Assembly (NCBI GenBank): GCA_025061835.1 | Contig: JANXAC010000002.1 | Location: forward strand, 1 to 37,184 | DNA: 37,184 nucleotides | Direction: 5' to 3' | Origin: Spirochaetota bacterium | GTDB lineage: Bacteria > Spirochaetota > Brevinematia > DTOW01 | Part shown: positions 1 to 37,184 of the stretch, piece after piece | Layout of the letters: every line of letters starts with the position of its first letter | How positions within the stretch are numbered: the first letter of the stretch is position 1 | Notes under the pieces: generated by a model | Told to the model about the DNA's origin: nothing | Seen by the model: only the letters and a program-made list of their open reading frames with translations | The model's database searches: none | Translations under genes and position numbers: made by a program

Positions 1-261
1 ATAAGGGTAGCTGTTGAGGAGGGGAAGGTGGGTATGGAGGAGGTTGTGAGGGCTGTGTATGAGGTAAGTGATGCTACAGGTAATTTGAATGATAGGTTTA
101 GTGAGGTGTATGGGGTGATGAGGGAGGCTGTTGAGGTGTTGAGGAGTGCAAGTGAGAGGTTGCCTTTGGTTGTTGAGAGTTTGAAGGTATTGGGTGAGGA
201 ACTGGATAAGTTTAAAGTAAAAGAAGTTAAACTCACAAAAGGGATAACATTAGTTGATTAG
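1..261 (+). CDS. C-terminal fragment of a coiled-coil protein, probably a methyl-accepting chemotaxis receptor
   Basis: The frame is open from base 1, so the gene begins outside the window; only about 86 C-terminal residues are visible. They are almost wholly helical and heptad-like, rich in V, E, L and R, and end with an L-E-E-L-D-K-F-K-V stretch. This resembles the distal helix of chemoreceptor signalling domains, which commonly finish with L...FKV. The conserved hairpin tip of a receptor lies outside the window, so the family call is an inference. Base use is odd: I count 80 G against 8 C in bases 1-180, with many GTG, TTG, GAG and AGG codons, unlike the AT-rich genes that follow. Internal GTG (28) and ATG (34) codons need not be starts. 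Any long coiled-coil protein is an alternative. Confidence 0.45.
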   Translation: MRVAVEEGKVGMEEVVRAVYEVSDATGNLNDRFSEVYGVMREAVEVLRSASERLPLVVESLKVLGEELDKFKVKEVKLTKGITLVD

Positions 262-334
262 GATTAATTTTTTACTACTTAAATGAGAGCAAACTTTTAG
301 GTATTGTTAAACATCTTTCAAAATTCAGGAGTGT

Positions 335-967
335 ATGATAAGATTTTTAATTATTGTTTTGACTTTGTTTATCTCAAATGTGGTTTTTCCTTCAATAACT
401 GCGGATGTTGCAATTAGAGAACTCAAGAATGCTTATAATTCAATCAAAACCTTTACAGGTTCTATAACGATAAAGATAGGTAACAAAACTTATACCGGAA
501 CCATAAAGTATAAAATGCCAAACAAGTTAAAGATAAATTTCTACCAACCTTCGCAGATTGACCTAATCAGTGATGGCAATTCTATGTGGATATTCATAAA
601 AGGTAACAATACCGTTATAAAACAACCTTTACTTCCTAAAAGAGGTGATAGAGTAATATATGTTTCGGAGATTATAAATCCTTACGATAAGTATAACAGT
701 GAGTACATAATAACTATGGATAAATATGATGATAAAACTTTTTCGTTTAATCTAAAACCAAAGCCAGATGTATTTACTACGTTCAGCAGTGCTAAGTTAG
801 TATCCTCAAGAAGGGGGCTTGTCTTATCAATAAGTGGAACTACCGTCACTAGAGAGCAACTCTCAATCAGTGTATCTTACAGTAGTGTAAATATTGAAAT
901 TGATGATAGGGAATTTTTCTTCTCACCGCCTGCAGACGCGCAGGTATTGACAGATATATTTCAGTAG
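335..967 (+). CDS. LolA-like periplasmic lipoprotein carrier protein
   Basis: This 210-residue protein begins with a hydrophobic signal peptide (about residues 1-23). The rest is a beta-rich domain resembling LolA/outer-membrane lipoprotein-sorting proteins: a short N-terminal helix (I-R-E-L-K-N-A-Y), then strands such as G-S-I-T-I-K-I and the S-D-G-N-S-M-W-I-F segment, which matches the 'DG..lW.y' strand typical of LolA. LolA carries lipoproteins from the inner to the outer membrane through the periplasm. The ATG is preceded by AGGA (327-330). pyrD starts 8 bases after its stop, so the two are probably co-transcribed although functionally unrelated. Family assignment rests on fold-like pattern and size, not on a catalytic motif. 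Confidence 0.6.
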   Translation: MIRFLIIVLTLFISNVVFPSITADVAIRELKNAYNSIKTFTGSITIKIGNKTYTGTIKYKMPNKLKINFYQPSQIDLISDGNSMWIFIKGNNTVIKQPLLPKRGDRVIYVSEIINPYDKYNSEYIITMDKYDDKTFSFNLKPKPDVFTTFSSAKLVSSRRGLVLSISGTTVTREQLSISVSYSSVNIEIDDREFFFSPPADAQVLTDIFQ

Positions 968-975
968 CGACTATT

Positions 976-1851
976 ATGCTAAACTTTTCACCTGTAGTTA
1001 GTGGTGTTAAGTTCAAAAATCCTATACTTCTTGCTTCTGGAACTGCCTCGTTTGGATTAGAACTTTCAAATATTTATGACTTATCAATACTTGGAGGAAT
1101 TGTTTTTAAGACGATAACACTACAGGAGAGAAAAGGTAATGAGCCACCTAGGATTGTTGAAACAATCGGTGGCATGCTTAACTCCATAGGTTTGGCAAAT
1201 CCAGGTATTAGAAAGTTTAAGGACGAAATACTTCCACAAGTTTTAAATATTGTTCAAACTAACATAGTTGTTAGCGTAGCAGGAATGAGTGTTGGTGAGT
1301 TTAGGGAAATTGTGGAAGAAGCTTCAACGATTGACGGTATCAGTTTTATTGAACTTAACCTTTCCTGTCCTAATGTGGAGAAGGGGGGAATTACTTTTGA
1401 CAGTAATGAAGATAATGTCAGGGAGGTTGTGAGATCTGTTAAGAAAGTGTCAAAGAAGCCTTTTTGGGTAAAATTAAGTCCTAATACTCCCAACATAGTT
1501 AACAATGCTTTGATTGCCCAATCAGAGGGAGCAGATGGTATAACCGCAATAAATACAATACTCGGTATGAAAATTGATATAAAGACTGGAAAACCTGTAT
1601 TCAAAAACATATTCGCCGGCTATTCAGGTCCTGCTATAAAGCCTATAGCCCTAAGACATGTCTATGAGATATGTAGAGCAGTTTCAATACCAGTTATAGG
1701 AGTTGGAGGAATTACATCATACGAAGATGTTCTAGAATTTATGTTTGCTGGAGCATCACTAGTCCAGATAGGGACTTCTAACTTCTTTGACCCGCTTCTT
1801 CCTGTAAGGATAGTTGAAAAGATTGAAGAAGCAAAGAGGAACCAAATCTAA
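976..1851 (+). CDS. pyrD: Dihydroorotate dehydrogenase, class 1B catalytic subunit
   Basis: This 291-residue FMN enzyme oxidises dihydroorotate to orotate in pyrimidine synthesis, in the cytoplasm. Diagnostic segments are the N-terminal N-P-I-L-L-A-S-G-T, the stretch G-M-L-N-S-I-G-L-A-N-P-G (about 66-77), N-L-S-C-P-N (128-133) with Cys131 as the expected catalytic base of class 1 enzymes, and the FMN phosphate-binding G-V-G-G-I near residue 245. The IGLANPG form and the length point to class 1B, which normally pairs with the iron-sulfur/FAD subunit PyrK to pass electrons to NAD+; no pyrK is in this window. The start follows the LolA-like gene by 8 bases with no clear ribosome-binding site, suggesting coupled translation. 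Confidence 0.93.
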   Translation: MLNFSPVVSGVKFKNPILLASGTASFGLELSNIYDLSILGGIVFKTITLQERKGNEPPRIVETIGGMLNSIGLANPGIRKFKDEILPQVLNIVQTNIVVSVAGMSVGEFREIVEEASTIDGISFIELNLSCPNVEKGGITFDSNEDNVREVVRSVKKVSKKPFWVKLSPNTPNIVNNALIAQSEGADGITAINTILGMKIDIKTGKPVFKNIFAGYSGPAIKPIALRHVYEICRAVSIPVIGVGGITSYEDVLEFMFAGASLVQIGTSNFFDPLLPVRIVEKIEEAKRNQI

Positions 1852-2036
1852 CACTATACAGTCTCAACAAACTTAATTTAAAGAATTTTACTTTTCGCAA
1901 CCTTTCAGAAATTTACCTTACTAGAGGTGTGAATTAGTGTATCTGTAAAGATGATTAGAAATTCTCCCTATTGTATGCAAAAGTATGTTAGTAAGAATTG
2001 AAGATAAACTTCTTTCAAGTAAGAATAGAGTCTAGC

Positions 2037-3449
2037 CTATACATTAATTATGACATTTTTTATCCTTGAGAAGACTTCTTTTTTTGCTGCTAGCCCTTGT
2101 TCATTTTCTGTCCATTTTCTACCTACTACGAATAAATATCTTACATCTCCAAATGAGTCTATAATTGGAAATATGATGATCTCAAAGAGATCATCTTTTA
2201 TTCTATCTCCAAGTTCATAAAGTTCCTTTATATTACCTTTTATTGATACTGCTTTATGGTTTGACAGAAATTTTTGCCAAACCTTGTCAGAAAAGTATAT
2301 AGCGAAGTCTTCTGTTTCAAAACCTTCAGATACAACCTGAATAAAACCATCCTCAACTCTTCTCATAAACATTACCTTGGATATTCTCAAAGTCTCCTTC
2401 AGGTATTCAAAAATTTCACTAACCGTAGCAACATTCCTCTCCGCTATTTCATCTCTGAAAGGAACAATATCGGTCTCAATAGTTTCATACTCGTGACTAC
2501 TTTCAACTTGAGGTAATTCTCTCACATCGTATGGAGTATTATATTCAATACTTCCAATATTAGTGCCAGAACTACCATACTCCTTAGCCAAATTTCCCTC
2601 TACCTCCGATAGAAAAGTATCTTTGACCTCTTCTAAAATCTGTGAATTCTTCTCACCTATCAGACTGACTATGAACCAGATTGTAATTATCAGAGCAAAA
2701 ACTAGTGAAAGAACTATTGTTAAAATATTAATTGCATCAAGACCAATACTATACCTGAAAAACAGTAGTTTAAGATTATGATTGTCTATCTTCTCCGTTA
2801 TCAGTGCTTTCTTTTCCAGTAGAGATGAGTTTTCGTATATAGACTCTTTTGTAAGTTTGTCTGGTGCATTTATGAGTATTAGATCCTGAACGAATTTGAG
2901 GTCTCTAGAGTCAAAGTATGATTGTTCAAAAAAATCCTTATACCAGCCTATCGCAACATACCCTCTTTCAACACCCCGCTGGTCGTAGATTCTCGTAACA
3001 GAGTAAATAACATCAAAATTTCCAAAGAAAGTAAAATCTTTTTTTTTCAGATACTTCTCCACGAGTCTAAATTCTCTAAAATCGCTATCAAAGTAATCTG
3101 ATGATATCAAGAACTTACCTTCCTTATTAACAAGTACTATCTTATACATGTTCTTTACGCTACTTCGTAATCTAGATAGGTAATTAATATACTCTCTTCT
3201 GTTACCACCGATTTCCGTTTGGAAGAATATTAAGCTAATGTTGGGGTCTTTTGAGATAGTTTCTGTTATTGATTTACAATTTGATAGTTTGTTATCAAAG
3301 TTTTTAACAATCTGGGAAAAAACAGACTTTATTCTAGACTCTATCCTTTTGCTAAATAAACCTGTATTGGTCAGAGCCATGTAGATAATCACTGAAGTAA
3401 TAGCATATGCTAAAACCAGTAATAACAACCTTAAAAATCCCTTTTTCAT
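2037..3449 (-). CDS. Two-transmembrane sensor protein with extracytoplasmic domain and C-terminal GAF-like domain
   Basis: The 470-residue product has a membrane helix at about residues 7-27, an extracytoplasmic region of about 210 residues, a second helix at about 238-264, a linker rich in acidic residues (about 270-335) and a C-terminal domain of about 135 residues. The extracytoplasmic part (K-I-V-L-V-N-K-E-G-K-F-L-I-S-S-D, then R-G-Y-V-A-I-G-W) looks like a Cache-type sensor. The C-terminal part resembles a GAF domain (F-E-I-I-I-F-P-I-I-D-S-F-G-D-V-R-Y-L-F-V-V-G). I see no HAMP, kinase, GGDEF or receptor signalling domain, so the output is unknown. It stands alone, divergent from recO. 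The architecture is visible; the domain names are inferences. Confidence 0.5.
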   Translation of the reverse strand: MKKGFLRLLLLVLAYAITSVIIYMALTNTGLFSKRIESRIKSVFSQIVKNFDNKLSNCKSITETISKDPNISLIFFQTEIGGNRREYINYLSRLRSSVKNMYKIVLVNKEGKFLISSDYFDSDFREFRLVEKYLKKKDFTFFGNFDVIYSVTRIYDQRGVERGYVAIGWYKDFFEQSYFDSRDLKFVQDLILINAPDKLTKESIYENSSLLEKKALITEKIDNHNLKLLFFRYSIGLDAINILTIVLSLVFALIITIWFIVSLIGEKNSQILEEVKDTFLSEVEGNLAKEYGSSGTNIGSIEYNTPYDVRELPQVESSHEYETIETDIVPFRDEIAERNVATVSEIFEYLKETLRISKVMFMRRVEDGFIQVVSEGFETEDFAIYFSDKVWQKFLSNHKAVSIKGNIKELYELGDRIKDDLFEIIIFPIIDSFGDVRYLFVVGRKWTENEQGLAAKKEVFSRIKNVIINV

Positions 3450-3560
3450 TACTCATCTACCTTATGTAGTTATTATACAATTATATTACACTATCTTTCC
3501 ACATCTTCGGAACAGTATAATTTATTATATATACATCTAGAGTTTATTTTAGAATTAGGT

Positions 3561-4223
3561 ATGTATCTGAAAAGATTTCAGAAAATAACAGGGATCGTTT
3601 TGGGAACCAAGGATATTGGAGATTTTGATAAGATTGTTGTTATCCTATCACCTGAGATTGGCAAGTCTAATCTAGCGCTTTATGGTGCCAACCGTTTCAA
3701 AAGTAGGTTTTCAAACATTGTGAATATGTGTAATGTTATAAGAGGTCTTGTAAGGTATTCCCCAAACCCAGAGAAAATTCCATCACTTCAAGAAGCCGAA
3801 ATGGTTAAAAACTTCTTTGATCATCTAAAAATTAAAACATCCAAGTTATACTATTCAATCCTAATATCTGAAGTGAGCAATCTAGTTATACCCTACGAGG
3901 TATTTGACGAGGATTTATATAACCTTTTGGTTATGTCATTGAATGCTCTTGTGAATTCTGATAGTGATGAAGAAGATTTTATTGTTGTGTCAAAGTTTCT
4001 AATCTCACTACTGAAAATACAAGGTGTTTTGCCTTACATAAAGAACGAAAACATAGGTGATAGAACTAAAGTATTTATAATATCAATCCTAAAAGGTAAT
4101 GATAACATTAAGACCGACAGGAATATCAAATACGAGTTTCTAAAATGGTTTCTAGGCAAACTATCAGTTATTACAGGTGGTAAGGAAGTTATTTCGATTC
4201 ATCTTGTAAAGGAAATTATTTAA
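3561..4223 (+). CDS. recO: DNA repair protein RecO
   Basis: The 220-residue protein matches RecO, which helps load RecA on SSB-coated single-stranded DNA (RecFOR pathway). The N-terminal OB-fold reads T-G-I-V-L-G-T-K-D-I-G-D-F-D-K-I-V-V-I-L-S, followed by G-K-S-N-L-A-L-Y-G-A-N-R-F-K-S-R-F, the usual 'Gk..avakGarr.kSrf' pattern. The C-terminal helical part includes L-L-K-I-Q-G-V-L-P-Y. The four-cysteine zinc motif found in many RecO proteins is absent (only one Cys overall), as in several other lineages. It is convergent with the next gene: the stop codons are 6 bases apart with no terminator between them. Confidence 0.75.
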   Translation: MYLKRFQKITGIVLGTKDIGDFDKIVVILSPEIGKSNLALYGANRFKSRFSNIVNMCNVIRGLVRYSPNPEKIPSLQEAEMVKNFFDHLKIKTSKLYYSILISEVSNLVIPYEVFDEDLYNLLVMSLNALVNSDSDEEDFIVVSKFLISLLKIQGVLPYIKNENIGDRTKVFIISILKGNDNIKTDRNIKYEFLKWFLGKLSVITGGKEVISIHLVKEII

Positions 4224-4229
4224 ATAATA

Positions 4230-4817
4230 TTAGAAAGATATACTTGTTATCTTGAGTGCCAAACCTGCAAATTTAGAGTTACCACCTATTTGTATAACCA
4301 GATCTTCTATATAGAATGAAAAAGCTAGAACCCAATATACACCAAAGCCAAAGTTTCTTCCAAAATACAGATCAGGTCCTACACCAAATGAGATAGAAAG
4401 AGGTATCTTCTCTTTTCTCAAGTCAAATGAAAATAAACCATAAGCACCAAAATCAAGCCAAAATACTGTTTCTCTAGGTATGAATACTATGTCTGCTCCA
4501 ACGAGAGGAGAGATTGCTATCGTAAAGAAAGATTGTGAGTAGATAGAAATAGGTAAATCTACTTGAAACCCAATCCCAAAAGATCTATCATATCTAACAT
4601 CAGTATATGTGTAGTATCCACCTATGCCTCCAAACCTAATCCAAGGATATAAGTCAATATTCTGGCTTATCTTTCTTTCAAAACCTACTTCAAAACCAAA
4701 ACCACCAAAAGCATATCCTATTCCTACCTCAAGTCCCTTGTTGTATATCGCCTCCTTAAAGCCAAATGTACTAGTGGTAAGTATTAGTAAAACCAAAATG
4801 TAAATAACCTTTCTCAT
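4230..4817 (-). CDS. Small outer-membrane beta-barrel-like protein
   Basis: I place the start at 4817, not at the upstream in-frame ATG at 4835, because GGAGG sits 5 bases before the inner ATG. The 195-residue product then opens with a clean signal peptide (M-R-K-V-I-Y-I-L-V-L-L-I-L-T-T-S-T-F-G). The mature part is made of alternating Gly- and aromatic-rich strands (V-G-I-G-Y-A-F-G-G-F-G-F-E-V, W-I-R-F-G-G-I-G-G-Y-Y, F-G-V-G-P-D-L-Y-F-G-R) and ends near a hydrophobic strand, as 8-stranded outer-membrane barrels do. No specific family or ligand is recognised. It supports a diderm envelope. Confidence 0.55.
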   Translation of the reverse strand: MRKVIYILVLLILTTSTFGFKEAIYNKGLEVGIGYAFGGFGFEVGFERKISQNIDLYPWIRFGGIGGYYTYTDVRYDRSFGIGFQVDLPISIYSQSFFTIAISPLVGADIVFIPRETVFWLDFGAYGLFSFDLRKEKIPLSISFGVGPDLYFGRNFGFGVYWVLAFSFYIEDLVIQIGGNSKFAGLALKITSISF

Positions 4818-4927
4818 AGTATCCTCCAAGCACATCAGAATTTTATATAAAAAATTAGAAATCTTTCATCTTAAGTTTAGTTTAGACTAATTTGAAAAGC
4901 ACTGGATATTTTCAAAATAATTCTTTT

Positions 4928-5428
4928 ATGAATGTTTTGGATATTATACTTCTTTCACTCACCCTAATAGGTATAATATGGGGTGCTAGAAAAGGTTTTA
5001 TAGGTATATTAGTCTTGGTGATAGGTATAGTTGCTACAATAATCCTGATAGATGCTTTTGGAACACCTCTGTCGTCGTTTTTTGAATACGTTGGTGTTGG
5101 AAAAGATATATCTTATGCGGTTTCAGTCTTAACCATTATGGTTGTATCTCTAATTGTGTTTTTCATAATTTATCTATTGCTCAAGAACCTGATAGACTTA
5201 TTTAGAGTAGGAATAATAAACAGGATACTAGGTGCCTTGCTTGGTGGTTGGGTTCTTTTCATTCTGTTTGGATCGTTTCTCTTCTTCTTCTCAAAAATAC
5301 CTTTTCTTGGCTTTAGGAAATACATTGATACTTCATTGGTTGCAAAGTATTCCTATGAGCATTCAAAAAGCATAATGTCTCTTTCAGGGGCAGAGGAGAA
5401 AGTTGAAAAAGTTATAGAGGGGCAGTAG
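4928..5428 (+). CDS. cvpA: CvpA-family membrane protein
   Basis: From the ATG at 4928 the protein has 166 residues; an in-frame TTG at 4892 would add 12 poorly supported residues. Four hydrophobic helices are visible, and the N-terminus (M-N-V-L-D-I-I-L-L-S-L-T-L-I-G-I-I-W-G-A) followed by R-K-G-F-I-G matches CvpA ('DiiilviLlisailGyrrGf'). R-I-L-G-A-L-L-G-G-W is the conserved 'R.lGallGl..G' segment. CvpA is an inner-membrane protein of uncertain function, named for colicin V production and linked to envelope stress tolerance. It leads a tight operon: gatC starts 1 base after its stop. Confidence 0.72.
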   Translation: MNVLDIILLSLTLIGIIWGARKGFIGILVLVIGIVATIILIDAFGTPLSSFFEYVGVGKDISYAVSVLTIMVVSLIVFFIIYLLLKNLIDLFRVGIINRILGALLGGWVLFILFGSFLFFFSKIPFLGFRKYIDTSLVAKYSYEHSKSIMSLSGAEEKVEKVIEGQ

Positions 5429-5429
5429 T

Positions 5430-5714
5430 ATGACAAAGGATATTGTTAAGAAAGTTGCTGAACTTTCAAGACTGAGATTTTCCGAAGAAGAACTAGAAAA
5501 ATTCACGGAAGAATTCTCAAACATAGTCTCATTTGTTGAAATGATCAACGAACTAGACACATCAGGTGTAGAACCTTCACCCTACCCTATAAACATCATA
5601 AATGAACCAAGAGAGGATATAGTTGTAGAGAGTGGTAAAGTTGAGGATATGCTGAAAAACTCTCCTAAACGAAAAAGTGAATTCATCGTAGTTCCAAAAG
5701 TAATAGAGAAGTAA
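5430..5714 (+). CDS. gatC: Asp-tRNA(Asn)/Glu-tRNA(Gln) amidotransferase subunit C
   Basis: The 94-residue protein is full-length GatC. Visible hallmarks are V-A-E-L-S-R-L-R-F-S-E-E-E-L at the N-terminus, I-V-S-F-V-E-M-I-N-E-L-D-T-S-G-V-E-P in the middle, and the R-E-D segment (about 61-63) that usually reads 'lReD'. GatC stabilises the GatA-GatB complex that converts Glu-tRNA(Gln) and Asp-tRNA(Asn) to Gln-tRNA and Asn-tRNA. gatA and gatB are not in the window. It lies between cvpA (1-base gap) and plsY (9-base gap), so translation is probably coupled to cvpA; no separate ribosome-binding site is obvious. Confidence 0.9.
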   Translation: MTKDIVKKVAELSRLRFSEEELEKFTEEFSNIVSFVEMINELDTSGVEPSPYPINIINEPREDIVVESGKVEDMLKNSPKRKSEFIVVPKVIEK

Positions 5715-5723
5715 GGAGTTTAT

Positions 5724-6347
5724 ATGATCTGGGATATAGTTTTTATAATTTCCTCTTTCTTGATTGGTAGTATTCCATTCGGTAAAATAGTTGCCTCGCT
5801 TAAGGGGGTTGATATAACTAAAGAAGGTAGCGGGAATATTGGTGCTACGAATGTTTTTAGAGTTGTAGGCAAGGGATGGGGTATCTTGGTTCTTGTTCTT
5901 GATGCTCTCAAAGGTGCTATACCTACTTTAGCCTCTTCCTATATCTACCATTCAAAACTTTTAAACTTCTTTTTACCTGAAGCGTATGTATTCATAGGGA
6001 TTGCTTCTATACTTGGGCATATATTCTCTCCTTTTGTCGGCTTCAAAGGAGGAAAGGGAGTTGCCACTTCGCTCGGGGTCTTTGCTGTTCTCACACCAGT
6101 TGGCGTGCTTATAGGTGCAGTCGTTTTCGGGATATTCATAGCGATATTCAGGATCGTATCTATAAGTTCAATCGCTTCAACTATCGCCGTCTTTTCATTC
6201 CTACTAGTCTATCATATTTTAAATAACAGTATAGCGAACAACTATGTTCTGATTGCTTCAGCATTCGTTGTGATGGTATTCATAATAATAAAGCATTCAT
6301 CAAACATAAAGAGGCTTTTGAAAGGTGAGGAGAAAAAAATAATATGA
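5724..6347 (+). CDS. plsY: Acyl-phosphate:glycerol-3-phosphate acyltransferase PlsY
   Basis: This 207-residue polytopic inner-membrane enzyme transfers the acyl group from acyl-phosphate to glycerol-3-phosphate, the first step of phospholipid synthesis. The three PlsY motifs are present: G-S-I-P-F-G near residue 15, G-S-G-N-I-G-A-T-N (35-43), and G-H-I-F-S-P-F through [10 protein letters not shown] (98-116). AAGGAG precedes the ATG by a few bases. It overlaps panC by 4 bases (ATGA), which implies translational coupling. Confidence 0.93.
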
Positions 6348-7192
6348 GGGTTATTCAAAAGCCTTCTGAAATACAGAGAGAAATGTTAAACATCAAGAAG
6401 TCTGGTAAATCCATCGGATTTGTTCCTACGATGGGTGCTTTACACGAAGGACACTTATCCCTTGTTAGAAGATCCAAGTCAGAGAACGATGTAACTGTCG
6501 TGAGTATATTTGTAAATCCAAAGCAATTTGGTCCGAAGGAAGACTTTAATAAGTATCCAAGAAACTTTGAGAGAGATAAAGAATTACTAGACAAGGAAGG
6601 TGTTGATTATATATTCCATCCTTCCGTTGAGGATATGTATCCAGAAGGTTATGAAACCTATGTGGATTTGGAGAGACTACCTAATCACCTATGCGGGTTG
6701 TCAAGACCGGGACATTTTAGAGGTGTTGCGACAGTTGTGGCAAAACTTTTCAACATCGTTCAACCTGATAGAGCATACTTTGGTCAGAAAGACTATCAGC
6801 AGGCAAAAATAATAAAAAGAATGGTTGAAGACCTTAACTTTCCTATAGAGATTGTAGTTATGCCGATCGTCAGAGAAGAAGACGGACTTGCTATGAGTTC
6901 AAGGAATACTTACCTATCCCCTGAGGAACGAAAGAATGCTAGTATCCTATACAAATCACTTCAAAAAGCAAAAGATCTTATACTATCTGGTGAGAAAGAT
7001 GTTAGTAAGATAAAGAATGAGATGGTTAAGATGATATCTTCAATTGAGTCTAGAATTGACTACATTGAAATAGTTGAACCAGAAACACTTGAGAAAATTG
7101 ACAGAATTCCAGAAAAAGGAACTGTGGTGATTGCCCTAGCCGTCTATATAGGTAATGCTAGATTGATTGACAACGATATTGTTCATATTTGA
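6344..7192 (+). CDS. panC: Pantothenate synthetase (pantoate-beta-alanine ligase)
   Basis: The 282-residue enzyme joins pantoate and beta-alanine with ATP, a step towards coenzyme A. The nucleotidyltransferase HxGH-type motif is [10 protein letters not shown] (residues 28-37, His34 and His37). Further matches are [34 protein letters not shown] (pantoate binding) and M-S-S-R-N-T-Y-L (KMSKS-like). It ends the cvpA-gatC-plsY-panC operon; a small hairpin follows the stop at once. panB and panD are not nearby. Confidence 0.95.
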
Positions 7193-7211
7193 AATCCATA
7201 CCTTATGGATT
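7193..7211 (+). terminator. Weak hairpin directly after panC
   Basis: An 8-bp perfect stem (AATCCATA / TATGGATT) with a 3-base loop begins at the base after the panC stop codon. It is AT-rich and has no following run of T, so it may protect the 3' end of the mRNA or be a weak terminator rather than a classical intrinsic one. The rest of the gap to 7367 shows nothing I can assign. Confidence 0.3.
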
Positions 7212-7367
7212 GAATGCTTTATAGTGTTCATTACTCTCAAAATCTAACTTCATACCATCTTCTAGATACTTCTTTAGAAGGATGGACATTTGTCTCAAAT
7301 TAGAGGTTAAGAAGGGATGAGAAAACCTTGAACTTGCTGCAAATTTTATACTTCTATTTGGAAGTTT

Positions 7368-7397
7368 TTGTAAGAAGCAAGTAGATTTTATTATGAT
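7368..7397 (+). promoter_or_regulatory. Sigma-70 type promoter of the M16 peptidase gene
   Basis: TTGTAA (7368-7373), an 18-base spacer and TATGAT (7392-7397) form a reasonable promoter. The -10 ends only 8 bases before the ATG at 7406, so the transcript would be leaderless or almost so, which agrees with the absence of a ribosome-binding site. Confidence 0.4.
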
Positions 7398-7405
7398 TTT
7401 AATAT

Positions 7406-8731
7406 ATGTTTGTGAGGTTTTGTCTTTTGATTTTAGTTTTATTTCTTACCGATTTGTCTTATGGGGAGATGGTTATGGGGTTGGATATTGAAGAGTTTTA
7501 TCTTGACAATGGTCTTAAGGTTGTGCTGGTTGATAGAGATATTCTACCCATCGTGTCAATACAAGTATGGTATAGAGTTGGAGCGATTGACGAGGTTGAT
7601 GGGAAATCAGGTATAGCACACTTTCTTGAACATATGGCTTTCAAAGGAACGAAAAATCTAAAACCGGGAGAGTTTTCAAAAACCATACGAGCTCTAGGTG
7701 GTAGTGATAACGCTGCGACTTCGTGGGATTACACGATGTATTTTGCTGATATTCCTTCAGAACACACTCTAAAAGTTCTAAAGATGATAAAAGAAATAAT
7801 GTTTGACATCGTAATTGATGAGAAGGAATTTAACAGTGAGAAGAGAGTTATACTGGAAGAGAGAAGGATGAGGTATGAGGATAATCCTTTTGGGCAGTTC
7901 TTTGAAGACTTCATCTACAACTCGTTTAAGAAGATAAATTACAGAAGACCTATAATCGGCTGGGAGGAAGATATAAAGAAACTTACTCCTAAAGACCTTT
8001 TGGATTTCTACAACGCCTACTACTCGCCTAAGAACGCTATACTGGTCGTAGTCGGTAATATAGACAAAAGTAGTTTGAAAAAGGAGATAATCAGTATATT
8101 CAATGAGACATCTAAAAACCCTTATCAGGTTGAGAGTAAAGTTGTAAATGTATCTGAATTTAACAGTGGTAAGGTGGAATTTAAGACAACAAGGAAGGAT
8201 GCTAATTCAAAGGCCGTGATAGTTGGTTTCAGAACACCATCGTATAGAATGTCTCCGAAGGAAGTAGCCACGATTGAGGTATTATCATACCTTCTGTCTG
8301 ATGGCAGGGCTGCAAGATTGTATCAGGATCTGGTTGTGAATAAGAAACTAGCTTCGTCAGTAGATGGGAGTGTTATGGTTGGTAAGTATCCGTTTTTAGC
8401 ATACTTTTTTGCTATCGCAAACCCAGGTGTTGAATTATCAAAGTTGAGGGAAGAACTAATGTCTAGCATTTACTCGCTTACAAATAGACAATTTACATCT
8501 CAAGAACTAGAAATAGTGAAAAGGAAAATAAAGGCAGACAGAGTGTTTGACTTTGAAAAAAATCATGGTATAGCAGGTTCAATAGGTTGGAGCGAAGTAG
8601 TTCTCGGAAACTACAAGGAACTTGATAGATTTATGAGCATAATTGAAGAAGTTAGTCTTGATGATGTGAGCCAAGCTTTTAGAAAATACTTCGTTGATGA
8701 AAATATGATCGTTGGTGTACTTGAGAACTGA
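7406..8731 (+). CDS. Secreted or periplasmic M16 family zinc peptidase
   Basis: The 441-residue protein starts with a signal peptide (about residues 1-20). It carries the inverted zinc motif of M16 (pitrilysin/insulinase) peptidases: H-F-L-E-H at 72-76, with the third ligand Glu in V-I-L-E-E-R-R-M-R near residue 152. The C-terminal inactive-type M16 domain follows from about residue 200 (A-I-L-V-V-V-G-N-I-D). One active plus one inactive domain in about 440 residues is the short bacterial arrangement, which dimerises or pairs with a partner. Substrates are unknown; periplasmic peptide clean-up is likely. No ribosome-binding site is seen before the ATG. It ends convergent to the hydrolase gene at 8949. 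Confidence 0.88.
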   Translation: MFVRFCLLILVLFLTDLSYGEMVMGLDIEEFYLDNGLKVVLVDRDILPIVSIQVWYRVGAIDEVDGKSGIAHFLEHMAFKGTKNLKPGEFSKTIRALGGSDNAATSWDYTMYFADIPSEHTLKVLKMIKEIMFDIVIDEKEFNSEKRVILEERRMRYEDNPFGQFFEDFIYNSFKKINYRRPIIGWEEDIKKLTPKDLLDFYNAYYSPKNAILVVVGNIDKSSLKKEIISIFNETSKNPYQVESKVVNVSEFNSGKVEFKTTRKDANSKAVIVGFRTPSYRMSPKEVATIEVLSYLLSDGRAARLYQDLVVNKKLASSVDGSVMVGKYPFLAYFFAIANPGVELSKLREELMSSIYSLTNRQFTSQELEIVKRKIKADRVFDFEKNHGIAGSIGWSEVVLGNYKELDRFMSIIEEVSLDDVSQAFRKYFVDENMIVGVLEN

Positions 8732-8948
8732 AGTTATTAAAGATTCTGTTTTGTTCTCTTAGTGATGTTAAGATCAGTGGTGGATATGGTTAATGTCTAA
8801 TGTTGTATTAGTAGTAATTTGTAGTTAGGTTCATAGTTTTAATTTTCTACAAAATTATAGATGACACCGTATTAAGTTTTGATCTAGTTGAGCCTATGAT
8901 TTTAAGTATGTGTAAAGAGCAAAGATGAGAATATTTACTAACTTTGAC

Positions 8949-9803
8949 CTAGCTTTGGATGAGTTTTTCCATTAGTTTAGCAATCTTTTCTGGTATTTCA
9001 ATAGGCGTCATATGTCCCGCGTTTTTGATTATATGAACTTGCTTTTTGAAAAGTATTGAGAACTTGTATTGGACCTGGATAGGTATAAGCATATCCTTGT
9101 CTGACCATATTATTTCAACATCAGGTAGTAGTGTCCTGTCTATGTCTTCAACGAAAACATCAAAGATATTCTTTGTAATCCTCAAAGCACAAATTCTGTT
9201 CCTAATAGACTCAAAGTGTTTTGATGTATATTCTGATAGGTATTTTGATATGTTTTCTTTTAGAGTACTAGAAATAGGTAGAAAGAATAGAAACTTCTTA
9301 AAATAAAGCCTTATGAAGATAGACAAAGTGAAGATACCAAACATAAACCTAATTGGCTGTAGGAAACTAATCTTTAATATCGGGTGTAGTGTTCTCCAAA
9401 ACTCGTAAGAGCCTATTGAATTAAGTAGAATGACCTTCTTGACAAGGGTTTTTGATATTGAACATAACTTACTTGCCAGGAAGAGTGAAATTTTACCACC
9501 TGTTGAGTGACCGATGATTGTGATGTTTTTCAAACCAAGTTTCATAACGAGTTTGGTAAGAATTGAAATGTTTTCTTGAGTATCAAACCTTAACTTGAGT
9601 GACCTTGAACTATCACCATGTCCGAGTAGATCAACTGCGATTATCCTGTACTTTTTTTTACTCATACTCTGGATTATAGGTATCCAACTTTCCTTGGATG
9701 TAAGCCACCCGTGTATGAAGAGAATAATATCTTTCCCATTACCAGTCTCAAAGTACGATATATATCTGTGCTTATCAACTCTAAAAGTTTTACTTTCAAA
9801 CAT
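8949..9803 (-). CDS. Alpha/beta hydrolase
   Basis: I place the start at 9803: GGAGG lies 5 bases upstream, inside a longer frame that opens with GTG at 9815. The resulting 284 residues show the oxyanion-loop H-G-W (about 31-33), the nucleophile elbow G-H-S-T-G-G (Ser near 100), an acid in W-S-D-K-D near the C-terminus and the catalytic His in N-A-G-H-M-T-P. A cap region with hydrophobic helices lies between. The fold is clear but the substrate is not; esterases, lipases and haloperoxidase-like enzymes share these features. It lies 50 bases downstream of the Xaa-Pro peptidase on the same strand, probably in one transcript. Confidence 0.82.
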   Translation of the reverse strand: MFESKTFRVDKHRYISYFETGNGKDIILFIHGWLTSKESWIPIIQSMSKKKYRIIAVDLLGHGDSSRSLKLRFDTQENISILTKLVMKLGLKNITIIGHSTGGKISLFLASKLCSISKTLVKKVILLNSIGSYEFWRTLHPILKISFLQPIRFMFGIFTLSIFIRLYFKKFLFFLPISSTLKENISKYLSEYTSKHFESIRNRICALRITKNIFDVFVEDIDRTLLPDVEIIWSDKDMLIPIQVQYKFSILFKKQVHIIKNAGHMTPIEIPEKIAKLMEKLIQS

Positions 9804-9853
9804 ACACTCCTCCACTTAGTAAAGTGTTATTTGTTTGTAAAAGTCTCCAAATT

Positions 9854-10996
9854 TTATATTACCACTGGGTCAGTTTTTAAATTTGTTAGAACTTCACACG
9901 AGTTTTTACCTATCAAAACCATGTTTTCAATTCTTATTCCAAATTCACCCGGTATATATATCCCAGGTTCTATCGTTACAACCATACCTTCTTGGAGTTC
10001 GTAATTATTCCATTGTGATAGGTATGGGTATTCGTGTATCTCAAGCCCAACGCCGTGCCCCGTTGAATGTATGAAGTAGTCTCCAAGTCCATTTCTCTGA
10101 ATCACACTCCTTACTTTTCTATCAACCTCACCAACACTTATTCCTGCTCTAGCACTCGCTATTCCTTCATTCAATGCTTCAAGAACTACATTGTATGTAT
10201 CTTTAAGTTTCTGTGATAGTTGTCCTATGAAGATAGTTCTGGTTGTATCGGTGCAATACATATCTTTTTTTATTCCAAAGTCAATTACTACTGGCTCTCC
10301 GTTTGAGATTACTTTGTTGGATGACCTTGCATGAGGCATTGAAGACCTGCTCCCCGATGCTACTATCGTAGGAAACGACATTCCTTCTGCTCCCTTTGAC
10401 TTTAGGTAATACTCCAACTCCGCAGAAACCTGAAGTTCAGTCATTCCAGACTTTACAACTTTAAGTATATACAAAAATCCTTCATCTGATAAAAGAATGT
10501 TATTCTTGATAGTTTCTATCTCATCGGCATCTTTTATAGCTCTCACCTTTTGTGTTATCTCTTCCTTGAAAAATACTTTTATATTGCCTATTGAGAAATG
10601 GTCATCCCGTAGGGATAGTAGCTTTTTATTCAATCCGAAAAGCTTTTTGTCTTTGGCACACTCTACAACTGATATGAATCCACTGAGTCTAGTATCATTT
10701 GAGCATATATATATATCTTCTGAACCTATGCCTAACAATACATCAACTATTCTGGAAAAGATATCCTTTTTTTCAACTATGTGTATATCAAAAAGAGATT
10801 TATCCACGAAATTCATTGCCTCTTCCTCAAACATTTTAACAGTTATCAAGTGTGACTTTTGATTATCAAGAACTATATATCCAAAATCTCCCGTAAAACC
10901 TGAGAAATAGAACAAGTCTTCTGACTTGGATGTTATAAAAGGATTACCCCCAGTAGATATGAGAAGCTTATCAATTCTTGACTTAAACTTACTCAT
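9854..10996 (-). CDS. M24B metallopeptidase, Xaa-Pro aminopeptidase type
   Basis: The 380-residue enzyme has a creatinase-like N-terminal domain (about 1-140) and a pita-bread catalytic domain. All five metal ligands are visible in order: Asp in V-V-I-D-F-G, Asp in Y-C-T-D-T-T-R-T, His in S-T-G-H-G-V-G-L-E-I-H-E, Glu in T-I-E-P-G-I-Y-I-P and Glu in G-I-R-I-E-N-M. It is expected to remove N-terminal residues preceding proline in the cytoplasm; the PepQ dipeptidase group is the alternative. It heads a two-gene unit with the downstream alpha/beta hydrolase. Confidence 0.9.
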   Translation of the reverse strand: MSKFKSRIDKLLISTGGNPFITSKSEDLFYFSGFTGDFGYIVLDNQKSHLITVKMFEEEAMNFVDKSLFDIHIVEKKDIFSRIVDVLLGIGSEDIYICSNDTRLSGFISVVECAKDKKLFGLNKKLLSLRDDHFSIGNIKVFFKEEITQKVRAIKDADEIETIKNNILLSDEGFLYILKVVKSGMTELQVSAELEYYLKSKGAEGMSFPTIVASGSRSSMPHARSSNKVISNGEPVVIDFGIKKDMYCTDTTRTIFIGQLSQKLKDTYNVVLEALNEGIASARAGISVGEVDRKVRSVIQRNGLGDYFIHSTGHGVGLEIHEYPYLSQWNNYELQEGMVVTIEPGIYIPGEFGIRIENMVLIGKNSCEVLTNLKTDPVVI

Positions 10997-11018
10997 GATT
11001 TTACCTCACTAGTGTTTA

Positions 11019-11048
11019 ATTATGAAAATGACTTTTATAGAATATCAA
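11019..11048 (-). promoter_or_regulatory. Candidate promoter of the Xaa-Pro peptidase operon
   Basis: Read on the minus strand, TTGATA (11048-11043), an 18-base spacer and CATAAT (11024-11019) lie 22 bases upstream of the start at 10996. The gap to 11171 otherwise shows no gene. Confidence 0.35.
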
Positions 11049-11171
11049 AAATCTATGTTTTTTGTATTCATATCAAATCAAATTAGATGATTCCAGAACA
11101 AATTAACTACAATAAAGTTTTGGGAAAAGGGGGTTAGAAATGCTTATATACACATAAAGATCGTTATTTTC

Positions 11172-11200
11172 TTGACAAATAAAACACTTATAAATAAAAT
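11172..11200 (+). promoter_or_regulatory. Strong promoter of the HU gene
   Basis: A consensus -35 TTGACA (11172-11177), a 17-base spacer and TAAAAT (11195-11200) precede the HU gene. The strong ribosome-binding site AAAGGAGG (11214-11221) follows, 6 bases before the ATG. This is the best-matched expression signal in the window, as expected for an abundant nucleoid protein. Confidence 0.65.
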
Positions 11201-11227
11201 AGGATTGTATTTGAAAGGAGGTTCTGT

Positions 11228-11500
11228 ATGAACAAAAAAGACCTTGTGAGAAATATTGCAAACTCAACTAAGTTGAGTCAAAAGACTGTCTCTCAAGTCA
11301 TTGATGCTTTTCTTGAGGAAATGGAGAAGGCAGTTAAGAGTAAGAATACTCTATCAATAGTTGGCTATTTGACTCTCTCTGTCAAAAAAAGGTCTTCAAG
11401 AACTGCAATCAATCCTAAAACGAAGCAAAAGATAACCATACCAGCGAAGGATTATCCTACAATAAAGGTAGGCAGTAAACTTAAGAACTTAGTTAAATAA
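11228..11500 (+). CDS. hup: HU family DNA-binding protein
   Basis: The 90-residue protein is a standard-length HU/IHF family member. N-terminal helices (M-N-K-K-D-L-V-R-N-I-A, K-T-V-S-Q-V-I-D-A-F) form the dimer core. The signature arm region reads T-L-S-I-V-G-Y-L-T-L-S-V-K-K-R-S-S-R-T-A-I-N-P, followed by P-A-K-D-Y-P-T-I-K-V-G-S-K-L-K. Some arm positions differ from the common 'G.fG.f....R..R.grNP' (for example Y-L instead of F-G), so specificity may differ. It bends and compacts DNA. It is monocistronic, with a strong promoter and a hairpin just downstream. Confidence 0.92.
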   Translation: MNKKDLVRNIANSTKLSQKTVSQVIDAFLEEMEKAVKSKNTLSIVGYLTLSVKKRSSRTAINPKTKQKITIPAKDYPTIKVGSKLKNLVK

Positions 11501-11509
11501 CTAAATGTT

Positions 11510-11527
11510 AAGGGGGACATCCCCCTT
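11510..11527 (+). terminator. G5/C5 hairpin between HU and glgP, probably bidirectional
   Basis: AAGGGGG and CCCCCTT form a 7-bp stem with a 4-base loop (ACAT), 9 bases after the HU stop and 16 bases beyond the stop of the convergent glgP gene. No clear T run follows on either strand. It belongs to a recurring AGGGGGA-type hairpin seen also at 31428 and 33517. Confidence 0.6.
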
Positions 11528-11543
11528 CAAAATCAAATACTGA

Positions 11544-14075
11544 CTAATCAATTCTAACTTTTACTGGTTTAGCTTTCCATATTTCTTCGCAGTATTCTTT
11601 AATGGTTCTATCGCTTGAGAACTTACCCATTCTAGCCGTATTTAACAATGCTTTTCTATTCCATTCATATTTGTCTCTGTATAGAGCATCAATCTTAGCG
11701 TGTGTATTCTTGTAATCCTCAAAGTCTGCTAGTAAAAAGTATTCATCAGGGGCACTCCCCCCTCTGCCAAACAGCAACGAATTGTATATAGGCTCAAATA
11801 TCCCTGGCTCTTTGGGAGCGAAATAACTACCAATTATCATATCTAAAATCCTTTTTATATCTGGATTTGAATTGTATATATCGTAAGGACTATATCTGCC
11901 ACTCATTCTCAACTCTGCAACTTCTTCAGCTTTCAGACCAAATATAAATATATTTTCTTCACCGACTTCTTCCATTATTTCAACATTAGCACCATCAAGC
12001 GTTCCAATCGTGATAGCTCCGTTTAAGGCAAATTTCATATTACCAGTTCCAGACGCTTCTTTACCAGCAGTAGAAATCTGTTCACTAACATTAGCAGCAG
12101 GAATTATCTTCTCTGCCAGGGAAACATTATAGTTAGGTATAAAAACAACTTTTATTTTGTCCTTTATACTTTTGTCCCTATTGATGGTCTCGCCTATGCT
12201 ATTTATCAGCTTGATTATTAGTTTAGCCATATAGTATCCAGGAGCTGCCTTAGCACCGAATATGAAGGTTCTGGGGTATATGTCAAGATTTGGATCATCT
12301 TTAAGTCTCGTATAAAGGTATATTATATGCATAGCATTAAGTAACTGTCTCTTGTATTCGTGTAGTCTCTTCACTTGAACATCATACATACTCACTGGAT
12401 CAACTTTGACACCACAAACATCTTTTATATATCTAGCAAGCTTCTCTTTGTTATTTTGCTTGACAGAGTAAAATTTATCCAAAAACGCTCTATCATCTGC
12501 GAACTTTTCTAATTTTCTAAGTTCGTACAGATCCTTTACCCATTTGTCGCCAATCGTTTCGGTAATCAAACTAGCTAACCCTGGATTTGAGAGCAGAAGC
12601 CACCTTCTTTGAGTTACGCCATTTGTTTTATTGTTAAACTTGTCTGGAAATATTTCATAGAAGTCTTTCATAACACTATTCTTTAGGATATTAGTATGTA
12701 GTTCTGAAACACCATTGACAGAATGTGAGCCTATTACACATAAGTTAGCCATTCTTACCATCTTTGAAGGTCCTTCCTCAAATATTGACACATTCCTTAT
12801 TTTGTTGATATCGTTGAAGGTTGCTGAAACTTTATTCAAAAATCTTCTATTTATCTCGTTTATTATCTGAAGATGTCTAGGGAATAATCTTTCAAACAGA
12901 CTAACCTCCCATTTCTCAAGAGCCTCAGGCATCACTGTGTGGTTAGTGTATCCGAAGGTATTTACAGTTATATCCCAAGCCTTGTCCCAAGGTATTTCCT
13001 CAATATCAACAAGTATCCTCATAAGTTCAGGTATAGCTAGTGCAGGATGAGTATCGTTAAGTTGTATAGCAACTTTATCTGGGAATAACTCAAAGTTATT
13101 GCCAAACTGTTTCTTAAATCTCCTTATAATATCCTGTAGTGATGCAGAGACAAAGAAATACTCTTGCTTCAATCTAAGTTCTTTACCTTCATATATGTTG
13201 TCATTAGGATATAAAACTTTTGATATAACTTCGGATAGGTTTTTATTTTCAACGGCTTTTACATAATCTCCATGATTAAATATCTGTAAGTCAAACTCTT
13301 CAGATGCTCTAGCAGCCCAGAGTCTCAAAGTATTGACAGTGTTAGTATCATATCCAACTATCGGAGTGTCATAAGGAACTGCAAGAACATCCCGGGTGTC
13401 AACCCATTCAAACTTCAACTCACCATTCTTAACATAAGAATTAACCCTACCATAAAACTTAACAGTGACAGAATACTCTGGTCTTTCAAACTCCCAAGGA
13501 TTACCAAATTTAAGCCATTCTTCAGGTTTTTCAACCTGATAGCCGTTTTGGAATACTTGCTTAAATATTCCAAACTCATACCTTATACCGTAACCGTAAG
13601 CGGGATATTCAAGAGTAGCCAATGAGTCAAGAAAACAAGCAGCTAGCCTACCTAGTCCGCCATTACCTAAACCAGGATCTTCCTCCAGTTCAGCTAGTTT
13701 ATCTATATCAATACCCAGATCATCCATCGCCTTCCTAACTTCTTTGTCAATCCTGAGATTAATCATATTGTTTATCAACATTCTACCTATCAAAAATTCC
13801 AAAGATAGATAATAGATCCTCTTAGTATCAGAAACCTCGTAGTATGTTTGTTGTGTCTTTATTAACTTCTCAATAAGTCTGTCTCTTACAGAAAGAGCGA
13901 GACTAAAAAGTTTATCAAGTTCAGTGGCTGAATACTCGTCTTTAGCCATTGAATACTTGAGATGTCTTGCGAAAGATGATTTTATAGATTTGTAATCTAG
14001 TCCTTCTCTGTATTCTTTTAAAACTTTCCTCGTAATAGGATCCTTGACTAACCTACTCAAACTAGCATCTATCAT
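11544..14075 (-). CDS. glgP: Glycogen/starch/maltodextrin phosphorylase
   Basis: The 843-residue protein is a full-length GT35 phosphorylase that releases glucose-1-phosphate from alpha-1,4-glucans. The PLP lysine is in E-A-S-G-T-G-N-M-K-F (Lys681, close to Lys680 of the rabbit enzyme). Other matches are L-E-F-L-I-G-R-M-L (near residue 95), G-L-G-N-G-G-L-G-R-L-A-A-C-F-L-D-S (about 135-150), Q-L-N-D-T-H-P-A and V-K-R-L-H-E-Y-K-R-Q. It belongs to the long animal/bacterial GlgP class rather than the divergent short class. It is the sole gene of its transcript. Together with the amylase at 31453 it points to alpha-glucan metabolism; no debranching or branching enzyme is in view. Confidence 0.96.
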   Translation of the reverse strand: MIDASLSRLVKDPITRKVLKEYREGLDYKSIKSSFARHLKYSMAKDEYSATELDKLFSLALSVRDRLIEKLIKTQQTYYEVSDTKRIYYLSLEFLIGRMLINNMINLRIDKEVRKAMDDLGIDIDKLAELEEDPGLGNGGLGRLAACFLDSLATLEYPAYGYGIRYEFGIFKQVFQNGYQVEKPEEWLKFGNPWEFERPEYSVTVKFYGRVNSYVKNGELKFEWVDTRDVLAVPYDTPIVGYDTNTVNTLRLWAARASEEFDLQIFNHGDYVKAVENKNLSEVISKVLYPNDNIYEGKELRLKQEYFFVSASLQDIIRRFKKQFGNNFELFPDKVAIQLNDTHPALAIPELMRILVDIEEIPWDKAWDITVNTFGYTNHTVMPEALEKWEVSLFERLFPRHLQIINEINRRFLNKVSATFNDINKIRNVSIFEEGPSKMVRMANLCVIGSHSVNGVSELHTNILKNSVMKDFYEIFPDKFNNKTNGVTQRRWLLLSNPGLASLITETIGDKWVKDLYELRKLEKFADDRAFLDKFYSVKQNNKEKLARYIKDVCGVKVDPVSMYDVQVKRLHEYKRQLLNAMHIIYLYTRLKDDPNLDIYPRTFIFGAKAAPGYYMAKLIIKLINSIGETINRDKSIKDKIKVVFIPNYNVSLAEKIIPAANVSEQISTAGKEASGTGNMKFALNGAITIGTLDGANVEIMEEVGEENIFIFGLKAEEVAELRMSGRYSPYDIYNSNPDIKRILDMIIGSYFAPKEPGIFEPIYNSLLFGRGGSAPDEYFLLADFEDYKNTHAKIDALYRDKYEWNRKALLNTARMGKFSSDRTIKEYCEEIWKAKPVKVRID

Positions 14076-14101
14076 ACATTTACCCCCAGATAATACTCTT
14101 T

Positions 14102-14131
14102 ATTTTAACAGAAGTATTTTTGTAGTATCAA
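14102..14131 (-). promoter_or_regulatory. Promoter of glgP
   Basis: On the minus strand TTGATA (14131-14126), an 18-base spacer and TAAAAT (14107-14102) precede glgP by 26 bases; GGGGG near 14090 can serve as its ribosome-binding site. Confidence 0.45.
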
Positions 14132-14394
14132 AAACTGGTCGGATAAGGCATCGTAAAATTTTTGAAAAAGGTGTATTTACGCTTCAGTTGTGTTATTTGA
14201 CTAGAATCGGGAATTAATTGTAAATTTTTCCCAAATATTTTTCTCACCAAGAAGTATTTATTATCAACTCTATATGCTCAAGTTTTTATGCTTTGCTGAC
14301 CTTTGTGAAATTTGTTTTACAGTTATAAGTTTTTTTATTTACAATTCAGATATACAATGGTTATTCCGAAAATTTCTAGAGGTGAGGTTTAAGA
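14132..14394. other. Intergenic region between divergent glgP and the unknown gene at 14395
   Basis: The whole gap is 319 bases. Beyond the glgP promoter it is AT-rich with long T runs. A possible plus-strand promoter is TTGACT (14197-14202), 18 bases, TAAATT (14221-14226), which would leave a leader of about 160 bases. GAGGT (14382-14386) precedes the ATG of the next gene. No RNA gene, repeat or ORF was recognised. Confidence 0.4.
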
Positions 14395-15381
14395 ATGCCA
14401 GAGTCAGCAATACCTGCTTATGGTGTTATAAAATGTAGGTTTAAGGCTGTAAGCACGAACACCTTTGGACTGGCTTTTATATCTTTCAATCTTCTATCAA
14501 AAAGTTTAGAAAAAATCCAAGTTGCTTCATCACATTTCAGTTCAATATATGAGAATAATCCTCAGATGCCATGGCATGATTTTGAGGAGAAAATAGTTAA
14601 TATAAAATGGAAGGGTGAGTATTCAATAAGTATAACCAACGATATACAGAAAGCGATAGATTATGAACTAAAGTCAAAAGATAGAGTTGATGAGATTATA
14701 TATTTCATAAACAAAAATGCTACACCTAAGATTGCAGAATTTATCCAGAATGTTTTACAAAGACCAACTGGAGATAGAAATGTCTCTATTGATGTAGAGA
14801 TTGAAACGATAAGTCAGGAGGAGATTGAAGAGATCAGTATAAAAAGAATAAAAAAGGAATCAGATAAAAAACTACAACAAGCCCAACAATCATCAAAGCA
14901 AGATGCAGATGAGTTCAACCTCCCCCAAAACTCTATTGTTCTTGAGGCTGCTCTGGTTCTATCACCTATAACAGGAGTTCCTGTCTATGAACTAAAACCC
15001 GGAGACAAGGTTTTAACGAGGATTACTGAAAAAACACAAAGAGGTCAATACTTTAAAGAACTCCTCGGTGCTATATCACCTCAGACGAATGAAGAGAGAC
15101 CTATTCCTTCAACAGTAGAACAAATAAAAGTTGTAGGTAAAAATTATGTTATTCTTACAAGCATTGGTCCCGGTGTCTATGGAAAATCAATAGAAGAAGA
15201 TAATGTAAAGATCAAGAAGTACGAAGGTGAAATAATAAAAGGTCCAAGACTTGATCAAGGGCTTGAAGAATCAAGTATTGCAAAAGAAGACAACACTATA
15301 AATATAATCATATTCGTAGGTATAGCAGCTGGAGGACTAATACTAATAGCACTTATACTAATGCTACTGGGGTTCTTCTAA
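14395..15381 (+). CDS. Unrecognised tail-anchored membrane protein
   Basis: I do not recognise this 328-residue protein. It has no signal peptide. Residues 1-130 look like a mixed alpha/beta soluble domain (P-A-Y-G-V-I-K-C-R-F-K-A at the start). About 130-172 is charged and coiled-coil-like (E-E-I-E-E-I-S-I-K-R-I-K-K-E). A second domain (about 180-275) contains V-L-S-P-I-T-G-V-P-V-Y-E-L-K-P-G-D-K-V and V-V-G-K-N-Y-V-I-L-T. A single hydrophobic helix (about 303-325) ends at the C-terminus, so the protein is probably anchored with its bulk in the cytoplasm. The stop overlaps the hisB start (TAATG), implying coupled translation, but no link to histidine synthesis is evident. Confidence 0.6.
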   Translation: MPESAIPAYGVIKCRFKAVSTNTFGLAFISFNLLSKSLEKIQVASSHFSSIYENNPQMPWHDFEEKIVNIKWKGEYSISITNDIQKAIDYELKSKDRVDEIIYFINKNATPKIAEFIQNVLQRPTGDRNVSIDVEIETISQEEIEEISIKRIKKESDKKLQQAQQSSKQDADEFNLPQNSIVLEAALVLSPITGVPVYELKPGDKVLTRITEKTQRGQYFKELLGAISPQTNEERPIPSTVEQIKVVGKNYVILTSIGPGVYGKSIEEDNVKIKKYEGEIIKGPRLDQGLEESSIAKEDNTINIIIFVGIAAGGLILIALILMLLGFF

Positions 15382-15962
15382 TGAGAATATCCAAAATATC
15401 AAGAGAAACCCTTGAAACATCAATAGAAATTTCTGTAAATCTAGATGGTAGTGGAGTATTCAGAGGCACTACTAGTGTTGGTTTCTTTGACCATCTACTT
15501 TCAATACTCTCTAAACACTCTTCTATTGATATTGAAATAATTAAGTGTAAAGGAGATACTCATGTAGATTTTCATCACCTTGTGGAAGATTTTGGTATAG
15601 TCCTTGGTAAATGTTTTGACAAAGCAATCGGGGATAAGAAGGGTATATCTAGGTTCGGTTTCGGTTCCGTCCCTCTTGATGAAGCGTTATCCCAAGTGTC
15701 ATTAGATGTAAGTGGAAGACCGTATTTATATATTTCACCTCATATAAGTCAGGGGAACATAAGAGAATTTGATATGGAACTATTGGAGGTATTCTTTCTA
15801 GGCTTTGTAAGAGAGGCTAAGATAACTTTACATATTGACCTAGTGAGAGGAAGTAATAGGCATCACATAGCAGAGTCAGTGTTTAAATCATTTGCATTAG
15901 CTCTCAAAAACGCCATAAAAATAGTTTCAGACACATTGCCATCTACAAAAGGAGTATTGTAG
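15381..15962 (+). CDS. hisB: Imidazoleglycerol-phosphate dehydratase
   Basis: The 193-residue protein is a single-function HisB, catalysing dehydration of imidazole glycerol phosphate in histidine synthesis. The manganese-binding repeats are clear: F-F-D-H-L-L-S-I-L-S-K-H with D-F-H-H-L-V-E-D, and later N-R-H-H-I-A-E-S-V-F-K-S-F. The first residue overlaps the stop codon of the upstream gene. Other his genes are absent, so hisB is an orphan here. The phosphatase domain found in enterobacterial HisB is absent, as is normal outside proteobacteria. Confidence 0.95.
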   Translation: MRISKISRETLETSIEISVNLDGSGVFRGTTSVGFFDHLLSILSKHSSIDIEIIKCKGDTHVDFHHLVEDFGIVLGKCFDKAIGDKKGISRFGFGSVPLDEALSQVSLDVSGRPYLYISPHISQGNIREFDMELLEVFFLGFVREAKITLHIDLVRGSNRHHIAESVFKSFALALKNAIKIVSDTLPSTKGVL

Positions 15963-16152
15963 CATATCGCATGTATGAGTATTTTGATATTCTTAATATA
16001 TCAATTCACTACACAAACCAGTTAATTAATAATGTTTTGAGATAGCTTGTATTCAAATGAAACATTTTCATTAATGAACCACTCAGAATATGCTAATAAG
16101 ATGAAAGATTAGAAAGATCATATTTATAATGGTATGAACATGAAGGTCATGT

Positions 16153-19100
16153 ATGCCAAGAAGAAAGGATATAAACAGCATCCTAGTTATCGGTTCAGGA
16201 CCTATAGTCATAGGTCAGGCTTGTGAATTTGACTATTCTGGCTCACAGGCTTGTAAAGCTTTGAGAGAGGAAGGTTTCAAGGTTATACTAATGAATTCAA
16301 ACCCCGCAACGATAATGACCGATCCAGAGATAGCAGATGTTACATACATTGAACCTCTAACTCTAGAGTTTGTTGAGAAGGTAATAGACAGAGAAAGACC
16401 AGATGCACTCCTGCCAACGCTAGGAGGACAGACTGCACTAAACCTTACGGTAAAATTGTATGAGAATGGCATTTTGGACAAATACAAAGTTAAGCTTATA
16501 GGTGCCAATGTTGAAGCAATCAGGAAGGGGGAAGATAGAGAACTATTTAAAAAGAGTATGGAGAAGATAGGTCTTAAGTGTCCGTATAGCAAAGCTGTTC
16601 ATTCGCTAGATGAAGCTGTAGAAGTTGCTAATAATATTGGTTTCCCTGTAATAATAAGACCTGCATTTACTCTTGGGGGAACTGGCGGTGGTATTGCGTA
16701 TAATATAGATGAGTTTAAAGTTATCGCTGAACGAGGTCTTAGAGCTTCAATGATAGGTGAAATACTAGTTGAGGAATCTCTGATTGGATGGAAAGAATTT
16801 GAATTTGAGGTAATGAGAGACAAGAAGGATAATGTTGTTATCGTGTGTTCAATTGAGAATTTTGACCCAATGGGTGTTCATACAGGTGATTCAATAACTG
16901 TAGCACCGATACAAACACTCACTGACAAACAATACCAAATCTTAAGAGATGCAAGTATAGAGATAATCCGAGAGATAGGTGTTGAGACTGGTGGGTCTAA
17001 CATTCAGTTTGCAGTAAACCCTGAAAATTTTGACTTTATGGTTATTGAGATGAACCCAAGAGTATCAAGAAGCTCTGCGCTTGCTTCAAAAGCAACAGGT
17101 TTCCCGATAGCAAAGATTGCAGCAAAACTGGCGATTGGATATACACTAGATGAAATACCAAATGACATAACTAAAGAAACACCAGCATCATTTGAGCCTA
17201 CTCTTGACTATGTTGTTGTCAAGATGCCAAGGTTTGCGTTTGAAAAATTCCCAGACTCCATACCTATACTAGGAACGCAGATGAAGTCTGTTGGTGAGAC
17301 GATGGCAATCGGTAGAAGTTTCAAGGAAGCATTCGTTAAAGCAATAGTAGGTCTTGAAACAGGTAGAAAATTCTTCCAAGGTATGCTAACGGAAGATCCT
17401 AGTTATGTTGATAATATTGACAGAGTAAGACAAGAAGTGATAACAAAACTTAGAGAACCTAATCCTGAAAGGATATTTTACATAAAGGATGCTTTAAGAA
17501 TTGGCATGAGTATTGATGAAATATACAACTACTCAAAAATTGATAGATGGTTTCTGAACAACATAAGAGAGATCGTTGAAGTAGAAGATACTATACCATC
17601 TAAACTTGAAGATATTGACTATGACCAGATGTTATACTACAAGCAAGTTGGGATAACAGATTATTTGATAGCATTGAAGACAGGCAAATCTGAAACGGAT
17701 GTTAGAGAGTACAGGAAAAGCCTTGGTGTTGATACTACCTATAGGATTGTAGATACTTGTGCTGCAGAGTTTGTAGCAAAGACACCTTACTACTACTCCA
17801 CCTACGACGAGGAATGCGAATATGTAGATAGCAAGAATAAGAAAGTTGTAATACTCGGTAGTGGTCCTAATAGGATTGGTCAAGGGATTGAGTTTGACTA
17901 TTGTTGTGTTCATTGTTCTCTAGAGTTAAAGAGGATGGGATATGATGCAATAATGATCAACTCAAACCCCGAAACAGTCTCAACTGACCACGACACTTCT
18001 TCTAGACTCTACTTTGAGCCACTTACATTTGAGCATGTTATGAATGTTATAGAGAAGGAGAACCCAATCGGTGTGATCCTACAATTCGGAGGACAAACAC
18101 CACTAAAGTTATCACAACAACTTAGAAACGCTGGTGTAAAAATACTCGGAACATCTGCAGAAAGCATAGATATAGCAGAGGATAGAGAGAAGTTTAGGGA
18201 ACTTTTAATGAGTTTAGGTATCAAACAACCTGATAGTAGGACTGCTACAAGTGTAGAAGTTGCTCTTAAAATGGCAGAGGAGATAGGTTATCCTGTGTTA
18301 GTAAGACCTTCGTATGTTCTAGGTGGTAGAGCGATGAATATAGTCTATAGTGAGGATGAATTTCTTGACTATGCTAAGGAAGCAATAAAAGTTTCAGAAG
18401 GAACACCAATATTGATTGATAAATTTCTTCAGGATGCAATTGAAGTTGATGTAGATGCAGTGTGTGATGGAGAAGATGTTGTTATCGCAGGTATCCTTGA
18501 GCATATTGAGGAAGCTGGAGTCCATTCTGGTGATAGTGCTACTGTATTACCTCCCTTCTCTCTTCCTAAAAACATAGTAGATACTATAAGGGAATATACT
18601 TTCAAAATAGCTAAGAAGTTGAATGTTATAGGACTTATAAACATTCAGTATGCGGTTAAAGATGGAGAAGTATATGTTCTAGAAGCAAACCCAAGGGCAT
18701 CAAGAACCGTTCCTTTTATATCCAAAGCAACAGGAATACCTTGGGCAAAAGTGGCTACTAGGATTATTATGGGCGAAACTATAAGAAGCATAGGAGTAGA
18801 AGAGCCCAAATTGGACTACTACGCAGTGAAGGAGGTTGTGCTACCGTTTGAGAAACTTCCTGAAGTTGAACCTGTTCTGGGACCGGAGATGAAATCAACT
18901 GGTGAGGTGATGGGAATAGATAAAGACTTTCCAATTGCTTATGCAAAAGCAGAAATTGCCGCAGGAACACACTTATCCTTCAAGAGTGTTCTACTTACAA
19001 TTGACGATAGAGATAAACCGAAAATTCTAAAAATTGCAAAGTCCTTGAATGAAATAGGTATCAAAATATTTGCTACTACTGGGACACATAACTTCTTAAA

Positions 19101-19380
19101 ACAACATAATATACATTCAGAACTTGCGCTTAAAATAGGAGAAGGAAGACCTAACCTTCTTGACGATATTATGAACGGCAAAATTGGAATGATATTCAAC
19201 ACAACCAAAACAAGAAAATCCGTTAAAGACGAGGTTAGCATAAGAAAGTTGGCTATCAGATATAGAATACCTCTTATAACCACTATTCCTGCTATGTATG
19301 CAGCCGTTGAGTCTCTAAAATCATTAAAAGAAAATGTTTTCAAAGTAAAACCAATTCAGGAGTATATAAATAGAGTTTAA
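16153..19380 (+). CDS. carB: Carbamoyl-phosphate synthase large subunit
   Basis: The 1075-residue protein has the duplicated ATP-grasp architecture: first carboxyphosphate half (about 1-400, starting [21 protein letters not shown]), oligomerisation region, second carbamoyl-phosphate half (about 550-930, starting [19 protein letters not shown]) and a C-terminal MGS-like allosteric domain (about 940-1075, [10 protein letters not shown]). It makes carbamoyl phosphate for pyrimidine and arginine synthesis with the glutaminase subunit CarA. carA is not adjacent, and no other pyrimidine gene is within 14 kb. The gap before it (15963-16152) holds only a small AT-rich inverted repeat near 16056. Confidence 0.97.
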
Positions 19381-19509
19381 GATATCCTAAATTTTTATAT
19401 TACGGATACTATTTGTAAGTTAGTTTCTGAAACATTAGACAAGTTTAAGAAGATTATTTACTCATCCCTATACAGAGACTGCGATAAGAATAAACTATAC
19501 CTAGTTGTG

Positions 19510-19574
19510 AATTTTAGACCTTATTGACCATACTAATAGTTTTTTTGTATCGTATGTGACTTTTATTTTATAAT
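19510..19574 (+). promoter_or_regulatory. yebC-rpmH promoter with upstream AATTTTAGAC box
   Basis: The 17-base box AATTTTAGACCTTATTG (19510-19526) is followed after 18 bases by a -35 TTGTAT (19545-19550) and, after an 18-base spacer, by the -10 TATAAT (19569-19574). The start of transcription would be near 19581, leaving a leader of about 14 bases that contains the GGAGG of yebC. The same box lies at nearly the same distance upstream of three other promoters (33087, 36669 minus strand, 36890). Confidence 0.6.
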
Positions 19575-19594
19575 TATGTTAGATGGAGGTAAGT

Positions 19595-20353
19595 ATGTCT
19601 GGACACTCTAAATGGGCTAATATAAAGCATAGAAAGAGTGCTCAAGATGCTAAAAGAGGACAACTCTTTTCAAAACTTGCTAAAGAGATAACAGTAGCGG
19701 CAAAGATAGGAGGAGGGAATCCTGACAATAATGTAAGACTAAGAGTAGCAATTGAGAGAGCCAGAGAAGCAAACATGCCTACTGATAATATTGAGAGGGC
19801 TATAAAGAGAGGGACAGGAGAATTGGAAGGTGTAACTTATGAAGAAGTTTTATATGAAGGTTATGGTCCTGGAGGTGTTGCTATACTTGTAAGTGTTCTG
19901 ACTGACAATAAGAACAGAACCGCAGCGGAAATGAGGAAGATTTTCTCAAAGTTTGGTGGTAGTTTAGGGTCTAGTGGCAGTGTTTCCTGGATATTTGAAA
20001 AGAAAGGTTATATATCGGTTGATGCTTCAAAGTATTCAGAAGATCAGATACTGGAAATATCTCTAGAAAGCGGCGCTGAAGATGTTAAAAAAGAAGGTGA
20101 TGTTATAAGTATATATACACCAGTTGAAGAGTTTTCTAATGTATTAAAAGCACTAAAAGATAGAGGAATAGAGATAAAAGTTTCAGAGATATCAATGATC
20201 CCCAAAACCACTGCCAGCGTTGATGATGAGACTGCGATAAAAGTTTTGAAATTACTTGAAGAGATTGAAAACAATGATGATGTCCAGAGTGTATCATCAA
20301 ATCTAGACGCAAGTGATAGTGCGTTTGAAAAGTTCTCCAAAGAGGCAGCATAG
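19595..20353 (+). CDS. yebC: YebC/PmpR-family translation or transcription regulatory protein
   Basis: I place the start at 19595, where the family's invariant M-S-G-H-S-K-W-A-N-I-K-H-R-K begins; GGAGG lies 5 bases upstream. An in-frame ATG at 19583 is part of the leader. The 252-residue length is usual. Other family segments are A-K-R-G-Q-L-F-S-K-L-A-K-E-I, G-G-N-P-D-N-N-V-R-L-R, Y-E-G-Y-G-P-G-G-V-A and N-R-T-A-A-E-M-R. Family members have been described as DNA-binding regulators and as ribosome-associated factors relieving stalling. rpmH follows 13 bases after its stop. Confidence 0.95.
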   Translation: MSGHSKWANIKHRKSAQDAKRGQLFSKLAKEITVAAKIGGGNPDNNVRLRVAIERAREANMPTDNIERAIKRGTGELEGVTYEEVLYEGYGPGGVAILVSVLTDNKNRTAAEMRKIFSKFGGSLGSSGSVSWIFEKKGYISVDASKYSEDQILEISLESGAEDVKKEGDVISIYTPVEEFSNVLKALKDRGIEIKVSEISMIPKTTASVDDETAIKVLKLLEEIENNDDVQSVSSNLDASDSAFEKFSKEAA

Positions 20354-20366
20354 TTAGGAGGATAAA

Positions 20367-20525
20367 ATGCCAAAGCGAACCTATAAACCTAGTAACGTGA
20401 AAAGATACAGAAAGCATGGATTTCTAGCCAGAATTTCTACAAAGGGAGGACAAAAGGTTCTGAAAAGAAGGAGACAAAAGGGTAGATGGAAACTAACTGT
20501 ATCTGATGAAAAATATAGAAAGTAG
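20367..20525 (+). CDS. rpmH: 50S ribosomal protein L34
   Basis: This 52-residue gene reads [20 protein letters not shown], then [19 protein letters not shown] and L-T-V-S-D-E. This is the full L34 pattern, including the basic core and the L-T-V-S-D-E tail seen in several spirochaetes. AGGAGG (20356-20361) lies 5 bases before the ATG. It follows yebC by 13 bases and is convergent with cdsA, whose stop is only 11 bases away. In most bacteria rpmH is next to rnpA and dnaA; here neither adjoins it. Confidence 0.97.
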
Positions 20526-20536
20526 CTATAATTGAC

Positions 20537-21454
20537 CTAAATTACATTTACAAAAGCGAAATAGTATATCATAACGCCAAAGCTTGCAAACATTACTCCA
20601 TCAAAAACATCAAACACTCCTCCTAGTGGCTGTAGTATATTGCTTGAGTCTTTGTAATCAAAGAAGCGTTTGATAAGCGATTCAATTATATCTCCAAATA
20701 TACAAAAAACTACTACCAAAACAGAGATAACTACCACTTCCCAGTATGACTTTATGAAGATATGGCTCTGGTACCCTATGAGTTCTGTTATCAATTTAAA
20801 TATCAAGCCACCAGCTATACCAAATACAAACATTCCTATCGTTCCCTCTAGTGTCTTGTTCGGGCTTGCTAGGAACGAAAGCTTCACTCTGCCAATCAAT
20901 CTACCTATTATTAGACCCCCTGCTTCAGAAAACCATCCTACACCCATACTAAAAGCAAGAAAGAATGTATTGTTTTCTATGTCAATTAGCTTCAGGGATA
21001 ACATAGAACCTAAAGATATAACTATGTAGAGAGATAACGTTGAAAATATTGAATCTACAATCAAGTAGTTATGTTTTGAAGTGTTGATTGAGGATATAAC
21101 AAGGTTTATAAAAACTATAACAACGAATGTAGATAGAAATACTATGAAGACCGATCCAAGATCAATTGTAAAATTTCCAGAACTTGTGCTAATCAGGCTT
21201 GTTGAAGACAAGACTATAATAGAAACTATTGAAAACACTACAAAAAGCATCTTCTTGAACTTAGGTATATAGAAATATTTGCTTTCAAACATTCTAAAAA
21301 CTTCAAAAAGTATTATACTGGTAAGCAGTATGAAGAAAATATACACAAAACCTATGTAGAATGGAGCATTAATATTAGGCAGAGCTACAAGCAGTATAAC
21401 TGGAGATATAGCAATGGATACTAAAACCCTACTTTTCAATTCCTTTTCTAACAT
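20537..21454 (-). CDS. cdsA: Phosphatidate cytidylyltransferase
   Basis: The 305-residue protein has about eight hydrophobic helices and the CdsA signature S-P-N-K-T-L-E-G (197-204), plus a C-terminal K-D-S-S-N-I-L-Q-P-L-G-G-V-F-D-V-F-D near residue 270-290. It should make CDP-diacylglycerol for phospholipid synthesis in the inner membrane. Two usually strict positions differ: the 'D-T-x-A-Y' segment before the signature reads S-E-A-G-G, and 'G-H-G-G-x-x-D-R-x-D' reads P-L-G-G-V-F-D-V-F-D. The metal-binding aspartates of the last motif are kept. A GAGGGG ribosome-binding site precedes the ATG. Confidence 0.82.
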   Translation of the reverse strand: MLEKELKSRVLVSIAISPVILLVALPNINAPFYIGFVYIFFILLTSIILFEVFRMFESKYFYIPKFKKMLFVVFSIVSIIVLSSTSLISTSSGNFTIDLGSVFIVFLSTFVVIVFINLVISSINTSKHNYLIVDSIFSTLSLYIVISLGSMLSLKLIDIENNTFFLAFSMGVGWFSEAGGLIIGRLIGRVKLSFLASPNKTLEGTIGMFVFGIAGGLIFKLITELIGYQSHIFIKSYWEVVVISVLVVVFCIFGDIIESLIKRFFDYKDSSNILQPLGGVFDVFDGVMFASFGVMIYYFAFVNVI

Positions 21455-21664
21455 ACAAAATTCCCCTCAATGAAAACTTATTTTATACAACAATAACTCA
21501 TACTTTCTATTTAAGTAGTAAATTATGTCTTGAAAGATACTGTTAGGATTGTAATAATGCTTTGGTTGTTATTCTGTGGGATTAGAACATAACTATAATA
21601 TTTGATATGGATATAAGATAATCCTATATCTCTAAAAGTGAGATGATTCTAGGTATTTAACGTT

Positions 21665-22603
21665 TTAAGCAACACCACAGAGCTTTTTATACTTTTCGTA
21701 ATTCTGAATAACCTCCTGTCTGAAGTGTTCAACTAATTCAGGTTTTTTGAGCATTCCTTCAAATCTTTTCTGTTTTGATACAAATTCTTCTATTGGCTTG
21801 AGTTGTTTCGGGTTTGAAGGACTCCATTTATATACACCGTTCTCATACTCTATAAGAGGCCAATAACCTGTCTCAACTGCGGACTTTGATAGTGATACTG
21901 CATCGCCTGTTGGCATAGCCCAGCCAGGAATACAAGGTGTTATGGAAAGTATGAAAGTAGGTCCTTCTATGGTAAGAGCTTTCTGAACTTTCGTTATGAG
22001 GTCGTTCCAGTAGTATATGCTCACCGTTGCGGCATACGGGATACCATGAGCTACAGCGATAGCAAAAAGATCCTTTCTCGGTTGAGTCTTGCCTGGAACA
22101 GACTTTCCGAATGGTGCTGTTGTTGTATTAGCGTAGAGAGGTGTTGCACTACTTCTTTGGTATCCAGTGTTCATATATGCTTCGTTATCGTATGATATAA
22201 AAAGTATATTGTGTCCTCTTTCCATTGCTCCTGACATACTCTGAAGACCTATATCGTAGCTTCCACCATCTCCAGCAATAGCAACGAATTTTACCTTCTT
22301 GTCGTGATTTATCTTACCCTTTGCCTTTAGTGCGTAATATGCTCTTTCAACTCCGGATATAGTTGCAGAAGCATTCTCAAAAGCGGAATGTATCCAAGGA
22401 TATTTCCAAGAGCTTTCTGGATAAACGCTTGTTGTAACCTCCAAACAGCCTGTTGCGTTTGAAAACACAAGATCAATACCTAAATCCTGTGCCGCTGCAG
22501 ATAATTCCCTAACAAAGATTGCAACACCGCAACCTGCACACATTCTATGACCTTTCGTGAATTTAAGCTCTACTCCAGCAATCTGCTTAAGATTTACAGG
22601 CAT
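21665..22603 (-). CDS. porB: Pyruvate:ferredoxin oxidoreductase, beta (TPP-binding) subunit
   Basis: The 312-residue subunit carries the thiamine diphosphate motif G-D-G-G-S-Y-D-I-G (111-119) ending in Y-D-N (138-140). It also has the cysteines expected to hold the proximal [4Fe-4S] cluster: Cys22 and Cys25 (M-C-A-G-C-G), Cys53 (A-T-G-C) and Cys224 (T-P-C-I-P-G-W). With PorA it decarboxylates pyruvate to acetyl-CoA and sends electrons through PorD to ferredoxin. It is the last gene of porGDAB, 10 bases after porA, with AGGAGG before the ATG. The gap 21455-21664 between it and cdsA holds no gene; a weak imperfect hairpin follows its stop. Confidence 0.96.
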   Translation of the reverse strand: MPVNLKQIAGVELKFTKGHRMCAGCGVAIFVRELSAAAQDLGIDLVFSNATGCLEVTTSVYPESSWKYPWIHSAFENASATISGVERAYYALKAKGKINHDKKVKFVAIAGDGGSYDIGLQSMSGAMERGHNILFISYDNEAYMNTGYQRSSATPLYANTTTAPFGKSVPGKTQPRKDLFAIAVAHGIPYAATVSIYYWNDLITKVQKALTIEGPTFILSITPCIPGWAMPTGDAVSLSKSAVETGYWPLIEYENGVYKWSPSNPKQLKPIEEFVSKQKRFEGMLKKPELVEHFRQEVIQNYEKYKKLCGVA

Positions 22604-22613
22604 ACCATACCTC

Positions 22614-23819
22614 CTACTTTTTTACAAAAGATGGGTTCAATCCAACATACACAACCTGTCCAGATATACCTTCAGACATTGAATACAGAGCGTGTTCATA
22701 GACTTCTTCTATATCAGTGTCTGTAATATCTCTCCCCCCAAGACCGTAAACATAGTTGTTTACCAAAAGACACCTGTCTTTGCTATAAAGTCCTGATGTT
22801 ATATCTTGGTAGAGAGGCGAACCAGTTGTCCCGAAAGACAACGATCTATCCATAACTACAAGGTATTTGGCATTAGGTATTATGTTAAGAAGTTTATCAA
22901 TCCTGAACGGTCTGAAGACTCTTACATTGATACTACCAACTTTACCACCTTTTGATCTCATTCTGTCCACAACATACCTAACAGTTCCTGATGTTGAGCC
23001 CATTGATATGAAAACAATATCAGCATCTTCAACTCTGTAACCCTCAAAGAAATCAAATTTTACGCCTGTCTCTTGATAGAACTTATCAAATATCTCTTCA
23101 ATCACAGGAACAGAGTCTTCAATCGCTTTTTGGACGCTAACCCTAAACTCAAAGTAATGTGATGGCATAGCCCATTCACCAACCGATATTGGATTTTCAA
23201 AGTCTAGTAATGTATATGGATACTTATAATCGCCAACAAATTTTTTCACAAACTCATCTTCAAGGACATCAACTGCTTCAACGCAATGACTCGTTATAAA
23301 CCCATCCTGATTTACTGCTACCGGTAGAAATACTCTTGGATCCTCTGCTATTCTAAAGGCAAGAATGTTGTTGTAATAAACTTCTTGGGGATTTTCAGAG
23401 AAGAGCATTATCCATCCAAGGTCTCTTATTGACATTGCATCGGAATGGTCACAGTGTATGTTGAGAGGTCCTGATAAGGCTCTATTAACTATATTCATAA
23501 CGATAGGTAATCTCAGTGTAGAGGCAATACCAACCATCTCCCACATATATGCAAGTCCCTGCGCTGATGTAGCAGTTGTTGCCCTGGCACCAGAGGCAGC
23601 AGCACCTATCACTGCACTCATAGCACTATGTTCAGACTCAACCTGTATCATTTCGGTATTCACAATCCCATCAGCAACAAATTGAGCATATTCCTGAACT
23701 ATTGGAGTTTGTGGTGTTATAGGATACGCAGCAACTACATCAACATCTACCTGTTTCATCGCTTCGGCAGCAGCCTGCGCACCAGTTAAAGATTTTCTAA
23801 TAGTTTTCACAGCAACCAT
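22614..23819 (-). CDS. porA: Pyruvate:ferredoxin oxidoreductase, alpha subunit
   Basis: The 401-residue subunit shows the family's domain I pyrimidine-binding pattern: A-A-Y-P-I-T-P-Q-T-P-I (about 35-45), Q-V-E-S-E-H-S-A-M with the TPP-contacting Glu, G-A-A-A-S-G-A-R-A-T-T-A-T-S-A-Q-G-L, and N-R-A-L-S-G-P-L-N-I-H-C-D-H-S-D. A second domain (about 255-380) contains S-M-G-S-T-S-G-T-V. The enzyme is oxygen-sensitive and typical of fermentative anaerobes and archaea. It lies 27 bases after porD and 10 before porB. Confidence 0.96.
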   Translation of the reverse strand: MVAVKTIRKSLTGAQAAAEAMKQVDVDVVAAYPITPQTPIVQEYAQFVADGIVNTEMIQVESEHSAMSAVIGAAASGARATTATSAQGLAYMWEMVGIASTLRLPIVMNIVNRALSGPLNIHCDHSDAMSIRDLGWIMLFSENPQEVYYNNILAFRIAEDPRVFLPVAVNQDGFITSHCVEAVDVLEDEFVKKFVGDYKYPYTLLDFENPISVGEWAMPSHYFEFRVSVQKAIEDSVPVIEEIFDKFYQETGVKFDFFEGYRVEDADIVFISMGSTSGTVRYVVDRMRSKGGKVGSINVRVFRPFRIDKLLNIIPNAKYLVVMDRSLSFGTTGSPLYQDITSGLYSKDRCLLVNNYVYGLGGRDITDTDIEEVYEHALYSMSEGISGQVVYVGLNPSFVKK

Positions 23820-23846
23820 AATTATACCTCTTTCAGTTTATCTTTT

Positions 23847-24134
23847 CTATCTTTCAGAAACCATCTCAATGGCACTTCTTGGACATACATTAGCACAAAC
23901 CCTGCATCCCTTACAATACTCGTAGTCAAAACCTATCATTTTACCATCTTTAACCACTATACTATCGTCTGGACAGTATATCCAGCATATCATACAATCC
24001 ACACACTTATCTCTGCTCAAGACAGGCTTAAATGTTCTCCAACCACCCGTCTTGTTATTCAAAGCAGTTGAGCCCTCTGCATATCCACCTATGTTAAGGT
24101 TTATTGTTTTTATATCTTTGCTTACAGCCAGCAT
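23847..24134 (-). CDS. porD: Pyruvate:ferredoxin oxidoreductase, delta (2[4Fe-4S] ferredoxin-like) subunit
   Basis: The 95-residue subunit has an N-terminal extension of about 40 residues (with G-G-W-R-T-F-K-P-V, usual for PorD) and two perfect cluster motifs: C-V-D-C-M-I-C-W-I-Y-C-P and C-K-G-C-R-V-C-A-N-V-C-P. It relays electrons from the PorAB active site to external ferredoxin. GGAGGG precedes its ATG. porG ends 1 base upstream, so translation is probably coupled. Confidence 0.96.
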   Translation of the reverse strand: MLAVSKDIKTINLNIGGYAEGSTALNNKTGGWRTFKPVLSRDKCVDCMICWIYCPDDSIVVKDGKMIGFDYEYCKGCRVCANVCPRSAIEMVSER

Positions 24135-24135
24135 A

Positions 24136-24723
24136 TTACCCTCCTATAATTTCGTTCATACCTTTTTCAAAGGCAGTTATGTTTTTACTTACACCATCCT
24201 CCCCGAGCTTCTTGATGAATTTACTCCTTATAACGGATTTCACTTTATCGGGGTCTATGACACCAGTAAGTTTGACAACAGCACCAAGAAGAGGTATGTT
24301 AGCAAAATCTCTACCAAAGAGACTAAGTGCGATTCCAGTGGCATCAAGTGTATAAATTTTAACCTCGCTTGGAATATTATATCGTTTCCTAATGGTATCA
24401 GGTTTCTCGTTAGTATTTACTACTACAACACCGTCTTTCTTGATACCATCCAGAACATTATCAGCATTGAACAAAGTCTCATCCATCACGACAACCACAT
24501 CAGGTTTAGTTATCTGATAGTGAATATCTATCTTGGATTTTGAAACTCTAGTATAAGCCTTCATAGGAGCACCAGTTCTTTCTGCACCAAACTCCGGAAA
24601 AGATTGAGCATACATACCAATGTCAATAGCAGCTTCTGCAATAAGTTGTGCCGCTGTCTTAGCCCCCTGACCAGCTCTTCCATGTATCCTTATGTCATAG
24701 AACTCCTTTACCGATACATCCAT
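24136..24723 (-). CDS. porG: Pyruvate:ferredoxin oxidoreductase, gamma subunit
   Basis: The 195-residue subunit shows the gamma-subunit signature I-R-I-H-G-R-A-G-Q-G-A-K-T-A-A-Q-L-I-A-E-A (about 10-30), then S-F-P-E-F-G-A-E-R-T-G-A-P-M-K-A-Y-T-R and V-V-V-M-D-E-T-L-F. It is the first gene of porG-D-A-B, the order common in Thermotogae and archaea with four-subunit enzymes. GGAGG lies 7 bases before the ATG. Confidence 0.95.
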   Translation of the reverse strand: MDVSVKEFYDIRIHGRAGQGAKTAAQLIAEAAIDIGMYAQSFPEFGAERTGAPMKAYTRVSKSKIDIHYQITKPDVVVVMDETLFNADNVLDGIKKDGVVVVNTNEKPDTIRKRYNIPSEVKIYTLDATGIALSLFGRDFANIPLLGAVVKLTGVIDPDKVKSVIRSKFIKKLGEDGVSKNITAFEKGMNEIIGG

Positions 24724-24770
24724 TAACTACCTCCTAGTTCTAAAAACATTTTAACAGAAACATACTTTGA

Positions 24771-24799
24771 TTAATAACTTTTTTGAAATATCATATCAA
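24771..24799 (-). promoter_or_regulatory. Candidate promoter of porGDAB
   Basis: On the minus strand TTGATA (24799-24794), a 17-base spacer and TATTAA (24776-24771) lie 47 bases before the porG start. The remaining divergent gap to nusB (24800-24967) contains no gene. Confidence 0.4.
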
Positions 24800-24967
24800 A
24801 CTAGTATAGTTTTATTCCTTAAAATTTGGACAAACTAATGTTGCTAGACATTGTAGTGTAAGCACCCTCAAAAGGATATACTGAGACATACTTTCTTAAT
24901 ATCAAGATAATGCACCGATATTAGAATTACACATTAGAAAATAGACTTTCATAGTCTCACAAATAGT

Positions 24968-24994
24968 AATTATCAGACATATTCTCTGATAATT
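24968..24994. promoter_or_regulatory. Perfect 10-bp inverted repeat just upstream of nusB
   Basis: AATTATCAGA (24968-24977) and TCTGATAATT (24985-24994) are exact reverse complements separated by 7 bases, and the second arm ends 6 bases before the nusB ATG. It occupies the place of a ribosome-binding site, and none is visible. It may be an operator or, if transcribed, a hairpin covering the initiation region. Confidence 0.5.
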
Positions 24995-25000
24995 TATGAT

Positions 25001-25432
25001 ATGAAATTTGACAAGACGATATCAAGAGAGATTGCTTTACACGGGATATATCAGCACATTATGGGGTTAGAACCCGAGAATATAGTTAAGTTTGAGTGGG
25101 TTGAAGGAGTTTTTGAAGGAGAGATTGAATATAGAAACAAAGATTTCATATTAACATACGCAAGAAAGATACTGAACACCTATTTCTCAAGGCATGAGCA
25201 GATAATTAATATCTTAAACAAATTTTATGTAAAAAATCCAGAACTACTATCTTCAATAGATAAAGCACTACTTATGCTAGGTATAACAATGTATATTATG
25301 GGGGATAATACTCCTAAAGTAGTTATAGATGAGATAATAAACATATCAAAATCCTATGGTTCAACGAACAATACCTACAAAATGATAAATAAATTTATGG
25401 ATCTAGTGGTAAAAAACCAAAGTATTTTGTAA
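25001..25432 (+). CDS. nusB: NusB-family transcription antitermination protein
   Basis: The 143-residue all-helical protein matches NusB: R-E-I-A-L-H-G-I-Y-Q-H near the N-terminus ('Re.a.q.LYq'), a central I-D-K-A-L-L-M-L-G-I-T-M-Y ('d.aiLrlaiyE') and P-K-V-V-I-D-E-I-I-N-I-S-K-S-Y-G-S ('P.kvvInEaVelaK.yg'). The C-terminal 'kFvNgvLd' segment is degenerate (K-M-I-N-K-F-M-D-L). NusB binds boxA RNA with NusE to promote rRNA antitermination. The ATG has no ribosome-binding site and is preceded by a perfect inverted repeat. Confidence 0.75.
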   Translation: MKFDKTISREIALHGIYQHIMGLEPENIVKFEWVEGVFEGEIEYRNKDFILTYARKILNTYFSRHEQIINILNKFYVKNPELLSSIDKALLMLGITMYIMGDNTPKVVIDEIINISKSYGSTNNTYKMINKFMDLVVKNQSIL

Positions 25433-25579
25433 TATTAATTATTGATATAAGTTTAGAAAAGACTTCAATAGATTTATACAAACATACTTTTACATTGAAG
25501 ACAGAATCACAAGTTTATTCCAATGATACAATGCGTTGTAATCTTTGATGATATTCATAATTTAGTTTCAAAATTAGTG

Positions 25580-25609
25580 TTGCTAAAAAAGGCTAGGATT
25601 TTTTATAAA
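25580..25609 (+). promoter_or_regulatory. Candidate promoter of dnaA
   Basis: TTGCTA (25580-25585), an 18-base spacer and TATAAA (25604-25609) precede dnaA. AAGGTGA (25628-25634) is the likely ribosome-binding site. I found no good DnaA box in the gap 25433-25637. Confidence 0.4.
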
Positions 25610-25637
25610 TATATTTACCTTAACATAAGGTGAAGCT

Positions 25638-27146
25638 ATGGAAGGACTTTTGAGGGTATGGGAGGAGTTTGTAAATATCGTTACTATCGGTAATGAATTT
25701 GATAAAGTTGTTCTCTCAAAAGTCAAGCCATACTATAAGAATGGCAAATTTGTGATATCTGTGAACGATGAATTCACCAAAACTTGGATTGAGAAAAATT
25801 ATCTTGATAGGATAATATCAACTTTTAAGTATTATGATGTTGAGGTAGAGCTAGTATTGAACTCAACTAATGGTAATACAACTCACAATCAAGTTAATAA
25901 TACCAATGTAAATCAATCTACTAAAGCAACAAAGGAAAACCTCAAGCAACCAGTGGAAAAGTCTGAGAAAACTCGCTCAAGAAAGACAGGTTTAATTAGA
26001 GAAGAAGATAATTCAACTTGTGATACAAGCATTCTAAACACATCAAATGAGTTTGATAATAAAGGTATTGAAACAAATCTCAATAGTCTGCCAAACATAA
26101 ACCCAAGATACTCATTTGAATCGTTTGTTATAGGTCCCAGTAATGACTTTGCATATCACTCAGCTTTAGAAGTAAGTAAATACCCGGGCAAGAGCTACAA
26201 TCCACTTTTCATATATGGTGAGGTAGGTTTAGGTAAGACACATCTTTTACATGCTATAGCAAACGAGATAAATAAGACCAAAAGATTAAAGAAAGTCGTG
26301 TATGTAACCAGTGAGCAGTTCACAAACGAATTCTTCAAAGCACTGAGTTCAAAGAGTATCCATTCTTTTAGGATGAGATATAGGGAGGTAGATATTTTAC
26401 TCATAGATGATGTCCAGTTTTTCAAGTCAACTATGAGACAAGCGATTGAAGAATTGTTTCACACTTTCAATAAATTGGCACAAGATAGGAAGCAGATGGT
26501 TTTCACGAGTGATAGACCACCTAAGGAACTTGAAGAAATAGATGATAGGCTAATAAGTAGGTTTGAGGGGGGATTGGTTGTAGAAATTAAAAAACCAGAA
26601 CTTGAAACAAGATTGAATATACTTGAGAGAAAGTTCAAGGAAGAAGGTATAGAGTTGGAGGCAGAGATTCTGAATTTCATAGCAGAGTCTATAGTTAGTA
26701 GTGTAAGAGCTTTAGAGTCCGCAGTAAATAGAGTATGTGCTTTTTTATCATTTAAGAAGGGAAGTCTTGATATTTCAACTCTCAAAACACTTCTGAAAGA
26801 TATTATTGAGGTTGAGAGAGAAGAAAAGGAGTTCGTTGAGATCACCTACACGGTAGATGATATACTTAAGGCTGTTTCTAAATATTACGAAACTAGTATT
26901 GACAATATAATTTCAGGTGATAAGGGAGAAGACATTGTAACGATAAGGCAGATTAGTATGTATCTTGCAAAGAGACTTACGAACCTAACATTCTCGCAAA
27001 TAGGAAGTAGGTTTGGTAAAGTTCATAGCACCGCTATGAGGGCTTACGAAAGAATTGACTCAATGATCAAGAAAAATCTATCTCTCCGTGAGCAGATAAA
27101 AGAGATAATTTCAATCCTAAAGAGCTCTAAACGAGTTGCCGTTTAA
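25638..27146 (+). CDS. dnaA: Chromosomal replication initiator DnaA
   Basis: The 502-residue protein has all four DnaA domains: domain I (about 1-75), a long polar domain II linker rich in N, T and S (about 76-150), an AAA+ domain III with Walker A G-E-V-G-L-G-K-T (194-201) and Walker B L-L-I-D-D (254-258), sensor and Arg-finger region D-D-R-L-I-S-R-F, and helix-turn-helix domain IV (about 400-502). The domain IV signature, usually F-G-G-R-D-H-T-T-V-x-H-A, reads F-G-K-V-H-S-T-A-M-R-A; the R-D pair that touches the DnaA box is missing. It lies between nusB and nrdJ; dnaN, recF and rpmH are not adjacent, and no origin features are visible. Confidence 0.95.
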   Translation: MEGLLRVWEEFVNIVTIGNEFDKVVLSKVKPYYKNGKFVISVNDEFTKTWIEKNYLDRIISTFKYYDVEVELVLNSTNGNTTHNQVNNTNVNQSTKATKENLKQPVEKSEKTRSRKTGLIREEDNSTCDTSILNTSNEFDNKGIETNLNSLPNINPRYSFESFVIGPSNDFAYHSALEVSKYPGKSYNPLFIYGEVGLGKTHLLHAIANEINKTKRLKKVVYVTSEQFTNEFFKALSSKSIHSFRMRYREVDILLIDDVQFFKSTMRQAIEELFHTFNKLAQDRKQMVFTSDRPPKELEEIDDRLISRFEGGLVVEIKKPELETRLNILERKFKEEGIELEAEILNFIAESIVSSVRALESAVNRVCAFLSFKKGSLDISTLKTLLKDIIEVEREEKEFVEITYTVDDILKAVSKYYETSIDNIISGDKGEDIVTIRQISMYLAKRLTNLTFSQIGSRFGKVHSTAMRAYERIDSMIKKNLSLREQIKEIISILKSSKRVAV

Positions 27147-27206
27147 AGAGAATCAATTTTTGGATTTACATACAAATTATTTAAACTTTTATTATGGGGA
27201 GGGAAT

Positions 27207-29696
27207 ATGAAAAGTATTGAAATATCAAAGGAGACTCTGGACTGGTTTGGTGGAGATGAACTTAGAAGCAGAGTTTTCGCTGAAAAGTATGCATTAAGAG
27301 ATTACAATGGGAACATAATAGAAAAAACTCCTGAAGAGATGTGGAAGAGAGTTGCTAGAGCCATCGCTTCCGCTGAGCCAACGGAGGAGAAGCAAAGAGA
27401 GTGGGAGGAAAAGTTTTACTGGCTTTTGGAAGACTTTAGAATGGTTCCGGGTGGTAGAATAATGTTTGGAGCTGGTCAAACTCAAAGAAAGGCAACCTTA
27501 CTTAATTGTTATGTAATCCCCATAAAAGGTGATAGCATTGAAGACATCTACGAAGCAATGAAAGAGATGGCAAGAACATACAGTTATGGTGGTGGCGTTG
27601 GAATTGATATATCGGTCTTAAGACCGAAGGGGTCTCCAGTTAAAAACTCTGCTTATACATCAACAGGTTCAGTTTCATTTATGGATCTATACTCTCTGAC
27701 AACAGGAACTATCGGTCAAAGTGGTAGAAGAGGAGCGTTAATGATCACTATACATTGCGCTCATCCAGATGTTGAAGAATTTATAGTGATAAAGAATGAT
27801 CCATTGAGAATAAAGGTCAGATACGCAAACATATCAGTCCTTATAACCGATGAGTTTATGGAAGCAGTCCAAAGAGATGAAAATTGGGAACTTTGGTATC
27901 CTGACTTAATGAGAGAGAGTGATTTTCTAAAAGAATTTGGAACTACTGATATTCAAGAAATCGTGGGTTTTCTAAGAAAAAGAGAGGATTTTGTTGAGAT
28001 AGATGTTTCAAAAAGAAGTTTCTATCACTTCCCTGACAAAACTTACTTTTATGTTGTGAATAAAGGTGAAATTAGAAAAAAAAGAGTCTATAAAATCGTT
28101 AAAGCAAAGCAAATATGGGATAAGATAATTCACAATGCTTGGGCATCTGCAGAACCTGGAGTGATATTCTACTCTACTATGAGAAATATGTCTACATCGG
28201 AGTATAATGATATGCACATACTTACTACCAACCCCTGTAGTGAGATACCTCTTGAACCTTACGGTGATTGTTGTCTAGGTAACATAAACCTTGAGAGGTT
28301 TGTTTTGAACGAATATCAGAAAGATGTAGAGGTTGATTGGGATAACCTTGAAAAAGCAGTTAGATATACTGTTAGATTCCTTGATGATGTGCTAACATAC
28401 AATTATGAAAGACACCCTCTTAAAGAACAATCAGAAGCTTCTGTGAGGAGTAGGAGAATAGGGGTTGGATTTACGGGGCTTGGTGATATGTTAATAAAGA
28501 TGAAGATAAAATACGACAGTGAGGAAGCAATTGACTTCGTTAATGACCTTATGAACAGAATAAAACATATTGCCTACGACGAGAGTGTTAATTTAGCAAT
28601 AGAAAAAGGAACATTCCCAAACTTTGATGCAAAAAAACACTTACAATCACCTTTCATTAAGAAATTAGACAAGAACCTTATAGAGAGAATAAAGAAGCAT
28701 GGTCTCAGAAATGTTGCACTTCTTACAGTTCCTCCCGTAGGTAGTGGAGCACTACTTGCGGGTGTCACTAGTGGAATAGAACCAGTTTTTGCTCTCTCTT
28801 ACATAAGAAGAAGTGAGTCCCTTAGTCAAGAGTTCTTCAAGGTTTATCATCCTCTGGTTCAGAGATATATGGATAAGTTTGGTATCCAACACGAGGAAGA
28901 TCTACCGAGTTTCTTCGTTACGGCACACCAGATAGACCCTTATTTCAGAGTTAAGATGCAAGCAACAATACAGAAACATATAGATCACAGTATATCATCA
29001 ACAGTTAATCTACCTGAATCTACAACTGAGAAAACCATAAGTGATATTTACTTCTATGCTTGGAAACTGGGTTGTAAAGGAATAACAGTATATAGGGAAG
29101 GTAGCAGAGAAGGAGTGCTTATAACAGAAGATAAAGCAAAAGAGAAGCAGAGCAAAGAAAAATCTGAATTCAAGAGACCGAGAATAATGTCAGGTGAGAC
29201 GCTTAAATTTAGACTTCCGCAAGGTGCTCTTTATGTTACGGTTAATAAAGATACAGAAGGACAGATAAAGGAAGTGTTTATAAACATAGGTAAAAGCGGT
29301 GGTAATGAAAAGGCAGATGCAGAAGCAATAGGAAGACTCATAAGTATATACTTACAAGATGGAGGAAGTATTGACAGTGTGATAAGACAACTTGAGGGGA
29401 TAAAAGGTGATGAGACATTCTGGGATCAGGGAATAGCATTACATTCAATACCTGATGCCGTTGCAAAAGCATTATCAATAATCCACAAAAATGCTTACCA
29501 AGAAAGAATATCAGATACAAAACAATCAGACGATGAAATTGAAAATCATAGTTCTATAGCATCAAATGGAGGAAATGGAAAAGTATCAAAGGTCAATCCA
29601 AAGATGGAAAAGTGTCCTAGTTGTAGCCAAATAACACTTATTTATGAAAATGGTTGTTATATCTGTAAATCATGCGGATATACAAAATGTTCGTAA
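27207..29696 (+). CDS. nrdJ: Adenosylcobalamin-dependent (class II) ribonucleoside-diphosphate reductase
   Basis: The 829-residue enzyme reduces ribonucleotides using a B12-derived radical. The active site is visible as Cys101 (L-L-N-C-Y), N-P-C-S-E-I-P (342-348; thiyl Cys344, Glu346) and Cys355/356 (G-D-C-C-L-G-N-I-N-L). The radical-chain tyrosine pair of class I is not expected. A TSCPD domain follows (about 660-760, with G-K-S-G-G-N-E-K-A-D-A-E-A-I-G-R), then a zinc-ribbon-like tail C-P-S-C...C-K-S-C-G-Y-T-K-C-S whose last cysteines probably re-reduce the active site. GGGGAGGG precedes the ATG. The 60-base gap after dnaA has no room for a B12 riboswitch. Confidence 0.96.
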   Translation: MKSIEISKETLDWFGGDELRSRVFAEKYALRDYNGNIIEKTPEEMWKRVARAIASAEPTEEKQREWEEKFYWLLEDFRMVPGGRIMFGAGQTQRKATLLNCYVIPIKGDSIEDIYEAMKEMARTYSYGGGVGIDISVLRPKGSPVKNSAYTSTGSVSFMDLYSLTTGTIGQSGRRGALMITIHCAHPDVEEFIVIKNDPLRIKVRYANISVLITDEFMEAVQRDENWELWYPDLMRESDFLKEFGTTDIQEIVGFLRKREDFVEIDVSKRSFYHFPDKTYFYVVNKGEIRKKRVYKIVKAKQIWDKIIHNAWASAEPGVIFYSTMRNMSTSEYNDMHILTTNPCSEIPLEPYGDCCLGNINLERFVLNEYQKDVEVDWDNLEKAVRYTVRFLDDVLTYNYERHPLKEQSEASVRSRRIGVGFTGLGDMLIKMKIKYDSEEAIDFVNDLMNRIKHIAYDESVNLAIEKGTFPNFDAKKHLQSPFIKKLDKNLIERIKKHGLRNVALLTVPPVGSGALLAGVTSGIEPVFALSYIRRSESLSQEFFKVYHPLVQRYMDKFGIQHEEDLPSFFVTAHQIDPYFRVKMQATIQKHIDHSISSTVNLPESTTEKTISDIYFYAWKLGCKGITVYREGSREGVLITEDKAKEKQSKEKSEFKRPRIMSGETLKFRLPQGALYVTVNKDTEGQIKEVFINIGKSGGNEKADAEAIGRLISIYLQDGGSIDSVIRQLEGIKGDETFWDQGIALHSIPDAVAKALSIIHKNAYQERISDTKQSDDEIENHSSIASNGGNGKVSKVNPKMEKCPSCSQITLIYENGCYICKSCGYTKCS

Positions 29697-29985
29697 TGTA
29701 AATACACTCATAGATATTCTGTTAAAAGTCTACATAAATAATAGCATTTCTCAAGGATATCTGATAAATGAATAATAAATACAACTGGATGTTAGGGTAA
29801 TTTGGATATAATTCTGATAGAGTATGAATGTTTTTCTTACTATTATAGTAAGACTGCGATTAACCTAACTAATATCCGTTTAGTTTTTAGAAGATTGCTT
29901 GACAGTTTGGTTTTGACTTATTATTTATAATCCTGTTTTGGTGACTATCAACTGAAAAGCGATGTTTTTAATCTGAGGTATTGTT

Positions 29986-31176
29986 ATGACAAAAGGATGT
30001 TTTGGAGATTTTGGAGGTAGATACATACCTGAGGTCCTTTACCCTGCCATAACTGAACTAGAAGAAGCATACTACCGGATAGCGAAGACTAAAGAATTCA
30101 AAAGAGAACTTGAATATCTTTTGAATAACTATGCAGGGAGACCTACACCTCTGTATTTTGCTAAAAACCTTACCGAGCACTGTGGTGGAGCAAAGATATA
30201 CCTAAAAAGAGAGGATCTATTACACACTGGAGCGCACAAAATAAACAACGCATTAGGACAGGTTTTACTAGCAAAGAAGATGGGTAAGAAAAGAGTCATA
30301 GCGGAAACTGGAGCGGGACAGCATGGTGTTGCAACTGCTACTGCTTGTGCTCTGCTTGGTATAGAATGCGTCATATACATGGGAAAGGTTGATGTAGAAA
30401 GACAGAAACCTAATGTTTTTAGGATGAAACTTCTCGGGGCTGAGGTAGTTCCCGTTGAAAAAGGTAGTCAAACACTCAAAGACGCTATCAACGAAGCAAT
30501 GCGAGATTGGATAACGAATGTCAACAATACTCTTTATGTAATAGGTTCGGTTGTAGGACCTCATCCATATCCTACGATAGTGAGAAATTTTCAGTCTGTT
30601 ATAGGTAAAGAAACAAAACGACAGATACTCGCAATGGAAGGAAGACTTCCAGATGTTATAGTTGCTTGCGTTGGCGGTGGCAGTAATGCGATAGGTATAT
30701 TCTATGATTTCATAAAAGAAAAGAATGTTAGGCTAATTGGCGTTGAAGCAGGTGGAATTGGTGATGGTATAGGTGAAAACTCTGCTACACTTTCGTTTGG
30801 AAAGGTTGGTGTTTTACACGGTGCAAAATCCTACCTACTCTACGATGAGTATGGTCAGGTATCAGAGACACATTCTATCTCGGCAGGACTTGATTATCCT
30901 GGAGTAGGACCAGAGCATTCCTATCTAAAGTCAATAGGTCGCGTTGAATACACATTCGTAAGAGATACAGAAGCACTTGAAGGTGTAATGACACTATCTC
31001 AAAAAGAGGGGATAATTCCCGCGTTAGAGTCCGCTCATGCGGTTTATTTCGCTACCAAGATTGCCTCCTCGTTGGACAAAGATAGCATAGTAATAGTGAA
31101 TCTCTCTGGCAGAGGAGACAAGGATCTTAGTATAATAATGGAATCAATGAAGTATGAACAGAAAAACCTTACATAA
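29986..31176 (+). CDS. trpB: Tryptophan synthase beta chain
   Basis: The 396-residue protein is a TrpB1-type PLP enzyme joining indole and serine. Key residues are Lys85 in [11 protein letters not shown], Glu107 in [10 protein letters not shown] and the phosphate-binding G-G-G-S-N-A-I-G (230-237). The N-terminus ([14 protein letters not shown]) is the usual start. trpA and the other trp genes are absent nearby. GAGGT precedes the ATG. Upstream, TTGACA (29899-29904) with TATTTA (29922-29927) at 17 bases is a possible promoter. The gap 29697-29985 also holds a 7-bp stem at 29836-29852 without a T run; I see no leader peptide rich in Trp. Confidence 0.96.
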
Positions 31177-31427
31177 AAGCAATTTAACATTTGGTCTCCG
31201 TATTATAACTGAGTTCTTGACGGTTTAAGATATTATGATACCTATAAACATTTAATAGATGGTTGCTTTGAGGTCTTTATACAAGGAATCCGTCAAACTT
31301 CTGTATCCCAATAATGATATTGAGTTAAACAGAATTTCAATCCTAGATTGATTAGGTTTTTTAACTAATTAATTTATATCAGTGTATGGTTAGTTAGGAT
31401 GAATTTGTAAAGGAGTTAAGTGATTAT

Positions 31428-31445
31428 AGGGGGATAAAACCCCCT
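31428..31445. terminator. G5/C5 hairpin between trpB and the amylase gene
   Basis: AGGGGG and CCCCCT form a 6-bp stem with a 6-base loop (ATAAAA), lying 7 bases beyond the amylase stop codon on the minus strand. On the plus strand it is followed by TTAGTTATT. It is 250 bases after trpB, so it serves the amylase gene first. The gap 31177-31427 has no recognised gene, but it contains AAAGGAG at 31410-31416 followed by a GTG with only five sense codons. Confidence 0.55.
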
Positions 31446-31452
31446 TTAGTTA

Positions 31453-32808
31453 TTAATACCCTCTTGGAGCGTAGACTGCGTATCCGTAAGGTGCCGCCCA
31501 AAGGTCAGCATACCCACTTCCGTCAGTCCACTTGTTATTCGGTCTTGCGGTATCCTTACCATCCCAAGCATAGACATTAAGTTCAGTGTTAGCCCACTTT
31601 GTCCTAACTCTAGCACCTTTCCATTGAACACCATTATCGTTTATTACTATCACAAGTCCTGGGTTAGAACCATACCCATTTCTCTGTGCTATGTATAGGT
31701 CATTATCTGCATATAAGATGGTTGTTGAACCACCCGCTAGCCTCCAATTAACCCATAATAATTGTTGTATTCCCCTTGCTGTTCCTCTCCTCGCAAGTCC
31801 ATAATCATAGTAATCCTTCCACCACACTGTCGGATCTCCTTCAGCAGTAAGTATATATGCATAAGCCATCATCTTATTCTGTGTTATCGGATCAGTATCG
31901 TGGTTCCCAACAAACGTAACAGCCTTAGTAGGTCTAATACCTACAAGTCCAGCAAACTGTAATCCTCTCATATCATAGTATCCATTACCTAATGCCATAT
32001 CTCGCAAAACATACAGTAATGAAAAGTCAAAAGTCTTTACACCTGCTCTGTTAGCAGTATCAACCCACCAAGCAAGTGTATCTCTATTACCATCCCAGTA
32101 TTCTCCTACTATGAATGGTTGTCCAGTGTTGTCATAAACATACGCCGCAACCCAAGGAGCAAATCCCTTCGTGTAGTCAAGCCTCCAGAAGTCAAACCCA
32201 GCATTAGCACTGTTCTTAAGCCAATTAAGCCATGCTATTATGTTTGTCTGGACATAAACTTTGTCATGGCATACATCAGGATAACCACCGAAAACACCGC
32301 TATCACTTGCGTGTATGTCATTAGGATGGAAGTCCCAATAACTAGCTCTAAACCTACCACTGGCAACCTTTGAGAAGTCAGTCCAAGTGTTGCCACCGGT
32401 GAAAGGATTGTATTGAGAATCTCCACCGGCTCTATGGTTTAAAACGATGTCCGCCATCGCCCTCATACCATAGGATTTTATGCTTGATATTAAACTCCTC
32501 AGTTGCGATTGAGTTCCGAACCTTGTTGCTGTTGTGCCTTTCTGGTTATACTGACCTACATCATAGTAATCGTAGGGATCGTATCCCATGGAATATCCAC
32601 CATTCATAGCCTTTGAAGGAGGAGGTAGGTAAATGACTTCAAGTTTATCACTAGCAAGCTCAGCAACTTTACCTTGGACAGTTGTATACCATCCATTTGG
32701 CACATCCCAGTAGAACGCCTGGAATACTCTCCAAGCACCAGCATCCTCAACTGCTACGAAGGATGCTAACACAACCAAGGTTAACCCCACTAACGCTAAT
32801 AGCCTCAT
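31453..32808 (-). CDS. Secreted alpha-amylase, GH13 (archaeal-type, GH13_7-like)
   Basis: The 451-residue protein has a signal peptide (about 1-25) and closely tracks thermococcal alpha-amylases: A-F-Y-W-D-V-P, G-G-Y-S-M-G-Y-D-P-Y-D, Q-K-G-T...T-R-F-G, W-T-D-F-S-K-V-A-S-G, and F-G-G-Y-P-D-V-C-H-D. The GH13 conserved regions give D120-IVLNH-125, nucleophile Asp211 (W-R-L-D-Y-T-K-G), acid/base Glu236 (V-G-E-Y-W-D) and Asp304 (G-N-H-D-T-D). A C-terminal beta domain rich in W, G and Y completes it. It should cut starch outside the cytoplasm. Four 60-base lines I counted gave 106 of 240 G+C, above the roughly one third of neighbours; with its archaeal likeness this suggests transfer, though W/G/A-rich composition contributes. 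GAGAGG precedes the ATG. Confidence 0.93.
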   Translation of the reverse strand: MRLLALVGLTLVVLASFVAVEDAGAWRVFQAFYWDVPNGWYTTVQGKVAELASDKLEVIYLPPPSKAMNGGYSMGYDPYDYYDVGQYNQKGTTATRFGTQSQLRSLISSIKSYGMRAMADIVLNHRAGGDSQYNPFTGGNTWTDFSKVASGRFRASYWDFHPNDIHASDSGVFGGYPDVCHDKVYVQTNIIAWLNWLKNSANAGFDFWRLDYTKGFAPWVAAYVYDNTGQPFIVGEYWDGNRDTLAWWVDTANRAGVKTFDFSLLYVLRDMALGNGYYDMRGLQFAGLVGIRPTKAVTFVGNHDTDPITQNKMMAYAYILTAEGDPTVWWKDYYDYGLARRGTARGIQQLLWVNWRLAGGSTTILYADNDLYIAQRNGYGSNPGLVIVINDNGVQWKGARVRTKWANTELNVYAWDGKDTARPNNKWTDGSGYADLWAAPYGYAVYAPRGY

Positions 32809-32921
32809 AAATCACCTCTCTGTCTCCCTAAAGGAGATTTTTCATTAAAACAATATACAATTACTATACCATCCAATAGATATTATCTTTGAGACCATTT
32901 TGTATAGTTAAGATTAATCAT

Positions 32922-32941
32922 AAACCAAAATATTTTGGTTT
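32922..32941. promoter_or_regulatory. Perfect 20-bp palindrome, putative operator of the amylase gene
   Basis: AAACCAAAAT is followed at once by its exact reverse complement ATTTTGGTTT. The centre lies about 124 bases upstream of the amylase start and about 230 upstream of the tRNA, so the amylase is the likelier target. Its size and symmetry suit a dimeric repressor or activator; it does not match the CcpA cre consensus. Confidence 0.5.
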
Positions 32942-32995
32942 TTATATGCTGAAGGTCTATTTAAAATTATGTTTTAATGGTATATATCAATTAAG

Positions 32996-33047
32996 ATGCA
33001 CTACAATTTTGAACTAATGTTGCACCAATATATTAGTGTTAGTGCAT
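32996..33047. repeat. Nested inverted repeats
   Basis: An outer pair, ATGCACTA (32996-33003) and TAGTGCAT (33040-33047), is exact over 8 bp and encloses an inner exact 6-bp pair, ACTAAT (33013-33018) and ATTAGT (33032-33037). As RNA this would fold into a two-stem structure; as DNA the arms could be paired protein sites. Confidence 0.4.
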
Positions 33048-33086
33048 ACTATTCCTAATTTCTTATTTATGAAACATCTCACAAAA

Positions 33087-33149
33087 AATTTTAGACTTTA
33101 TTGCTTCAGTCATAATATTGTTGAAAGCAATCCTATAAATTTATATAAT
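33087..33149 (+). promoter_or_regulatory. tRNA-Gly/ferredoxin promoter with upstream AATTTTAGAC box
   Basis: The box AATTTTAGACTTTATTG (33087-33103) lies 17 bases before the -35 TTGAAA (33121-33126), which is 17 bases before a perfect -10 TATAAT (33144-33149). Transcription would begin near 33156, 9 bases before the mature tRNA. The similarity with the copy at 36669 (minus strand) extends upstream to 33065. Confidence 0.7.
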
Positions 33150-33164
33150 TCTCTATGTTGAGTT

Positions 33165-33237
33165 GCGGGAATAGCTCAGTAGGTAGAGCATCGGCTTCCC
33201 AAGCCGAGGGTCGCGGGTTCAAGTCCCGTTTCCCGCT
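33165..33237 (+). tRNA. tRNA-Gly (anticodon CCC)
   Basis: The cloverleaf is complete: acceptor stem GCGGGAA/TTCCCGC (33165-33171 and 33230-33236), discriminator T33237, D-arm with AGCTCAGTAGGTAGAGC, anticodon stem TCGGC/GCCGA around the loop TTCCCAA (anticodon CCC, reading GGG), and T-arm GCGGG-TTCAAGT-CCCGT with one G-T pair. The terminal CCA is not encoded. The ribosome-binding site of the ferredoxin gene begins 2-3 bases after the discriminator base, so the tRNA and mRNA must be cut from one transcript. Confidence 0.97.
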
Positions 33238-33249
33238 TAGGAGGTTTCT

Positions 33250-33510
33250 ATGCCAAGAGTAATTACCGAAGCCTGCATAGGTGTTAAAGATGCTTCTTGC
33301 GTTCAGGTATGCCCAGTTGACTGCATACATCCAAGACCAGACGAAGCAGACTACGCTAATGTGGATCATCTGTACATAAACCCTGATGATTGTATAGATT
33401 GCGGCGCTTGCGAACCAGCATGTCCCGTTAGTGCTATCTTCCCCCTTGAAGATGTTCCAGACAATATGAAATCATATATAGAAAAAAACGCAAGTTATTA
33501 CAAGAAATAG
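33250..33510 (+). CDS. 7Fe ferredoxin ([3Fe-4S][4Fe-4S])
   Basis: The 86-residue protein matches Thermus-type 7Fe ferredoxins. The first half, C-I-G-V-K-D-A-S-C-V-Q-V-C-P-V-D-C (9-25), lacks the second cysteine of the usual motif (Val12 is there), so Cys9, Cys17 and Cys58 should hold a [3Fe-4S] cluster. Cys21, Cys48, Cys51 and Cys54 (C-I-D-C-G-A-C) hold a [4Fe-4S] cluster. It is a low-potential electron carrier and a plausible partner of the pyruvate:ferredoxin oxidoreductase 9 kb away. AGGAGG directly abuts the tRNA-Gly 3' end, giving a tRNA-mRNA transcript. A hairpin follows 7 bases after the stop. Confidence 0.95.
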   Translation: MPRVITEACIGVKDASCVQVCPVDCIHPRPDEADYANVDHLYINPDDCIDCGACEPACPVSAIFPLEDVPDNMKSYIEKNASYYKK

Positions 33511-33516
33511 ATCTCT

Positions 33517-33536
33517 AGGGGGACCTTTGTCTCCCT
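33517..33536. terminator. Hairpin between ferredoxin and pseudopilin genes
   Basis: AGGGGGAC pairs with GTCTCCCT (8 bp including one G-T) around a CTTT loop, 6 bases after the ferredoxin stop and overlapping the stop codon of the convergent pseudopilin gene. It is the third AGGGGGA hairpin at a convergent junction and can serve both strands. Confidence 0.6.
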
Positions 33537-33909
33537 AAAAATCATAAATAGAAGTAGAAACGCTAAACTTACTGTCGCTGTTGGTTGTAAATATAATTAC
33601 ATTATACATTCTAGGGTTAGTGGAATAAATAGTTGTCACTTCTACCTCTACGAAAGTTCCACTAATATTGGTATTGAATTTCGCTTTGTCGTAAAATATA
33701 GTATTTTCTAATAGTATCTTGTTGTATACATGTTTTACGAGGTTTATGTTTTCATAAATGACTTTTGACTTACTGGTTAGCGATACAACATACCTGTAAG
33801 TTTCAACCACAGAGAATATCATGATAGAAACTACAAGTATTGCTACAATAACCTCTATTACTGAAAAACCTTTGTTATCTTTTGCTAGTTTTGTAAATTT
33901 CTTCAACAT
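33535..33909 (-). CDS. Type IV pilin-like (pseudopilin) protein
   Basis: The 124-residue protein has a prepilin peptidase site and N-terminal helix, D-N-K-G-F-S-V-I-E-V-I-V-A-I-L-V-V-S-I-M: cleavage would fall after Gly14, with Phe+1 and the conserved Glu+5. The short leader is basic (M-L-K-K-F-T-K-L-A-K). The rest is a small beta-rich globular domain (V-E-V-E-V-T-T-I-Y, M-Y-N-V-I-I-F-T-T). This suits a minor pilin or type II secretion pseudopilin; no other pilus gene is near. Its start lies inside the upstream glycosyltransferase gene (35-base overlap), so it is probably translated by coupling. Confidence 0.75.
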   Translation of the reverse strand: MLKKFTKLAKDNKGFSVIEVIVAILVVSIMIFSVVETYRYVVSLTSKSKVIYENINLVKHVYNKILLENTIFYDKAKFNTNISGTFVEVEVTTIYSTNPRMYNVIIFTTNSDSKFSVSTSIYDF

Positions 33910-35383
33910 AGGTTTTAGCCGATTCAGACCAATAAAATTCGGATCTCATGGCTGTATCTACTATCTTTCTCCATCGTTTGGGGTTTTTGTAATAAATATC
34001 AACTGCCTCCAAAATCTTGTCCCTAAAGCTTTGGGGTGAGTATTCGTAAAACTTAAATCCATTTATCTTATCTCTTACTATATCATTTAGAATACCAACA
34101 CCCCTAACGAGAGGTACCGTTCCAAAAAGCATTGAAACCATGTGTAGTATAGAACTAGGTTCCACCATAGATGGTATCAATACAATGTCAGATGCGATTA
34201 GGTATTCTATTATCTCATCTTCTTGAACATTTTTTACCCAGTATACTTTTGATGGATTTGACTTTGCAATTTCATCTATAGCAACTTCTCTAAAATCATC
34301 TCCTTTGCCTATTAGTATTAGTGATATTTTGTTTTTAGAGATAAGATCGCTAAGAACTTCATAAATTAATGATATTCCTGTTTTCTCTGTAAATTTACCT
34401 ACAAAGAGTAGTAATATACTACTCTCGTCAAATTTAATTCTTTTACATACTAGCGACTTAATCTTATATTTGTTGCCTATGTTATCTTTGGTGTAATTCA
34501 AACCTTTCTTTGATAGAATAGGATTATCTTTTGGTGTGAATGAAGAATTAACTCCAGGTATTACGTACTTTATCTTGTTTTCAATAACCTTTTGGTTTAT
34601 GAGCCCCTCAAGACCGTTGCCGAACTCTTCTCGCTTGATCTCCTCAATGTAAGAAGCACTGCAGAAAACAGTAGCATCACTAAAGACGATAGCACCTTTT
34701 ACTATGTTTACCTTGTTGTAGAACTCTAGATACTCGTAGCTGTAGTATCTCCAATCTATACCTAAAATTGGATACTGTTCGGGTGTAAATATTGGCATAT
34801 CGTCAAGTGAAGGTAATGTAAATATTACCTTTGACTTATTAATAAAATTATCATACTTATACAATGTTTTTGCGTATATTGATGTTATACTAGCCCACTT
34901 ACCTATCACATGTATGACATCTGGTCTGAATGGAATTGTCTTAAGCGACTCAAGAGCAGATTTGGAGAAGATTGAAAATCTTTGAAGGTTATCAGGATAG
35001 AAGAAACCATTACTAGGATCCACTGTAAAGCCTTCTCTATTAGATAGAAGTGGTTCGTTTACAAAGATAAAATTCATTTTGGAACATTCGTGGCTTCTTA
35101 TTTCTATCTCTTTCTCTTCTCTTCCATCTCTTTCAGCTACAGTTATTTTTTCAGAGGAGATATACTTGAAATCACGAAAATTATTACTACTTTCGATACT
35201 CTTATGCCATGGAAACACTAGAATAACATTATGTCCCAAATCTCTCAGATTTCTGGATAAATCGCATACAAAGAAATTTTCAAAATTTAAAAAGTCTATC
35301 CCCCTTGTGAAAAAATGGTCTATGATATCTGAAACTATAGCAATATTAAGGGGTTTTATTTCTTTCTGCTTCTTTATTATCAT
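33875..35383 (-). CDS. Divergent glycogen/starch synthase-like glycosyltransferase (GT5-like, GT-B fold)
   Basis: The 502-residue protein has a two-Rossmann GT-B layout resembling bacterial GlgA: an N-terminal L-N-I-A-I-V-S-D-I start, L-R-D-L-G-H-N-V-I-L-V-F-P, P-D-V-I-H-V-I-G-K-W-A, then G-V-N-S-S-F-T-P-K-D, L-F-V-G-K-F-T-E-K-T-G and P-S-M-V-E-P-S-S-I-L-H-M-V-S-M-L-F-G-T-V-P-L-V-R-G-V-G. The last corresponds to GlgA 'PSrfEPCGL.Q..am.YG..PvVr.tGG'. The ADP-glucose-binding K-T-G-G-L loop is replaced (F-T-R-G-I-D) and the 'T-I-H-N' histidine is not seen, so donor and product are uncertain. GGAGG precedes the ATG. It sits between ompA-like and pseudopilin genes. Confidence 0.65.
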   Translation of the reverse strand: MIIKKQKEIKPLNIAIVSDIIDHFFTRGIDFLNFENFFVCDLSRNLRDLGHNVILVFPWHKSIESSNNFRDFKYISSEKITVAERDGREEKEIEIRSHECSKMNFIFVNEPLLSNREGFTVDPSNGFFYPDNLQRFSIFSKSALESLKTIPFRPDVIHVIGKWASITSIYAKTLYKYDNFINKSKVIFTLPSLDDMPIFTPEQYPILGIDWRYYSYEYLEFYNKVNIVKGAIVFSDATVFCSASYIEEIKREEFGNGLEGLINQKVIENKIKYVIPGVNSSFTPKDNPILSKKGLNYTKDNIGNKYKIKSLVCKRIKFDESSILLLFVGKFTEKTGISLIYEVLSDLISKNKISLILIGKGDDFREVAIDEIAKSNPSKVYWVKNVQEDEIIEYLIASDIVLIPSMVEPSSILHMVSMLFGTVPLVRGVGILNDIVRDKINGFKFYEYSPQSFRDKILEAVDIYYKNPKRWRKIVDTAMRSEFYWSESAKTYVEEIYKTSKR

Positions 35384-35418
35384 AAATCCTCCTACTTATG
35401 ATTAATTATAAACTTAAT

Positions 35419-36615
35419 TTATTTTCCCCATATTAGTTTTATCTCAACTCTACGGTTTTTAGCTCTATTCTCATCACTTGTGTTAGGAACTACTGGTCTG
35501 TCAGGACCATAACCTCTGTAAGACACTTTGTCTGGTTTTATACCGCTCTGAATTAAAACATTAGCGACTACCTTAGACCTGTTATCCGAAAGAGTCAAAT
35601 TGAATTCTCTTGATCCAACATCATCAGTATGCCCTTCTACAACGATATCAACCTCATCGTACTTCTTGAGGATATCTGCTAATTTGATCAACATTTCCCT
35701 ATAGCTAGGTTTTATGTTATAACTTCCTGTATCAAAGAGTATGTCTGATATACTAACTTTTATTTCGTTATCTTCAGGAGGTGAAACAGAAACATCAGAA
35801 CTCAGTTTTTCAATCTCTCTAGCGAGTTTGTATTGTTTTGCTACATCTACAGGGATCACCTCCATAACACCTACAGATGTTCCTTGATGTCTTGTTGAAC
35901 TATATGGATAGCCAGACAGGTAGGTTTTAGTTATGTCAAATATCTCTCTATACTCAGAAAATATGCCATTTTGAATATCCCAACTGTATTTTGTTGAAGA
36001 ACTGAACTTTATATCTTTTATATACTTACCCCCAGGATTATTGAAGAAGAAGTTATACTCTGCGTTGAATATCACTAAATTCCTACCCCCCTTCATAACA
36101 ATATCATCAACACTATAATTAACAACATTTCTAACCCTAACTATCTCATCCTTCTCGGTTATTATATCCTCACCTAGCGCTTGCCACTTGTAACCTCTGG
36201 CTACTGGAGACCTACCAAAACTAGGTATTCCCCTTCTAGGAGGAAGGTAACTATCAGCTAAGACTTTCATATTCCCATACCTATCTATCATGAAATCAAC
36301 CTCATCAACCCTAGATAGTTTATATTCAACATCTACATTCTGCTTTCTTGTCATATAGTAGAACATATACTTCACGGTTACAAAGTTTTCACCGTCCTGT
36401 ATAGAATATCTATATGGTTGCATAGTTATTTTTGACATAGCCTCTACAGTTCTAAAAAACAACCCATCTATATAAATATCTTGTTTTGTATATACCTTTA
36501 GCCTATAGATGTTGTTCGTTGAAAACTTATAGTCCAAAGTAAAAGATGACGAAATATAGGGTATAAAAAATATAGTCAATAACGTTATAACAAATACAAC
36601 TACAAAAGATTTCAT
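35419..36615 (-). CDS. OmpA-family outer-membrane/peptidoglycan-binding protein
   Basis: The 398-residue protein has a signal peptide (about 1-24), a long beta-rich N-terminal domain (about 25-265) of unknown fold and a C-terminal OmpA/MotB domain (about 287-398). The latter contains I-L-F-D-T-G-S-Y-N-I-K-P, V-E-G-H-T-D-D-V-G, N-L-T-L-S-D-N-R-S-K-V-V and the final N-R-R-V-E-I, with the Asp and Arg that bind diaminopimelate in peptidoglycan. It probably links outer membrane and cell wall. It is first in an operon with the glycosyltransferase (35-base gap) and pseudopilin. No ribosome-binding site precedes the ATG, and the predicted -10 is only 7 bases away. Confidence 0.88.
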   Translation of the reverse strand: MKSFVVVFVITLLTIFFIPYISSSFTLDYKFSTNNIYRLKVYTKQDIYIDGLFFRTVEAMSKITMQPYRYSIQDGENFVTVKYMFYYMTRKQNVDVEYKLSRVDEVDFMIDRYGNMKVLADSYLPPRRGIPSFGRSPVARGYKWQALGEDIITEKDEIVRVRNVVNYSVDDIVMKGGRNLVIFNAEYNFFFNNPGGKYIKDIKFSSSTKYSWDIQNGIFSEYREIFDITKTYLSGYPYSSTRHQGTSVGVMEVIPVDVAKQYKLAREIEKLSSDVSVSPPEDNEIKVSISDILFDTGSYNIKPSYREMLIKLADILKKYDEVDIVVEGHTDDVGSREFNLTLSDNRSKVVANVLIQSGIKPDKVSYRGYGPDRPVVPNTSDENRAKNRRVEIKLIWGK

Positions 36616-36622
36616 ATCTAAA

Positions 36623-36685
36623 AGTATAGATAGAAATTAATAAGTGTTTCAAGTTAATTAATATGGGTCAATAAAGTCTAAAGTT
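36623..36685 (-). promoter_or_regulatory. ompA-operon promoter with upstream AACTTTAGAC box
   Basis: Read on the minus strand, the box AACTTTAGACTTTATTG (36685-36669) is followed after 16 bases by TTGAAA (36652-36647) and, after 18 bases, by TATACT (36628-36623). Only 7 bases separate the -10 from the ATG, predicting a leaderless transcript. The likeness to the copy at 33065-33103 covers 39 bases (36707-36669) with 4 differences. Confidence 0.6.
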
Positions 36686-36707
36686 TTTTGAGAGATGCTT
36701 CATAAAA

Positions 36708-36889
36708 TAGTTTAAGGTTATGGGAATGGATATTTTTAGTATATCACACCTCTTGCTCCTCTGTTTTCTTTCTCTTTTCTTTCTTTTCAAAACAACACCA
36801 AAAGGATGAGAGATGATATGCAACATATACAAGAGGACAAGAAGATTGTGAAATACCTTAAGTTGAAATATCCAAAAAACCTAATCGTG
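36708..36889. other. Intergenic stretch between divergent ompA and FMN-protein promoters
   Basis: The whole gap is 367 bases. Between the two promoters lies a pyrimidine-rich tract (TTTCTTTCTCTTTTCTTTC near 36768-36786). A 35-codon open frame (36806-36913) runs through the second box. I do not call it a gene, because its end coincides with the promoter element. Nothing else is recognised. Confidence 0.35.
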
Positions 36890-36952
36890 AATTTTAGACT
36901 TCATTGGACTTAAATAAAATAAATTGAAATTGACACCATAAGGTTATATAGT
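36890..36952 (+). promoter_or_regulatory. Promoter of the FMN split-barrel gene with upstream AATTTTAGAC box
   Basis: The box AATTTTAGACTTCATTG (36890-36906) is followed after 17 bases by TTGAAA (36924-36929) and, after 17 bases, by TATAGT (36947-36952). An overlapping alternative is TTGACA (36930-36935), 18 bases, TATATT (36954-36959). GGAGA (36971-36975) precedes the ATG. Confidence 0.6.
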
Positions 36953-36982
36953 CTATATTTATAAAGACTTGGAGATACTTTT

Positions 36983-37184
36983 ATGAAATTATCAAAAGAA
37001 GCAATTGACTTTTTGAAGGAAGGTAACGGTATAACCATAGTCGCAACCGCTAGCGAGTTTGGAATAATCAACCTTTCACCAAGATTTATACTTGAAACTA
37101 ATGATGATAAACTATTTTTCGTTTCAGGATTTCCTAACAAAACTTTGTATAACCTCAAGAAAAATCCAAAGGTTTGTATTTCAA
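36983..37184 (+). CDS. Pyridoxamine 5'-phosphate oxidase-like FMN-binding split-barrel protein (5' part)
   Basis: The first 67 codons are visible before the window ends. The pattern A-I-D-F-L-K-E-G...I-V-A-T-A-S-E-F-G-I-I-N-L-S-P-R, then D-D-K-L-F-F-V-S-G and K-T-L-Y-N-L-K-K-N-P-K-V-C-I, matches the N-terminal half of the split-barrel family ('lATvs.dG.pnvsP', 'kt..Nl..NP.V.l'). Members bind FMN, F420 or haem, so the reaction cannot be stated. It is driven by a boxed promoter and is divergent from the ompA operon. Confidence 0.8.
   Translation, partial: MKLSKEAIDFLKEGNGITIVATASEFGIINLSPRFILETNDDKLFFVSGFPNKTLYNLKKNPKVCIS

Follow-up and report, generated by a model that had tools for sequence, protein, structure and literature searches.

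What does a relative of glycogen synthase do when its gene lies between those for an OmpA-like envelope protein and a pilin-like protein? The window, by which we mean the whole 37,184-nucleotide stretch analysed from contig JANXAC010000002.1 of a Spirochaetota bacterium, carries such a trio on its reverse strand. The OmpA-like gene (35419..36615 (-), 398 aa) was called as an open reading frame and matched Pfam OmpA (PF00691; 76.6 bits, 2e-21). It is followed by a GT5-like (GlgA-like) gene (33875..35383 (-), 502 aa; Pfam Glyco_transf_5, 3e-36), whose product appears from its sequence to be a pseudo-glycogen-synthase with a lost donor site, and by a gene for a prepilin-like minor pseudopilin (33535..33909 (-), 124 aa), which starts within the GT5-like gene. 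Two convergent neighbours lie on the forward strand: a tRNA-Gly (ccc) outside the trio (33165..33237 (+); L026 5165-5237) and a ferredoxin-like gene that we did not count in the trio (33250..33510 (+)). The latter adjoins the trio in three genomes of the host bacterial family, but not in G004.

A family-specific gene trio

The initial annotation had described the three genes as tightly linked, and the coordinates, a gap of exactly 35 bases between the OmpA-like and GT5-like genes and an overlap of exactly 35 bases between the GT5-like and pseudopilin genes were all verified. We compared the locus across five genomes of the host family, with 13 relatives from the class as controls. All three genes were intact in the four family genomes with long enough contigs, which represent two genera; in the fifth (G002), the contig ends at residue 306 of the GT5-like protein, and this row was excluded from the four-row counts below, but the OmpA-like and GT5-like pair is still adjacent there (5/5 overall). 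The orthologous trios had OmpA/GT5 gaps of 30, 36 and 52 bases and GT5/pilin overlaps of 38, 35 and 44 bases (range with the window included 35-44, 4/4). Most other genes flanking the trio vary among the family genomes.

Gene order was therefore kept in relatives inside the family (4/4 testable), but the trio was not seen beyond it in the genomes compared. The arrangement matches no system that we know of, in agreement with the initial annotation.

A promoter-like TTGAAA-N18-TATACT sequence (36623..36652 (-)) lies 7 bases upstream of the OmpA-like ATG, as for a leaderless-type start. The -10 element was TATACT in four of the five orthologous upstream regions and CATACT in the other, with TTGAAA or TTGATA further upstream. 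Because a scan yielded 17 promoter-like sites where shuffled sequences gave an expectation of 18.4, we gave weight to this site only for its conservation in 5/5 genomes. The pilin start inside the GT5-like gene had no clear ribosome-binding site in 4/4 genomes (by eye). With the trio kept in 4/4 and a single promoter-like site in 5/5, the locus behaves as one conserved, family-specific unit. The overlapping frames could hold the pilin gene in place without a common function, which tells against the adaptor role considered below.

A GlgA relative and its donor site

Modelling and structure comparison gave the GT5-like protein a two-domain GT-B fold with a GT5 N-terminal domain, nearly full length like GlgA. 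The AlphaFold model was only fair (pLDDT 70.5) and weakest at the former active-site loops; its comparison with E. coli GlgA (2qzs) gave a VIA Z of 32.1. On the NCBIfam glgA profile the window protein scored 262.5 bits, below the cut-off of 328.45, and no protein passed this cut-off in any of the five family genomes. A search for a canonical glgA elsewhere in the genome, proposed in the initial annotation, found none; the GT5-like gene is the sole GlgA relative in the family genomes.

Among 392 phylum genomes, the closest non-family matches of the GT5-like protein were the 13 class GlgA proteins and one from G048. The unconstrained GT5 tree, which omits L022 (a near copy of L021) and L025 (no ORF by the rule used; also omitted from the structure alignment), placed the family apart from the class on a long stem (1.37). 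A horizontal origin is nonetheless not favoured, since class GlgA proteins are the nearest matches and an AU test did not reject family and class as one clade (p 0.51), a result which is no proof of such a clade.

To describe the donor site we used E. coli GlgA numbering, with ligand contacts taken from the table in PMC6210743 (mappable residues only). The K-x-G-G-L loop was absent in all five family rows and present in all 13 class rows. Former His161-Asn162 is now Pro-Ser (codons 191-192, 34808..34813 (-)), and P or S followed by S occupies this position in 5/5 family rows, the truncated fifth included. Arg300 and Lys305, listed as binding the donor phosphates in GlgA (PMC6210743 Table 2; PMC6086201), are now Lys and Thr (codons 330-335, 34379..34396 (-)); the four full orthologues have K/E/D/D and T/T/T/S at these positions. 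Asn246 is replaced by P in all four, and the adenine-stacking Tyr/Phe355 is not conserved among the family orthologues. The canonical site was intact in 13/13 class relatives.

The sole mapped ligand contact kept in all four full orthologues is Glu377 (codon 408, 34160..34162 (-)). A dead enzyme need not keep this residue, and its retention in 4/4 is a point against the non-catalytic adaptor considered below.

The losses of the K-T-G-G-L loop and of the N-terminal histidine motif reported in the initial annotation were thus verified, and proved wider than claimed. Its statement that GlgA-like C-terminal motifs are kept held for fold residues and for Glu-Pro (Glu-Gln in one orthologue), but not for Arg300, Lys305 or T-G-G-L, all of which are changed. 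The structural comparison with GlgA likewise supported the fold, whereas the sequence alignment indicates that the canonical active site is gone. The protein shares the GT-B fold, the Glyco_transf_5 match and Glu377 with GlgA (GT5; E. coli 2qzs, A. tumefaciens 1rzu), but lacks K-x-G-G-L, His161-Asn162, Asn246, Arg300, Lys305 and the C-terminal T-G-G-L, and its host has no GlgC or canonical GlgB partner.

The replacements are often invariant themselves (G for D137, S for N162, P for N246 and I for L381). Among 35 canonical rows, from which G048 and G037a, partly degenerate themselves, were excluded, 73 columns are near-invariant; of these, 24 were lost and 35 kept, in each case in all four orthologues, so the pattern of loss is not one of chance. 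Codons 424-446 (PLVRGVGILNDIVRDKINGFKFY; 34046..34114 (-)), at the former donor loop, were invariant at 22 of 23 positions across the four full family orthologues and are a candidate new functional surface. Loss of GT5-like activity is well supported by sequence, and from it we infer an absence of catalysis.

The surrounding pathway is also depleted. GlgC was missing from all five family genomes (best matches 49-59 bits, versus 375-436 in 13/13 relatives), as was canonical GlgB (94-152 bits, versus 853-996 in 12/13 relatives). Glycogen phosphorylase was present in 5/5, and the host genome encodes two GH13/CBM48 enzymes that begin with signal- or lipoprotein-like sequences. By gene content, the host family can degrade alpha-glucan, without the classical GlgC-GlgA-GlgB route for its synthesis, and a 'glycogen synthase' annotation in such genomes would be in error.

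The disappearance of GlgC, canonical GlgB and the active site might be taken to mean that the GT5-like gene is a decaying glgA remnant left after loss of glycogen synthesis. We regard this as scarcely credible and rejected it: the reading frame is open in 5/5 genomes (one cut by the contig end), 161 of 502 residues are invariant in the four orthologues, the canonical columns noted above are retained, and every one of the six GT5 pairs shows 1.4-2x as many differences at third codon positions as at first ones. Position-wise differences are given instead of a dN/dS ratio because dS was saturated, or nearly so, in almost all pairs. These substitution patterns show protein-level constraint on the gene.

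The OmpA-like protein and the pseudopilin

The OmpA-like protein consists of an N-terminal hydrophobic, signal-like stretch (by eye), a domain of ~240 residues with no Pfam match and a C-terminal OmpA domain; its single-sequence structure model (pLDDT 43.7) was unusable for the fold of the N-terminal domain. Length, the C-terminal OmpA domain and full-length relatives in the class are features shared with ~400-aa OmpA-like proteins found phylum-wide, but the window gene is a second, strongly diverged copy confined to the family. Its family stem is about as long (1.36) as that of the GT5-like protein, and both stems lie in the family ancestor (a G023 match that failed the length filter is outside this tree).

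The pseudopilin matched N_methyl (PF07963) at 23.1 bits, above the cut-off of 21.2 (5.3e-05). In hhalign comparisons with the T2SS-like operon of the class, pilin 2 gave the best and longest match, a weak one (probability 91.6 over 95 columns), while the other class pilins gave 83.6 (31 columns) and 88.0 (42 columns). A T2SS-type ATPase and secretin were present in 5/5 family genomes. The prepilin N-terminal motif, short product and presence of ATPase and secretin genes in the genome recall T2SS/T4P minor pseudopilins (PilV, GspI, ComGE type); unlike these, the window pilin gene lies away from other T2SS parts, behind the pseudo-GlgA gene. The link to secretion is this one pseudopilin, with weak orthology to class pilin 2, which also weighs against an adaptor model.

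Pilin genes are scattered in the host family. Pilin 3 lies behind an RNase II/R-type gene that looks unrelated to it, a position kept in G000, G003 and G001; conservation of a neighbour thus does not by itself imply a common function, which is a further point against the adaptor model. A five-protein class profile detected a PilM/PilN-like homologue in four of the five family genomes (77-94 bits, versus 691-823 in relatives), with no match in G004, an 82% complete genome. As a PilM/PilN-like protein is still found in these four, we rejected the idea that pseudo-GlgA replaces PilM/GspL.

Possible roles of the pseudo-GlgA

The initial annotation had suggested that the transferase makes a different glycan, possibly modifying a surface or pilus protein. 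A still active glycosyltransferase whose site has been remodelled, making another glycan or glycosylating the pilin or the OmpA-like protein, would be in keeping with the intact GT-B fold, Glu377 in 4/4, the constraint on the gene and its linkage to surface-type proteins. We nevertheless consider it improbable, because the diphosphate-binding Arg/Lys pair is gone in 4/4 and the Arg site varies, whereas VldE, described as a pseudo-glycosyltransferase with new chemistry, still keeps this pair (PMC3441724); His-Asn, Asn246 and Tyr/Phe355 are not conserved either. The missing donor-pocket residues also make it very improbable that the protein acts as a regulator, sensing alpha-glucan or nucleotide-sugar and thereby adjusting how the family secretes its extracellular amylase and pullulanase-like enzymes. 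The two GH13/CBM48 enzymes with export-type starts, the retained phosphorylase and the T2SS parts would suit such a sensor, but nothing links it directly to the amylases.

It is possible, if doubtful, that the trio is a historical accident, in which a broken T2SS-like operon left pilin 2 behind a GlgA relative, perhaps itself non-catalytic, and the three products have unrelated jobs. The scattered pilins, the RNase II/R neighbour held by pilin 3 in three genomes and an overlap that resists separation all fit this. The OmpA-GT5 junction, however, is a gap and not an overlap, yet it persists in 5/5 genomes while most flanks have changed; the promoter-like site is conserved, and the OmpA-like and GT5-like proteins have parallel long stems.

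We give about an even chance to a non-catalytic pseudo-GlgA that was repurposed in the family ancestor as an adaptor or scaffold and is co-expressed with a minor pseudopilin of T2SS type and a divergent OmpA-like paralogue. The ancestor would have lost the glycogen-making pathway (GlgC, canonical GlgB and GlgA activity) and retained the glgA gene, whose product, losing donor and sugar binding, may have turned into a pseudoenzyme of the cytoplasm, its surface newly conserved around what was once the donor loop. Three inherited genes would have been assembled into a family-specific operon. In it, pseudo-GlgA is presumably transcribed behind an OmpA-like envelope protein that arose by duplication and has diverged strongly, and its translation is probably coupled to that of a minor pseudopilin whose gene moved out of the ancestral T2SS-like operon. 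Pseudo-GlgA would then work by protein-protein contact, not sugar transfer, serving T2SS-like machinery or envelope assembly from the cytoplasm as an adaptor or scaffold.

Two non-enzymatic relatives of such enzymes offer precedents. Plant STARCH SYNTHASE 5 (SS5) is described as a nonenzymatic starch-synthase relative engaged in protein-protein contacts (PMC10801857), and the window protein, judged by its residues, would likewise be a starch-synthase relative without a working donor site. The likeness is of the 'works like' kind only: SS5 helps to initiate starch granules in plastids, whereas the window protein is bacterial, comes from cells that lack the glycogen-making genes and is encoded in an operon of envelope type. 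MKIP1, reported as a neofunctionalised branching enzyme that lost its activity and acquired an unrelated role as partner in a complex (PMC13172542), may by analogy be a precedent for a glucan-synthesis enzyme gaining a new role, although it derives from a branching enzyme and serves chloroplast intron splicing. Titles and abstract openings from a non-exhaustive literature search mentioned no bacterial inactive GlgA and no GlgA-pseudopilin link. Only tentatively do we propose a bacterial counterpart of SS5 with an unrelated job, a GlgA exapted, once glycogen synthesis had been lost, as a structural or sensory T2SS-like component with its own diverged OmpA-like envelope partner and pseudopilin.

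A surviving glgA whose active site has been replaced almost entirely, and which is kept within a fixed trio, suggests an old enzyme with a new, non-enzymatic job. This looks like a clean natural case, with the active site lost family-wide, fold and gene neighbourhood kept, and 13 canonical controls in the class; the lost donor site and the conserved segment 424-446 make the putative new function directly testable.

A three-gene set shared by the family

The three linked minus-strand genes of the initial annotation were recovered as open reading frames where it had placed them: an OmpA-like ORF (36615 to 35419; Pfam and NCBIfam OmpA), a GT5-like ORF (35383 to 33875; Pfam and NCBIfam Glyco_transf_5 plus Glycos_transf_1) and a prepilin-like ORF (33909 to 33535; Pfam and NCBIfam N_methyl). 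Its figures for the spacing (35 bases) and the overlap that follows (35 bases) were exact. A ferredoxin-like gene and a tRNA-Gly lie beyond the pilin, convergent with the trio. A secreted-type alpha-amylase gene (31453–32808, minus; best NCBIfam model PRK09441.1-3; closest solved relatives 3qgv and 1mwo) near the tRNA-Gly was seen only in G000, the window's genome, among the locus stretches compared, and was possibly acquired.

Our collection held 18 genomes of the class, five of them (G000–G004, two genera) from the window's family, and the same set recurs among these relatives. The OmpA-like and GT5-like genes adjoin in all five, and the pilin comes next in each of the four whose contig runs on (that of G002 stops within the GT5-like gene and gives no pilin count). 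OmpA–GT5 gaps in four family loci are 35, 30, 36 and 52 bases, and GT5–pilin overlaps 35, 38, 35 and 44 bases. All five loci carry a promoter-like site upstream of the OmpA-like gene (TTGAAA or TTGATA, about 18 bases, then TATACT in four and CATACT in one), ending a few bases before the ATG; in a promoter scan alone, such sites were not above chance. Read by eye, a G-rich ribosome-binding-type site is present at the GT5-like start in five of five (aggagg in the window), whereas none was seen in four of four at the pilin ATG, which lies inside the GT5-like gene; translational coupling of the pilin to the GT5-like gene therefore fits.

A GlgA fold with an altered donor site

The best solved relatives of the GT5-like protein are glycogen and starch synthases, that of E. 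coli among them. An AlphaFold2 model built from the window protein and four relatives (pLDDT 70.5, pTM 0.74) gave query-normalised Foldseek TM values of 0.82 to 6gne_A and 0.78 to 2qzs, with VIA Z of 33.4 and 32.1; the predicted fold is that of GlgA.

In a 42-row alignment mapped to E. coli numbering, the GlgA proteins of all 13 class relatives outside the family retain K, G-G, D-W, H-N, R, K, E and the C-terminal G-G. The family rows lack K-x-G-G-L, in a region that needs gaps, and all five replace His-Asn by P or S, then S, which bears out the annotated loss of the K-T-G-G-L loop and N-terminal histidine motif. In the four full family rows, Arg300 has become K/E/D/D and Lys305 T/T/T/S; further family changes are D137 to G, N246 to P, L381 to I, S360 to I/I/I/L and Y355 (F in the class) to V/F/I/C, and Glu377 is the only contact residue retained in all four. 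The alignment is free of gaps at R300/K305, H161/N162 and N246, so those losses are independent of alignment choices.

Arg300/Lys305 (332/337 in SSIV) are given as phosphate contacts, and the K-x-G-G-L loop and His-Asn motif placed in the donor site, in Table 2 of PMC6210743 and in PMC6086201; PMC7137382 has an overlapping contact list. As described in PMC3441724, VldE, a pseudo-glycosyltransferase with new chemistry, retains its own Arg/Lys pair, whereas the pair is gone from the GT5-like orthologues. Because the donor-site residues are lost, while VldE keeps this pair even with new chemistry, nucleotide-sugar use by the GT5-like protein appears unlikely, and ordinary GlgA catalysis is, judged from the sequence, very probably absent. 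Two other GT5 proteins are partly degenerate as well (L044 1539–2987 in G048; L064 in G037), one with K-x-G-N and R300K and the other with K15, G18 and H161 replaced by V, E and P; both genomes also hold a canonical copy.

Origins and the surrounding pathways

In the GT5 tree the five family rows cluster together (100/100), as do the 13 class GlgA proteins (97/99), and a test of the two groups as one clade gave p 0.51. A search of 392 phylum genomes, an even sample of a larger group, gave 14 non-family matches at E 1e-55, with at most 34% identity to the query. Within the genomes searched, the GT5-like gene is specific to the family and, from the tree, the one-clade test and this search, is most simply a class GlgA that was inherited and later changed.

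A canonical glgA sought elsewhere in the five family genomes was not found (0/5 over the NCBIfam cut-off; otherwise only GT4-like partial matches). GlgC scores were 49–59 bits in the family versus 375–436 in 13/13 class relatives, scores being compared because only 1 of 21 searched genomes passed the curated cut-off. For GlgB they were 94–152 versus 853–996 in 12 of 13; the remaining relative, G015, has a C-terminal piece that scored 433. GH13 enzymes that carry CBM48 and have starts of signal or lipoprotein type (L049 1634–3877, L062 2783–5014) give weak matches to the GlgB model. With family genomes 82–96% complete, one missing gene could be an assembly gap, but hardly both GlgC and GlgB in all five. 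Glycogen phosphorylase is retained despite the loss of glycogen-making genes (1025–1160 bits in five of five, one copy cut by a contig end; the G000 copy at 11544–14075, minus).

OmpA-like relatives were found through the phylum. Two family copies join in the tree at 96/94, with stems of 1.36 (window copy, five genomes) and 0.50 (other copy, four genomes); the GT5 family stem is 1.37. The window OmpA-like copy and the GT5-like gene thus underwent most of their change before the family split. Two tandem OmpA-like copies in another class genus (L055 7028–9696, L086, L087, L092) are, by the tree, an independent duplication.

In those class relatives that have pilins, a compact T2SS-like operon combines the pilins with a PilM/PilN-like protein and other components. 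The T2SS-type pilins of the family are scattered (L046, L047, L103, L104). One of them immediately follows an RNase II/R-type gene, an arrangement that G003 and G001 apparently share. The best match of the window pilin is class pilin 2, though a weak one. All five family genomes have a T2SS-type ATPase and secretin. An extremely diverged PilM/PilN-like homologue is present in G000:C37, G001:C91, G002:C173 and G003:C1 (77–94 bits in the family versus 691–823 in class relatives).

Proposed role of the GT5-like protein

Most likely, the GT5-like protein would be a non-catalytic GlgA fold acting as binding partner of the envelope and secretion proteins co-expressed with it. In the chief alternative, the trio is a frozen accident of genes with unrelated functions. 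Flanks common to the family loci are the ferredoxin-like gene (G000, G003 and G001) and a repetitive-looking ORF (G001 and G004), with no others in the stretches compared; since most flanks are not shared, the trio outlasted rearrangement. As a rough background, at the locus of another pilin G000 and G003 share that pilin only, and G000 and G001 two further genes.

We also considered a dying gene, against which stand the retained canonical columns, the invariant positions and the codon-position pattern. The 35 canonical rows have 73 near-invariant columns, of which every one of the four family rows retains 35 and every one has lost 24. These four rows agree at 161 of 502 positions, 72 of them differing from the canonical majority, and at 22 of 23 in the stretch of codons 424–446, which lies at the former donor loop. 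Between G000 and G003, for example, differences at first, second and third codon positions are 0.27/0.18/0.54; dS is saturated or nearly so.

The best overall explanation, a repurposed non-catalytic GlgA in a family operon, stands at about even odds of being right; a secretion or envelope adaptor role for the protein is more tentative. Plants are known to have inactive relatives of starch synthase: SS5, as described in PMC10801857, resembles the pseudo-GlgA proposed here. A branching enzyme turned splicing partner (reported in PMC13172542) has changed its job, as the exaptation proposed for the GT5-like protein would imply. No bacterial case of such an inactive synthase relative was found in the literature searched and plant cases are known, so we class the protein as a variant of exapted pseudoenzyme.
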